Shown here in pieces: positions 1 through 45,310 of a stretch of 45,310 bases of DNA; positions within the stretch are counted from its first letter, which is position 1, and the number at the start of each line of letters is the position of its first letter. Both the position numbers and the translations under genes were made by a program. Below the pieces are notes generated by a model. That model did no database searches, was not told the origin of the DNA, and worked only from the letters and a program-made list of their open reading frames with translations. The stretch is from a virus, in IMG/VR virus record IMGVR_UViG_3300028590_000036, positions 1-45,310 of that record. One strand, given 5' to 3'.

Positions 1-142
1 GTATGGGTAATCGTCAAGAAAGGTTGACGCCACCTCGCGCCTTTTCCCTCTCTATTCAAAAAAGTGCTCTGACCTGCGGTTTTGCGAGGAATTTCGCGGA
101 TGTCGACTCGTTTTTCGCCGAGTGCGCCTTCGAAATTGATGC

Positions 143-192
143 CCGGCCGCGCATACCCCCCCGGAAAATTCACGCGGCCGGACATACCCCCC
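143..192. repeat. Inverted repeat and C-rich direct repeat after integrase
   Basis: A 9-bp inverted repeat (CCGGCCGCG at 143-151, CGCGGCCGG at 173-181) is interleaved with two copies of CATACCCCCC (152-161 and about 183-192). It lies just downstream of the integrase stop codon on the minus strand. It could form a hairpin that ends integrase transcription, but there is no T-run on the minus strand, so this is only terminator-like. No gene is supported in bases 1-195. Confidence 0.4.
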
Positions 193-195
193 CAA

Positions 196-1656
196 TTATC
201 GCTTGGCGACCGAGTCGAGAATGGAGGTGGTGAGGGCCTGGCGGTCGGGGGCAATGGACACCACGTCGATCGCGACTTTGCCGGGAGTGCGCTTTCCTGC
301 CCCGAGCCTCTGCATGGTGATCTTCACGCTGAGCCGGAGGAGCGCTCGTTTGTCGACGAGTTCCATGTCACCCCAGATCAGGAGCGCGTCCCGAGCCAGG
401 ACATCCAACAGCGGCGAGATGAGTGCGGCCTTGCGCTGGGTTTCCAGGTCGGCGATCTGGGGGAGGAGTTCGGCCTCGGCGTCGACGAGAGAGGCCACCG
501 ACAGTTTCCCCTGCTTGGCGTACGTCCTGTATTCCTCGAGCCGCTTCTTCAGGGCGTTGAGCTCGGTCTCGATAAGAACCAGCCCGGCGTCCGGCGGCGG
601 CACATCTTCGTCGATATCGAACAGAACCGTATCGGCTTTCCAACCAGCGATGATCTCCCGGACGCGGTCGGTGACGTATTTGTCGGAGTCGTCGGCCCGG
701 CGCGTGAGGCATCCGTTGGTGCGGCAGACGTAGCGCCCCCCTCGGCCACGGTTCTGCCAGCAGACAGGCTCGCCGCACACTCCGCAGACCATGATGTTCG
801 TCAGTAGGTGCTCGGGATGCTTGCCCCGGGGCTCCGCCAGTTTGTTTCCCTCGATCCTCGCGACGAGCTGCTGGTGCTGGTCCTCGGTGATGATGGCAGG
901 CCAGGTCCCCTTAGACACGACCTCTCCGTAAAGAGTGCGGAGCCCGGCGATCTTCGGTCGGATCAGGACTTGCCGGATCGTGGTGATCGTCCAGGACCCT
1001 TCCTTCTGCGCGCGGGGGACTCCTCTCGCCGTCCACTCCCGCTGCACCGCCCGCAACCGCCCACCGGCAAGGATGTGATCGACGGCCCAGCGGATCGCGT
1101 CGGCGGCAATCGGGTCCTCCTGCCACGTCCAGGTGCCGTCGGGCTCGTAGACCTTCTGGTAGCCGAATCCGAGCTTGGCGTGGGGGTTGCCAGAGAGGGC
1201 GCGCTTGCGGATGTCTCGCTTGATCCGGTCGGAGAGCTGGTCGCTTTCGTGTTCGTTGACGACGGCCTTGATGCCGGTGGACAGCCGCGCGTTCGTGTCG
1301 GTGAGGTCCAGGAGCTCGCCACCGGAGCACAGCAGCACCCCCCGCTCGACACAGAGGTCCCGGAGTTCGACCCACTCCTTCAGGCGGCGGGAGGTGCGGG
1401 ACTGCTCCCAGATGACCAGGACGTCACCGGGCTGGAGTACGGTCAGCAGCCGCTTGTAGCCGGGGCGGTCCTTCGCGGCGAATCGGCTGGCGCTGGTGTC
1501 GTCGGTGATCTCCGGTCCGGGGGTCCAGCCGTTGGTGGCGATGACGTCACGCCCGACCTCGAGCTGCTGGGGGACCGAGCACTTCTTGCCGCCCTTGCTG
1601 TCGCTGACTCGGGCGTAGAGGACAGCGCGGCGGGTGCGGGCAGTGGTGGGCTTCAT
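196..1656 (-). CDS. int: Large serine integrase
   Basis: Site-specific recombinase of the large serine family, expected to integrate and excise the phage genome between attP and a host attB. The N-terminus has the resolvase signature YARVS with the likely catalytic Ser18. It is followed by the conserved arginine-rich stretch and the long linker helix near residues 130-160. A recombinase domain begins near residue 165 (LGFGYQKVYEPDG). A zinc ribbon follows (CGVCGEPVC, then CRTNGC), then a coiled coil near residues 370-415. At 486 aa it is a normal length for the family and appears intact. The ATG at 1656 gives the complete N-terminal YARVS segment. It is transcribed away from the attP-like dyad directly upstream. 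I infer integrase function from the complete domain order. Confidence 0.96.
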   Translation of the reverse strand: MKPTTARTRRAVLYARVSDSKGGKKCSVPQQLEVGRDVIATNGWTPGPEITDDTSASRFAAKDRPGYKRLLTVLQPGDVLVIWEQSRTSRRLKEWVELRDLCVERGVLLCSGGELLDLTDTNARLSTGIKAVVNEHESDQLSDRIKRDIRKRALSGNPHAKLGFGYQKVYEPDGTWTWQEDPIAADAIRWAVDHILAGGRLRAVQREWTARGVPRAQKEGSWTITTIRQVLIRPKIAGLRTLYGEVVSKGTWPAIITEDQHQQLVARIEGNKLAEPRGKHPEHLLTNIMVCGVCGEPVCWQNRGRGGRYVCRTNGCLTRRADDSDKYVTDRVREIIAGWKADTVLFDIDEDVPPPDAGLVLIETELNALKKRLEEYRTYAKQGKLSVASLVDAEAELLPQIADLETQRKAALISPLLDVLARDALLIWGDMELVDKRALLRLSVKITMQRLGAGKRTPGKVAIDVVSIAPDRQALTTSILDSVAKR

Positions 1657-1670
1657 GGGTGGCCTCCGTG

Positions 1671-1720
1671 GGGTACGTATTAAAAATGCTAGTGCAGATG
1701 AAGGTAATTAATACGTACCC
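1671..1720. other. attP: Candidate attP site
   Basis: A 50-bp element with perfect 13-bp inverted arms: GGGTACGTATTAA at 1671-1683 and TTAATACGTACCC at 1708-1720. A 24-bp asymmetric centre separates them. It starts 14 bp upstream of the integrase start codon. Attachment sites of large serine integrases are about 40-50 bp, imperfectly dyad symmetric, and usually next to the integrase gene. The exact centre falls at 1695/1696 (CA). The alternative is an operator or promoter for the integrase; the two roles are not exclusive. Confidence 0.6.
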
Positions 1721-1881
1721 TTGCCCACTCACGTCAACGATTCTTCCACCCGGCCTCGATCACGGGGGCGCCCGGGGGGATCGGGAGGGCTGTGACCTGG
1801 GGAAACGTCTGCGGCGTCTAGCCGGGTCGACAAGGGGAGGGGTACTGTACATCTACCCGCTGAGCCCCGAGGAGCCCCGAG

Positions 1882-2667
1882 TTGAGCCGACTGCTGTACG
1901 GATACCGCCGGACGGAGACTGGTGTCGAACCGGTCCCGGAGGAGGCGCGTGTCGTGCAGGAGATCTTCGAGGAGTTCCTGGCTGGGACGAAGGTGCAGCG
2001 GATCGCTCAGTCCTTGGCGAAGCGCGATCTGCGGGGCCGCCGGGGAGGACTGTTCACCAGCCCGCAGGTGCACCGCATCCTCCGCCAAGCGACGTACGCC
2101 GGTGCCGACGAGGGGTGCCCCGCTCTGGTCTCGCAGGCCGTCTTCGATGCCGCCCAGGAGAAGCTGGACAGTCCGGAGCGACAGAGCTTCGAGAGGGGGC
2201 AGCCTCCGGCGCATCTGCTGACGGGGATTGCCCGGTGCGGGGTGTGCGGCGCGGGGATGAAACGCTCGAGCCGGGGCAGCAGACAGCCCGACACCTACGC
2301 CTGCCCGAGCCTGGATCGCAGCACCCCCCACCCCGCGCGAGAGATGGCCTTCGTCGACGAGCTGGTGACGGAGACGCTGTTCTACATGATCAATACGGAT
2401 CACTTCGCCGAGGTGCTGGGGGCGGCCGTGGAGAAGCGGGCCCGACAGAAAGCGCTGCTGGGCCGGGCCCCCGATTCGCCGCTGATCGACCTGGCCGAAG
2501 CGACAGACCCGCGCCAGGCATGGGAGGACCGTCCGCTGGAGTGGAAGCGGAGCCTCCTCAAGGACACCTTCCGCATCACGATCCTGACGGTGCCGAAGGA
2601 GAAGAAAGGTCGACACAACGGGCTCGATCCGCAGTTCGTGGACATCAGGTGGGCGGAAGGTGTGTAG
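1882..2667 (+). CDS. Orphan recombinase-domain/zinc-ribbon protein
   Basis: A 261-aa protein that begins directly at the recombinase (DNA-binding) domain of a large serine recombinase (LLYGYRRTETGVEPVPEE). It continues through a zinc ribbon (CGVCGAGM, later CPS) to a C-terminal region ending near DIRW. The N-terminal resolvase domain with the catalytic serine is absent: a TGA at 1861 in this frame closes off anything upstream. The start is a TTG preceded by GAGGAG at about 1870. It diverges from the integrase across the attP-like dyad. It may be a decayed second integrase, or a DNA-binding accessory such as a directionality factor or regulator. The open frame and plausible ribosome site favour expression. 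Function is inferred only. Confidence 0.7.
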   Translation: MSRLLYGYRRTETGVEPVPEEARVVQEIFEEFLAGTKVQRIAQSLAKRDLRGRRGGLFTSPQVHRILRQATYAGADEGCPALVSQAVFDAAQEKLDSPERQSFERGQPPAHLLTGIARCGVCGAGMKRSSRGSRQPDTYACPSLDRSTPHPAREMAFVDELVTETLFYMINTDHFAEVLGAAVEKRARQKALLGRAPDSPLIDLAEATDPRQAWEDRPLEWKRSLLKDTFRITILTVPKEKKGRHNGLDPQFVDIRWAEGV

Positions 2668-2669
2668 CG

Positions 2670-3023
2670 ATGTACAAGACCGAGAAGGCGATGTGGGCGT
2701 GGCTGAGCAACTACTGGCGCGCCCTGGCGGAGATGTTTTCGACGTACCGGGAGCGGCGGGCCGGTAGGTTCCTGAAGGCGGCCCCCAAGCGCTTGGAGGG
2801 GGAGGGCGTCATCGGCTACGGAGCTGCATGGCCGAAGCGGGTGGCGCAGCGTCAGGGCGTTTCTATCGGAATGGAGCTTGGCATGTTGCTGCGCGTTTTG
2901 ATCGGTCTGGTCGCCGCCGTCGGCATTGCGGTCGCCATCGTCGGCCTGTCTTCGTACCACTGGGCGTCGTACCGATTCCGGCCGAAGCAGCGCGACGAGG
3001 ACTGGCCGACAACCGTAGTGTGA
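2670..3023 (+). CDS. Small membrane protein
   Basis: A 117-aa protein starting two bases after the stop of the orphan recombinase gene, so probably translated with it. The N-terminal half is basic and aromatic (MWAWLSNYWRALAEM). A single strong transmembrane segment lies near residues 70-95 (GMLLRVLIGLVAAVGIAVAI), followed by a short basic tail. I do not recognise a family. It may be a superinfection-exclusion or membrane accessory protein of the integration module, but nothing in the sequence shows that. Confidence 0.6.
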   Translation: MYKTEKAMWAWLSNYWRALAEMFSTYRERRAGRFLKAAPKRLEGEGVIGYGAAWPKRVAQRQGVSIGMELGMLLRVLIGLVAAVGIAVAIVGLSSYHWASYRFRPKQRDEDWPTTVV

Positions 3024-3070
3024 CGATTTGCACTTTCAGGTTGAAGCCTGATCTCGAGTAGGCTCGCGCC

Positions 3071-3106
3071 GGAGGCACTTCTACGCCAATTAATGGACGC
3101 CTCCGG
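3071..3106 (+). terminator. Hairpin after membrane protein gene
   Basis: GGAGGC near 3071 and GCCTCC near 3099 can pair around a 22-nt AT-rich loop. The stem extends by one or two bases on each side. No T-run follows. It is the first of three hairpins in the roughly 300-bp gap 3024-3322, which otherwise holds no gene I can support. Confidence 0.4.
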
Positions 3107-3114
3107 AATCTAAC

Positions 3115-3151
3115 TCCCCGCCGTCATCCGTGACTGGCGGGGATTTCTTTT
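3115..3151 (+). terminator. Intrinsic terminator
   Basis: TCCCCGCCGTCA (3115-3126) pairs with TGACTGGCGGGGA (3131-3143) around a TCCG loop with one mismatch, and is followed by TTTCTTTT. This is a good rho-independent terminator for the 1882-3023 operon, and it insulates the next gene. Confidence 0.8.
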
Positions 3152-3194
3152 GGTCGTGTCGGCCCGCCTGCACTGGCGATCGGCTGACACAAGC

Positions 3195-3271
3195 AGCCCC
3201 GGTTGGGTAATTCCTCGCCCCGCGCTTTCATGGGTGGTTTCGCGGTCGAGCTTGAGGTACCAACCGGGGCT
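3195..3271 (+). ncRNA. Long-stem hairpin upstream of esterase gene
   Basis: AGCCCCGGTTGG (3195-3206) and CCAACCGGGGCT (3260-3271) form a perfect 12-bp stem enclosing about 53 nt. A second small hairpin (CCGGA...TCCGG, about 3282-3300) lies just before the gene at 3323. It could be a second terminator (TTGTCGT follows), a structured leader or a small RNA. The large loop is unusual for a simple terminator. Confidence 0.4.
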
Positions 3272-3322
3272 TTGTCGTGCCCGGATGCCATGAGTCCGGG
3301 ATGAGTAAAAGCAGGTCCCGCA

Positions 3323-4288
3323 ATGCGAAAGATCTCAGTAGTTCTACTGTGCGCCGCCGCAATTCCCGTCACCGCCCTCACCGGCACCGCCCACGCCGAG
3401 GAAGCTCCCGATTGCCGGGACGTGGTCATCGGGGTCGGCGGCAATGGCCAGCGCTACGCCGAAAGCAAGGGCGCACGCACGATCATCACCGACATTCTGG
3501 CGGACAAGGACGCCGAGGGTTACCGGACCGAGAATGTCGATTACACGAGCTCTGTCTGGCCGACCGGTCCGTACACCAAGGACTACTCGGTCGAAGAGGG
3601 CCGGGCCGAACTGGATCGGGAGATCGCCGAATACCGGGCCGAGTGCCCGAACGGCGAGGTAACCGTCATCGGCCATTCCCTCGGCGCGGAAGTGGTGGAG
3701 ACACCCGACGCCGAGCACACCATTCTCCTGGGCGACCCGAGGGACCAGCAAGGTATATACAACGCGCTCCCCGGCGTATTCCCAGGTGCCTCCAATCCCG
3801 GCTCGCGAGATGCCGAAGCGGAAGGGGCGGTGAGTGTCTGCCGCGAGTTCGACGGCATTTGCGACACCGCCGCCCCCTGGAGTGACCCGGCCAAGTTCGT
3901 GCAGGGCACCGCAGGCTATCTGATGGGCTGGCACGGCTACTCCCCGGAGGAAGTCGACCAGTATCAGGGTGCAGCGCCGGGTGAATACCTGATCGACGCA
4001 CCCAAGCCGATCGAGTGGCTGCCGGAGTCGACGCCGACGGGAATCCCGGCAGCGCCGGAGCTGAGCCTGCCGGAAATCGCCCCGCCGGTCCCACTGCCGT
4101 CTGCTCAGGATTTCTACCCGCTCGAGCAGCTGGGCCAGCCGTACACGCCGACGCCGCTGGAGGAATACATCCCCGAGTGGGTCGAGCCGGTGCTGCCGCA
4201 GGAAGTCCTGAACTACGTGCCTCCGGCGCCCGAGCAGGTTTTCGTTCTGCCGCCCGCGCCGGAGTTCCACATCCCGGGGCTGTTCTGA
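3323..4288 (+). CDS. Secreted PE-PPE/cutinase-like serine esterase
   Basis: A predicted exported alpha/beta hydrolase of 321 aa. It has a clear signal peptide (MRKISVVLLCAAAIPVTAL, probable cleavage after AHA near residue 25). The nucleophile elbow GHSLG is at residues 117-121, with Ser119 as the likely nucleophile. The segments LGDPRDQQG and REFDGICD resemble the PE-PPE domain found in Corynebacteriales; that family acts on acyl esters. A His in GWHGYS may complete the triad. The C-terminal third is proline-rich (many PxLP and PAPE steps). It starts at an ATG after AGCAGG, lies behind two hairpins, and overlaps the next gene by one base. It could help breach the mycolate layer (LysB-like role) or act as a lysogenic-conversion factor. 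The hydrolase call is firm; the role is inferred. Confidence 0.85.
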   Translation: MRKISVVLLCAAAIPVTALTGTAHAEEAPDCRDVVIGVGGNGQRYAESKGARTIITDILADKDAEGYRTENVDYTSSVWPTGPYTKDYSVEEGRAELDREIAEYRAECPNGEVTVIGHSLGAEVVETPDAEHTILLGDPRDQQGIYNALPGVFPGASNPGSRDAEAEGAVSVCREFDGICDTAAPWSDPAKFVQGTAGYLMGWHGYSPEEVDQYQGAAPGEYLIDAPKPIEWLPESTPTGIPAAPELSLPEIAPPVPLPSAQDFYPLEQLGQPYTPTPLEEYIPEWVEPVLPQEVLNYVPPAPEQVFVLPPAPEFHIPGLF

Positions 4289-4653
4289 TGTTCGACTTGA
4301 GCAGTCCGGTCTCTCACATGTGCTTTGATGCCGTCGACGGACTCCGGGTGATAGTCGTGCTGCCCAGTTTCAGCTCGGAGGAAGCGACGCTCGGATCACT
4401 CAAGGAAATGATCGAGCAGGTTCGGGAGCTTTCCCCTAATGCGATCGAGTCGGTGAGCTGCTCGTACCCGAGGCGGTACGTGAAGTTCACGTCGGGTGGC
4501 GAGATCATATTCCTGAGCGAGCAGAGCAGAGGGAGTGGACGCGGGCTCTCTGGGGATCGCCTGTACATCCGCCACGGCGTATCGGAAGAGACTCGCCGGT
4601 CCATGCTCCCCGTGGTCTGCGCGCGCCCAGGTGGCATGATCACCTACTTCTAG
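4288..4653 (+). CDS. Small protein resembling the Walker B region of a terminase
   Basis: A 121-aa protein starting in a TGATG overlap with the esterase gene, so translationally coupled. Residues 69-121 align by eye with the ATPase core of this phage's own large terminase (residues 167-222). Both show SG, then GRG, an acidic position, LPVV or MPTV, and ARP followed by MI and Y. No Walker A motif is present, and the DE pair of Walker B is replaced by RH, so it should not be an active ATPase. It may be a relic or an adapted fragment of a P-loop protein, perhaps a regulator. I do not assign a function. Confidence 0.7.
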   Translation: MFDLSSPVSHMCFDAVDGLRVIVVLPSFSSEEATLGSLKEMIEQVRELSPNAIESVSCSYPRRYVKFTSGGEIIFLSEQSRGSGRGLSGDRLYIRHGVSEETRRSMLPVVCARPGGMITYF

Positions 4654-4797
4654 ATTTGCCGGAACATCGAGGGGCCAGACAGTCCTAGGAACTCGAGAAC
4701 CGGAAGTCGGGAGCGGTACTGCCAGGCGGACAGCGGGGGTTGGCCCCGTGTAGTCACCTGAATGCAGCATTGCCCCGGCGGTACAACTGAATAGGTC

Positions 4798-4869
4798 GTC
4801 TCACAGCAAAAGGGGCCAAGCGTCCGTTGATCGCGGTGCGCAGGCGGGGTTCAAGTCCCCGGTGAGACA
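4798..4869 (+). tRNA. Aberrant tRNA-like element (possible Ile GAT)
   Basis: A 72-nt element with a perfect 7-bp acceptor (GTCTCAC at 4798, GTGAGAC at 4862) and a perfect T arm (CGGGG TTCAAGT CCCCG). The middle is odd. The D region (4805-4819) forms no clear arm. The anticodon hairpin is long (4820-4841, about 7 bp with one bulge) with loop TTGATCG, which would give anticodon GAT but has C at position 37. It is either a divergent tRNA or a tRNA mimic. Bases 4654-4797 show nothing I can support. Confidence 0.45.
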
Positions 4870-5093
4870 CAAAGCGTGGGGTAGCTCCCTGCGCTGGTGA
4901 TGACAGAGTGTGCAGGCTGATGCGCGACCGGGCCTGCAATGTGCGCGATATCAGGACCCTGACAGCCCTGTGGGTGTTTACGGGATGGCTTAGCGGCCGG
5001 AAACTGATGCCTCAGCGGGCAAAGTCGCGGCGCCGGGTACATAGCCTTACGGTCCATGCCCCGGTCGGAGCCTAGGAAACTCCTCACCACCCT

Positions 5094-5166
5094 TGGTCTG
5101 TAGCTCAGAGGACAGAGCACCGGTCTACGAAGCCGGGTGTCGCAGGTTCGACTCCTGCCAGATCAG
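5094..5166 (+). tRNA. tRNA-Arg (ACG)
   Basis: A canonical cloverleaf: acceptor TGGTCTG with CAGATCA (one G-T pair), D arm GCTC/GAGC, anticodon stem CCGGT/GCCGG with loop CTACGAA, and T arm GCAGG TTCGACT CCTGC. The anticodon ACG reads arginine CGN codons. No complete CCA is encoded. The 224 bases before it (4870-5093) hold no tRNA or gene I can identify. Confidence 0.93.
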
Positions 5167-5254
5167 CAAACGAACCCTCGGAATGTGCGCACGACCTCCG
5201 GGGTAGTAGGGATCAGCCCACGCCTCTCGAAGAAGCGAACCTCGGGCTGGATTC

Positions 5255-5340
5255 GGAAGGTGCCGCTGAATGGTCGGCAACCGGTGTCGAATACCGGGGT
5301 GGGGTAAAACCCAGGGGTTCGATCCCTCCACCTTCCTCCA
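5255..5340 (+). tRNA. tRNA-Ser (CGA), CCA encoded
   Basis: A type II tRNA with acceptor GGAAGGT/ACCTTCC, anticodon stem CCGGT/ACCGG and loop GTCGAAT (anticodon CGA, serine). The long variable arm pairs GGGGT with CCC around AAAA. The T arm is AGGGG TTCGATC CCTCC. The 3' end encodes TCCA, so the CCA tail is in the DNA, as is common for phage tRNAs. Confidence 0.9.
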
Positions 5341-5408
5341 CGCCCCAACGGGTTGCTAGCGGCCACTTGATCAACGGCCGTGCTCGGGTTCGAATCCCGA
5401 GGGGGCTC
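5341..5408 (+). tRNA. Degenerate tRNA-like element
   Basis: A perfect T arm (TCGGG TTCGAAT CCCGA) is followed by a GGGGGCT acceptor strand. The upstream partner is poor: only GCCCC at 5342-5346 pairs, out of register. The body holds TTGCTAGCG and CACTTGAT, both also present in the tRNA-Ser(GCT) next door. It also has a 6-bp hairpin (5359-5381) with an 11-nt loop containing TTGATCAA. No normal D or anticodon arm can be drawn. The best reading is a rearranged or decaying Ser-type tRNA, or a tRNA mimic. Confidence 0.4.
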
Positions 5409-5409
5409 T

Positions 5410-5493
5410 GGAAGACAAATCGGCCGGGGGCCGAGCCGCGTTGCTAGCGCGTACGGGCACTTGATGTCTGGGGTTCGAGACCTCTGTCTTCCG
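5410..5493 (+). tRNA. tRNA-Ser (GCT)
   Basis: A type II tRNA: acceptor GGAAGAC/GTCTTCC, D arm TCGG/CCGA, anticodon loop TTGCTAG on stem CGCG/CGCG (anticodon GCT, reading AGC/AGU serine codons). The variable arm is GGCA/TGTC around CTTGA, and the T loop is TTCGAGA. The acceptor resembles that of tRNA-Ser(CGA), suggesting duplication of a Ser tRNA. Confidence 0.88.
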
Positions 5494-5496
5494 CAA

Positions 5497-5576
5497 CGGG
5501 GTGACCTCTTGGTAGAGGGAGCGGCCTGTAAAGCCGTGGCCGTAGTGCATTGGTGGTTCGACTCCATCCGCCCTGA
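5497..5576 (+). tRNA. tRNA-Tyr (GTA)
   Basis: Acceptor CGGGGTG pairs fully with CGCCCTG, allowing G-T pairs. The anticodon stem GCGGC/GCCGT carries loop CTGTAAA (anticodon GTA). It has a long variable arm, as expected for bacterial tRNA-Tyr, and T arm GGTGG TTCGACT CCATC. It starts four bases after the previous tRNA, so the cluster is probably one transcript. Confidence 0.9.
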
Positions 5577-5578
5577 CT

Positions 5579-5654
5579 GTGGCCGAAGCTGAAGCGGATA
5601 AGCGCCCGGTTGTGGTCCGGGTAGTAGTGGGTTCGAGTCCCACCGGCCACCCCA
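5579..5654 (+). tRNA. tRNA-His (GTG), CCA encoded
   Basis: Acceptor GTGGCCG/CGGCCAC, anticodon stem CCCGG/CCGGG with loop TTGTGGT (anticodon GTG), T arm GTGGG TTCGAGT CCCAC, and C plus CCA encoded at the 3' end. It is the last tRNA of the left cluster, two bases after tRNA-Tyr. Confidence 0.93.
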
Positions 5655-5705
5655 TCTCGCTTGTCCAATACATGCAGTTATCGCTATGAATGCATGGGAG
5701 GCCGA

Positions 5706-5984
5706 ATGTCGATCCCCGGCCGGAACACCCCGGAATGGCGAGCGCTGTGTAAGCGGCTCAAGCGGGAGCTCCCGAACATCTGCTGGGTCTGCGGCAACGA
5801 GATCGACCTCTCCCTGTCCGGCCGCGACAAGTGGGGCTGGAGCCTCGACCACGTCCGGAAGCTGTCCCTGCACCCGGAGCTCGCCGAAGACGAATCCAAT
5901 CTCCGCCCGGCTCATATGTGGTGCAACGCAACCCGAGGTGAGGGCGTACACGGCTACGTCAACGGCTCACAGAAGTGGGGATAG
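5706..5984 (+). CDS. HNH endonuclease
   Basis: A 92-aa HNH nuclease. It has a zinc pair CWVCG, the HNH core SLDHVRKLSLHPELAED then NLRPAHMWCN, and a short tail. The ATG at 5706 is preceded by GGGAGG at 5696-5702, which decides the start over in-frame ATGs upstream. Small HNH proteins next to the terminase genes assist cos cleavage in HK97-like phages, so a packaging role is likely. It opens the structural module right after the tRNA cluster. Confidence 0.9.
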   Translation: MSIPGRNTPEWRALCKRLKRELPNICWVCGNEIDLSLSGRDKWGWSLDHVRKLSLHPELAEDESNLRPAHMWCNATRGEGVHGYVNGSQKWG

Positions 5985-6299
5985 ATGTCGCGCGACGAAT
6001 ACACCAAGCACCCCGATGACGTTCTCGACTACGTATTCGACTGGGCCGACTGGCTTTCGACGGATGCGGACACGATTGTCGACTCCGACATAACCGTCAC
6101 TCCGGCCACCTCACCCGCGCTGGCTATCGACGACCCGGTCCCGCACATCACCCTGCCGACGAATGTTCGGGTCTGGTGCTCCAGCGGCCTCGACGGGCAG
6201 CGCTACATCGTGCGCAACCGAATCACAACTGCCGGTGGCAGGACAAAAACCAGTTCCATCACCATCTCGGTGACAAGCAAAGTTCAGCAGGTGATGTAA
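5985..6299 (+). CDS. Gp77-like fibre/tail adaptor protein
   Basis: A 104-aa protein abutting the HNH gene. It begins with an acidic segment (PDDVLDYVFDWADWL) followed by a compact beta-rich domain ending ITISVTSKV. This resembles short Ig-like adaptor proteins found beside fibre genes in many siphoviruses. It probably links a tail or head fibre to the virion. Family recognition is from pattern only. Confidence 0.65.
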   Translation: MSRDEYTKHPDDVLDYVFDWADWLSTDADTIVDSDITVTPATSPALAIDDPVPHITLPTNVRVWCSSGLDGQRYIVRNRITTAGGRTKTSSITISVTSKVQQVM

Positions 6300-6869
6300 A
6301 TGGCCGAGGAAGTTTACAACTGGAATATGCGAGCCAAGGTGCTCAAGTATGACGGTGAGCTGGTCCGGAATTTCGTGGCTACCCACGGATTCGAGCCGAA
6401 GCAGGCTGATTTCGAGGCGTACGGGATTCTTCCGACGGACGAAGTCGAGATCGACGGCAATGGCCTGCTGAACGGCGGCAAGCAGCGCATCAGCGATCTG
6501 ATCACCGGCACCGGCTCCCCCCAGGCGTTCAACCTGGCTCGGGGCGTGGCAGGCGTCGGCAACGGCACTGGTGGCTTCTCGGCGGCCCATACGTCGCTCC
6601 AGGGCGCCAGCCAGTATTACCTGGGTCTCGACGCCGCCCCCACCAGCGTGACCGGCGTGATCACCGCCTCGGCAACGTTCGGTGCGGGCATCGCGGAGTT
6701 CACCTGGGAGGAATGGGGCTGGGCCATCGCCACGGCCGCCCCGGTCCCCAACGCGAGCTTCGCCACCGCGACCACTTCCGGCGTGATGCTGAACCGCAAG
6801 CTCCAGACCCTCGGCGGCAAGTCGGGTGGCGCGGTGTGGGTTCTCCAGGCCACCGCAACCCAGAGCTGA
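6300..6869 (+). CDS. Putative structural (fibre-associated) protein
   Basis: A 189-aa protein starting one base after the adaptor gene stop. It is rich in Gly, Ala and Thr with predicted beta structure, and has no signal or transmembrane segment. The neighbouring adaptor and repeat proteins suggest a virion surface or fibre component. I do not recognise a specific family. Confidence 0.6.
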   Translation: MAEEVYNWNMRAKVLKYDGELVRNFVATHGFEPKQADFEAYGILPTDEVEIDGNGLLNGGKQRISDLITGTGSPQAFNLARGVAGVGNGTGGFSAAHTSLQGASQYYLGLDAAPTSVTGVITASATFGAGIAEFTWEEWGWAIATAAPVPNASFATATTSGVMLNRKLQTLGGKSGGAVWVLQATATQS

Positions 6870-6870
6870 T

Positions 6871-7293
6871 ATGCCCTGGCAGCAGTCCGGAGGTGCACAG
6901 TCCGCCGGGCTCAGCTTCCGGTCGGCTGGCACCTACAACATCCCCCTCAACGCCGCGCTTTCGGGATGGCGGGCTCAGATCTCCGGCAACGGCATCCGTG
7001 TCACCGGTAGCGGTCCTTTCCGGGTCACCATCCGAATCGACGCCGCCGCGAACATCCAGGCCCTGGTCCGGGTCAGCGGCTCGGTAACCAACCTGCTGAC
7101 CGCCTCTCTGTCCGATCCATCGACGACGTCGGGCCAGCTGCACCTCGCCGACGGATCAGTCCTCGAGCTCTGGTGCACCTGGCCGTCGGGCACCAACTCC
7201 GTCGCGGCAGGGGCCAACAGCTACGTCACGTTCGAGCCCGTCGGCCCCACCACGTCCGGCGGCCTGACCATCCCGCGCTCGGCGCTCTACTAG
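6871..7293 (+). CDS. Putative structural protein, beta-rich
   Basis: A 140-aa protein starting at the ATG two bases after the preceding stop. It has a high content of Ser, Thr, Gly and Val (ISGNGIRVTGSGPFRVTIR), typical of beta-sandwich virion proteins. Probably part of the same fibre/appendage operon as its neighbours. No catalytic motif is visible. Confidence 0.6.
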   Translation: MPWQQSGGAQSAGLSFRSAGTYNIPLNAALSGWRAQISGNGIRVTGSGPFRVTIRIDAAANIQALVRVSGSVTNLLTASLSDPSTTSGQLHLADGSVLELWCTWPSGTNSVAAGANSYVTFEPVGPTTSGGLTIPRSALY

Positions 7294-7301
7294 GAGGTCT
7301 C

Positions 7302-7808
7302 ATGGCCGCCCCATGCTTCATCGCCTACAACGCAGCCATGCCGACTTCGGCACCTCCGGCTCATGCGAATGTCGGAACTTCCCTGACTCGCGTTGTGCTC
7401 CAGATCGTTCCGAGCACCACGAAGAAGATCCGCATCGTCGAGTGGGGGTACACCTTCGCGGTCGCTCCCGCCAACAACGTGCGGATGGAGCTGCTGGACG
7501 CCGGGGCAACTTACGCGACCGGCCTGACAGCGCACGTGAGCTCGGGCGTGGCCCCGTACAACGACGCGAACGGCGGAACCTCGACGGTGCAGCTGGGGAC
7601 GGCCCTGACGGGGTACGGCGTGATCAACGCTTCGGCGCCCTCAGCGGTTCGGCCCCTGGCCTACCAGTACGAGAACGGCCTGTACTTCAAGCAGCAATTC
7701 CCTCTCGGGCGGGAGCCGGAGATCGCCGCCGGTAACGCCTGCTGGGTGCGGGTGACCACGGCTGCTTCGGCCGTCGACGTCTCCACGTACGTGATCTGGG
7801 AAGAGTGA
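7302..7808 (+). CDS. Putative structural protein
   Basis: A 168-aa protein whose ATG at 7302 follows a strong AGGAGG (7293-7298). The N-terminus MAAPCFIAYNAAMPT leads into a beta-rich domain (KKIRIVEWGYTFAVAP) ending YVIWEE. Such cupin- or jelly-roll-like proteins are common as virion decoration or fibre parts. The function is unproven. Confidence 0.6.
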   Translation: MAAPCFIAYNAAMPTSAPPAHANVGTSLTRVVLQIVPSTTKKIRIVEWGYTFAVAPANNVRMELLDAGATYATGLTAHVSSGVAPYNDANGGTSTVQLGTALTGYGVINASAPSAVRPLAYQYENGLYFKQQFPLGREPEIAAGNACWVRVTTAASAVDVSTYVIWEE

Positions 7809-7822
7809 CCCGGAGGTAATTC

Positions 7823-8548
7823 ATGGCCAGGCTGGGTAGATCTCGCCCGGCGTCCGCCTACCTGGTCAAGTCCAAGGCAGCGGCTGGCGCTGAAGTAACC
7901 GTTCCCGTCACCGACACGATCACCTGGACCGACGACGCCACTGTCTCGGCCACAGCCCCGGGTGTCGACACAATCACGTGGGGCTCGGAGGACGCCCAGG
8001 TTCGCACGGTCGGCTCCGACACACTCACCCTCACCGAGTCTGCCCAGATCGCGGCGAAGGCAACGGAATCCATCACCTGGGCCGACGACGCCCGCGTGAT
8101 CGTTCTGGGTCAGGACAATCTCACCTGGACCGACAACGGCGGCTTCGCCGAACTGGTCGGACCCTCGGGCGAGCAGCTGTTCTGGTCTGACGACGCCCGC
8201 GTGATCGTGCTGGCCTCCGAAGACATGGGCTTCACCGACACGGCCGCACCGAACATCGGCATCCCCAAAGCCGCGTCCGAGGACATCACCTGGACCGAGT
8301 CCGCGTCGGTCGCGTCGAGCATCTTCTCCGCCGAGACCATCACGTGGGCCGAGACGGCGAAGGTGATCGTCCTGGCCGCCGACAGCGTGACCTGGTTCGA
8401 AAAGGCCGACCTGATCGTCAACGGGCATATCCGGGCCGACCGGGTTCGCCTGGCCGACAAGGAACGCCGCCGCCAGAGGGTCCGGCCGCTCGAGCGCCGA
8501 ATCGTCATCCAGGCCGAGGACCGCACCCGGAGAGCGAGGCCCGAATGA
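7823..8548 (+). CDS. Repeat protein with DxITWTDDAxV units
   Basis: A 241-aa protein made largely of about ten imperfect repeats of roughly 20 aa. Each centres on a Thr-Trp strand (DTITWTDDATV, ESITWADDARV, ETITWAETAKV), from about residue 30 to 210. It ends in a very basic tail (KERRRQRVRPLERR). The regular spacing suggests a stacked beta-solenoid or fibrous shaft. It sits between beta-rich virion genes and the small terminase, with GGAGG upstream. The basic tail could anchor it to nucleic acid or an acidic partner. Confidence 0.7.
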   Translation: MARLGRSRPASAYLVKSKAAAGAEVTVPVTDTITWTDDATVSATAPGVDTITWGSEDAQVRTVGSDTLTLTESAQIAAKATESITWADDARVIVLGQDNLTWTDNGGFAELVGPSGEQLFWSDDARVIVLASEDMGFTDTAAPNIGIPKAASEDITWTESASVASSIFSAETITWAETAKVIVLAADSVTWFEKADLIVNGHIRADRVRLADKERRRQRVRPLERRIVIQAEDRTRRARPE

Positions 8549-8961
8549 CCGATCCGGAAATCGACGCCTACCTGGACAAGCTCGACCAGGAGTCGGGTGA
8601 AGACGGCCCACTGTCGGCGGCGGCCAAGTCCGGCTCGACCCGCAGGGCCCTTGTCGCACTGAGGGACATTCTCGCCCACGAGATCGAGGGCAACCGCTGC
8701 AAGACCTGCCGGATGACGCAGATGCGCACCGGCGAACTCTCCGCGCTGGCTCTGCGCTTCCAGAAGGTCATCGAAGACCTCGAGGCGCTGCCCGACGACG
8801 AACAGCCGGACAAGCCGGTACCCGAGGGGGTGACGAGTCTTGCCTCCATTCGCAATCGACGACCATCCAATGGGGTGGCAACGTCCCCCGATCCTGCACG
8901 TCCCAACCTCGGCACAAAGTCTGCACCTCGACGACAAGGCGGCCGTAAGAGGTCTGGGTGA
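8545..8961 (+). CDS. terS: Terminase small subunit
   Basis: A 138-aa protein starting in an ATGA overlap with the repeat protein gene and overlapping the large terminase gene. The helical N-terminal domain (STRRALVALRDILAHEIE) and the CKTC pair are followed by a predicted coiled coil. A basic, proline-rich C-terminus (RRQGGRKRSG) could bind TerL or DNA. Its position directly before TerL supports the DNA-recognition subunit role. Confidence 0.75.
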   Translation: MTDPEIDAYLDKLDQESGEDGPLSAAAKSGSTRRALVALRDILAHEIEGNRCKTCRMTQMRTGELSALALRFQKVIEDLEALPDDEQPDKPVPEGVTSLASIRNRRPSNGVATSPDPARPNLGTKSAPRRQGGRKRSG

Positions 8962-10420
8962 CGAAGCGATCGACCTGGCCACCTTCGCCGGGCTCGAGCT
9001 CGATGAGTGGCAGCGGTTCGTCATCCGACAGATGGCCGCCACGACCACCGAGGAATTCTGGAACCCGTACACCGAGCGCGTCGAAAACAAATGGGCCGCA
9101 AGCGAATACGGGCTCATGGTCAGTCGTCAGAACGGCAAGGGCAGCATCCTCGAAGCGCGTGAACTGGCGGGCCTTTTCATCTTCGGTGAGCGCCTGATCA
9201 TCCACTCCGCGCACCAGGCCGACACCAGCTTCGAAGCCTTCAACCGCATCATGCAGTTGATCGAGCAGACCCCGGACCTCGAGCGCGAGGTAGCCCGGGT
9301 TTCCCGCTCCCACGGCACCGAGGGCATCGAGCTCAAGTCGGGCCAGCGCCTGCGTTTCCGAACCAGGACCAAAGGCGGCGGCCGAGGCTTCACAGCGGAC
9401 TGCATCATCTTCGACGAGGCGATGCTGGAGCTGACCTCCACGCAGATCGCCGCCATCATGCCGACCGTCTCCGCGCGCCCGAACCCGCAGATGATCTACA
9501 CCGGCTCGGCAGGCACCAAGGAAGCCGAGCACTTCGGTCGCGTCCGGGCTCGAGCCCTCAAAGGCGGCGACCCCCACATGGGCTGGTCGGAATGGTCGAT
9601 CACCCCCTGCAACTACTTCTGCCCGATCGACTGCGACGAGCACGACTCGCCCGACGATCCCGCCAGCCACGCAAAAGCCAATCCCGCTATGGGAATTCGG
9701 ATTACCGCCGAGCACATCATGAAGGAGCGCCGGGCCATGTCGCTCGAGACCTTCCTTCAGGAGCGCTGCGGCGTGGGTGACTGGCCTTCCGACGGCGACG
9801 GCTGGTCCGTGATCGACCGCGACGCCTGGGAAGGCCGGGAGAACCAGCTTTCGAGTCTGGTCGGCAAGTTCGCTATTGCCATCGACACGGCCCCGAAGGC
9901 GAGCTATTCCTGCATCTCCGCCGTCGGCCTGAACGAATTCGGTGACTTCCATTGCGAAATCACCAAGGAGGGCGACGAGAACGGTGAGGGCCTGTTCGAT
10001 TACCGGCAGGGCATTCGCTGGGTCGTTCCTCGCGTGCTGGCGATCTGGAAGGCCAACCGGCCCGCGTTCGTCGTCATCGACAAGGCATCTCCGGCGGGCA
10101 CGCTGATCGAAGAGCTTGAAAGCCACGGCGTGAAAGTCGTGTCGCCGACGATCCGCGAGTTCGCGCAGGCGTGTGGCGACGTGAAAGACGGCTTCGCCCC
10201 GCGTGATCCGAGAAATGCAACCCACATTCACCTGAACCAGGCTCCGCTGAATCTGGCCGTGGCGAACGCGGAAATGCTGCCTCTCCAAGATCTCTGGCGC
10301 TTCTCCAAGTCTGCGAGCTCCGCCGACGTAACTCCACTGACATGTGTGACCTTGGCCCACTGGGGCTTCAAGCAGCACATCTACAAAAAGGCTTCGAAGC
10401 CTTGGGTGATTAGGCGGTGA
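8840..10420 (+). CDS. terL: Terminase large subunit
   Basis: The 526-aa packaging motor. The ATPase domain has a deviant Walker A, SRQNGKG, at residues 95-101 and Walker B CIIFDE at 188-193. The coupling segment YTGSAG is near 220. The nuclease domain has conserved acidic positions in AIAIDTAPK and VVIDKAS. Length and order fit the HK97-like TerL family. The start is a TTG inside terS with GAGGGGG upstream; an internal ATG at 8870 is an alternative. It cuts concatemers and drives DNA through the portal. Confidence 0.96.
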   Translation: MPPFAIDDHPMGWQRPPILHVPTSAQSLHLDDKAAVRGLGDEAIDLATFAGLELDEWQRFVIRQMAATTTEEFWNPYTERVENKWAASEYGLMVSRQNGKGSILEARELAGLFIFGERLIIHSAHQADTSFEAFNRIMQLIEQTPDLEREVARVSRSHGTEGIELKSGQRLRFRTRTKGGGRGFTADCIIFDEAMLELTSTQIAAIMPTVSARPNPQMIYTGSAGTKEAEHFGRVRARALKGGDPHMGWSEWSITPCNYFCPIDCDEHDSPDDPASHAKANPAMGIRITAEHIMKERRAMSLETFLQERCGVGDWPSDGDGWSVIDRDAWEGRENQLSSLVGKFAIAIDTAPKASYSCISAVGLNEFGDFHCEITKEGDENGEGLFDYRQGIRWVVPRVLAIWKANRPAFVVIDKASPAGTLIEELESHGVKVVSPTIREFAQACGDVKDGFAPRDPRNATHIHLNQAPLNLAVANAEMLPLQDLWRFSKSASSADVTPLTCVTLAHWGFKQHIYKKASKPWVIRR

Positions 10421-10424
10421 GCGA

Positions 10425-10571
10425 ATGCTCGTCAAAAAGGAAGAACTCGCTGTCGCCGGAACCGGCCTCGCACTCATAACCGCTGGGGCCGTGTGGCTCT
10501 GGGGTCCTATTCCGCTGATCGTGGCCGGTGTCATCGTCGTCTTCGCTGCCTTCGCACTCGACTTTCTGTGA
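10425..10571 (+). CDS. Small membrane protein between TerL and portal
   Basis: A 48-aa peptide with a short charged start (MLVKKEEL) and two hydrophobic stretches (AVAGTGLALITAGAVWLW and PLIVAGVIVVFAAFAL) that could form a hairpin in the membrane. It starts 5 bases after the terL stop and ends 12 bases before the portal gene. The role is unknown. Small membrane peptides occur here in other actinophages. Confidence 0.6.
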   Translation: MLVKKEELAVAGTGLALITAGAVWLWGPIPLIVAGVIVVFAAFALDFL

Positions 10572-10582
10572 GGTGGTGACGG

Positions 10583-12139
10583 ATGGCTAGCTTCTGGTCC
10601 CGCCTGCGTAAGAAGGACGAACCCGAGACCCGCGACCTGTCGATCAACGACTGGATCTCGCAGATGAAGTCCCAGCAGACCTTCGGGTATCGGGGCAATC
10701 GCGAGACAGCCAAGCAAGAGTCCATCGGCGACCAATTCATCGAATACGTCCACGGCGCCTATCGCTCGAGCGGTGTGGTTTTCGCCTGCTGCCAGGCCCG
10801 CCAAATCATCTTCTCCGAGGCGCGGTTCGCGTTCCAGGACATCAGCAACTACCGCCCCGGCGACCTGGCTGACGGCCCGGAGCTGGATCTGCTCGACGTT
10901 CCCTGGGAGGGCGGCACTACCGGCGAGCTGCTGGCGCGGGCCATCCAGGACGTCGACTTGTCGGGCAACCACTACGTCGTCAAGGAGTACAAGGGCGAGG
11001 GCAAGTGGCAGCTACGCAGGCTCCGGCCCGACTGGGTCGACATCGTCCTGACGGCGGACCCGAAGATGGCTCGCCAGGCCGACATCGACGGCTACCTCTA
11101 CCGGCCGGACCGGACCGAGGACAAGAGGCTGTGGGAGTACTTCCCGGTCGACGGCTCCAACGGCCGCATCGCGCACTGGGCACCCATTCCTGACCCCGAG
11201 GCCATGTTCCGGGGCATGTCGTGGCTGACGCCGGTTGTCCGGGAAATCATGGGCGACAAAGCCATTTCCGACCACAAGCTCAAGTTCTTCGAGAACGCCG
11301 CGACGCCGAATCTGTCGGTCAGCCTGAAAGAGACCGTTTCGAAAGAGGACTTCGAGGAGTTCGTCGAGGCGATGGATGCCACGAAGGTCGGTGTCGAACA
11401 TGCCTACGAAACGCTCTATCTCGGCGGCGGCGCGGATGTTCAGGTCATCGGCGCGAACGTCCAGCAGATGGATTTCAAGGTTGTCACTGCGATCGGTGAG
11501 ACCCGAATTGCCGCCGCTGCCCGAGTGCCTGCAAGTGTTGCCGGTATCTCGGAAGGATTAGGCGGCTCGAGCCTCAACGAAGGCAACTTCAACGCCGCCA
11601 AGGACCAATTCGCTTCCGGCACACTCCGTCCACTCTGGCGTTCCATTTGCGCCGCCTACGCCCCACTGATCCAGGTGCCGAAGGGCAAGCGCCTCTGGTT
11701 CGACGACAGGGACATCAGTTTCCTGCGAGAGGACCAGCTCAAGGTCGCCCAGCGGTTCCAGATCGACGTCACCTCGGTTACCCGACTGGTGATGAACGGC
11801 TGGAAACCGGATGAGTCGGTTCGGGCCGTCCAGGAACGCAACCTGGGTCTGCTCGTCGGCGCGCATTCGGGCCTGTACTCGGTGCAGCTGCTTCCGCCGG
11901 AGGTCAGCAAGCCAGATCTCGCTGCGGCGAAAAAGGCCGAGGCGGATGCAGAACAAGCCAAGGGCGACAAGAAGAAAGACCCGCCCGCGAACCAACAAGG
12001 AACAGGCTCGAAGCGTCGACCCGGCCCCGGCAGGCCATCGAAGTCCGAAACCAAATCCGACGAATGGCTAGACGCCGTCCGGGATGGCGAGGACTGGCGC
12101 GAGGACTGGGAGGACGAAGATGACCAAACTGACCCGTGA
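10583..12139 (+). CDS. Portal protein
   Basis: A 518-aa HK97-like portal (dodecameric DNA channel at the head vertex). Typical features: a variable N-terminus, SSGVVFACCQARQI near residue 55-70, the core segment NHYVVKEYKGEGKWQLRRL, and a Gly/Asn-rich insertion loop (GGSSLNEGNFNAAKDQF). The C-terminal tail is charged, with PGPGRPSK and a run of acidic and Trp residues. It precedes the protease-capsid gene, the usual HK97 order. Confidence 0.95.
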   Translation: MASFWSRLRKKDEPETRDLSINDWISQMKSQQTFGYRGNRETAKQESIGDQFIEYVHGAYRSSGVVFACCQARQIIFSEARFAFQDISNYRPGDLADGPELDLLDVPWEGGTTGELLARAIQDVDLSGNHYVVKEYKGEGKWQLRRLRPDWVDIVLTADPKMARQADIDGYLYRPDRTEDKRLWEYFPVDGSNGRIAHWAPIPDPEAMFRGMSWLTPVVREIMGDKAISDHKLKFFENAATPNLSVSLKETVSKEDFEEFVEAMDATKVGVEHAYETLYLGGGADVQVIGANVQQMDFKVVTAIGETRIAAAARVPASVAGISEGLGGSSLNEGNFNAAKDQFASGTLRPLWRSICAAYAPLIQVPKGKRLWFDDRDISFLREDQLKVAQRFQIDVTSVTRLVMNGWKPDESVRAVQERNLGLLVGAHSGLYSVQLLPPEVSKPDLAAAKKAEADAEQAKGDKKKDPPANQQGTGSKRRPGPGRPSKSETKSDEWLDAVRDGEDWREDWEDEDDQTDP

Positions 12140-14438
12140 TTTCGAATTCCGGAGCGGCGGCGGGGACGGTGACGACGGTTTCACGCTGACTGGCTATGCG
12201 GCGGTGTTCAACCAGGACACCCAAATCCGCAGCTGGGAAGGAACATTTACCGAGCGCATCGCCCCCGGGGCTTTCCGAAAGACGCTGCGCGAGAACCCGA
12301 ACGTGATGATGCAGTTCAATCACGGGCACGACGTTCGGGTGGGCACGGTCCCGATCGGCCGCTTCACTGAAATGCGCGAAGACGAGCAGGGCCTCTTCGT
12401 CCAGGGACGACTGAACGACAACGACGTTGTGGAGCCGATCCGCCAGGCGCTGGTCGACAAGCAGATTCCCGGTATGTCGTTCCGGTTCATCGTCGTTCGC
12501 GATGAGTGGGCCGATAAGGACGGCAAGAAGATCCGCTCCGCTAACGAACTTGCCGAGATGCTGTACAACCCGGACCACGAACGCGGGCCCCTTCAGCGCA
12601 CGATCAAGGAACTCCGGATCTCCGAGGCGGGACCGGTCACTTCCCCGGCTTATCCACAGACCTCGGTAGGCGTGCGCAGCGCGGAGGATCTTGGCGAGGC
12701 CGAGCGGGCTGACATTGCCGCCAGCTACGTCCGAACCGCGCAGCTGGAGTCCGAAGAGCGCAGCGACGATCACAGCGACCACGTTCACTTCCGTTCCGAC
12801 GACGTCGAAGCCTGGCTCGAAGCCGAACGTGCCTTCAACTGGCTCGAAGCCGAACGTGCCTTCAACTGGCTCGAAGCCGAGCGCACACATCAATGGCTGG
12901 AAGCCGAAAAGGCCCATGCCGCAAAGACCCCGAGTGACGCCGACCGCCAGGTCACCTCGCTCGATACCCCGAAGTCCGACGCCGCCAAAAGCACCTCGGA
13001 GAAGCGGGACATCCCCACGAAATCCAAGAAGAAAGAGGCACGGGTTATGACCCTCGCTGAACTTCGCGAGCACCTGGCGGTCCTTCAGGGCCAGCGTGAC
13101 GCACTGAACGACGAATACGGCGAACGCGCCATGTCCGACGAGGACCAGGCGACCTTCGACAAGCTGACCTCCGACGCCGAGCGCACCGAGCGTCAGATCA
13201 AGGCCATCGAGAAGCGCCTGGCCGAGGCCAAGGGCAATGTCTCCGAGCGCACCATCGACGGCGCCCCGGGCTTCCGCAAGAGCGTGGACGAGGACGAGCT
13301 CCACGACATGGACGCCATCCGCGCCAGCGCCCGGTCCCTCGACGACCTCGTGGTCAAGAAGACCGACGCGGCCAAGCGGATCGCCGAGCGCATGAACTGG
13401 GCCACCACGGAGCGGACCGAGTCCAAGGATCACGCGATCTACCTGCTGGACAAGGACTACACCGGCGAGCTGGCCGAGCGCATGATCAACGCGGGCTCCA
13501 AGGCGTACGAGCGTGCCTGGTCGAAGTACGCGGCAGGCAAGGCGATCGGCGGCCTGACCTTCGAGGAGCAGCGCGCCCTCCAGCTGGGTAGCGATCCCGA
13601 CGGTGGCTTCGCCGTCCCCGTTCAGCTCGACCCCACGGTCATCTGGACCTCGGCGGGTGTCGTCAACCCGATCCGCTCGCTGGCGACGGTCAAGACGATC
13701 ACCGGCAAGGAATACCAGGGTGTGACCTCGGGTGGCACCACGGTCTCGCGTTCGCTGGAAGGCGCCGAGTTCGCGGAGAACACCTGGACCCTGGGCCAGC
13801 CGACCATCCGCACCGAGCGCGTGACCGGCTACACCACGTTCACCTACGAGGCCGAGGCATGGAACGCCATCCGCGAGGAGATCGTCTTCGCGCTGCGCGA
13901 CGCCAAGGACCGTGAGGAGGCCGAATCCTACACCAACGGCAACGGCACCTCGCCTGCTCCGTTCGGCCTGGTTTCGACCCACGCGGCCCCGAACCTGGTC
14001 GACACCGCCGTCACTGCCGCGTTCTCGGACGTCGACCTGTACGCGGTGAAGGAGGCTCTCGATCCTCGCTACCGTGCGGGCGCCGTCTGGATGATGGACG
14101 AGGGCATCGTTCACCAGATCCGCATGTGGGCGCAGAACGACGGCCCGGACCTGATCCAGCGCATCGACGGCCCCAACCCGGATCGCCTGCTGGGCTTCTC
14201 GGTTCACGAGAACTTCAACATGTCCTCGGCCCTGACCGCCGGTACGAAGATCGCGGTCTTCGGTGACCTGAAGGGTTACTACATCGTCGACCGCGTCGGC
14301 ATGTCCATCGAGGTCAACCAGATGGTCCTCGGCCCGAACCGTCGTCCGACCGGCCAGCGTGGCATCGCCGCCTACTGGATGAACAACGCCAAGTGGTGGG
14401 TTCCCGGTTCGGCGAAGACCCTGAAGATCAAGGCGTGA
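12120..14438 (+). CDS. Fused prohead protease and major capsid protein
   Basis: A 772-aa single reading frame. Residues 20-190 are an HK97-type prohead protease (peptidase U35-like) with FNHGHD (His68/His70) and PGMSFRF (Ser120). Residues 232-264 hold near-perfect 9-aa repeats WLEAERAFN. Residues from about 310 form the HK97-fold capsid protein, beginning with a helical delta-domain (LREHLAVLQGQRDAL) and continuing through YQGVTSGGTT to the C-terminus. An in-frame ATG at 13047 with AAAGAGG upstream could make the 463-aa capsid precursor alone. The start at 12120 is preceded by GGGAGGA and overlaps the portal gene. In most relatives the protease and capsid are separate genes. Confidence 0.93.
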   Translation: MTKLTRDFEFRSGGGDGDDGFTLTGYAAVFNQDTQIRSWEGTFTERIAPGAFRKTLRENPNVMMQFNHGHDVRVGTVPIGRFTEMREDEQGLFVQGRLNDNDVVEPIRQALVDKQIPGMSFRFIVVRDEWADKDGKKIRSANELAEMLYNPDHERGPLQRTIKELRISEAGPVTSPAYPQTSVGVRSAEDLGEAERADIAASYVRTAQLESEERSDDHSDHVHFRSDDVEAWLEAERAFNWLEAERAFNWLEAERTHQWLEAEKAHAAKTPSDADRQVTSLDTPKSDAAKSTSEKRDIPTKSKKKEARVMTLAELREHLAVLQGQRDALNDEYGERAMSDEDQATFDKLTSDAERTERQIKAIEKRLAEAKGNVSERTIDGAPGFRKSVDEDELHDMDAIRASARSLDDLVVKKTDAAKRIAERMNWATTERTESKDHAIYLLDKDYTGELAERMINAGSKAYERAWSKYAAGKAIGGLTFEEQRALQLGSDPDGGFAVPVQLDPTVIWTSAGVVNPIRSLATVKTITGKEYQGVTSGGTTVSRSLEGAEFAENTWTLGQPTIRTERVTGYTTFTYEAEAWNAIREEIVFALRDAKDREEAESYTNGNGTSPAPFGLVSTHAAPNLVDTAVTAAFSDVDLYAVKEALDPRYRAGAVWMMDEGIVHQIRMWAQNDGPDLIQRIDGPNPDRLLGFSVHENFNMSSALTAGTKIAVFGDLKGYYIVDRVGMSIEVNQMVLGPNRRPTGQRGIAAYWMNNAKWWVPGSAKTLKIKA
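12813..12912 (+). repeat. Tandem 27-bp repeats inside protease-capsid gene
   Basis: Two identical 27-bp units (12813-12839 and 12840-12866), a diverged third (12867-12893) and a partial fourth. They encode WLEAERAFN-type 9-mers predicted to be helical. The identity of the first two units suggests recent slippage expansion in the linker/scaffold region. Confidence 0.85.
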
Positions 14439-14441
14439 CTT

Positions 14442-14510
14442 AAAGCCGGGCAATCGCAACGCATTCCGACCCTGAGGGGTCCTTTTTTATGCCTGCGGTT
14501 GCCCGGCTTT
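14442..14510 (+). terminator. Nested hairpin terminator after capsid gene
   Basis: An inner hairpin (GACCC at 14468-14472, GGGTC at 14477-14481) is followed by TTTTTT at 14483-14488, a standard terminator. It is enclosed by a perfect 12-bp outer stem, AAAGCCGGGCAA (14442-14453) with TTGCCCGGCTTT (14499-14510). The outer stem could form only if polymerase passes the T-run. This suggests partial termination that lowers expression of the genes after the capsid. Confidence 0.8.
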
Positions 14511-14531
14511 GTCGGCCCGAAAGGAATTCTC

Positions 14532-14717
14532 ATGGCTGAAGTCAAAGCCACGAAGTCATTTTCGTATCACGACGAGAGCTCCGGGCGCGCGGCAGTGGTC
14601 CGGGTCGGCCAGGTTCTCGACGAATCGCATCCCGCTGTGGCTGGCCGTGAGGCTTACTTCGAGGTCGTCGTGCCCCCCAAGCGCGGACCGGGCCGTCCCC
14701 CGAAGAACAGGGACTGA
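14532..14717 (+). CDS. Small protein with AT-hook-like tail
   Basis: A 61-aa protein with AAGGA upstream of ATG 14532. The N-terminal 45 residues look like a small beta domain (SFSYHDESSGRAAVVRVGQV). The C-terminus RGPGRPPK is an AT-hook-like minor-groove motif. The portal ends with a similar PGPGRPSK. Probably a head-associated or connector-adjacent protein; the function is unknown. Confidence 0.65.
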   Translation: MAEVKATKSFSYHDESSGRAAVVRVGQVLDESHPAVAGREAYFEVVVPPKRGPGRPPKNRD

Positions 14718-14719
14718 CC

Positions 14720-15337
14720 ATGGCTCTGGGTGATCCGTACGCGACGAAAGATCAGCTGTCGGCCTACCTGGAGCTCCAATCGGCCGCAGCCACCAGCAAG
14801 CAGGCCCTGCTCGAGCAGGCGGTGCTGGCGGCGTCCAAAGAGGTCGAGAACTTCTGCGGGCGCCAGTTCAACAAGGCCGACACCGCCTCTGCGCGTCTCT
14901 ACCGTCCCTCCAGCTGCCGGTCCACCACGGTCGACGACTTCTGGAGCACCGACGGCCTGATCATCCGAGTCGCTTATGCCAGTGGCACTTTCGGCTCGGA
15001 GTGGCTGGCCTCGGACTACCGGCTGTACCCGCTCAACGGCGTGGTCGACGGGGTCCCGGGGCGCCCGTATCGCCGCATCCACCTCAACAACCTGATCTGG
15101 TCGTTCACCAACGGCGAGCTGGTCGAGGTCACGGCGAAGTGGGGCTGGGCGACGGTTCCGGCAGACGTCCATCAGGCGACTCTGCTGCTGGCGGCCAAGC
15201 ACTTCCACCAGAGGAAGTCCCCCGTCGGCGACAAGGCCGGGTTCTCCGAGTCCGGTGGCGTCGTCAAGGTCGGTGCGTCGGCGCAGGCGTGCAAGCTCCT
15301 CAAGGAGTACGCGATCGGTAAGGCGATGGTCGCATGA
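14720..15337 (+). CDS. Head-tail connector (gp6/gp15-like adaptor)
   Basis: A 205-aa protein located just after the capsid genes. The helical N-terminus (YATKDQLSAYLEL, then a long helix ending EVENFCGRQF) and later helix (PADVHQATLLLAAKHFHQ) match the head-completion adaptor fold of HK97 gp6 and SPP1 gp15. It would form the ring beneath the portal. It overlaps the next gene by four bases (ATGA). Confidence 0.82.
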   Translation: MALGDPYATKDQLSAYLELQSAAATSKQALLEQAVLAASKEVENFCGRQFNKADTASARLYRPSSCRSTTVDDFWSTDGLIIRVAYASGTFGSEWLASDYRLYPLNGVVDGVPGRPYRRIHLNNLIWSFTNGELVEVTAKWGWATVPADVHQATLLLAAKHFHQRKSPVGDKAGFSESGGVVKVGASAQACKLLKEYAIGKAMVA

Positions 15338-15756
15338 GCCGACCGACTCTCTGGGAGCTGCGGAAAGCCGTCAAGACGACGATCGCCAACTACTGCACGG
15401 TCCCGCTGAATCAGTACGGCGTCGTCGAGGACATGGGGGAGACCCCGGCCGTCATCGTCGAGCCCCGGAGTGCCGACTACGAAGGCGCTTTCGGTGGCCG
15501 CAGCGACGTGTGGAGTTTCAACCTGTTCGTCGTCGTCGCCCGCACAGACGCCGATTCGAATTACGCCGAACTCGACGAGCTGATCTCCGGTTCCGGCGAC
15601 GGCTCGATCGTCACTGCCCTGCGGGATCACTCGGATCTCGGAATCGACGGCGTGACAGCAACAGTCAAATCCATGACCGGATACGGCGGCTCTTTCCAGT
15701 GGTACGGCGAGCCCCATACCGGCGCAATTCTGCGCGTCGAAATCCTGGTCGACTAA
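15334..15756 (+). CDS. Tail terminator/completion-like protein
   Basis: A 140-aa protein starting in an ATGA overlap. It has the mixed alpha/beta pattern expected of a neck or tail-terminator protein (RSDVWSFNLFVVVART and helices around ELDELISGSGDGSI). The position between the connector and the tail tube supports a head-tail joining role. The family is assigned from synteny more than from motifs. Confidence 0.65.
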   Translation: MSRPTLWELRKAVKTTIANYCTVPLNQYGVVEDMGETPAVIVEPRSADYEGAFGGRSDVWSFNLFVVVARTDADSNYAELDELISGSGDGSIVTALRDHSDLGIDGVTATVKSMTGYGGSFQWYGEPHTGAILRVEILVD

Positions 15757-15777
15757 CAAAGAATAGAGGTGGGTGCA

Positions 15778-16113
15778 GTGGCTGCACTTGCTACTCAAAA
15801 CCTTGTCAATGCGGGCACGGCACCTACCTTCGGTCCTGCGTCCGCTTCCGATACGGCTGCCGTCGGCAATGGCGGAAATACGTTCCTGGTCTACAAGAAC
15901 ACGAACGCCTCCTCCCGGACGGTCACGGTAGTCGTCAACGGGAATCTCGAATACGGGCTGCCCAAGCCTGATCCCACTTTCACCCTGGCTGCCACCAACG
16001 GCGAGGTCTGGATTCCCCTGCGTAAGGACTACGACAACGGCACCGGCCGCGCGGATATCACCGTGACCCCCGCCGTTGCCGATGTAACTGTCGCGGTCGT
16101 GCGGGTGTCCTGA
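15778..16113 (+). CDS. Putative virion decoration protein
   Basis: A roughly 111-aa, beta-rich, Thr/Val/Ala-rich protein (NTNASSRTVTVVVNG). The GTG at 15778 is chosen because AGAGG sits 9-10 bases before it; the in-frame GTG at 15769 overlaps that ribosome site. It lies among head-tail joining genes. An Ig-like decoration or neck protein is plausible but unproven. Confidence 0.55.
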   Translation: MAALATQNLVNAGTAPTFGPASASDTAAVGNGGNTFLVYKNTNASSRTVTVVVNGNLEYGLPKPDPTFTLAATNGEVWIPLRKDYDNGTGRADITVTPAVADVTVAVVRVS

Positions 16114-16391
16114 TGCCCCGCCGCTTCGAGGAGCCCAAGGACTGGGCAGATATCCGTAAGTCGCACCGAGAGCCGTATCTGACTACGCGCAAATACCGGG
16201 TGACGGGCGGACACGCAATTCAGGGGGCAGCCCCGGGTTCCGTCGTGGAGCTCGAGCTGACCCGTGACCAGGCGGACGCACTGATTCTCGCCGGTCACAT
16301 CCAGGAGGTCCACGCACCAGTGCCTCCCGTAAACGAGGCAGCGGATGGGGCTGTCGAGAACAAGGGCAACAAGCCCCTTCCCAAGAAATGA
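16113..16391 (+). CDS. Small head-tail region protein, unknown
   Basis: A 92-aa protein overlapping the previous stop by one base. It has a basic N-terminus (MPRRFEEPKDWADIRKSHRE) and a short beta domain containing the segment RDQADALILAGHIQEV, and it ends lysine-rich. The synteny suggests a virion assembly role. I do not recognise the family. Confidence 0.6.
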   Translation: MPRRFEEPKDWADIRKSHREPYLTTRKYRVTGGHAIQGAAPGSVVELELTRDQADALILAGHIQEVHAPVPPVNEAADGAVENKGNKPLPKK

Positions 16392-16399
16392 GTTAGAAG

Positions 16400-16816
16400 A
16401 TGGCAAAGTTCGTTCTTCGCAACTGCTTCATCGAAATCAATGGCGTGGACCTGAGTGACCACATCTCGTCGGTGGAGGTCTCGCTGAAGAAGCAGGCCGT
16501 GGACACCACCAACTTCTCCGGCGGCGGCAAGGAACAGATCGCCGGTCTGAAGGACGATGAGTTCACCGTCACGCTTCAGCAGGACTTCGCGGCGGCCGAG
16601 GTGGATGCGACCCTGTACCCGCTGTACGACCTGGAGACCGAATTCGAGGTCCGGGTCCGTCCGACTAGCGCTGCGGTCTCGGCGACCAATCCCGAGTACA
16701 CCGGCACCTGCATTCTGCTCGAGTACCAGGCCCTGACAGGCAAGGTCGGCGACCTGAGCGAGATCAAGGTCAAGTTCCCGAGCCAGCGGTCCGGCATCGC
16801 GCGGGCTACCGCGTAA
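16400..16816 (+). CDS. Major tail (tube) protein
   Basis: A 138-aa tail tube subunit. Typical segments are INGVDLSDHISSVEVSLKKQ near the N-terminus, the glycine loop NFSGGGKEQIAGLKDDEFTV, and SEIKVKFPSQ near the end. They match the lambda gpV/HK97 gp6-like tail-tube fold. It sits two genes before the tail chaperones, as expected for the most abundant tail protein. Confidence 0.88.
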   Translation: MAKFVLRNCFIEINGVDLSDHISSVEVSLKKQAVDTTNFSGGGKEQIAGLKDDEFTVTLQQDFAAAEVDATLYPLYDLETEFEVRVRPTSAAVSATNPEYTGTCILLEYQALTGKVGDLSEIKVKFPSQRSGIARATA

Positions 16817-16819
16817 CAC

Positions 16820-17320
16820 ATGCCTGAACTCGAATTCGAGGTCGCGGGCGTACAGGACTTTCGGAATGTCGCCCGCGTCCTCGGTCGAGAGAATCGCAGA
16901 CTCCCGAAGGAGATCTACAACACGATCTTTCGGGAGTCGAAAGTCCTCGCCAAGGAAGCCGCCGCGAAGGTGCGGGCCATTCCTGTCGAGGGCACCAAGC
17001 ACACCGGTCTTCGCAAAGAGATCGCCGAGGGTATCCAGATCGCCGGAGTCGTCGACAAAGACGGCGGGCGAGGTGTCCGGGTCATCACGACGATGGCCGA
17101 GGACGACGAGGTATACCTGCCCCGGGGATTCGACTCGCGAAAGGGTTGGCAGCACCCGACTTTCGGCAATCGAGAGAAGTGGGTCCGCCAGTACAACCCC
17201 GGCAACTACAGCTGGTTCATGGAGACGATGTCGGACGGGCAGCTGCCTATCGCGCTGAAGATCCACCAGCACATCCAAGACGCTATCGACGAGATCGACA
17301 AAGCCGGTAGCGCCGGATAA
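16820..17320 (+). CDS. HK97 gp10-like head-tail/tail completion protein
   Basis: A 166-aa protein three bases after the tail tube gene. The N-terminal helix with basic residues (FRNVARVLGRENRRLPKEI) and the later NPGNYSWFMETM segment resemble the minor neck proteins related to HK97 gp10. In many phages this gene precedes the tube gene; here it follows it. Followed by a strong terminator. Confidence 0.68.
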   Translation: MPELEFEVAGVQDFRNVARVLGRENRRLPKEIYNTIFRESKVLAKEAAAKVRAIPVEGTKHTGLRKEIAEGIQIAGVVDKDGGRGVRVITTMAEDDEVYLPRGFDSRKGWQHPTFGNREKWVRQYNPGNYSWFMETMSDGQLPIALKIHQHIQDAIDEIDKAGSAG

Positions 17321-17333
17321 CCACCCCCTAGAC

Positions 17334-17375
17334 GGACCGGCAGAGGGAATGCGGGCCACTCTGCCGGTCCTTAAA
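17334..17375 (+). terminator. Terminator before tail chaperone genes
   Basis: A perfect 12-bp stem, GGACCGGCAGAG (17334-17345) with CTCTGCCGGTCC (17359-17370), around a 13-nt loop, followed by TTAAA. It has a short T-run, so it is probably leaky. It would separate the highly expressed tail tube region from the chaperones and tape measure. Confidence 0.7.
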
Positions 17376-17405
17376 CCTGCCCGCACAATTCGAAGGAGCC
17401 CGCAA

Positions 17406-17807
17406 ATGGCTTTTCTCAACAAGGAACAGATCAAGGCCGCCGACGACCGCGAAACCCGCGTGGTGGAGGTCCCCGAATGGAACGGCGAAGTCCTGGTCAA
17501 GACCCTGTCCGGCCGGGAGCGCAACAAGTTCCAGGGCTCGACGGTGAAGATGAACAAGTCGGGCCAGCCGGAGACCAACTGGGAGAACATGACCGCCCGG
17601 TTCGTATCTCTGGTGATGGTCGACGAGAACGGTAACCGCCTGTTCGGTTCCGAGGCCGACGTCATCGCGCTCGGTGAGAAGTCGGCTGCCGCCCTCGAGC
17701 GTGTGTACGACGCCGCCTGGGAGCTCAACGGTATGGGCGAGCAGCAGGTGGAGGACAAGGCCGAGGATTTCGGCGAAACCCCGAGCGAGAGTTCTACTTC
17801 CGACTAG
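17406..17807 (+). CDS. Tail assembly chaperone, short form
   Basis: A 133-aa protein in the position of lambda gpG: after the tail tube and before the tape measure. It has an acidic C-terminus. The start ATG follows AAGGAG in the recurring leader AAGGAGCCCGCAA. A fraction of ribosomes should shift -1 near the end (before the TAG at 17805) and continue into the overlapping frame at 17816-18136. The two products bind the tape measure during tail assembly. Confidence 0.85.
   Translation: MAFLNKEQIKAADDRETRVVEVPEWNGEVLVKTLSGRERNKFQGSTVKMNKSGQPETNWENMTARFVSLVMVDENGNRLFGSEADVIALGEKSAAALERVYDAAWELNGMGEQQVEDKAEDFGETPSESSTSD
17753..17804 (+). other. Probable -1 frameshift region of tail chaperone
   Basis: The -1 frame is open across this segment and reads into REFYFRLALRLGMTVEELL, a typical join of the gpG and gpT parts. 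I could not find one ideal X_XXY_YYZ heptamer. Candidates lie around 17765-17771 (GGATTTC) and 17774-17783 (CGAAACCCCG). Confidence 0.6.
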
Positions 17808-17815
17808 CTCTTCGC

Positions 17816-18136
17816 TTGGGAATGACGGTGGAGGAGCTGCTCGATCGAATCAGTTCGCCGGAGCTGGCCGAATGGATGGCCTACCAGAAGCTCAACGGCC
17901 CGATCGACAGCACCTACTCCGATGACGCGCTCGCTCAGATCCATGAAGTCCTGCAATACCTGCTGAGACTGACGGGCGCGCAATACGAGGACAACCCCGC
18001 TCCGAATCCACGGCACTTCCCCCGGTCTTACGAATTCTACGACCCGATCGTCCGCGCCAAACTCAAAGCGGCGCATGACGAAGAGGAACAGATCATGTCT
18101 CGGGAAGAGGTCGACCGGATTCACTTCGGGGCCTGA
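17816..18136 (+). CDS. Tail assembly chaperone, frameshift extension (gpT-like)
   Basis: A 106-aa frame lying -1 relative to the upstream chaperone. It shows the family signature TVEELLDRISSPELAEWMAY and a charged C-terminus. It lacks a convincing ribosome site of its own (the nearest start is a TTG), and the frame stays open upstream. It is therefore best read as the C-terminal part of a GT fusion made by programmed frameshifting. Ends 26 bases before the tRNA-Trp gene. Confidence 0.85.
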   Translation: MGMTVEELLDRISSPELAEWMAYQKLNGPIDSTYSDDALAQIHEVLQYLLRLTGAQYEDNPAPNPRHFPRSYEFYDPIVRAKLKAAHDEEEQIMSREEVDRIHFGA

Positions 18137-18145
18137 ACACCAAGT

Positions 18146-18159
18146 CCTCCTTCGGGGGG
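18146..18159 (+). other. UUCG-type hairpin before tRNA-Trp
   Basis: CCTCC, loop TTCG, GGGGG. This is a compact, stable stem-loop between the chaperone stop codon and the tRNA. It may protect or help process the transcript at the mRNA/tRNA junction. Confidence 0.45.
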
Positions 18160-18162
18160 CAC

Positions 18163-18235
18163 GCGGGCGTAGCTCAACTGGAAGAGCAGCGGTCTCCAAA
18201 GCCGCCGGTTGCAGGTTCGACTCCTGTCGCCCGCG
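18163..18235 (+). tRNA. tRNA-Trp (CCA)
   Basis: A canonical tRNA: acceptor GCGGGCG/CGCCCGC, D arm GCTC/GAGC, anticodon stem GCGGT/GCCGC with loop CTCCAAA (anticodon CCA), T arm GCAGG TTCGACT CCTGT. It lies alone inside the late operon, 27 bp before the tape measure gene and far from the other tRNAs. The tape measure it precedes has a strongly Trp-rich segment. Confidence 0.94.
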
Positions 18236-18261
18236 CATTCAGCTGAACCCGAGGGGGATTC

Positions 18262-21200
18262 ATGGCAACGACCTCACTCGGCTTCAACATCACCAGCAAG
18301 TACGACGGCAAGGGTCTGGCTGCGGCTCGGTCGGACCTGACGGCTTTCGCCACCCAGCTGAACAAGCTGGCGTCGAAGACCATTCGCATCAACGCCAACC
18401 TGAACGTCGACTCGGCCAAGGCAAAAGCCGACCTGGATGCCATCGCCGCGCGCCAGCTGAAGATCGACGCCGACCTCTATGTCCACGACGCCAAAGCGCG
18501 CGCCCAGGTGGCTGCGTGGGAGGCGAAGAAGGTCGAAGTCGAGATCGGTGTCCGGCTGGACGAAGCTCAGGCCAAGGCGAAGCTCCACACGATGGCCAAC
18601 TCCATCAAGAAGATGGACCTGGACCTCAAGCTGGATACGGCTGTGGCCGAGGCGAAGATGGCCAAGCTGGCGTCGCAGACCCGGCTGATGACGATCCGCG
18701 CCGACGTCGACGCCCTGGCCGCTGAAGTCGAGCTCGAGCGGTTGAAGTCGGAATACAACGTCATCGACATGTACGCCGATCTCAACGTCGAGATGGCCGA
18801 GGCCAAACTGCGCAACGTCCAGCTGCGGAATCAGCGCGTCCAGCTGGGCATGGACCTCGACACCAAGATCGCCGATGCGAAGATCGCGCTGCTCGAGGCC
18901 AAGACCCGCAAGGTCGAGATGCGCGTCGACGCGGACACCAGTGTTGCCGCAGCACGGATTCAGGCTCTCCAGCGCAATCGCTTCGTCCGGCTGTTCGTCA
19001 ATGTCGACCAGGCCAATGCCGTCGCGCACCTGGCCAAGATCACCCACTTCGCCCGATACGCCGCTCTGGGTGTCGCTGGCATCACCGCCGCCTTCTTCCT
19101 GATGGGCCAGGCCGTGGTGATGGTGGCCGCGCTGATCCAGACCGCGCTGATCGGTGGCTTGATCGCTGCCGGTATCGCCGCCGCCGTCATGGGCAAGAAG
19201 ATGACCGACGAGCACACCAAGGCGACTCAGGCTGCTCAGCGTCAGGCTGCGTCGGCCGAGCGGGGACTCTCCTCGGCGTACCGCAATGCCGCATCCACCG
19301 CCCAGCAGGGCCTGCGCCAGATCGCCTCGGCGGAGAAGACCCTCGAGCAGGCACGCAAGGCATCGGTGACCACGGCCGCTCAGGGGCAGAAGTCTGTCCA
19401 GAAGGCGTACAAGGATCTCGAGTCGGCGACCAAGCAGGCAGCTCAGACCGCAGCGTCGGGGGCCCGGTCGGTCGTCACCGCCGAGAACCGCCACCGCGAC
19501 GCCGTCACTCAGGCCATCCGTGTGCGGGCCAAGCTCAACGACGCCTACAAGGACAGCCAGCGCGAACTCGACAACCTGAAGATGCGCCTCCAGGGTGCGG
19601 CGGGTGACGAGAAGGGCGCTGTCATCGCGGTCCAGCGGGCCATGGAGGCGATGCACAACCTCGGCAAGGACGGGGAGCCGGTCACGCTGCTCGACCGCGA
19701 GGAAGCGCAGAACAACATCGACCAGGCCCTCCAGAACCTCGACGAGATCCGCCTGGGCAACCAGCAGCTCCGTGAGGATGTGGCCGAGGCCGACGCGAAG
19801 GGTGTCGAAGGCTCGGACAAGGTCGTGGCCGCCAAGGAAGCCATCCGCGACGCCGACCGAGAGGTTGCCGAGTCGGAACAGGCTGTCTCGCAGGCACGCC
19901 AGGACGCGGCTGATGCGAACGTCGCTGCCCTCGAGCGTGTGGCCGAGGCGCAGACCGGCATCGCCGAAGCGCAGCAGGCCGCCGCCGAAGCCAACGCCGC
20001 CGCCGCCGACCGGATCATCGAGGCCGAGCAGGGTGTGGCCGAAGCCAAGCAGCAGGCCGCCGAAGCCAATGCCCAAGCGGCAGAGCAGATCATCGCTGCG
20101 CAGGAAGCTGTCACGGCCGCGCAGACCGAGCTGAACGAGGCGTACAACAAGCAGAACGGCGCCCTCGCCCAGACCATGCGCTGGTTCCAGACGATCACTC
20201 AGCCGATGCAGGGTGCTCTCCGCGCGGCGATGGAACAGCTGAAGCAGAAGGCGATCGAGCTGACCCCGGCCCTCCAGGGCATGTTCGCTCAGGTCTCCCC
20301 GCTGGTGAAGCCGTTCGCCGAGGGCCTGAGTGGTCTGGCCGAGCGGGCTATCCCCGGCGTGACCGATTCGCTGCGCCAGTCGATGCCGATGATGAACGGC
20401 TTCCGCGACGGCATGGGAACCCTCGGCGCCAAGACCGGCGAGATGTTCCGGGGCTTCGGTCAGGGCTCGGAAGGGCTCGGGCAGACCTGGCGCGTCGTCG
20501 GTGGGCAGTTCGGTACGTTCCTGGCCAGCATCGGCGGGTTCGTGGGGAAGTTCTCCAGCGAGTCCGCGACCAGCCTGGACAAGACCCTCCAGGGCGTAAA
20601 CAACCTCACCTCGGGGATGCTCAACGGCCTGGGCCCGGCGCTTCAGGCGATGGCCGGTGGCAACTCGATCTGGTTCAGCCTGTTCACCGCGATCGGTTCG
20701 TTCTTCGAGAAGATCGGCCCGAGCCTGGGTGCCTTCACGGAAGCCCTGGGCGGCGCGCTGGGTCCGACGATCGAGAAGCTGGGTGGGTCGCTCGGCATTC
20801 TGGTCGCGGCCGGACTCCAGGGCATGTCGGTCATGCTGCCGGTGGTCACTCCGCTGATTGTCGGTGCGGCCCAAGCGATCCTGTCGTTCGTCCAGTTCCT
20901 CGAAGGGCTGGGCCCGGTGCTGCCGATCGTCATGGGCGTCATCATGGGGATGCGGTTGCTCAGCCTGGCGACCACGGTCCTGGCTGGCTCGAAGATGGTC
21001 GTCACGGCCGCCACGGTCGCCTGGAAGATCGCCATGATCGCCGTCCGGGCTGTCATCTTCGTGGTGAGGGCTGCGGCGTTCGCTCTGCATCTGACCTACC
21101 TGCTGCTCACCTCGAGCGCGATGGCTCAGACCGTGGCGACGAAGGCTGTTGCGGCGGCAACGATTATCGGCGCCAACGCGATGAAGGTTCTCCGGATCGC

Positions 21201-23754
21201 GATGTTCGCTCTGTCGTCTCACCCGCTGGTGGCGCTGTTCGTGGCCCTCGGCGCGGTGATCATGATCCTGGTCGCGCGTGCGGGTGGACTCTCGGGTATC
21301 TGGGAGAAGATCAAGGCTGGCTGGAACGGTCTGGTCAACTTCTTTCAGCCGACGATCGACTTTTTCAAGACACTGATCGGCGGAATCATCCATTGGTTCC
21401 AACACCTTTGGGATGTTCTGCTCGGACATTCGATCATTCCCGACATCGTCAACGGAGCCAAGAAGTGGTTCGGGATGATCTGGGACATCGTCGGGATTAT
21501 CGTCCGGATCGTCGGCGCGGTGATCGCGAAGTGGGTCGAGTTCTTCACCTTCATGGTCAAGATCTTCAAGCTCTACCTCGACGTCGTATTCGCTGTGTGG
21601 GGCTGGATCTGGGACAACATCCTGTCGAAGGTCGTCGCCGTCATCGGGTGGGTGCTCGGCAAGATCGGTGACTTCTTCCCGCTGATCGTCGCGGCGTTCA
21701 ACCTCTACAAGGACATCGTCTTCGCTGTCTGGAGCTGGCTGTGGGACAACATCTTCTCGAAGGTGTTCGACGTCCTCGGCTGGATCAAGAACAAGTGGGA
21801 TGAATGGTGGCCGGTCTTCAAGCTGTCCTTCGAGATCCTGCGCGACACCGTCATGGATATCTGGAATTGGCTGTGGGACAACGTTCTTACCAAGATCGGG
21901 GACGCTCTCGGCTGGGTCAAGGACCGATTCGATCTCTGGTGGGAAGCCTTCAAGTTCGGTTTCGAGCTCCTGCGTGACACGCTCATGGGGATCTGGAATT
22001 GGCTGTGGGACAACATCCTCACCAAGATCGGTGACGCGATCGGCAAGGCCCAGGAGAAGTTCACCGCTTTCAAGGACAAGTTCGGCGAAATCCTCGAGAA
22101 CCTGCGGTCGAAAGCCGAAGAGGTCTGGAACAAGATCAAGGAGACTTTCGCCCGGCCGATCAACGTGATCATCGGATTCATCAACGACAAGATCCTCGAC
22201 AACATCGGCATGGGCGACAAGAAGATCCCCAAGATCGAGGGCTACGCCGACGGTGGCACCATCCCCGGTGCAGGCCACGGCAGGGCAGACGATCGGCTGG
22301 CTCGAGTCTCTTCGGGCGAGTACATCGTCAATGCCCGCGCTGCCGAAGTGAATCGTCCTCTGCTGGACCAGATCAACTACCGGGGCTTCATTCCGAAGTT
22401 CGCCGACGGTGGTCCGGTCGAATGGATGTCCAACTGGGTCCGTGGCGTGGAGCCGTCGATGACAATGACCTCGGGTCTGCGTTTCACCGACAACGGCTAC
22501 CACTCCAGGGGCATGGCTGCGGACTTCTCCAACGGCACCGCGACCACGCCGGAAATGCAGAACCTCGCCAAGCGGATCAATGAAACCTGGGGCGCCCAAA
22601 CGCTCGAGCTGATCCACACCGGCCCCTACAACATCAAGGACGGCGCGAACGTCGGCGATGGTATGGGGGTCTACGGCGCGGCGACAATGGCCGGTCACGA
22701 CAACCACGTCCACTGGGCAGTTCCTGGGCCGCTGGACGATTCGCAGTCCGGGCCGAGTCTGCTGGGCAAGGTCGGCAACTTCCTCGGCGGTGTGTTCAAC
22801 AAGGGCCGCGAGCTGATGTCGGCGCTGTTCCAGCGGCTGAGTCAGCCTGTCCTGGATGGAATTCCCGATCCCTTCACACCCGGTATGGGCGACAAGATGG
22901 GGCGGGCTCCCAAGGGGCTGGCAACGATGGTCCGCGACCGCATGGCCGAAATGATCCGAGGCAAAGAGAACACCGGCGGAATGCTCGGCGGTGATATCGG
23001 AGGACTCGTCCCTGACGGCGAGCGGCTGAAGATCATCGAAGAGGCCATGCGCATCACCGGCACTCCTCCTCCTGATGGCGCGGAGGACTGGGTCAGGGGC
23101 ATGAACACCCTGATCACGCGTGAGTCCGGCTGGAACGCAGGGATTATCAACAACTGGGACAGCAACGCCGCTGCGGGAATGCCGTCGCAGGGTCTGGCCC
23201 AGGTGATCCCGCCGACGTTCAACGCGCACAAGGTCCCGGGGCACGACAACATCCTCGATCCGGTGTCGAACGTGGCGGCGAGTATCAACTACATCAAGTC
23301 GCAGTACGGCTCGATCAAGAATGTCCAGCAGGCCAACGCCAACATGCCTCCCAAGGGCTACAAGGACGGCACGGAGAACGCCACTCCAGGCTGGGCGATG
23401 GTCGGCGAAGAGGGTCCGGAAATGGTCAAGTTCCGGGGCGGCGAGGAAGTTGTGCCGCTCCAGGATTTCACCTCGAAGCTCTCTTCGGCAGCGGAATCCA
23501 CGGGTCTGCGGACCAAGGCGGAGACGGCTCTGACAGATGCGGGCAAGTCGATGTTCGACACCTTCTTCCAAGACCTGACCGGCGGCGGCTACGAAAGTGG
23601 CTTCCTCGGTCAGCTGGTGAAGCAAGGCATCGACTACGGCGGCAAGGTCGCGTCCCAGAGCGTCACCAACAACTGGAACGTGGTCGACGTCGACGAGGCA
23701 ATGCGCAAATACAAGCAGCAGCAAAAGGAACAGGCGATCGGCTACGATTACTGA
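18262..23754 (+). CDS. Tape measure protein with two peptidoglycan hydrolase domains
   Basis: An 1830-aa tail-length ruler. Residues 25-260 are helical repeats of about 30 aa. Residues 267-313 form a hydrophobic segment. Residues 320-650 are an Ala/Gln/Glu-rich coiled coil. Further hydrophobic segments lie near 860-1010. Residues 1013-1260 form a Trp-rich region with repeats such as IWNWLWDN (about 27 Trp). Near residues 1400-1486 a peptidase M15-like domain shows YHSRGMAADF and HDNHVHW. Near 1610-1700 a lytic transglycosylase-like domain shows ESGWNAG and GLAQVIPPTF. These domains probably open the cell wall as DNA is injected. GAGGGGG precedes the ATG. Confidence 0.95.
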   Translation: MATTSLGFNITSKYDGKGLAAARSDLTAFATQLNKLASKTIRINANLNVDSAKAKADLDAIAARQLKIDADLYVHDAKARAQVAAWEAKKVEVEIGVRLDEAQAKAKLHTMANSIKKMDLDLKLDTAVAEAKMAKLASQTRLMTIRADVDALAAEVELERLKSEYNVIDMYADLNVEMAEAKLRNVQLRNQRVQLGMDLDTKIADAKIALLEAKTRKVEMRVDADTSVAAARIQALQRNRFVRLFVNVDQANAVAHLAKITHFARYAALGVAGITAAFFLMGQAVVMVAALIQTALIGGLIAAGIAAAVMGKKMTDEHTKATQAAQRQAASAERGLSSAYRNAASTAQQGLRQIASAEKTLEQARKASVTTAAQGQKSVQKAYKDLESATKQAAQTAASGARSVVTAENRHRDAVTQAIRVRAKLNDAYKDSQRELDNLKMRLQGAAGDEKGAVIAVQRAMEAMHNLGKDGEPVTLLDREEAQNNIDQALQNLDEIRLGNQQLREDVAEADAKGVEGSDKVVAAKEAIRDADREVAESEQAVSQARQDAADANVAALERVAEAQTGIAEAQQAAAEANAAAADRIIEAEQGVAEAKQQAAEANAQAAEQIIAAQEAVTAAQTELNEAYNKQNGALAQTMRWFQTITQPMQGALRAAMEQLKQKAIELTPALQGMFAQVSPLVKPFAEGLSGLAERAIPGVTDSLRQSMPMMNGFRDGMGTLGAKTGEMFRGFGQGSEGLGQTWRVVGGQFGTFLASIGGFVGKFSSESATSLDKTLQGVNNLTSGMLNGLGPALQAMAGGNSIWFSLFTAIGSFFEKIGPSLGAFTEALGGALGPTIEKLGGSLGILVAAGLQGMSVMLPVVTPLIVGAAQAILSFVQFLEGLGPVLPIVMGVIMGMRLLSLATTVLAGSKMVVTAATVAWKIAMIAVRAVIFVVRAAAFALHLTYLLLTSSAMAQTVATKAVAAATIIGANAMKVLRIAMFALSSHPLVALFVALGAVIMILVARAGGLSGIWEKIKAGWNGLVNFFQPTIDFFKTLIGGIIHWFQHLWDVLLGHSIIPDIVNGAKKWFGMIWDIVGIIVRIVGAVIAKWVEFFTFMVKIFKLYLDVVFAVWGWIWDNILSKVVAVIGWVLGKIGDFFPLIVAAFNLYKDIVFAVWSWLWDNIFSKVFDVLGWIKNKWDEWWPVFKLSFEILRDTVMDIWNWLWDNVLTKIGDALGWVKDRFDLWWEAFKFGFELLRDTLMGIWNWLWDNILTKIGDAIGKAQEKFTAFKDKFGEILENLRSKAEEVWNKIKETFARPINVIIGFINDKILDNIGMGDKKIPKIEGYADGGTIPGAGHGRADDRLARVSSGEYIVNARAAEVNRPLLDQINYRGFIPKFADGGPVEWMSNWVRGVEPSMTMTSGLRFTDNGYHSRGMAADFSNGTATTPEMQNLAKRINETWGAQTLELIHTGPYNIKDGANVGDGMGVYGAATMAGHDNHVHWAVPGPLDDSQSGPSLLGKVGNFLGGVFNKGRELMSALFQRLSQPVLDGIPDPFTPGMGDKMGRAPKGLATMVRDRMAEMIRGKENTGGMLGGDIGGLVPDGERLKIIEEAMRITGTPPPDGAEDWVRGMNTLITRESGWNAGIINNWDSNAAAGMPSQGLAQVIPPTFNAHKVPGHDNILDPVSNVAASINYIKSQYGSIKNVQQANANMPPKGYKDGTENATPGWAMVGEEGPEMVKFRGGEEVVPLQDFTSKLSSAAESTGLRTKAETALTDAGKSMFDTFFQDLTGGGYESGFLGQLVKQGIDYGGKVASQSVTNNWNVVDVDEAMRKYKQQQKEQAIGYDY

Positions 23755-23764
23755 TTCCTACGAC

Positions 23765-23804
23765 AAGCGGGAGCTTTCGACTTCGGTTGAGGGCTCCCGC
23801 TTTT
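23765..23804 (+). terminator. Terminator after tape measure gene
   Basis: AAGCGGGAGC (23765-23774) pairs with GCTCCCGCTT (23793-23802) around an 18-nt loop, followed by a TTTT run at 23801-23804. A good intrinsic terminator, likely to lower expression of the following minor tail genes. Confidence 0.8.
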
Positions 23805-23820
23805 GCGTTTGGAGGTCTTT

Positions 23821-24774
23821 GTGGAACTCGAGCTTCCCGAAGAGATGGAGATCATCTACGAAGGCTGGAACGGCAGAACGTTTCACTGGTCCGGTGGTGA
23901 ACTCGCTGGCAAAGAAGGCGTGAGCCTGGCGCTGCCGGAAGCTGGCGTCGATTTCGAGGATATGTACGAATCGCCTTTCGAGACGATCTACAACTCCACG
24001 GCATTCGAGGTCGGCGGAAGGTACGGCGGCGTCCGCGAGAACATGATGGAGTTCACCCTCGCGTTCCATATCCGGCCGACCGTGAACACACCCTGGCGGA
24101 TCATCGAGTCCCGATTCCGCAAGGCCCTGCATCACAAGAACACCGGCGGCAAGATCCGGGTGAAGATCGTCGGCGAATCCGAGCGCTGGCTCAACGTTCG
24201 ACTCCGCTCCCAGCCGAAGCTGAAGCTGAAGCGTGATCCGATCGTGGGGCGGTACGGCCTGCTGATCGTGACCTTCGTTGCCAACTTCCCCCGCTGGGTC
24301 GAAGACGATTACACCGCCGAGTACGTCACCACCACGGACACAACCGCTGGTGGCGACGAGCTGGCGATGCTGTGGATCTCGAATCCGACGAACAACGAAG
24401 CCTGGCCGAAGTGGGTCTGCCAAGCCGGTAACGCCGACATCGTCTGGACCCTGCCGGACTTCTCCTGGGGCGATGACCGCTTCGAGATGGCCGAGGCCCA
24501 CGACGACCGGATGCTCGACCTGCCCGAGCTGATCCTGGGCGAGCACGTGGTTGTCGACACCGACGAGATGACGATGGCAGGACAGGTTGTCTCCAGCCTC
24601 GACACCCAGGTCTACCTGCGCATGGATGGCCGCGAGTTCTTATATCCGCTTCCCGCTTACCTCGATCCCGTGCAGGTGCCCATCTCGGTGACCGGCGCGC
24701 AGATCGGCAATCTGATCCAGGTTCGCATTCCCCGGACTTGGTCGCGCCCGTGGGGGCTGGAGGGGGGTGACTGA
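23821..24774 (+). CDS. Distal tail (Dit-like) protein
   Basis: A 317-aa protein directly after the tape measure, the usual place of the distal tail protein that caps the tube. Segments such as RFRKALHHKNTGGKIRVKIV and the beta-rich C-terminus (VSSLDTQVYLRMDG) fit actinophage minor tail proteins. The GTG at 23821 is chosen because GGAGG at 23811 precedes it. It overlaps the next gene by one base. Confidence 0.75.
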   Translation: MELELPEEMEIIYEGWNGRTFHWSGGELAGKEGVSLALPEAGVDFEDMYESPFETIYNSTAFEVGGRYGGVRENMMEFTLAFHIRPTVNTPWRIIESRFRKALHHKNTGGKIRVKIVGESERWLNVRLRSQPKLKLKRDPIVGRYGLLIVTFVANFPRWVEDDYTAEYVTTTDTTAGGDELAMLWISNPTNNEAWPKWVCQAGNADIVWTLPDFSWGDDRFEMAEAHDDRMLDLPELILGEHVVVDTDEMTMAGQVVSSLDTQVYLRMDGREFLYPLPAYLDPVQVPISVTGAQIGNLIQVRIPRTWSRPWGLEGGD

Positions 24775-25889
24775 TGTCTGTCACCGCTATCGACCCGGAC
24801 CAGGTATTCGACGAGATCATCAACCGCGAGTTCGGTCGGCGCGAAAGGCGTGTGGGCCAGCCCGCTGTGAAGTTGATGGACGGCAACATGGTCCTGCGGG
24901 GCCGCGCCACCCAGATCATCCGCGCCGACTTCAAAGAGATCGAGTGGGACGTCGGTATCGGCACGCTGGAGATGCCGGAGGAGTACTACCTCTCGAAATG
25001 GGTTGCCGCCCACGATGAGCGCACCACCCAGAACATCCACGTCGCTGTCGAAAAGGACGGCATCAGGTGGACCGGGCGCATGGAGCGCTACGAGATCGAG
25101 ACCAACAAGGACGGCCTGACAATCGTCCGGTGCATCTTCAAGCACGATTTCGCCGAGCTCCAGAACATCCTCTGCTGGGCCAATCCGTTTTTGCCCGCCG
25201 AGGTGCAATTTCCGAAGGTGTTTCTACTTTTCGGGAGCGCGAAATTCTGCCTCAAGGCCGCCCTTTTTTGTAACATCCTTCGCCTCGAGAACAACCTCTG
25301 GAGTCTGCCCGACAACCCCCTCGATCCCGACGAGTGGAACGACTACCTGAACCCGTTGGATCAAAGTCAGTGGACCATCGCGGTGCATCCGGATTTGGCC
25401 GATGATGCTAGTCCGCTAGCGCTGTTCTACAGCCGGTTCAAGGACTTCGTCTCGGCCTCCAAGGACATCGGCCAGGACGCTCAGCTGACCCCGGTCCTGC
25501 GGCGCTGGTTCGAAGGTGACGATCCGCCGTGGCCGGGCGCCAACTTACGTCATGGCTGCCTGGTCGTGGATTTCGAAGACAACTCGGGCTGGACGACCGG
25601 AACTGCCTTCGAGGGAAGCCTTTTCACGGGTCTGATTCACGCGCTGGTCAACATCGGCAGTGACGGCATGACCGAGGGCATCGACATCATGGATGACCCG
25701 ATCACGTACCCGCCGGAGTACTTCCAGTCGGGTTACAAGGGTTCGTTCCCGTCGGCTCCGTCGCTGATCTTCCGTGCGGCCGAGGGTTCGGCGATCCAGT
25801 CCAGCAATTTCACTAACCGCGCCGCTGGAGCACTTCAGCACGTCACCGGTGGACATTCGATGCCGGGGGTCGTCGGTGCCCTGCTCTGA
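24774..25889 (+). CDS. Gp37-like minor tail protein, N-terminal part
   Basis: 371 aa of a protein resembling the ReqiPepy6 Gp37-like (baseplate hub) family of Rhodococcus-type siphoviruses. Features include a beta-rich N-terminal domain (KLMDGNMVLRGRATQIIRAD), a middle region with aromatic acidic runs (DDPPWPGANLRHG), and the segment TGGHSMPGVVGALL just before a TGA at 25887. The next 193 codons in the same frame look like the rest of the protein. The stop lies in the loop of a 12-bp hairpin. The gene may be truncated, split, or completed by readthrough or bypass. Confidence 0.75.
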   Translation: MSVTAIDPDQVFDEIINREFGRRERRVGQPAVKLMDGNMVLRGRATQIIRADFKEIEWDVGIGTLEMPEEYYLSKWVAAHDERTTQNIHVAVEKDGIRWTGRMERYEIETNKDGLTIVRCIFKHDFAELQNILCWANPFLPAEVQFPKVFLLFGSAKFCLKAALFCNILRLENNLWSLPDNPLDPDEWNDYLNPLDQSQWTIAVHPDLADDASPLALFYSRFKDFVSASKDIGQDAQLTPVLRRWFEGDDPPWPGANLRHGCLVVDFEDNSGWTTGTAFEGSLFTGLIHALVNIGSDGMTEGIDIMDDPITYPPEYFQSGYKGSFPSAPSLIFRAAEGSAIQSSNFTNRAAGALQHVTGGHSMPGVVGALL

Positions 25890-25931
25890 ATAAGGGTGGG
25901 GCACCGGCGATCTCGCCATTTCAACGAAATG
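25870..25931 (+). other. Stop-codon hairpin inside Gp37-like gene
   Basis: TCGTCGGTGCCC (25870-25881) pairs with GGGCACCGGCGA (25899-25910): 12 bp with one G-T pair. The 17-nt loop contains the in-frame TGA (25887). A second hairpin, CATTTC (25917-25922) with GAAATG (25926-25931), covers the first in-frame ATG after it. No T-run follows, so it is not a typical terminator. Confidence 0.75.
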
Positions 25932-26477
25932 ATCTCGGCCGCAATCCAAATGGCCGGTGACCTGATCGCAGCAATGATCGGCGTTCCCCCCGTTGGCGGT
26001 GCTGCGGACGCAATTCTGAAACCCCTTTATACAGACGTCTTTTTAGCATTTATGCACTGGAAAGACTTGGGGCGCAAGGCAACTCTCGGCGACTTCTGCT
26101 ACCAGGAGCGCTGGGCCGAAGGTAGCGACAGGGCCTATACGTTATCCGCCATTGTCGCACTCAGGACGTCTATCTGGGCGACCAGGCAGACTTTCACGCA
26201 TCGACTGGAAGTGGCAGACGGTGCGCCGTGGCTGGTGGGTCAGCGCGGGCGCGGCCATTTCTACCTCGGCCACCGCGTCGGCTCCGTCCCCAAGGGCACG
26301 CCCAAGGGGAAGATCTACGTCGACCGCGTCACCGAAATCGGCCTCACCTGGGACCGGCAGACAACGCCTACGTGGCAGGTAATTATCGGCGAGCGCGTCA
26401 TGGAAGATCCAATCCTCAAGGCGCTCAAGAAGGTCAAGGAAATCGCGGGTATCGCCCGTGACCTCGGCGTGCTCTGA
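25896..26477 (+). CDS. Gp37-like minor tail protein, C-terminal part
   Basis: 193 aa in the same frame as the preceding gene, after a single TGA. From residue 12 on it reads MISAAIQMAGDLIAAM, then VGGAADAILKPLYTDVF and GLTWDRQTTPTW. This looks like the normal continuation of the Gp37-like family. The possible starts are poor: GTG 25896 has AAGG only three bases away, and ATG 25929 has no ribosome site and is in a hairpin. It may be made by reinitiation, readthrough or ribosome bypass. Confidence 0.7.
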   Translation: MGHRRSRHFNEMISAAIQMAGDLIAAMIGVPPVGGAADAILKPLYTDVFLAFMHWKDLGRKATLGDFCYQERWAEGSDRAYTLSAIVALRTSIWATRQTFTHRLEVADGAPWLVGQRGRGHFYLGHRVGSVPKGTPKGKIYVDRVTEIGLTWDRQTTPTWQVIIGERVMEDPILKALKKVKEIAGIARDLGVL

Positions 26478-26492
26478 CGAAGGAGGCCCGCA

Positions 26493-26987
26493 ATGCCCAA
26501 GAAGAACTTCGCCCGGCAAGAGGATTGTGATCCGGCGAATCCGGACGAGCATTTCCTGTGGGCGCTGATGACGATTCCATACGGCCCGAAGCAGACTCAG
26601 CCGATTCAGCAGAACATCGCGCGCACCATGAGTCGGCATCTGCACGAGCTCGGGTTTCGTCATCACCCCAAACTCCAGACCAAGACGCTCCAGATGCCCC
26701 TGCGGGGTGACAAGACCAACCTCAACGGCTCGGCCATCTGGGTGCCCATCGGTACCGAGGTGCCGGAGCCGATCGAGGATTCGCTGCCCAACGTCGATTC
26801 GATGACCCCGCAGGAGCGCGAACACCTGGACAGGGAGCTCGACAAGTACCGCAAGATCCAGTCGAACCCTGTGCCGGAGCACGCCCGCGCGAGGGAGACC
26901 AGCTGGAAAGAGGTCCGCTCGAGGCACGTGAAGAAGGCGAGCGAGGTGATCAATGGGACTGACACCGGGACAGGACCAGCCGAGTAA
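26493..26987 (+). CDS. Minor tail-region protein (phage gp29/DUF2744-like)
   Basis: A 164-aa protein with AAGGAGG before the ATG, in the leader AAGGAGGCCCGCAATG. The segment WALMTIPYGPKQTQPIQQNI and the later WVPIGTEVPEP match a family of small proteins found in tail operons of actinophages. The C-terminal half is charged and helical. It overlaps the next gene by 35 bases. The precise role is unknown. Confidence 0.65.
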   Translation: MPKKNFARQEDCDPANPDEHFLWALMTIPYGPKQTQPIQQNIARTMSRHLHELGFRHHPKLQTKTLQMPLRGDKTNLNGSAIWVPIGTEVPEPIEDSLPNVDSMTPQEREHLDRELDKYRKIQSNPVPEHARARETSWKEVRSRHVKKASEVINGTDTGTGPAE

Positions 26988-27684
26988 TTCCTACGGCACC
27001 AACAACTTCAACACCGCCGACAACTGGACCGAAGCCAGTATCCGTAGTTTCGGCAAGGCCGACGTACTCGACTCCTACGAGGGTGGCGAGACCGAGCTGG
27101 ACATCCAGATCAAGCAGCCTATCCAGGACTTGATTGATGACGTCGACCTGCTCAACGGTGTTTCCGCTTACGGCGCCGCCTACATGAGCGCGAATATCTG
27201 GAACATCAACAACGAGCCGATCCTGCCCTACTCCACGCAGATCGGCCCGAACAAGCTGGTGGATATCGCTCCCGACAGCCCGGGGTCACTGACCTACGGA
27301 GAGCTTCGTGGCTACGACCCGGGTCTGTGGCAGGTGCATTTCGCGACCCGCGCCGAGGGGACTCCGTACTCCGGGGACGACTGGGCCGGGGTCAACATGT
27401 ACATCGACATCTACGACAGCCCGAGCCACATCCTCTTCTCGTACAACCCGAAAACGGTACAGAGTCCGGGCACTTCCGAGGCCACGCTCTGCAATACGTA
27501 CTCCTTCGTGGTGCCGGAGGTCGTGGACCACTTCGACGTGTGGATGACCTGCTTCTCCCACAAGTGGAGGAAATTCACCGGCGGGGCGGCCTGGTCGATT
27601 CTCGCGCTGCGGCGCATTTCCATCGACGTAGATCACGACGACGACCCCGACGACACCGTCCCAGATGGGAATGATCCGCCGTGA
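26953..27684 (+). CDS. Minor tail protein
   Basis: A 243-aa protein whose ATG (after GAGGTG) lies inside the previous gene. It starts with a Gly/Asn-rich segment followed by a linker helix, ELDIQIKQPIQDLIDDVDLL. Then comes a beta-sandwich-like domain with many aromatics, and a highly acidic tail (DVDHDDDPDDTVPDG). This order (helical collar, then sandwich) is common in actinophage receptor-binding or baseplate proteins. Confidence 0.68.
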   Translation: MGLTPGQDQPSNSYGTNNFNTADNWTEASIRSFGKADVLDSYEGGETELDIQIKQPIQDLIDDVDLLNGVSAYGAAYMSANIWNINNEPILPYSTQIGPNKLVDIAPDSPGSLTYGELRGYDPGLWQVHFATRAEGTPYSGDDWAGVNMYIDIYDSPSHILFSYNPKTVQSPGTSEATLCNTYSFVVPEVVDHFDVWMTCFSHKWRKFTGGAAWSILALRRISIDVDHDDDPDDTVPDGNDPP

Positions 27685-28304
27685 CACCTATCGAGGAATG
27701 CCGCGCGCTGCCGGAGAACGACTGGCTGGGGGAGCAGGAGGGGCGTGAGTATCCGCGTGACCGTGGTGGCAGCTTCGCCAGGTACGTCCACGGCGACATC
27801 TACTTTCATCCCGAGTACGGCACGCAGACCATCGGCGACCCGTTTCGTCTGGTCTGGGCACAGCACGGGTACGAAAAGGGCTGGCTCGGATACCCGCTCA
27901 CCGGCCACAACTTCTACAGCAACTCCGGCCGCCGACTGCAAGAGTTCGAACACGGCTGGCTTACCCAGATCAGTGAGGGCGCACCGGTTTACGCGACCTG
28001 GATCGACCCTGAGCTGTACGGCTGGCCTACGGAGACGGCGGTGGGGCTGACGGGTGGCCACATCATCCAGCGGACCACCGAGGGCAAGATGCTCCGTTCG
28101 CCGGACGGCACCGTCACCCGATACGAGCTCGACGAGCTGACCCCGCCGGAGATCGCCTACCGAGAGCGGCCGAAGCACTTCCCGACCTACGCCCAGCGCG
28201 AGGAGCAGTGGCTACATCCGGCGCTTCCCGAGGGGTGGGAGCCGGAGCCGGAATTCCCGGACGGCCTCGACTACGACCCGGACGAGATTCCGGAATACGA
28301 CTGA
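27681..28304 (+). CDS. Tail-associated protein with LGFP-like repeats
   Basis: A 207-aa protein starting in a GTGA overlap. Segments FRLVWAQHGYEKGWLGYPLT and RRLQEFEHGWL resemble LGFP repeats, which bind the arabinogalactan/mycolate cell wall of Corynebacteriales. The C-terminus is acidic and proline-rich (PEPEFPDG). Its place among minor tail genes suggests a wall-binding tail tip component. Related repeats occur in the endolysin at 28799. Confidence 0.65.
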   Translation: MTPIEECRALPENDWLGEQEGREYPRDRGGSFARYVHGDIYFHPEYGTQTIGDPFRLVWAQHGYEKGWLGYPLTGHNFYSNSGRRLQEFEHGWLTQISEGAPVYATWIDPELYGWPTETAVGLTGGHIIQRTTEGKMLRSPDGTVTRYELDELTPPEIAYRERPKHFPTYAQREEQWLHPALPEGWEPEPEFPDGLDYDPDEIPEYD

Positions 28305-28320
28305 AAACGAAAGGCCCGCA

Positions 28321-28641
28321 ATGGCAAAGAAGGTAGCGCGCAGCGCACGAATCGAGATCCGAGAGTCCACCGAACACGAGTGGGTCGACATCTCCGACCA
28401 CGTCACCGGATGGGATTGGATTGTCCGCGCGGGGGCTCTGTACGTCCTCAAGCTGCATCTGACATACGACCCGGCCGAGCACGACCTGAACAACAAGAAG
28501 GTCACCATCTCCAGCGTCCGGATTTCCGACTACCTCCAGGCGTACCAGTTCGATGCGTCCGATCACCTGACCCTAGACCTGTACTGCGACGCAGACCGTC
28601 TCCGCATCAACGGCACAGCGCCTTGGGAGGAGCCGAGGTGA
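28321..28641 (+). CDS. Small protein in tail/lysis junction
   Basis: A 106-aa protein behind the leader AAAGGCCCGCAATG. It is beta-rich with a hydrophobic core (RAGALYVLKLHLTYD) and acidic patches, and has no signal or membrane segment. Probably a minor tail or lysis-associated protein. I do not recognise a family. Confidence 0.55.
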   Translation: MAKKVARSARIEIRESTEHEWVDISDHVTGWDWIVRAGALYVLKLHLTYDPAEHDLNNKKVTISSVRISDYLQAYQFDASDHLTLDLYCDADRLRINGTAPWEEPR

Positions 28642-28802
28642 ACGAATGTGAATGCCCGCATCCGGACCTCTGCACTCACCCGAGTCACGACCTGCTCCGC
28701 TTCCGGAACGACAAGGTCACCCTGGAGCGAGTGCTGGATTCCATCGAGTCGGACTACGAGAAGCTCCGGCAGATCGAGAAGATCGTGGAGGCCATGCCAT
28801 GA
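28638..28802 (+). CDS. Small Cys/His protein
   Basis: A 54-aa protein starting at a GTG in a GTGA overlap. The N-terminus CECPHPDLCTHPSH could bind zinc. The rest is one helix (LERVLDSIESDYEKL) suited to pairing. It overlaps the endolysin gene by four bases. The function is unknown. Confidence 0.6.
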   Translation: MNECECPHPDLCTHPSHDLLRFRNDKVTLERVLDSIESDYEKLRQIEKIVEAMP

Positions 28803-30520
28803 CCCGCACCACAGTAGATTTCGCTGCCAAGCTGATATCGCCGCAAGCCATCAAGGACGCCGGGCACGAGGGCGTGATGGTCTACGTCTCGCCGAGTCGG
28901 CCCGGGTCGAACTTCGCGGCCAAGCCGATCCAGCGGGCGTTCACTAATGAGTGCCGTTCAATCGGATTGAACATCGTCTCGATCTGGCAGTTCGGCAAGC
29001 CCGGCAACGCCCAGGCCCCGAGCGACTGGACCACCGGTTTCGAGGGCGGCCAGCGGATGGCGACCGAAGCTCAGGCCCGGCACCTCCAGGCAGGCGGACC
29101 CGATCACGCACCGATCTTCTTCGCCGTCGACGAGGACTTGAGCATCGACAACTGGAACCGGACGGCCGTCGAGTTCTTCCGGGGCGTCAACAGCGTCCTG
29201 GGCGTGCAGCGGACCGGCGTCTACGGATCGTCGAAGGTGTGCTCCTGGGCGGTGGAGGACGGCGTCATCGGACGTAGCCGTACCCACGGGCGCTTCTGGG
29301 CGTGGCAGACGCGGGCGTGGTCCGGAGGGGAGCTCTCGCCCGAGGCCGTCCTGTTCCAGCGCGTCATCGACACACCCTCCAACCCCGGCCCCTTGATCGA
29401 CGGCGCCTCCGTGGACGTCAACGACATCTGGGCCGACGACTACGGACAGTGGAGCGACAAGGCTCCGGAAGGCCCTTCCATGGCACAGAAACCCGACTTC
29501 CAAGAGATCGACCGCTTCGGCAATTCCCGCTCCAACCGCTTCAACGCACGCGTCACCAACTGGCTGATCCACACCCAGGAGGGCAACGGCACTGCGGAGT
29601 CGCTGGCGGGCTACCTCAACAACCAGGCCAACGGCGTCTCCTACCACTACACGGTCCGCGACGGCGTGGTTGTGAATGTGGTCGACACCGACTACGCCAG
29701 CTGGTCCGTCCTGGACGCCAACAGCTACACGATCAACCTCTGTTTCGCGGGCAGCTACGCCAGCTGGACTCGGGAGCAGTGGCTCGAGCGTGAACACGAC
29801 ATCCGGATCGCGGCGTGGCTGGCGGTGCAGGACGCGAAGAAGTACGGCTTCTCCGTCGAGGTCATCGCGCCCCCGTACCACCAGGCGCCGGGCATCTCCG
29901 ATCACCGCTACGTCACCGAGGAGCTGGGGATCGGCACGCACACCGACGTCGGCCGCAACTTCCCGTGGGATGTGCTGGCGCGGTTCGTCGCGGAGTACAC
30001 CGAGGCCGGTCCGATCCGGGTTCCGAACGCGATCAACGACTGCGAGGCCGCCAACGCCTGGCTGGGGGAGCGGTTCACCAAGGAGGAGCTGCGCACGCCC
30101 GACGGCAAGGGCCGCTTCGTCCAGTACGACAACGGCTTCATCTACTGGTCTCCGGACTCGGGCGCGCACCCCATCCCGAAGGATCTGTTCCCGAAGTTCG
30201 GTGATCTCGGCTGGGAGGTCGGTCCGCTGGGTTACCCGACGACCGATCCGACGAAGCTCACCGATGGTTGGGTCCAGGGCTTCCAGGGCGGCGCGCTCTA
30301 CAAGAAGCTCGACCAGCCCGCCCGGTGGGTGCACGGCGAGATCCGCAACCGCTGGAACCGGACCGGCTTCGAGAACGGCCCGCTGGGTTGGCCCACCTCC
30401 GACGAGTTCCCCTTCGGCGACGGTGCCGCGCAGGACTTCGAGAAGGGCCGCATCTACTGGGCCCCGAAGCCGACTGTCGTGGTCCTGGCCGACGGCTCGG
30501 GGCTCAAGGACGCGGCATGA
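28799..30520 (+). CDS. lysA: Endolysin (GH25-like/DUF1906, amidase, LGFP)
   Basis: A 573-aa lysin with three modules. Residues 1-215 resemble the glycoside-hydrolase-like DUF1906 domain (FFAVDEDLS with Asp111/Asp113). Residues about 230-400 are an N-acetylmuramoyl-L-alanine amidase of the PGRP/amidase-2 fold, with candidate zinc ligands His258 (LIHTQEG), His369 (SDHRY) and His381 (GTHTDVG). Residues 405-560 hold LGFP-type wall-binding repeats (FGDLGWEVGPLGYPTTD, FENGPLGWPTSDEF). It lacks a signal peptide, so the holin encoded next should release it. It starts in an ATGA overlap. Confidence 0.92.
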   Translation: MTRTTVDFAAKLISPQAIKDAGHEGVMVYVSPSRPGSNFAAKPIQRAFTNECRSIGLNIVSIWQFGKPGNAQAPSDWTTGFEGGQRMATEAQARHLQAGGPDHAPIFFAVDEDLSIDNWNRTAVEFFRGVNSVLGVQRTGVYGSSKVCSWAVEDGVIGRSRTHGRFWAWQTRAWSGGELSPEAVLFQRVIDTPSNPGPLIDGASVDVNDIWADDYGQWSDKAPEGPSMAQKPDFQEIDRFGNSRSNRFNARVTNWLIHTQEGNGTAESLAGYLNNQANGVSYHYTVRDGVVVNVVDTDYASWSVLDANSYTINLCFAGSYASWTREQWLEREHDIRIAAWLAVQDAKKYGFSVEVIAPPYHQAPGISDHRYVTEELGIGTHTDVGRNFPWDVLARFVAEYTEAGPIRVPNAINDCEAANAWLGERFTKEELRTPDGKGRFVQYDNGFIYWSPDSGAHPIPKDLFPKFGDLGWEVGPLGYPTTDPTKLTDGWVQGFQGGALYKKLDQPARWVHGEIRNRWNRTGFENGPLGWPTSDEFPFGDGAAQDFEKGRIYWAPKPTVVVLADGSGLKDAA

Positions 30521-30603
30521 ACTTCTCGGCCGAAACCCTGGCCCTGATGAACACCTGGCTCGCAAATCACAAGAAGGACAACGAAAATGAAGCATCTCCG
30601 TAA
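30517..30603 (+). CDS. Very small peptide between lysin and holin
   Basis: A 28-aa reading frame starting in an ATGA overlap with the endolysin and running 17 bases into the holin gene. It is one amphipathic helix (SAETLALMNTWLANHKK). The coupling and overlap pattern match real genes here, but the length allows chance. It may serve to couple lysin and holin translation. Confidence 0.4.
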   Translation: MNFSAETLALMNTWLANHKKDNENEASP

Positions 30604-30802
30604 TCTCGGCGCCTACAACAAGGCTCTGGCGGCCGGTGTCGGCTCGCTGGCAACCGTGCTCTCGGCCAACGAGGTATTTCTGCCGGGCGGCTGGGTGACC
30701 ACTGCTCTCGGCGTCGCCACCGTCATCGCGACCTTCCTGGTGACCAACCAGGACCGGGTCGACGCTTTCGGTGACGATCTGGCCGACGCGCTGGAGAAGT
30801 AG
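30587..30802 (+). CDS. Holin
   Basis: A 71-aa protein with a charged N-terminus (MKHLRNLGAYNK), two hydrophobic segments (ALAAGVGSLATVLSA and WVTTALGVATVIATFLV) and a charged C-terminus. Size, topology and position after the endolysin match phage holins that time lysis. AAGGA precedes the ATG. Confidence 0.82.
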   Translation: MKHLRNLGAYNKALAAGVGSLATVLSANEVFLPGGWVTTALGVATVIATFLVTNQDRVDAFGDDLADALEK

Positions 30803-30805
30803 ACC

Positions 30806-31093
30806 ATGGCCTGGCCCGAGCTGATCATGACGGCGCTCGGCTCGGGCGTGGCGGTCCAGGGCATGAACTGGTTGGCCAACCGAGGCAAGAACAAGGCCGA
30901 TGCCAGTGCGACACAGGTGGATTCGATGCTCAAGCAGCTCGAACGACTCCAGAAAGAGCACGACGACCTCAAGGACGAACTGAAAGCGTTCCGCAAGGCC
31001 CTCTACCCTCACCAGAGGTGGGACTTGCTGGCCTGGAAGCGAATCCTCGAGGTCGATCCCGAGTTCCCTCCGCCCCCCGATCTCTACATCTGA
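30806..31093 (+). CDS. Membrane-anchored coiled-coil lysis accessory
   Basis: A 95-aa protein three bases after the holin gene. A weakly hydrophobic N-terminus (LIMTALGSGVAVQGMNWLA) is followed by a clear coiled coil (MLKQLERLQKEHDDLKDEL). The layout resembles accessory holins or antiholins in actinophage lysis cassettes. A spanin-like role is less likely in this host type. It ends right before a strong terminator. Confidence 0.6.
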   Translation: MAWPELIMTALGSGVAVQGMNWLANRGKNKADASATQVDSMLKQLERLQKEHDDLKDELKAFRKALYPHQRWDLLAWKRILEVDPEFPPPPDLYI

Positions 31094-31140
31094 AGACCCC
31101 CCTGCTCGATGGCTCCGGCTGTCGGGTGGGGGTCTTTTTT
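31094..31140 (+). terminator. Strong terminator ending the late operon
   Basis: AGACCCCC starting at 31094 pairs with GGGGGTCT ending at 31135, around a 26-nt partly paired loop, followed by a TTTTTT run (31135-31140). It separates the lysis genes from the promoter at 31146. Confidence 0.9.
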
Positions 31141-31145
31141 GTGCC

Positions 31146-31174
31146 TTGACCGTTTAAACGCTGTCCCGTACTGT
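31146..31174 (+). promoter_or_regulatory. Sigma70-like promoter overlapped by palindromic operator
   Basis: TTGACC (31146-31151), a 17-bp spacer and TACTGT (31169-31174) form a good housekeeping-type promoter reading into 31218. The palindrome CGTTTAAACG (31151-31160) overlaps the spacer. An identical copy lies at 31187-31196. Repressor binding there would block initiation. Confidence 0.75.
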
Positions 31175-31186
31175 GGCTCCTGTCAC

Positions 31187-31196
31187 CGTTTAAACG
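31187..31196. promoter_or_regulatory. Second copy of palindrome CGTTTAAACG
   Basis: A perfect 10-bp palindrome, the same as at 31151-31160, 36 bp apart centre to centre. The match extends to CCGTTTAAACGCT in both copies. It lies between promoter and ribosome site, the usual place for a roadblock operator. I saw no other copy in the window by eye. Confidence 0.7.
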
Positions 31197-31217
31197 CTAC
31201 CGACGAAGGCAGGGCCG

Positions 31218-31730
31218 ATGACCGCGTTCGCCCCCCGGGTTTCCGCAGTACTCAGGTCCGCTGGCCTGCCCGTCATCCGCTACGGCACGCACCCCGGCAA
31301 CTGGCTGGGCATCCGCGTCGGCAACGAAGGCAATGTCGGGGGCCGGGCTCAATGTTCCGTGCACTTCCACATGGACGGCGAGCTGGAGTGGTCGGACCAG
31401 GCGATGGCTGTCCTGCTGGCGAAGGGGTTTCAGGTCGAGCGACTGCCGGGGATGTCCATGCTCACCGTCCGCGCCAGCAGCCCCGGTCAGCAGGAGGACA
31501 TCGCCGGGGTGGTCGCCGCCAGTGGTCTCGACATGGTCCAGCCGACCCGCAGCGAGTGGTTGGTCAATCTCCCTGGTCGACGCGGCGCCTACTCGATCCG
31601 ACAGGCCGGGCAGGGTGACAGGGCCCGCTTCTCCGTCCAGGGCCATCCGGCGCGAGCCCTCGGCAAGAATCTACGGACCATGCGCTCGGCCATCGACATC
31701 ATCGAAAACGACATCAAGGAGCAATCATGA
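31218..31730 (+). CDS. First gene of promoter-driven cluster, unknown
   Basis: A 170-aa protein with GAAGGCAGGG before the ATG. It is alpha/beta mixed with no signal or membrane segment. Segments PGNWLGIRVGNEGNVGG and a C-terminal helix (ALGKNLRTMRSAIDIIEN) stand out. As the first gene after a regulated promoter it is likely expressed early. No family recognised. Confidence 0.7.
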   Translation: MTAFAPRVSAVLRSAGLPVIRYGTHPGNWLGIRVGNEGNVGGRAQCSVHFHMDGELEWSDQAMAVLLAKGFQVERLPGMSMLTVRASSPGQQEDIAGVVAASGLDMVQPTRSEWLVNLPGRRGAYSIRQAGQGDRARFSVQGHPARALGKNLRTMRSAIDIIENDIKEQS

Positions 31731-31900
31731 TCGCTGTCATCCTGCGCCCGCACAGCAACACCAACCCGTCGGAGAAGTTCCGCGTCGTCGATTCGGAGGT
31801 GTGGATCAAAAAGCAGGCTGCCACCCCCATTCTCGGCGAGTGCGACACCTTCTTCGACGCCATCACCCTGCGCGATCAGCTCAACGCAGCGGAGGCGTAA
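31727..31900 (+). CDS. Small protein, unknown
   Basis: A 57-aa protein starting in an ATGA overlap (MIAVILRPHSNTNPSEKFR) and ending directly before the next ATG. A compact alpha/beta domain is plausible. No function is visible. Confidence 0.65.
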   Translation: MIAVILRPHSNTNPSEKFRVVDSEVWIKKQAATPILGECDTFFDAITLRDQLNAAEA

Positions 31901-32026
31901 ATGGCCCAGCAACTGACTGACGACGAGAAGAACATCCACCCCGACTCGGACCTGGTCGAAGGGCGCTGCATCACCTGTGGCGACTACTCCGGCATCGACG
32001 AGTTCTGCCCCGACTGCGAGGAATGA
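31901..32026 (+). CDS. Small zinc-ribbon protein
   Basis: A 41-aa protein with an acidic N-terminus and two Cys pairs, CITCG and CPDC, 14 residues apart: a minimal zinc knuckle. It starts on the base after the previous stop. Such proteins often bind nucleic acid or host regulators. Confidence 0.7.
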   Translation: MAQQLTDDEKNIHPDSDLVEGRCITCGDYSGIDEFCPDCEE

Positions 32027-32027
32027 C

Positions 32028-32258
32028 ATGACCGCACCGATCGCCCGCTACCGACAGTTCCATGAGATCGCCGCGTCCCAGCCCGACAACCCACTGTCCC
32101 CGGTCCTCCAGGAGGCTCTGCGCACGCTCGACATCATCCAAAACGGCCGCGCGACAGGCGAAGAGGAGGATTGGAGCGGCGATGCGATGCGCAGGATGAT
32201 CGACTGGGCCGTCGGGGGAATGGCCGACTTCGCCGACGAGAAGGTGGCACGGAAGTGA
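32028..32258 (+). CDS. Small helical protein, unknown
   Basis: A 76-aa, mostly helical protein (PIARYRQFHEIAASQPDN, then AMRRMIDWAVGGMADFADE). It starts one base after the zinc-ribbon gene stop and overlaps the next gene by four bases. Unknown function. Confidence 0.65.
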   Translation: MTAPIARYRQFHEIAASQPDNPLSPVLQEALRTLDIIQNGRATGEEEDWSGDAMRRMIDWAVGGMADFADEKVARK

Positions 32259-32545
32259 TCAGGATGCATAGCGAGGCTCTGGACGCGGTCGTCCGCGAGA
32301 AGCTGGGCGCCACGTGGACCCGGCTCACTCCCCGGGGAATCGTCATCTCCGAACTCCACGATCTGGCCGGGATGATCGAGGCGGTGTCGGAACTGGCCGC
32401 GCAGTGGTGCTTCGACGAATACGGCGGCGTCCAGGCCGAGGAGCTCCAGGACGCCATCACGAAGGTATCGGCGGATATTCAGCTGCTGGACAGTGCCGCC
32501 GGTGTATCGGTACGGCTGCCCGAGCTGAAGGCGGTGGCGGGATGA
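32255..32545 (+). CDS. Small protein, unknown
   Basis: A 96-aa protein from a GTG in a GTGA overlap; an ATG at 32264 is an alternative start. Predicted helical, with no Cys motif or membrane segment. It overlaps the next gene by four bases. Confidence 0.6.
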   Translation: MIRMHSEALDAVVREKLGATWTRLTPRGIVISELHDLAGMIEAVSELAAQWCFDEYGGVQAEELQDAITKVSADIQLLDSAAGVSVRLPELKAVAG

Positions 32546-32937
32546 GTGCCATGCTGATCCGCCCCGACGGCACCCGCGAGATCGTCCAGATCCCCAAGGG
32601 CACTCTCGGCCAGGAGCTCCTGGGCTGCCGCATGACCGAGATCGTCCCTGTCGGCGCCTCTCTCGAAATGTGGTGCGACGAGGAGGGGTTGATGACGGCG
32701 GACCCCCAGCTCAACATCGTCGCGACCATGATGCGCTGGGAACTCTCCGGCGGCCCCGAGAACAAGCTGGACCCCAACGACTTCACCGTGGTCGGCAACG
32801 CTCTGTTTGTGGACACGGTCATCGACGGGGACGGCCACATGGTCCACCGGCAGACGATGGAAGGCTCGGTGCTGCTGGACCGGCTGAACCGCGCTGCCGA
32901 CCGTGGCCTCCGCGTCAAGGAGAGGATGGGCCGATGA
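32542..32937 (+). CDS. DUF3846-like protein
   Basis: A 131-aa protein beginning MSAMLIRPDGTREIVQIP. The segment MWCDEEGLMTADPQLNIVAT follows, then a later VVGNALFV. This matches the DUF3846 pattern: a short beta start, an acidic motif DEEG, and the NxxA and GNALF segments. The family is common in phages and plasmids and has no firm function. The ATG overlaps the previous stop. Confidence 0.75.
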   Translation: MSAMLIRPDGTREIVQIPKGTLGQELLGCRMTEIVPVGASLEMWCDEEGLMTADPQLNIVATMMRWELSGGPENKLDPNDFTVVGNALFVDTVIDGDGHMVHRQTMEGSVLLDRLNRAADRGLRVKERMGR

Positions 32938-33131
32938 GCTATCTGGAGATGACCACCGAGGACGGCCTGCACATCCAGATCCCGGGGACAACCGCCGACG
33001 GCAGGGTTGCCATGGACGTGCACTTCGACGACGGCTCCATCGGGGAGATCCTGCTGACGAACGAGGAGGTGCTTCGACTCCAGAAGGGACTGTCGGAGGC
33101 ACGAGCAGGGGCCAAGCGTCATGGCAACTAG
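32934..33131 (+). CDS. Small protein, unknown
   Basis: A 65-aa protein in an ATGA overlap, with a beta-rich N-terminus and a helical end (NEEVLRLQKGLSEARAG). It overlaps the next gene by 11 bases. No family recognised. Confidence 0.6.
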   Translation: MSYLEMTTEDGLHIQIPGTTADGRVAMDVHFDDGSIGEILLTNEEVLRLQKGLSEARAGAKRHGN

Positions 33132-33279
33132 GACGACGCGGCTGCTGAAGCTGGAGTGCGCCTGCCCGAGAATCATCCGCGCCAGCCAGTTGGTGAGCGA
33201 GACCGGCGCCATTGTCTGCGAGGTGTGCGGGCAGAGGTTCGAACTGTCGGAGGCCGAGGAAGAGGTACGGGATGCCTGA
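33121..33279 (+). CDS. Small zinc-ribbon protein
   Basis: A 52-aa protein with C-x-C (ECAC) and CEVCGQRF, the pattern of SprT-like or transcription-factor zinc ribbons without any catalytic domain. It overlaps both neighbours, showing tight coupling. Confidence 0.7.
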   Translation: MATRTTRLLKLECACPRIIRASQLVSETGAIVCEVCGQRFELSEAEEEVRDA

Positions 33280-33589
33280 GAAGAGCGTGCGAGCCAGCAA
33301 GACCCAGGAGGCACTGACGGTCTGGCTCGCGCTGGAAGATGCCCCCGTCTTCGATCTCCCGTATACCTCGCCGCAGCAGCAACTCGTCCCCTCCGGGGTT
33401 ACCGTCTTGTACGAACGCTCCGGCGGCGAGGTCGGGTGGGGCCTGCGGAAATTCGATGTGATAGGCAACCGGGTCAACAAGAACGGGTCGCCCAGCCGGG
33501 TGGAGTCGTACTACCCCTTCACCGACATCGACCTGGCGCCCGGCTGGCTACAGGAATTGATCGAGGAGAACCGGCCACCGGTGGGATAG
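33272..33589 (+). CDS. Last gene of the 31.2-33.6 kb cluster, unknown
   Basis: A 105-aa protein starting in an 8-bp overlap with the previous gene. A short basic N-terminus leads to a beta-rich domain (GVTVLYERSGGEVGWGLRKF). It ends before a two-way terminator. No family recognised. Confidence 0.6.
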   Translation: MPEKSVRASKTQEALTVWLALEDAPVFDLPYTSPQQQLVPSGVTVLYERSGGEVGWGLRKFDVIGNRVNKNGSPSRVESYYPFTDIDLAPGWLQELIEENRPPVG

Positions 33590-33640
33590 AGTCCTTCTCG
33601 GCAAGATAAACCGAAGTCGAGCCACGGATACCCATCCATA

Positions 33641-33690
33641 GAAAAGCCCCCGGACCCTCTCGCCAAGGAGGTCACTCCGGGGGCTTTCCT
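33641..33690. terminator. Bidirectional terminator
   Basis: AAAGCCCCCGGA (from 33643) pairs with TCCGGGGGCTTT (33676-33687). A-rich bases precede the stem and T-rich bases follow it, so it can stop transcription from both sides. It lies between convergent operons. Confidence 0.85.
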
Positions 33691-33703
33691 GTTCCCGGGC
33701 CTC

Positions 33704-33928
33704 TCAACCGGGAAGCATCTCAGGCGCTATCTGCGCGAATTTCAGTCCGTGCCTGCGCATGTGGGACTTCAGCAACTCCAGGGACTGCTTCCGGGGGCAT
33801 TCACCGACCCGGCAAAGACCGTGCAGCGTCTGGTACGTCAGCGACCGCAGCACCTCTTCCCATTCGTAGGTGGTGCCGACCTCGGGGGCTGCGTGGCTCA
33901 CTTGTAGAGCGGGGACGGGGCTTGCCAT
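33704..33928 (-). CDS. Minus-strand small protein 3, unknown
   Basis: A 74-aa protein from ATG 33928, which has AGGAAGG upstream. A GTG at 33901 in a GTGA overlap is an alternative start. The C-terminal part carries CRVGECPRK and a basic helix (LLKSHMRRHGLKFAQ). Last gene of a three-gene minus-strand operon. Function unknown. Confidence 0.55.
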   Translation of the reverse strand: MASPVPALQVSHAAPEVGTTYEWEEVLRSLTYQTLHGLCRVGECPRKQSLELLKSHMRRHGLKFAQIAPEMLPG

Positions 33929-34179
33929 TCCACGGCCTTCCTTTCACTGTCCGGGGGTGGAATCGGGAAGTCCCATCCCTTGTCGCGGCAGATCTCCAGT
34001 AGCTGCCAGCGGCGCAGACACGAGCTGCGGCAGTTACCAGGCCCGGCCTCGCAGTTTCGATGCGACCACAGCCAAGTCCGGACCTGCTCTGGCCACTCGG
34101 CGAGGTAGTGCATCGACTCGGGCAGCGCATCGTGCTCCAGAACGGAGGGGTTGTACGCGCGGGGGGTGCGGTCCTTCAT
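33898..34179 (-). CDS. Minus-strand small protein 2, unknown
   Basis: A 93-aa protein with several Cys and Trp (WSHRNCEAGPGNCRSSCLRRW), perhaps a metal-binding knot. It starts in an ATGA overlap with the upstream membrane peptide and overlaps the next gene by 31 bases. Function unknown. Confidence 0.6.
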   Translation of the reverse strand: MKDRTPRAYNPSVLEHDALPESMHYLAEWPEQVRTWLWSHRNCEAGPGNCRSSCLRRWQLLEICRDKGWDFPIPPPDSERKAVEWQAPSPLYK

Positions 34180-34325
34180 GACAGATCCTTGAGGTGGAGA
34201 CCCGTCGCGCCGGAGAGCGCATCATCCGGCACGACGGGGGTTTCGGGGGCGCCGGGGAGCAGTAGGCACAGCGCGATCACGGCCAGGCTCGGCGACAGGG
34301 GTACCAGCAGTGAGACAGTCCACAT
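34176..34325 (-). CDS. Minus-strand small membrane protein 1
   Basis: A 49-aa peptide with a hydrophobic N-terminal half (LLVPLSPSLAVIALCLLLPG), either a signal or a transmembrane segment. GGGAGAG precedes the start. First gene of the minus-strand trio, diverging from the XRE repressor gene. Confidence 0.6.
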   Translation of the reverse strand: MWTVSLLVPLSPSLAVIALCLLLPGAPETPVVPDDALSGATGLHLKDLS

Positions 34326-34429
34326 CGCTCTCCCTTTCGATGAGGCAGACTAGTAAGTCCGGTCACCAGACCATCCCACCCGGCCTAGAATTTTGTCCAG
34401 AGGGACACGCCAGAGGAGATGGACAACCC

Positions 34430-35035
34430 ATGCCGACCGTTGGACAGATCATTGCCTCGCGCCGCAAGCAACTCGGATTGAGTCAACCGGAGCTCGCCAA
34501 GCTGGTCGGCATATCAGAACGCCAGGTCAGCCGCTACGAGACCGACGATCAGAAGCTCAGCTTCGAAGGCGCGATAGCCATGTCCGACGCCTTGCAGATC
34601 AGCCTCGGAGAGCTCGCTGGACAGCTGGCAATGGGGGTTGACCTCGGAGGGCCCTGGCACGCGTGCTGGCAGACAACTCGCGAGGGTCTGGAGCAGATCA
34701 ACCGCCATCAGGTCTCGGTGACGCACACAACGGATTTCGTGACGCTGCGCGCTGGTGGCGACTACTCGTGGGCTGCGGAATTCCGGGTGGTAGACGACAC
34801 GATGGGCGGCAGGTACTCAGCCCTCGAGCGCAACGAAAGGTCCTTGGGGCAGATGTTCTTCCACATACACCCCAACGGCGACGCCGCGATCGGGCGCTGG
34901 ACAGGCCGCTGGGTGGACGGGATCGTCGGTGACGGTTGGGGAACTCTTGCCCGCACAGCTAGTCGGGCGGATAGACTCATGGGACTGGTACGCGATCTGC
35001 CCTATCTGACTGCCTGGCCCCTGGAGGACTCGTGA
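34430..35035 (+). CDS. XRE-family repressor with C-terminal sensor-like domain
   Basis: A 201-aa DNA-binding protein. Residues 1-65 are an HTH_3 domain (QIIASRRKQLGLSQPELA, then GISERQVSRYETD). Residues 75-200 form a domain with GRYSA, GQMFFHIHPNGDA, IGRWTGRWVDG and GWGTLARTA. This pattern is seen in actinobacterial and phage XRE proteins whose ligand is unknown. The ATG at 34430 follows AGAGGAG; longer in-frame starts lack a ribosome site. It diverges from the minus-strand trio and is the best candidate for the lysogeny repressor. TAGAAT at 34386 may be its -10. Confidence 0.85.
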   Translation: MPTVGQIIASRRKQLGLSQPELAKLVGISERQVSRYETDDQKLSFEGAIAMSDALQISLGELAGQLAMGVDLGGPWHACWQTTREGLEQINRHQVSVTHTTDFVTLRAGGDYSWAAEFRVVDDTMGGRYSALERNERSLGQMFFHIHPNGDAAIGRWTGRWVDGIVGDGWGTLARTASRADRLMGLVRDLPYLTAWPLEDS

Positions 35036-35319
35036 GGATCTACGCACCGTTCGATCGCGAAGAGACTTGGCACAGGACTAGTGCTGACGGCGTCGATGTC
35101 ACCTGGAAGATAGCCGGTGGGGAAGCTCGGGTGATGTTCGTCCAGCCCGGCGATCACTGCTTCCCCGCCGACGCCTACCCCACCCTGACCGAGGCGAGGG
35201 AGCGCTTACCCGAGTTCGGTCACCACTGGGATCTGATTCACCAGGAGCTCGTCGACAATCTCGGCTCCCCGTCGTCGGCGACACGCCAGCACGCGGAGTT
35301 CTTCAGCCTGCCGCACTGA
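35032..35319 (+). CDS. Partner of XRE repressor, unknown
   Basis: A 95-aa protein starting at a GTG in a GTGA overlap with the repressor gene, hence co-translated. It is alpha/beta mixed (ARVMFVQPGDHCFPADAY). The fixed pairing suggests a modulator or antirepressor. No family recognised. Confidence 0.65.
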   Translation: MRIYAPFDREETWHRTSADGVDVTWKIAGGEARVMFVQPGDHCFPADAYPTLTEARERLPEFGHHWDLIHQELVDNLGSPSSATRQHAEFFSLPH

Positions 35320-35328
35320 CCCCCCACG

Positions 35329-35371
35329 AGAGAAGCCCCCACCTGGAGTCGCATCCGGGTCGGGGGCTTCT
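35329..35371. terminator. Bidirectional terminator
   Basis: AGAAGCCCCC (35331-35340) pairs with GGGGGCTTCT (35362-35371), with short flanking A and T tracts. It lies between the convergent repressor operon and the minus-strand XRE gene. Confidence 0.75.
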
Positions 35372-35439
35372 GTGCTCTGCTAGGGCCTTAGGTCACCTAC
35401 CGTTGAGTACATCCTAAATTGAAGGACAAGAGTTCCGGT

Positions 35440-35862
35440 TTAGTCGAGCATCCCTTCGATCAGGCGGAGCTGCATGTCGGCGGCCTGATCGGTGAGCTCG
35501 GTGAGGGCTTCGTGGACGTCGGGAGGTAGTTCCACGGGTCGGGTGAGGCGTCGCAGCAGCTCGATCTGGGTGAGCATGGCCTTGACTTCGCTGGGGAGTC
35601 CCTGGCCGGGCTTCGGTGTACTGGGTGGCTCAAAGCCCTGTGCCAGGCGTTCCACAGTCCCTTCGGGCCACTTGAGCCCCTTGTCGAGTTTGCGCAGCGT
35701 GCCGGTCTGGGTCTTCTCGCTCAGGCGCCCGGCCTCGATGTTGATGATCGTGGGCTCACTAGCCTCCCCACGCTCCGCGACCTCTTTCTGGGTTAGCCCG
35801 AGCTCATCCCGACGAGCGCGCACATGACGTGCGACATGGTCTGCGTACGGGTGCGAGTTCAT
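35440..35862 (-). CDS. XRE-family regulator
   Basis: A 140-aa protein with an N-terminal HTH (VRARRDELGLTQKEVA, then EASEPTIINIEAGR). A linker follows, then a long C-terminal helical region (VKAMLTQIELLRRLTR) probably used for dimerisation. It diverges from the small HTH gene at 36035 across an AT-rich region, the classic layout of a CI/Cro-type switch. Confidence 0.85.
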   Translation of the reverse strand: MNSHPYADHVARHVRARRDELGLTQKEVAERGEASEPTIINIEAGRLSEKTQTGTLRKLDKGLKWPEGTVERLAQGFEPPSTPKPGQGLPSEVKAMLTQIELLRRLTRPVELPPDVHEALTELTDQAADMQLRLIEGMLD

Positions 35863-36034
35863 ACACAGATCATGCCGTGTATAACTTTTTGAGGCAAGAG
35901 GCGATGCCCATGTCCGCCGGATGTCCCCTCTGACCTGGGAGTTTGCGACTTCTTAGCTGCGACTAAAAAGTTCCTAAAAAATACATGCCCGCTAGGTCTT
36001 GGCAACTAAAGACTGCTTGTGATGTAGTTCATAT
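35863..36034. promoter_or_regulatory. AT-rich divergent control region
   Basis: 172 bp between divergent HTH genes, clearly richer in A+T than its surroundings. It contains AACTTTTT (35883-35890) and the inverse AAAAAGTT (35965-35972), possible operator halves. TTGGCA (35999-36004), an 18-bp spacer and TGTAGT (36023-36028) would start transcription at or next to ATG 36035. The rightward mRNA may therefore be leaderless. Confidence 0.55.
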
Positions 36035-36271
36035 ATGCAACGACCGATTCGCACCAATGGCACACAGATTCCTGTACCGATTGAGTGGGTACGGAAGCAC
36101 ATGAATCTCACCCAGAAGGAGCTATACGACCTGCTCCAACAGATGGGGGTCGAGTGTTCGCTATCGACGTTGTCCCACGTAGAGACCGGCAAGAGAGACT
36201 TCTCCGCTGAGATGGCCCGCAACGTCGGCACCGCGATCTCCAGGATCATCGCCCAGCGGGAGCAGTCGTGA
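36035..36271 (+). CDS. Small HTH protein (Cro-like)
   Basis: A 78-aa protein with an XRE-type helix-turn-helix (WVRKHMNLTQKELYDLLQQ, then CSLSTLSHVETGKR) and no further domain. It is divergent from the 140-aa XRE regulator. Size and place suggest a Cro-like switch or an excision control protein. No ribosome site precedes the ATG, consistent with a leaderless mRNA. Confidence 0.78.
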   Translation: MQRPIRTNGTQIPVPIEWVRKHMNLTQKELYDLLQQMGVECSLSTLSHVETGKRDFSAEMARNVGTAISRIIAQREQS

Positions 36272-36414
36272 TCACCCCCGAAGTAGTAGCCGACAAGGCT
36301 CGCAAGCTGGGTCCGATGCCAGCCCATATCGAGCACCTTCTGCTCTCTCGCTTCTCAGAAGCTATCTGCCAGCAATTCGAAGCTGGAGAATCCGTCAATA
36401 CCCCTGCCGCATAA
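36268..36414 (+). CDS. Small protein, unknown
   Basis: A 48-aa protein from a GTG in a GTGA overlap with the HTH gene. A single helical domain is likely (EVVADKARKLGPMPAHIEHL). It probably works with or is regulated like the HTH protein. Function unknown. Confidence 0.6.
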   Translation: MITPEVVADKARKLGPMPAHIEHLLLSRFSEAICQQFEAGESVNTPAA

Positions 36415-36422
36415 GCGGTTTC

Positions 36423-36520
36423 GCCTCCACGGCTGGTCCGTCGAGCCACCCTGTACCCGTCTTTGCCTCCAGCGGCTATGCAGCGGTGATCGCGCCTGGG
36501 TTCGAGTCCCGGGGGAGGCC
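36423..36520 (+). tRNA. Aberrant tRNA-like element
   Basis: The 3' part has T arm CTGGG TTCGAGT CCCGG and acceptor strand GGGAGGC. Two GCCTCCA copies (36423 and 36465) could be the 5' acceptor strand. From 36423, a D arm GGCT/AGCC is present but 47 nt of unpaired body replace a normal anticodon arm. From 36465, the whole element is only 56 nt and lacks an arm. A GCG/CGC hairpin with loop GTGAT lies before the T arm. Either a decayed tRNA or a tRNA mimic. Confidence 0.4.
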
Positions 36521-36646
36521 CTAAATCCAACGGCTACGGCTGGTTGGCGTGCGCAAGCACGGGTTCGGCAGCACCTTGGCAGCTGCACGGTTCGACCCAC
36601 ACCTACAAACGCGAGCTCCGGTTCGTGGAAGTGGGTCACCTTAACG

Positions 36647-36668
36647 TGCATGTATGCGAATACGTGCA
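36647..36668. promoter_or_regulatory. 22-bp dyad in gene-free stretch
   Basis: TGCA-GTAT-CG-ATAC-TGCA form an imperfect 22-bp palindrome (18 of 22 positions symmetric), flanked by two direct copies of CGTGCATG (36645 and 36663). It looks like a protein binding site. It is in the 468-bp region 36415-36882, where I support no gene. That region also has a CGTGC-GCAA-GCACG hairpin near 36566. Confidence 0.5.
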
Positions 36669-36763
36669 TGAGATGTGGGCGTATACGGGAGGCCCGACAG
36701 TCCCGGTAAGACCAACGGCCACCTACACCTTCGTGACGCGAAGAGGTAAGGCCCACATCCCCT

Positions 36764-36846
36764 GGACCGGTAGCTCAACGGAAGAGCACTGCCGCGCGGA
36801 TCAACAGGTACAGAAGACGCAGGTTCGAATCCTGCCCGGTCCCCCA
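36764..36846 (+). tRNA. Aberrant tRNA with expanded anticodon loop, CCA encoded
   Basis: Perfect acceptor GGACCGG/CCGGTCC, normal D arm GCTC/GAGC, perfect T arm GCAGG TTCGAAT CCTGC and encoded C-CCA. The region 36789-36818 is 30 nt, about 8 more than normal. The best fold is CTG-CC with GG-(TA)-CAG enclosing a 13-nt loop GCGCGGATCAACA. No normal 7-nt anticodon loop can be placed, so amino acid identity is unclear. Confidence 0.6.
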
Positions 36847-36882
36847 ATCCGATTCCACCCCAACATCTTTCAAGGAGGCATC

Positions 36883-37005
36883 ATGCCCAGACTCACCAGC
36901 CAACAGGTCGCCGACGTTCTGATGCGGCACAGCCGGTACTTCTCCCACTCCGGCTACGGCCAGGACCCCAATGTCAGCGCCCAGCTCGTCGAGGTTCTGC
37001 CGTGA
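36883..37005 (+). CDS. Small protein, unknown
   Basis: A 40-aa protein with a strong AGGAGG before ATG 36883, which is why the long upstream frame is not accepted. One N-terminal helix (LTSQQVADVLMRHSRYF). It overlaps the DUF4258-like gene by four bases (GTGA) and might be its partner. Confidence 0.65.
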   Translation: MPRLTSQQVADVLMRHSRYFSHSGYGQDPNVSAQLVEVLP

Positions 37006-37301
37006 CGGCGTCGGTGGAGGACTTCGAGATGACCCGCCACGCCCTCGAGCGAGTTCAGGACATGCTGGTCACCCCGGAGGAGATCCGGCAGGCGATGCTG
37101 AACCCCATCAAGATCAAGCCTCACTACAGCCAGAAGCACGGCCTCGGTGAGTACTACTTCAGCGGGCGGATAGCACTGGTAGTCGTCACCGACGCCGAGA
37201 CCCGTAAGCGCCGCGTCATCACCGTCGTCTGGCGGCGAGACCGGATGTGGGCCAAGGACTTCCGGCAGTTCGGACCGTACGGCGACAGGGCCCCCCGATG
37301 A
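37002..37301 (+). CDS. DUF4258-like protein
   Basis: A 99-aa protein with the pattern TRHALERVQDMLVTPEEI, then GRIALVVVTDAETRKRRVIT. This fits DUF4258, a small alpha/beta family near RelE/BrnT-type ribonuclease toxins. The His in RHA and Arg in ERV are the conserved positions. GTG start in an overlap. Whether it is toxic cannot be told from sequence. Confidence 0.65.
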   Translation: MTASVEDFEMTRHALERVQDMLVTPEEIRQAMLNPIKIKPHYSQKHGLGEYYFSGRIALVVVTDAETRKRRVITVVWRRDRMWAKDFRQFGPYGDRAPR

Positions 37302-37603
37302 ACGAGGTCCGAGAGCTGCTCGAAAGCCTGCTGACGCATGAAGGCTGGATGACCCACGGTAAATGCCGGGGAGCCAATCCGGACCGTTACCTCTCCGACA
37401 AGCTCCCGCCGTTCCCCCCGGCCGCTCGCGAAGCCCGGCTGGAGGAGCTGTGCGGCGGCTGTCCGGTGAGGCGGCAATGCGCCGGATACGCCCTCCGCGT
37501 CGAACTGACCCAGGTCATCGTCTGCGGAATCCCCCTCACCGCACACCCCGACAAGGCCCAAAAGGATGCACTCAGGGCCATCAAGGACGGAAAGAAGCCT
37601 TGA
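37298..37603 (+). CDS. whiB: WhiB-family regulator
   Basis: A 101-aa WhiB-like iron-sulfur protein. Four Cys are spaced as in the family: GKCRG, then LCGGCPVRRQC. VCGIPL stands in place of the usual GVWGG turn, and a basic C-terminus (KAQKDALRAIKDGKK) may touch DNA. Phage WhiB proteins can compete with host WhiB factors and change division or superinfection. ATG start in a four-base overlap. Confidence 0.88.
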   Translation: MNEVRELLESLLTHEGWMTHGKCRGANPDRYLSDKLPPFPPAAREARLEELCGGCPVRRQCAGYALRVELTQVIVCGIPLTAHPDKAQKDALRAIKDGKKP

Positions 37604-37860
37604 GTACAGACCCCGAAATCCACACCGAATCGGTCGAGCATCTGGACTTCGAAGTGACGTGCTGCGGATGCGATAAGCCCGCCTCGGCATTGCTGTGCTG
37701 GCACGGCCACAACCCCGAATTCATCTGCCCGACCCATCACCGAATGGTCCGCGACAAGGGCGAAGGGGTTCTGGAACAGCTCGGCTCCATCTCCTGCGCG
37801 TGGTGCGGAAAGACCTTCCCGACTGTCGACGGATTCACAGAACCGAGGTACCTGAAATGA
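37600..37860 (+). CDS. Zinc-ribbon protein
   Basis: An 86-aa protein from a TTG in a TTGA overlap. It shows CCGCDK, a middle HGHNPEFICPTHHR, and CAWCGK near the end: up to two zinc sites. Possibly nucleic-acid binding. No closer family recognised. Confidence 0.65.
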   Translation: MSTDPEIHTESVEHLDFEVTCCGCDKPASALLCWHGHNPEFICPTHHRMVRDKGEGVLEQLGSISCAWCGKTFPTVDGFTEPRYLK

Positions 37861-38021
37861 ACTTCAACCCCTACGAGCAGGTCGAATCACCGGCCGACGC
37901 TCGAGTATTCGCCAAGACGGTCCGGAGTCACTGGGTCGCTCTGGTCCAGGAGGGGTTCACCGAGGACGAGGCGTTCCGCATCATTCGGGACCTGTTCGCC
38001 GCTAACCGAGGGGGTGAGTGA
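37857..38021 (+). CDS. Small protein, unknown
   Basis: A 54-aa helical protein in an ATGA overlap (ADARVFAKTVRSHWVALVQ, then GFTEDEAFRIIRDLF). The C-terminal helix pattern resembles short phage regulatory proteins. It overlaps the next gene by eight bases. Confidence 0.65.
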   Translation: MNFNPYEQVESPADARVFAKTVRSHWVALVQEGFTEDEAFRIIRDLFAANRGGE

Positions 38022-38532
38022 GGTGCTAGTGGCCTCCGGTTTCGTTGTCGGCGTCGGTCTCTGCTTCATCGCTGTAGCCATATTCGGGTGGAAAGAGTCG
38101 CGAGCCGAGAAGAAGAAGCCCGACAACTTCGGTCGCCCTATCGCCGTCAAGCTCGACGCAAACCCGCATGACCGCCGCGCCGACGAACTCCGCCGAAAAG
38201 GTCTCGAGGCCGAGAACAAGGAACTCGAGGAAGAGGCCAGGCGGACCGCCTTGGAAAAGCTGGCGGAAGTGCCCGCATTCAAAAGCACTCGCTATTGCCC
38301 GAAGTGCGACAGTGAGGATCTGAATCGCCGCCATGACAAAGACTTCCGGCTCGGCTACTTCAAGCGCGTCGAGGACCCAGCGACGCGGAGCGAATTCTTC
38401 ATCTCTTCCCGCTACATCAAACTGCGCGGTGAAGTACTCGCCGTCAGCTGCAACGGCTGTGGTTTCGCGATCGGCCCCGAACGCACGGCCGACTTTAGCG
38501 ACAAGATCCGGCTGGTCCGCGAGGGCTGGTGA
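38014..38532 (+). CDS. Membrane-anchored zinc-ribbon protein
   Basis: A 172-aa protein with an N-terminal transmembrane helix (VLVASGFVVGVGLCFIAVAI). A charged coiled coil (LEAENKELEEEARRTALEKL) follows, then a C-terminal zinc site formed by CPKCDSED and CNGCGF. It should sit on the inner membrane with the zinc domain in the cytoplasm. A GTG at 38023 is an alternative start. Function unknown. Confidence 0.65.
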   Translation: MSEVLVASGFVVGVGLCFIAVAIFGWKESRAEKKKPDNFGRPIAVKLDANPHDRRADELRRKGLEAENKELEEEARRTALEKLAEVPAFKSTRYCPKCDSEDLNRRHDKDFRLGYFKRVEDPATRSEFFISSRYIKLRGEVLAVSCNGCGFAIGPERTADFSDKIRLVREGW

Positions 38533-38543
38533 AAGGAATACCC

Positions 38544-38834
38544 ATGAACAGCAAAGAAGAACTGATCCGTCATCAATACAAGGTGCTGGCTCACGTGAAG
38601 TCCGAACGCAACCGTCTGAAAGAGATGGAGGCGGCAGCAAAGGAAGCCCTACTCGATCTGATCGGCGACGACTACACCGGTGTCTACGTGGCCCCTGACG
38701 GCGAGCTCCTGTTCCGTCGAGACTACTACGCCTCCAGCAACTTCGACATCAAAGCCTTCCGCGAGAAGCACCCGGAGCTGGCCGAGGAGTTCACCCGCCG
38801 CAGCTCCGCGTACAAGCTGACGATCGGGGAGTGA
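38544..38834 (+). CDS. Small coiled-coil protein
   Basis: A 96-aa protein; ATG 38544 is chosen because AAAGGA precedes it by seven bases. The first half is helical (ELIRHQYKVLAHVKSERN), the second is alpha/beta with FDIKAFREKHPELAEEF. This layout recurs in phage early proteins of unknown role. Confidence 0.65.
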   Translation: MNSKEELIRHQYKVLAHVKSERNRLKEMEAAAKEALLDLIGDDYTGVYVAPDGELLFRRDYYASSNFDIKAFREKHPELAEEFTRRSSAYKLTIGE

Positions 38835-38835
38835 C

Positions 38836-39204
38836 ATGGGCGACGTACTCGTGCTGAAAGCGGCGATCGACTACCAGATCACGATGTCCCTCGGTCAGAT
38901 CGCGGGATTCACCTCGTCCACCCCGATGCTGGCAAAAGCGCGCACTGTCTATCTCGCGCTGCTGTCGGAGCTGTCGTCGATGGCCGAGATGGACGACCCC
39001 GCAACGCATCTCCAAGGAATGATCCGGCGCACCCGAGATGACCTGGAGGGCGTGGACATCCCCAGCGAGGCCGAAATCGTCAGCCGGGGTACCGCCGCCG
39101 ACTGGAACGACCTGCCTCGCTTCATCGCCGCCATCAAGGACACCTACGTCAAGTCGATGGGCGCGATGCTCGTTTACGCCGGATACGAAGTCGAAACCGA
39201 ATGA
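38836..39204 (+). CDS. Hypothetical protein
   Basis: A 122-aa, mainly helical protein starting one base after the previous stop. No signal peptide, membrane segment or Cys motif. It overlaps the next gene by four bases. No family recognised. Confidence 0.65.
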   Translation: MGDVLVLKAAIDYQITMSLGQIAGFTSSTPMLAKARTVYLALLSELSSMAEMDDPATHLQGMIRRTRDDLEGVDIPSEAEIVSRGTAADWNDLPRFIAAIKDTYVKSMGAMLVYAGYEVETE

Positions 39205-39419
39205 AGAACTACGCCGGTGTTTTCTGGAAGACCCGAAGCGGCATAGGCGTCTACATTCCCGAGCTTCATGCCTACACGGAAGTCCCGGCGAACGGCAATG
39301 TCGATGCCCGCGTCCGCGATCTGATCGTCCTGAACTGCCCGAAAGATTCGTGGTGGTCCTGGAATTCGACTTTCACCCTCCAGCGTCTCAACGAGCCCCC
39401 GAAAGGATTCATGCGATGA
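39201..39419 (+). CDS. Small protein, HicB-like fold possible
   Basis: A 72-aa protein starting YAGVFWKTRSGIGVYIPELH, which weakly recalls the first strands of HicB-type antitoxins, but no HTH and no adjacent HicA are visible. ATGA overlaps at both ends. Treat as unknown. Confidence 0.55.
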   Translation: MKNYAGVFWKTRSGIGVYIPELHAYTEVPANGNVDARVRDLIVLNCPKDSWWSWNSTFTLQRLNEPPKGFMR

Positions 39420-39832
39420 CCGACATCAACTGGCCGCTCATGACGGAAACCCTCGACCACATCCACAAGAACCCGCGCCTCTGGAACCAGGGGCTGTGGG
39501 CGTGTGGCACCCAGCGCTGCATCGCAGGCCATGCCGCCGAGCTGTCCGGCAAGATCCCGGCGGACCATGTCGTCGCGAGCGGCGGAATGATTCTCGAGCC
39601 CCGATGGCTGCACCGCATCGGCGAGGGGCTGTATCCGTCCGGCGAGGCCCATGTCGCCATTGATAGCGGTGAGCTGAAGCGGCTGCACGTCGCCGAGGTC
39701 GCCCGCGAGGCTCTGGGCCTGCCCGACGAAGAGCTCTTCAATGGCGAGTACACCTGGGAAGACGTCATGGCCACGGTGTCGGAGTGGGCCGCCGAGGACG
39801 GAATCGACCTGCCGAAGGAGTGGTTCGCATGA
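39416..39832 (+). CDS. G-x-C-x-G paralog 1, unknown
   Basis: A 138-aa protein with the motif QGLWACGTQRCIAGHAAEL near the N-terminus, then a helical region and an end rich in Trp and acids (YTWEDVMATVSEWAAED). The motif (Gly, Cys, x2, Gly, small) resembles those in the genes at 39829 and 41634, suggesting a small paralogous family. Confidence 0.65.
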   Translation: MTDINWPLMTETLDHIHKNPRLWNQGLWACGTQRCIAGHAAELSGKIPADHVVASGGMILEPRWLHRIGEGLYPSGEAHVAIDSGELKRLHVAEVAREALGLPDEELFNGEYTWEDVMATVSEWAAEDGIDLPKEWFA

Positions 39833-40116
39833 CCCCGCTCGAGCAGCTGGTGGGGGCCCGGGAGCTTATCGCCGAGCACGGCTGGGTCAGGGGAAACTAC
39901 GGGGACCGGAACGTCGGCTTCTGCGCGCTCGGAGCACTCCACGTGGCGAGCAAGAGCTGGACCAGCTGGGGCGCCCAGAACCTCCTGGTCAAGGCGGGTG
40001 GCGCTGGAGCTCTTGGCGTGATCAGCCACAACGACATCCACATCCAGTCCAAGCAGGAAGCCCTGGAGTGGTTCGACAAGGCGATCCGGCTGGCCCAGGC
40101 GGAGGTGGCGGCATGA
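39829..40116 (+). CDS. DUF6197-like paralog 2
   Basis: A 95-aa protein with ARELIAEHGWVRGNYGDRN then FCALGAL, the pattern of DUF6197 (helix, Gly-Trp, Cys-x2-Gly-Ala). A C-terminal helix follows. It starts in an ATGA overlap with paralog 1. The function of the family is unknown. Confidence 0.7.
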   Translation: MTPLEQLVGARELIAEHGWVRGNYGDRNVGFCALGALHVASKSWTSWGAQNLLVKAGGAGALGVISHNDIHIQSKQEALEWFDKAIRLAQAEVAA

Positions 40117-40304
40117 GCGGGCGGATCAAGATCGTCAACGACCGCGTTCTTCTCGGCGGCGAGGAGCTGACCGAAACCGACGCCAGAGACCTGATTGCCG
40201 AGCTCGAGGTCACGCTCAGCCTTCTCGAGCAGTGGCGCTACGACAAGTGGCGGCGGGAGGTCCGGGAGCGCTACGGGCCGAAGGAGGTGACTGATGGCGC
40301 GTAA
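40113..40304 (+). CDS. Small protein, unknown
   Basis: A 63-aa protein in an ATGA overlap: short beta start (GRIKIVNDRVLLGGEEL) and a helix (IAELEVTLSLLEQWRYDKW). It overlaps the next gene by 11 bases. Confidence 0.6.
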   Translation: MSGRIKIVNDRVLLGGEELTETDARDLIAELEVTLSLLEQWRYDKWRREVRERYGPKEVTDGA

Positions 40305-40518
40305 ACGCAACGACCGCAAAGGAACCCGCCAGACCGAGGCACGGGAGCGGCAGCTGGCCAGGGATCTCCGTACCACCGAGGAGCAGCTGGACGAGCTCAA
40401 TGTCCGCTCCGGCCTGGACCGCGATGCCTGCCGCGAACGTGCCCGCCTCTACCTGCGTTCGGAGCTGGAGGAGCTGCACTTCGAAGCATGGGAGGGAGCC
40501 CTCGATGTCCATTCCTGA
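40294..40518 (+). CDS. Small basic helical protein
   Basis: A 74-aa protein with a very basic start (MARKRNDRKGTRQTEARER) and a coiled-coil-like body. GAAGGAGG lies upstream of the ATG. It may bind nucleic acid. It overlaps the second whiB gene by 14 bases. Confidence 0.65.
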   Translation: MARKRNDRKGTRQTEARERQLARDLRTTEEQLDELNVRSGLDRDACRERARLYLRSELEELHFEAWEGALDVHS

Positions 40519-40951
40519 CATGTCCTGGATGGATCGGGCCAGCTGCATCGGCCGGGCAGGGGAATTCGACGCAGAACGGCTCAACGATCTCGGCATCCGC
40601 AGCCGCCGGTATCAGGCTCAGCTCCTCTGCAATGGCTGCCCGGTCATGCGGCAATGCAACCTCCAGGCCCAAGAGCAAGGCGCGCGAGGAGTGGTCCGGG
40701 GCGGTCGCACATACACCGACGACCGGGTCAGGCCCAAGGATGATCGCTGGACGTATCCGGTGCCGACGGCCAAGGTGCTCGACGACCGCCGGACCGAGCA
40801 GTACGAAGCCCGCTACACCCGGATCTCCTCGGCGAAGTGGGAAGTCGACGGCGAGGAGATCCGGGCGGAGGAAGCGTTGGCAGCTGCCAGTCGGCGTCGC
40901 CCGTACAGCAGCCAAGCCGCTATCTACCGATACGCATTGGAGCAGCGATGA
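40505..40951 (+). CDS. whiB: Second WhiB-family protein with C-terminal extension
   Basis: A 148-aa protein: WMDRASCIG, then LCNGCPVMRQC and GVVRGG are the WhiB core (four Cys and the Gly-rich turn) in residues 7-75. A roughly 70-aa tail of charged residues follows, unusual for the family. It shares the same core spacing as the WhiB at 37298 but is clearly diverged. Its start lies inside the previous gene. Probably a transcription factor acting on host or phage sigma factor. Confidence 0.85.
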   Translation: MSIPDMSWMDRASCIGRAGEFDAERLNDLGIRSRRYQAQLLCNGCPVMRQCNLQAQEQGARGVVRGGRTYTDDRVRPKDDRWTYPVPTAKVLDDRRTEQYEARYTRISSAKWEVDGEEIRAEEALAAASRRRPYSSQAAIYRYALEQR

Positions 40952-40964
40952 GGGGCCTTCTCCG

Positions 40965-41378
40965 GTGAGGTATCAGGCCCTGTCCGGCGAGTGGCTGGAA
41001 GGGTCTCCGGTCGGCCCCGGTCCGAAAGCCAGGACTGTCTGGGTGATGCGGCCGGATCAGACCTTCGCTGTGGTACAGCCTGCGACCGGCGCCAACCACG
41101 GAACCGAAGTCGAGTGGGATCAGCCGCAGTTCCTCGAGCCGGTGCCCAGGCAGGTGGAGGACTTCGCCCGGGAGATCGTCGACCGCCACCGCGAACTGGT
41201 GCTGACCTTCCGGCAATGCGGCATCGAGACCACCCCGGCCGGACCGGAATACGAAGCGGCCGTAGCCATTCTGAAGCAAGCCGAAGCCGCCAGGGCCAGC
41301 CGGACCCCGTTCATCAACGCCCACGGCGGCAACAAAGCCATATCCGACAAACGATTCAAAGAGCTATCAGGAGAGTGA
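40965..41378 (+). CDS. Hypothetical protein
   Basis: A 137-aa protein from GTG 40965, with GAGGGG upstream. The N-terminal half is beta-rich (VWVMRPDQTFAVVQPATG). The C-terminal half is helical (FAREIVDRHRELVLTFRQ) and ends basic. No family recognised. Confidence 0.65.
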   Translation: MRYQALSGEWLEGSPVGPGPKARTVWVMRPDQTFAVVQPATGANHGTEVEWDQPQFLEPVPRQVEDFAREIVDRHRELVLTFRQCGIETTPAGPEYEAAVAILKQAEAARASRTPFINAHGGNKAISDKRFKELSGE

Positions 41379-41379
41379 C

Positions 41380-41637
41380 ATGAGCAAATTCGAACTCGTC
41401 GCCGAACTTCCCTCGAAGGGTCCGCGCGGCCGTAAGCCCGATCCGCTGCTGCTGGAGTTCGCCGACTTCCTCCGCGAGAACAAGGGCCAGTGGGGCAAGT
41501 GGCCGATCGACCACAAACCGTCGACACTGGCGACCCGGGTCAACCGCATCAACAAAGGTCGAGATCCGATCTTCTACGCCGAGGAGTTCGAAGCGACCGT
41601 GCGTAACGGCGTGCTGTACGTGAGGACGCTGGCGTGA
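41380..41637 (+). CDS. Small protein, unknown
   Basis: An 85-aa protein starting one base after the previous stop. It carries a basic RGRKPD segment followed by a helical and winged-like region (STLATRVNRINKGRDPIFY). It could be DNA-binding. Overlaps the next gene by four bases. Confidence 0.6.
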   Translation: MSKFELVAELPSKGPRGRKPDPLLLEFADFLRENKGQWGKWPIDHKPSTLATRVNRINKGRDPIFYAEEFEATVRNGVLYVRTLA

Positions 41638-42041
41638 GCGAGACACTGCGGAACCTGCGCAAAGCGAAGAAACTGCTGGCACTCGGCGGCGTCGGCGACG
41701 GGGCGCTATACAGGCGGCCGTGGCGCGAGGGTCTGCAAGACTACGGCCCCGGTCAGTACTGCTCGGTCGGGGCTGTCGCGGCGGTGAAGCTGGGCCTGCG
41801 GGGCTCCCACCTGAACGAGCGGAACGACAAGATCGACATCATCGACACGGTATCGGCGACGTGGCCGGAGATTCGGGAGCTGGCCGAGACCGTCAGCCAG
41901 CGGACCGGCCACGAGTTCATCGACCCCGCGTCCGAAACCGTCTACGACTACAACGACAACTGGCCGGATCAGGGGGAGCGCACCCGGGAAATGCTCAGTG
42001 TCTTCCAGGAGACGATCGAGCGACTGGAGGCGCAGTCATGA
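41634..42041 (+). CDS. G-x-C-x-G paralog 3
   Basis: A 135-aa protein with AKKLLALGGVGDGALYRRP then YGPGQYCSVGAVAAVKLGL, the same Gly/Cys-x2-Gly-Ala layout as the DUF6197-like gene at 39829. A longer acidic C-terminus follows (ETVYDYNDNWPDQ). GTG start in a four-base overlap. Function unknown. Confidence 0.68.
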   Translation: MSETLRNLRKAKKLLALGGVGDGALYRRPWREGLQDYGPGQYCSVGAVAAVKLGLRGSHLNERNDKIDIIDTVSATWPEIRELAETVSQRTGHEFIDPASETVYDYNDNWPDQGERTREMLSVFQETIERLEAQS

Positions 42042-42427
42042 AGGTTTGGGCGGTATACGACTACAGCGAACCCGGCGAGCCCGACCTCTACGACAACCAA
42101 GAGTCCGCCGTGACGCACGCCGAGATCGAGGGGCTGGAGGTGTCCGAGGTCGAGGTGAAATCCGCGTACGAGGCCGAGATCGTGTGGACGACGTCGTTCG
42201 CAATCGTCGGACGTTTCTCTTCGGACGGCGTCCGGGCGGAAGTCCACCCGAGCCCGCCGTATCGGTCCAGGGGCTTCCGAGGCAAGCCTGTCGAACTCCG
42301 CGAACAGGAGCAGTGGAACAGCGGCGGGAGCTACACCTGCCACGTCTACGGCCCGACCGAGCAGAGTGTTGTCGAGGCCCGGGACCGCAAGATCGAAGAG
42401 ATGAAGCAGGCGTTCGGGATCTCATGA
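42038..42427 (+). CDS. Hypothetical protein
   Basis: A 129-aa protein in an ATGA overlap, with KVWAVYDYSEPGEPDLY at the start and a helical end (VEARDRKIEEMKQAFG). Mixed alpha/beta with no motif I can name. Confidence 0.65.
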   Translation: MKVWAVYDYSEPGEPDLYDNQESAVTHAEIEGLEVSEVEVKSAYEAEIVWTTSFAIVGRFSSDGVRAEVHPSPPYRSRGFRGKPVELREQEQWNSGGSYTCHVYGPTEQSVVEARDRKIEEMKQAFGIS

Positions 42428-42657
42428 AATCGAACTGGCACGTAATCGCCAACACTTTCGGGTCCTACTGCTCCTTCGTCTCCAATGTCGACGGGGACGG
42501 AAACACGCTGTTCGTCCAAAAGAGGCTCGAGGAACCGGGAGTCTGGGCCGTCGACATGGGCACCAACTCCCCCCTTCGCGACCGGCGGTTCCTCACCCAG
42601 CCCGAGGCCGAGAAGTACGCGGCGGAAATGAGAGCTGCGGACGCGGCTTCTTCGTAA
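42424..42657 (+). CDS. Small protein, unknown
   Basis: A 77-aa protein in an ATGA overlap. A short beta-hairpin N-terminus (WHVIANTFGSYCSFVSNVD) and a final helix (QPEAEKYAAEMRAAD). A 145-bp gap follows (42658-42802), in which I see no gene. Confidence 0.6.
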   Translation: MKSNWHVIANTFGSYCSFVSNVDGDGNTLFVQKRLEEPGVWAVDMGTNSPLRDRRFLTQPEAEKYAAEMRAADAASS

Positions 42658-42802
42658 CTGATTTCTCCGATGGTCGGCAGGACTGGTAACACCGCTCTCT
42701 GAAAGCGCAAGGGCTGCTGGGCGCTAATTCATCGACCAAATGGCGTGGGTTGGCAGCAGAGACGGGACCATCGCAAACCCCGAAAGAAAGGGTGTATTCG
42801 GC

Positions 42803-43063
42803 ATGTCCGAAACAGAAAATCCCGAGCCGATTCCCAAGGCCGCGTTGAAGATCCGGCATCTCGAGGGTGAGGAGGACGAGGTCATCGAAATCCACTCCTC
42901 CCGAGGCTGGTGGGTCCGCGTGACCGATCCTCTCGACTTCAACCCCGAAGACGCCTGGGGAGACAAGCCGAAGATCGAATTCGCCGGGGCGCCAAGATGG
43001 TCCGAGATTTACCTCCTGGATCGTGATGGCATCAGGAACAACTCGGTCAGGTACAGCGTTTGA
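42803..43063 (+). CDS. Hypothetical protein
   Basis: An 86-aa acidic protein. ATG 42803 is preceded by GAAAGAAAGG, so the longer frame upstream is not used. It contains HLEGEEDEVIEIHSS and an end DRDGIRNNSVRY. It overlaps the nuclease gene by four bases and may assist it. Confidence 0.6.
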   Translation: MSETENPEPIPKAALKIRHLEGEEDEVIEIHSSRGWWVRVTDPLDFNPEDAWGDKPKIEFAGAPRWSEIYLLDRDGIRNNSVRYSV

Positions 43064-43869
43064 GCTCGGCCGACGACATCCTGGACGTAGACGGGTACTG
43101 GAAGCGCGAACTCGAGGATGACCTGCGGGAGCTGCTGACGATCGCGGAGTCACAGCGACCGAGAAATCTCCAGCGCGCGTTGGGGCCTTCGGAGGTCGGT
43201 CATATGTGTAAGCCCCGGTTGGCGAGAGGGTTGGTCTCGGCGCGCCAGCCACTTCTCGGCGGGGGGATCAACACCAAGTCCGATCCGCTGGCCTCGATCA
43301 TGGGGACGGCGATGCATGGTGTGGCCGAGCAAGGGGCGATTCTCAAGAACGAGGCGCTCAAAGCTCAGGGCGAGAAGACGCGGTGGATTCCGGAAACGAA
43401 AGTCACTGTCCGAGAGGGCTTGACGGGTACGGCCGATCTGTACGACCTGCTCTACCAAGCCGTCATCGACTGGAAGTTCCCCGGGACCACGGCCTTCAAG
43501 AAGTACTCCACCCACGGCCCGAGTGATATCTACCGGGGCCAAGCGCACATGTACGGCAGGGGCTACAAGAACCTCGGCTTCCCGGTGAAGTACGTCGGGA
43601 ACATGTACGTCTGCCGCTCCGGGACGATGCGCATGACCAAGCTCTGGATCGAACCGTATTCGGACGAGGTTGTCGACGAGATCCTGGCCAAGCTCGACCG
43701 GGTGGAAATGCTGATCGACGAGTACGGCTGCGAGCGAGATCCCGAGGGCTTCTTGCGTATCCCGATCAGCCCCGGCGACGACTGCCATTTCTGCAACTTC
43801 TATTCCCCCGTTCCTGAAGGGCCGTGGCAGTGCGGTGGCAAGGACGAGAAAAGGGTTCCCCATGAGTAA
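43060..43869 (+). CDS. Cas4/RecB-like iron-sulfur exonuclease
   Basis: A 269-aa PD-(D/E)xK nuclease. Visible motifs: His86 (GTAMHG), Asp126 (GTADLYD), Asp137-Trp-Lys139 (VIDWKFPG) and Q161-x3-Y165 (QAHMY, RecB motif III). Four Cys (C50, then C242, C245 and C258 near CHFCNF and WQCGG) are placed as in Cas4/AddB [4Fe-4S] proteins. No cas genes are near. It probably processes DNA ends in phage recombination or replication. TTG start in an overlap with the previous gene. Confidence 0.85.
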   Translation: MSSADDILDVDGYWKRELEDDLRELLTIAESQRPRNLQRALGPSEVGHMCKPRLARGLVSARQPLLGGGINTKSDPLASIMGTAMHGVAEQGAILKNEALKAQGEKTRWIPETKVTVREGLTGTADLYDLLYQAVIDWKFPGTTAFKKYSTHGPSDIYRGQAHMYGRGYKNLGFPVKYVGNMYVCRSGTMRMTKLWIEPYSDEVVDEILAKLDRVEMLIDEYGCERDPEGFLRIPISPGDDCHFCNFYSPVPEGPWQCGGKDEKRVPHE

Positions 43870-44197
43870 GTGGAAGAAGCTCAACCGCCACGGCACCAAA
43901 GAGAAGTCCGACTGGCTGACCCAGCTGTGGTTCCACGGGACGGAAAAGCAGTTCTCGAAGTGGATCGACGACATCTGTCTCCTCAAGAGCAGCAAGGGCT
44001 TCGAGCTCGGGACGCATCAGCAGATCCGGGAAGGCGTGGGGGATTACCTCGACCCGGCCGAACGGGCGCTGAAAGAGATCGAGGCACTGATCCAGCGAGC
44101 CAACCAGGACAGCGAAGTCCACAAGGCGTATATCTCCGGCCTCGGCACGGCCCGAACGATGCTGCGCAAAGAAATCAACAGCAGACACGGATTCTAG
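43862..44197 (+). CDS. Hypothetical protein
   Basis: A 111-aa protein overlapping the nuclease gene by eight bases. It has a basic start (KWKKLNRHGTKEKS) and a helical body ending ARTMLRKEINSRHG. It may act with the nuclease. No family recognised. Confidence 0.65.
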   Translation: MSKWKKLNRHGTKEKSDWLTQLWFHGTEKQFSKWIDDICLLKSSKGFELGTHQQIREGVGDYLDPAERALKEIEALIQRANQDSEVHKAYISGLGTARTMLRKEINSRHGF

Positions 44198-44205
44198 GAG
44201 AAGCA

Positions 44206-44724
44206 ATGTCAGACATCGACTTCGACCGCCTTCAGCCCCTGCGGGTAGCGGTCGGATCGCACCAAGAGGGTTCGGGCCGAGGCTGCGCGATGAACGTAGT
44301 CAGCTACGTCACCGGCGACACCAAGATCACCGACTACCCCGAGTGCAGCCACTCATATCTGTCCAACATCGTTCAAAAGGTCAACGACACCCTCGGGAGG
44401 CGACGAGGGCGGAGCGAGATCAGCGAGCAGGGCGACGCCACCTACCTCACCCCCGAGGACGCACTCACAGTTATCGAGCTGGGTCTGCTGACTGTCGATA
44501 CGGCCGGGAAAGAAGATCTGTTCGGCCCAGGTCAATTCACGCATGCCCAGAAGCTCGCAGCGGCGTGGACCCGTCTCCGCACCAACTCGCAATCTGTGCC
44601 CGACGAAGTTCTCGACATGTACATCAGGGAGACGCGACAACTCCTGCTGGACATCCGTGAACACCTCGGCCTCGCGGAAGCACCGAAAGCCGATCGGGTG
44701 GCCGAAAAGCTGGTGACGGCATGA
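44206..44724 (+). CDS. Hypothetical protein
   Basis: A 172-aa protein with AGGAGAA before ATG 44206. The start segment GSHQEGSGRGCAMNVVSY and the later TDYPECSHSYLSNIVQKVND recall conserved phage hypotheticals with a Gly-Cys-Ala-Met motif. The C-terminal half is helical. Function unknown. Confidence 0.68.
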   Translation: MSDIDFDRLQPLRVAVGSHQEGSGRGCAMNVVSYVTGDTKITDYPECSHSYLSNIVQKVNDTLGRRRGRSEISEQGDATYLTPEDALTVIELGLLTVDTAGKEDLFGPGQFTHAQKLAAAWTRLRTNSQSVPDEVLDMYIRETRQLLLDIREHLGLAEAPKADRVAEKLVTA

Positions 44725-45206
44725 CCTCTCTGGCCGAGCTGAAGCTTAAGAAGACACGTTGCGAGGAACAGATCACCAAATCGCGGCACTTCATCGAATC
44801 CCTGGAGCGGTGGATCGAGTCGGAGGAGCTCGACCTCGAAGCCCGGCAGGCGCGACTCGAACGACAGCAAGGGGCCCTGAGCGTCCGCCAGACGGATCTC
44901 GACCGTGCCCAGAGCAGGTTGCGGGAGGTCGAGGCCGCCATCGCCGCCGAGAAGATTCCGCCGGAGCCGGACGTCGATTTGATCCGGTGGTCGAAGCGGT
45001 TTTCCTTCTCAGGCACTCGATACGACTACGCCGCGCTCAAGGCTGGGGGCCATTGGTACGTGACTCGCTCGGCCATGTCCTACACCTGGGAAGAACTGGT
45101 CAAGCGGATCAGCAAAGGATCGGCAGATCCCGTCGTCGTCTTCTCCGGCAACAACCGCCCCTTTCTGACTATCGAGCCCGGCACCCCCACAGACCCATTC
45201 AAGTAA
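44721..45206 (+). CDS. Coiled-coil protein
   Basis: A 161-aa protein with a long N-terminal coiled coil (residues 1-75, rich in Glu, Arg and Gln). A compact C-terminal domain follows (FSGTRYDYAALKAGGHWYVT). ATGA overlap with the previous gene. Possibly a scaffold for the replication genes that follow. Confidence 0.68.
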   Translation: MTSLAELKLKKTRCEEQITKSRHFIESLERWIESEELDLEARQARLERQQGALSVRQTDLDRAQSRLREVEAAIAAEKIPPEPDVDLIRWSKRFSFSGTRYDYAALKAGGHWYVTRSAMSYTWEELVKRISKGSADPVVVFSGNNRPFLTIEPGTPTDPFK

Positions 45207-45224
45207 GGGAATAGGAACCAAGGA

Positions 45225-45310
45225 ATGACAGAACAGCAGCAGCGCACAGCCGACGATCTCCTCTTCGGAGGAAGTGGTCCGGCCGCATGGAAATTCGATG
45301 CACCGGGGGC
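45225..45310 (+). CDS. Gene cut by the window end
   Basis: Starts at ATG 45225 (AAGG at 45220) with MTEQQQRTADDLLFGG, then PAAWKFDAPG, and runs off the window. The opening resembles phage early proteins of replication/recombination clusters, but too little is present to name it. Confidence 0.6.
   Translation, partial: MTEQQQRTADDLLFGGSGPAAWKFDAPG

Follow-up and report, generated by a model that had tools for sequence, protein, structure and literature searches.

A likely translational bypass element in the tail hub gene of actinobacteriophages

How is a complete tail hub protein made from a phage gene whose reading frame is broken by a single stop codon at the top of a long RNA hairpin? The question is raised by a virus record (IMGVR_UViG_3300028590_000036, positions 1 to 45,310), the whole 45,310-nt stretch of which is referred to below as the window, and which carries a portal gene, a protease–capsid fusion, a tape measure gene and a hub gene in the usual order. 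The hub gene reading frame, on the plus strand like the parts of the insert, is open from 24774 to 25889 (371 aa), ends at a TGA at 25887-25889, and reopens in the same frame to 26477. The Pfam family Sipho_Gp37 (PF14594) matches both halves in a contiguous and complementary manner, at profile positions 2-249 (E 1.6e-52) and 248-370 (E 9e-30). A preliminary description of the locus had taken the two open segments for one Gp37-like protein split by a single TGA, and that claim held on the evidence of both the frames and the profile halves. The solved relatives, Bxb1 gp25 (PDB 9d93, 600 aa) and Douge gp18 (8zdo), are single-chain baseplate hubs. Close kin of the window gene were found neither by megablast against phages nor by a close-relative scan of viral contigs.

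Several other features of the window may be recorded here. The prohead protease (Peptidase_S78) and capsid (Phage_capsid) domains are fused in one open reading frame at 12084-14438, and a lysin-like protein at 28652-30520 combines an Rv2525c-type glycoside hydrolase, an amidase and LGFP repeats. Seven tRNA genes (Arg, Ser, Ser, Tyr, His, Trp and Pro) are predicted at 5094-5654, 18163-18236 and 36764-36846, the tRNA-Trp gene lying just before the tape measure gene. A match to an HNH endonuclease at 5781-5939 is weak (E 3.9e-5, under the Pfam cut-off).

A 51-nt insert in an invariant motif

Alignment of the window protein with 17 hub proteins from phage isolates shows exactly 17 extra codons (51 nt, 25872-25922, counting the stop) between PGV and NE. 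All 17 isolate relatives are free of the insert, none of them having a gap at this site, and the motif is likewise uninterrupted in about 75 of 80 further loci. The preliminary description had supposed that 25873-25923 would prove to be an in-frame insertion of 17 codons between GGHSMPGV and NE if checked against relatives, and this held to the codon. The insert interrupts the most conserved motif of the hub gene, GGHSMPGV^NE. The upstream coding part of this Gp37-like tail (baseplate) hub gene thus comprises codons 1-366 (24774-25871), ending at the proposed take-off codon discussed below, and the downstream part (25923-26477) resumes at AAC GAA, encoding Asn-Glu.

Folding with RNAfold gives a hairpin at 25866-25914, in which 25866-25887 pairs with 25893-25914 to give 22 bp, several of them G-U, closed by a 5-nt loop. 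A 121-nt segment folds at -64.1 kcal/mol (z -5.0, reached in 0 of 200 shuffles), and an 81-nt segment gives z -5.85. The hairpin itself had been noticed in the preliminary description, which gave it a 12-bp stem and placed the TGA within a 17-nt loop; those dimensions failed, as the TGA straddles the top of the stem and the loop. A second, small hairpin proposed there at 25917-25931, over the landing site, is present in the sequence and its folding, and was not seen to be conserved in other members of the family described below. The claim that the possible restarts lack a good ribosome site held as well: we found no ribosome-binding site 5' of any in-frame restart in the window. A search of the element against Rfam returned no match.

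Equivalent inserts in other hub genes

To collect elements of the same design, viral contigs were scanned with patterns for the hairpin core, phage records were searched with the elements themselves, and a covariance model was used. The first hairpin-core scan of viral contigs returned two hub genes, L003 (the isolate MOOREtheMARYer) and L007, in which the same motif is interrupted and coding continues downstream in another frame. In all we recovered 22 non-identical elements from about 13 lineages, every one of them in a Gp37-like hub gene at the motif GG-x-S-(M)P-x-(W/G)-(L/V)-N. The carriers include 14 named phage isolates (ten of the Spartacus group together with Sbash, Mycofy1, Lang and MOOREtheMARYer) and several prophages; among those isolated from plaques are Spartacus, MadMen, Kersh, Sbash, Mycofy1, Lang and MOOREtheMARYer. 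The 297 genomes from the genus of M. peregrinum (G001) yielded four elements, all within hub genes, and 399 genomes from its order yielded no new one. Many pattern-scan matches were dropped as chance hairpins outside hub genes, and L207 was dropped too. We note in passing that the GenBank annotations of affected hub genes are truncated or run in the wrong frame past the element (L140:601-2378 in MOOREtheMARYer, L139:502-2264 in Spartacus, and L153, L154, L155, L156 and L157); Sbash gp17 and its Mycofy1 counterpart, for example, are annotated at 553 aa with an out-of-frame C-terminus.

All elements share one order of parts: a take-off codon (UGG, UUG or GUN), one further codon (GUC, GUG or GCU), a hairpin arm resembling GGUGCCCC, a loop, the complementary arm, a short tail, a landing codon similar to the take-off codon, and the codon at which the family protein resumes. 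The hairpin is of 18-22 bp and covaries. The gap from take-off to resume codon measures 49-57 nt, and phases 0, 1 and 2 all occur. In 14 UGG-type elements, a 17-bp helix is paired in 238 of 238 cells, with six pairs changed on both sides, and its covariation score of 0.363 compares with 0.129 in shuffles, none of 500 shuffles reaching it. A covariance model built from UGG-type elements only, with the window excluded, finds 25851-25937 as its sole match in the window (26.5 bits, E 9.4e-5). The window's own type has six members (the window, L028, L195, L163, L164 and L165) in which PG-GUN-GUN precedes the hairpin, four of the six being out of frame; the 5' flank GGACATTCGATGCCGGGGGT at 25851-25870 of the window is identical in L195.

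The codons at the two ends of the gap resemble each other. Over 13 lineages, 29 of 39 letters are identical between take-off and landing codons, as against 3 of 39 for the codons before or after (shuffle p 5e-5, an optimistic figure in that the lineages are not fully independent). The pair is perfect in L206, L145 and L152, differs synonymously (GUU/GUC) in L195 and L165, and matches at two of three letters in the window and wherever UGG is paired with UGA; L163 and L164 land on GCC. The landing codon of UGG-type elements is UGA, UGG or UGC; a Leu or Val codon comes next, and Asn after it. In L206 a perfect UUG-to-UUG pair lands directly before Asn. In Sbash and Mycofy1, UGG is followed by GCT, and UGA by CTG or CTC. 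This favours UGG with UGA as the two paired codons, with the Leu codon translated, and it argues against GUC, also considered, as the take-off codon of UGG-type elements. In Spartacus the Leu codon is evidently translated, because CTC there replaces the TTG that precedes Asn in Tweety, a synonymous change right at the junction.

Placed in the register of L206, window-type elements would pair GUN with GUC, GCC, UUC or UUG and yield PGV^(N/D)E. For the window itself, the register seen at UGG and UUG elsewhere (take-off, one codon, GGUGCC hairpin core) leads us to infer GUC at 25869-25871 (Val366) as the take-off codon and UUC at 25920-25922, directly 5' of the conserved Asn like UUG in L206, as the landing triplet. 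This assignment is the weakest step of the analysis: UUC matches GUC at only two of three letters, and a second GUC, at 25872-25874, could serve as take-off instead. A Gly take-off codon for the window type was rejected, as it has no matching landing codon and would place F, A or L where a near-invariant Val stands.

Reading across the gap as if it were absent restores the family protein exactly. At this site a difference of exactly 53 nt separates MOOREtheMARYer from the insert-free Pinnie, and the two then yield proteins of 575 aa that are 98% identical. The joined Spartacus product has the same amino acids as the protein of insert-free Tweety throughout the upstream half and over the first 130 residues that follow the junction. 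At the nucleotide level, Spartacus and Tweety show 32 differences across the 1.7-kb gene, of which 19 cluster around the insert, no farther than 25 nt upstream or 60 nt downstream of it, and all 19 are synonymous; Lang and Grizzly are 98-99% identical over 600 nt on each side, but only 70% and 87% identical in the 30 nt beside the insert. These patterns suggest a recent transfer of the cassette together with short flanks by gene conversion.

The flank CGATCGCC (L139:1651-1661, and the same place in the other UGG-type elements) is common to very different hub genes. It contains the Arg codon CGA and is invariant in the aligned UGG-type elements; the insert-free Tweety, Catdawg and Grizzly have other codons at this position. 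Possibly it is a functional RNA signal, or else a flank that was co-converted with the element. No homing endonuclease linked to the insert was found adjoining the hub gene, although only two HNH profiles were tried, and HNH genes (PF01844) occur in phages both with and without the element.

Translational bypassing and its alternatives

For the family protein to be made, the insert must remain undecoded; this much is shown, on comparative evidence only. We consider it likely that the insert is a programmed translational bypass element, resembling that of T4 gene 60 without being homologous to it, although no experiment or proteomics is available for any member. In this view, the ribosome would translate up to the take-off codon (GUC at 25869-25871 in the window, UGG or UUG in others), where the long hairpin that starts at this codon would cause the peptidyl-tRNA to let go. 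The ribosome would then slide about 50 nt until the tRNA pairs again, with a similar codon immediately 5' of the conserved (Leu/Val)-Asn or Asn/Asp-Glu codons, and translation would resume to give an ordinary full-length hub protein. That the skipping takes place on the ribosome, and how efficiently, remain inferences. The T4-type bypass had already been raised as a possibility in the preliminary description, and the equivalent elements in other reading phases now support it as the best explanation.

Some observations count against bypassing. The window's landing UUC departs from GUC at its first base, L163 and L164 land on GCC, the UGG-to-UGA match is imperfect, and the hairpin is much longer than seems easy to cross. 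In none of the 22 elements is the take-off codon followed at once by a stop; the next codon is GUC, GUG or GCU. No nascent-peptide signal resembling KKYK is apparent in the window's upstream protein, where a functional equivalent could not be assessed from sequence.

The main rival is removal at the RNA level, in which a miniature splicing or processing step would excise the 49-57 nt from the mRNA and the product would be translated normally. It gives the same joined reading frame as bypassing, and from sequence alone the two cannot be distinguished. The site, moreover, is known to accept spliced elements, as in cluster J phages a real group I intron interrupts this motif about 15 nt farther upstream (PMC3706429). 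Nevertheless, we regard RNA removal as unlikely. The element is about five times shorter than the 265-bp BAKA intron and leaves no room for a group I catalytic core of a few hundred nucleotides, of which there is no sign in 49-57 nt without an Rfam match. In addition, like codons at both ends and a constant one-codon offset to the hairpin are expected of a tRNA hop, not of splicing.

Still less probable is a split gene, whose halves would be made separately by termination and restart and then assemble together. In its favour, GenBank gives two coding sequences for Spartacus, MadMen, Kersh, Lang and MOOREtheMARYer. Against it, in-frame starts close to the junction lack a convincing ribosome site throughout, and within 60 nt there is no such start at all in Sbash, Lang or L134. 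There is no nearby termination in five members (Sbash, Lang, MOOREtheMARYer, L152 and L204), where the upstream frame stays open for 71-197 codons past the junction. The break would also separate a strand from a helix inside an invariant motif, in a protein that is one chain in its solved relatives.

Stop-codon readthrough acting only in the window is all but ruled out. It would give two forms of the hub, of 371 aa and of 567 aa, the longer one carrying 17 additional residues, and it finds support in a UGA stop in the window and in the shared frame on both sides of the gap in the window, L028, MadMen, Kersh and L134. It would, however, be useless to most homologous elements, which are out of frame; the stop is TAA in L028, L134 has two stops, and the extra residues would break the invariant motif. 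Because several upstream frames run on for so many codons and the downstream part lacks a ribosome site, readthrough and reinitiation both fail as general explanations. A recent mutation, pseudogene or assembly error, conceivable for a single virus record seen once, is practically excluded: homologous elements are present in 14 named isolates and in several prophages, and compensatory changes in their stems span many separately sequenced phages and so exclude an isolated sequencing error. Of the alternatives held open in the preliminary description, regulated readthrough giving two protein sizes is therefore not supported, and a plain split gene or recent mutation is disfavoured by the element family, the missing restart signals and the empty-site relatives.

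Returning to bypassing, a bolder reading, which we hold more likely than not, is that these inserts form a widespread class of mobile bypass cassettes spreading among actinobacteriophages by gene conversion into one hub motif, with tRNA-Trp, tRNA-Leu or tRNA-Val hopping over 49-57 nt from a take-off site that has neither an adjacent stop nor KKYK. If true, this would turn the T4 oddity into a recurrent and mobile type of genetic element, and it suggests that bypass cassettes are selfish elements sharing a target motif with a group I intron.

Relation to known bypass systems and introns

Efficient programmed bypassing has so far been described for T4 gene 60 and the mitochondrial byps, along with a few candidates (PMC5009743), and we found no prior report of it in mycobacteriophages in the literature searched, most subscription journals being outside that search. 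In the present case this solution appears to have turned up again, in a gene that looks essential and in phages that are readily grown on M. smegmatis. Natural variants of take-off codon, gap length, phase and hairpin, with insert-free close relatives to serve as controls, allow the rules of take-off and landing to be tested comparatively. More immediately, current GenBank records truncate or mis-frame the affected hub proteins.

The byps of Magnusiomyces capitatus mitochondria are likewise short blocks skipped in translation, some of them with landing triplets that match at two of three letters (PMC5009743). They occupy 81 sites in many mitochondrial genes, whereas the hub element is confined to one site in one phage gene and has a conserved hairpin sequence. 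The terminase candidate of Streptomyces phage Hau3 also comes from an actinobacterial phage in which bypassing has been proposed (PMC5009743); it lies in another gene and is tied to a UUA codon, which is not found at the hub take-off sites. The group I intron of BAKA and Duke13 breaks the same hub-gene motif, GG-x-S-P-x-W-L-N, about 15 nt upstream, but it is a catalytic element of 265 bp that is spliced (PMC3706429). In Duke13 the intron occupies L023:1255-1560, where the Rfam model Intron_gpI gives E 9.7e-5, below its gathering score.

In its working the hub element would resemble T4 gene 60. No sequence homology is seen, the host gene is a tail hub instead of a topoisomerase, and the hub elements, which recur in many phages, take off from UGG, UUG or GUN and not from GGA, with a hairpin of 18-22 bp, no stop after the take-off codon and no KKYK. 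We conclude that the hub element is not a member of the T4 gene 60 type by descent. Both designs place the take-off codon within the hairpin base and have a landing codon similar to it. The gap is in each case close to 50 nt (50 in T4, from GGA to GGA; T4 bypassing is processive to 56 nt (PMC11194080), which the gaps of 49-57 nt fit), and each is an insert in a conserved phage gene that bears signs of mobility.
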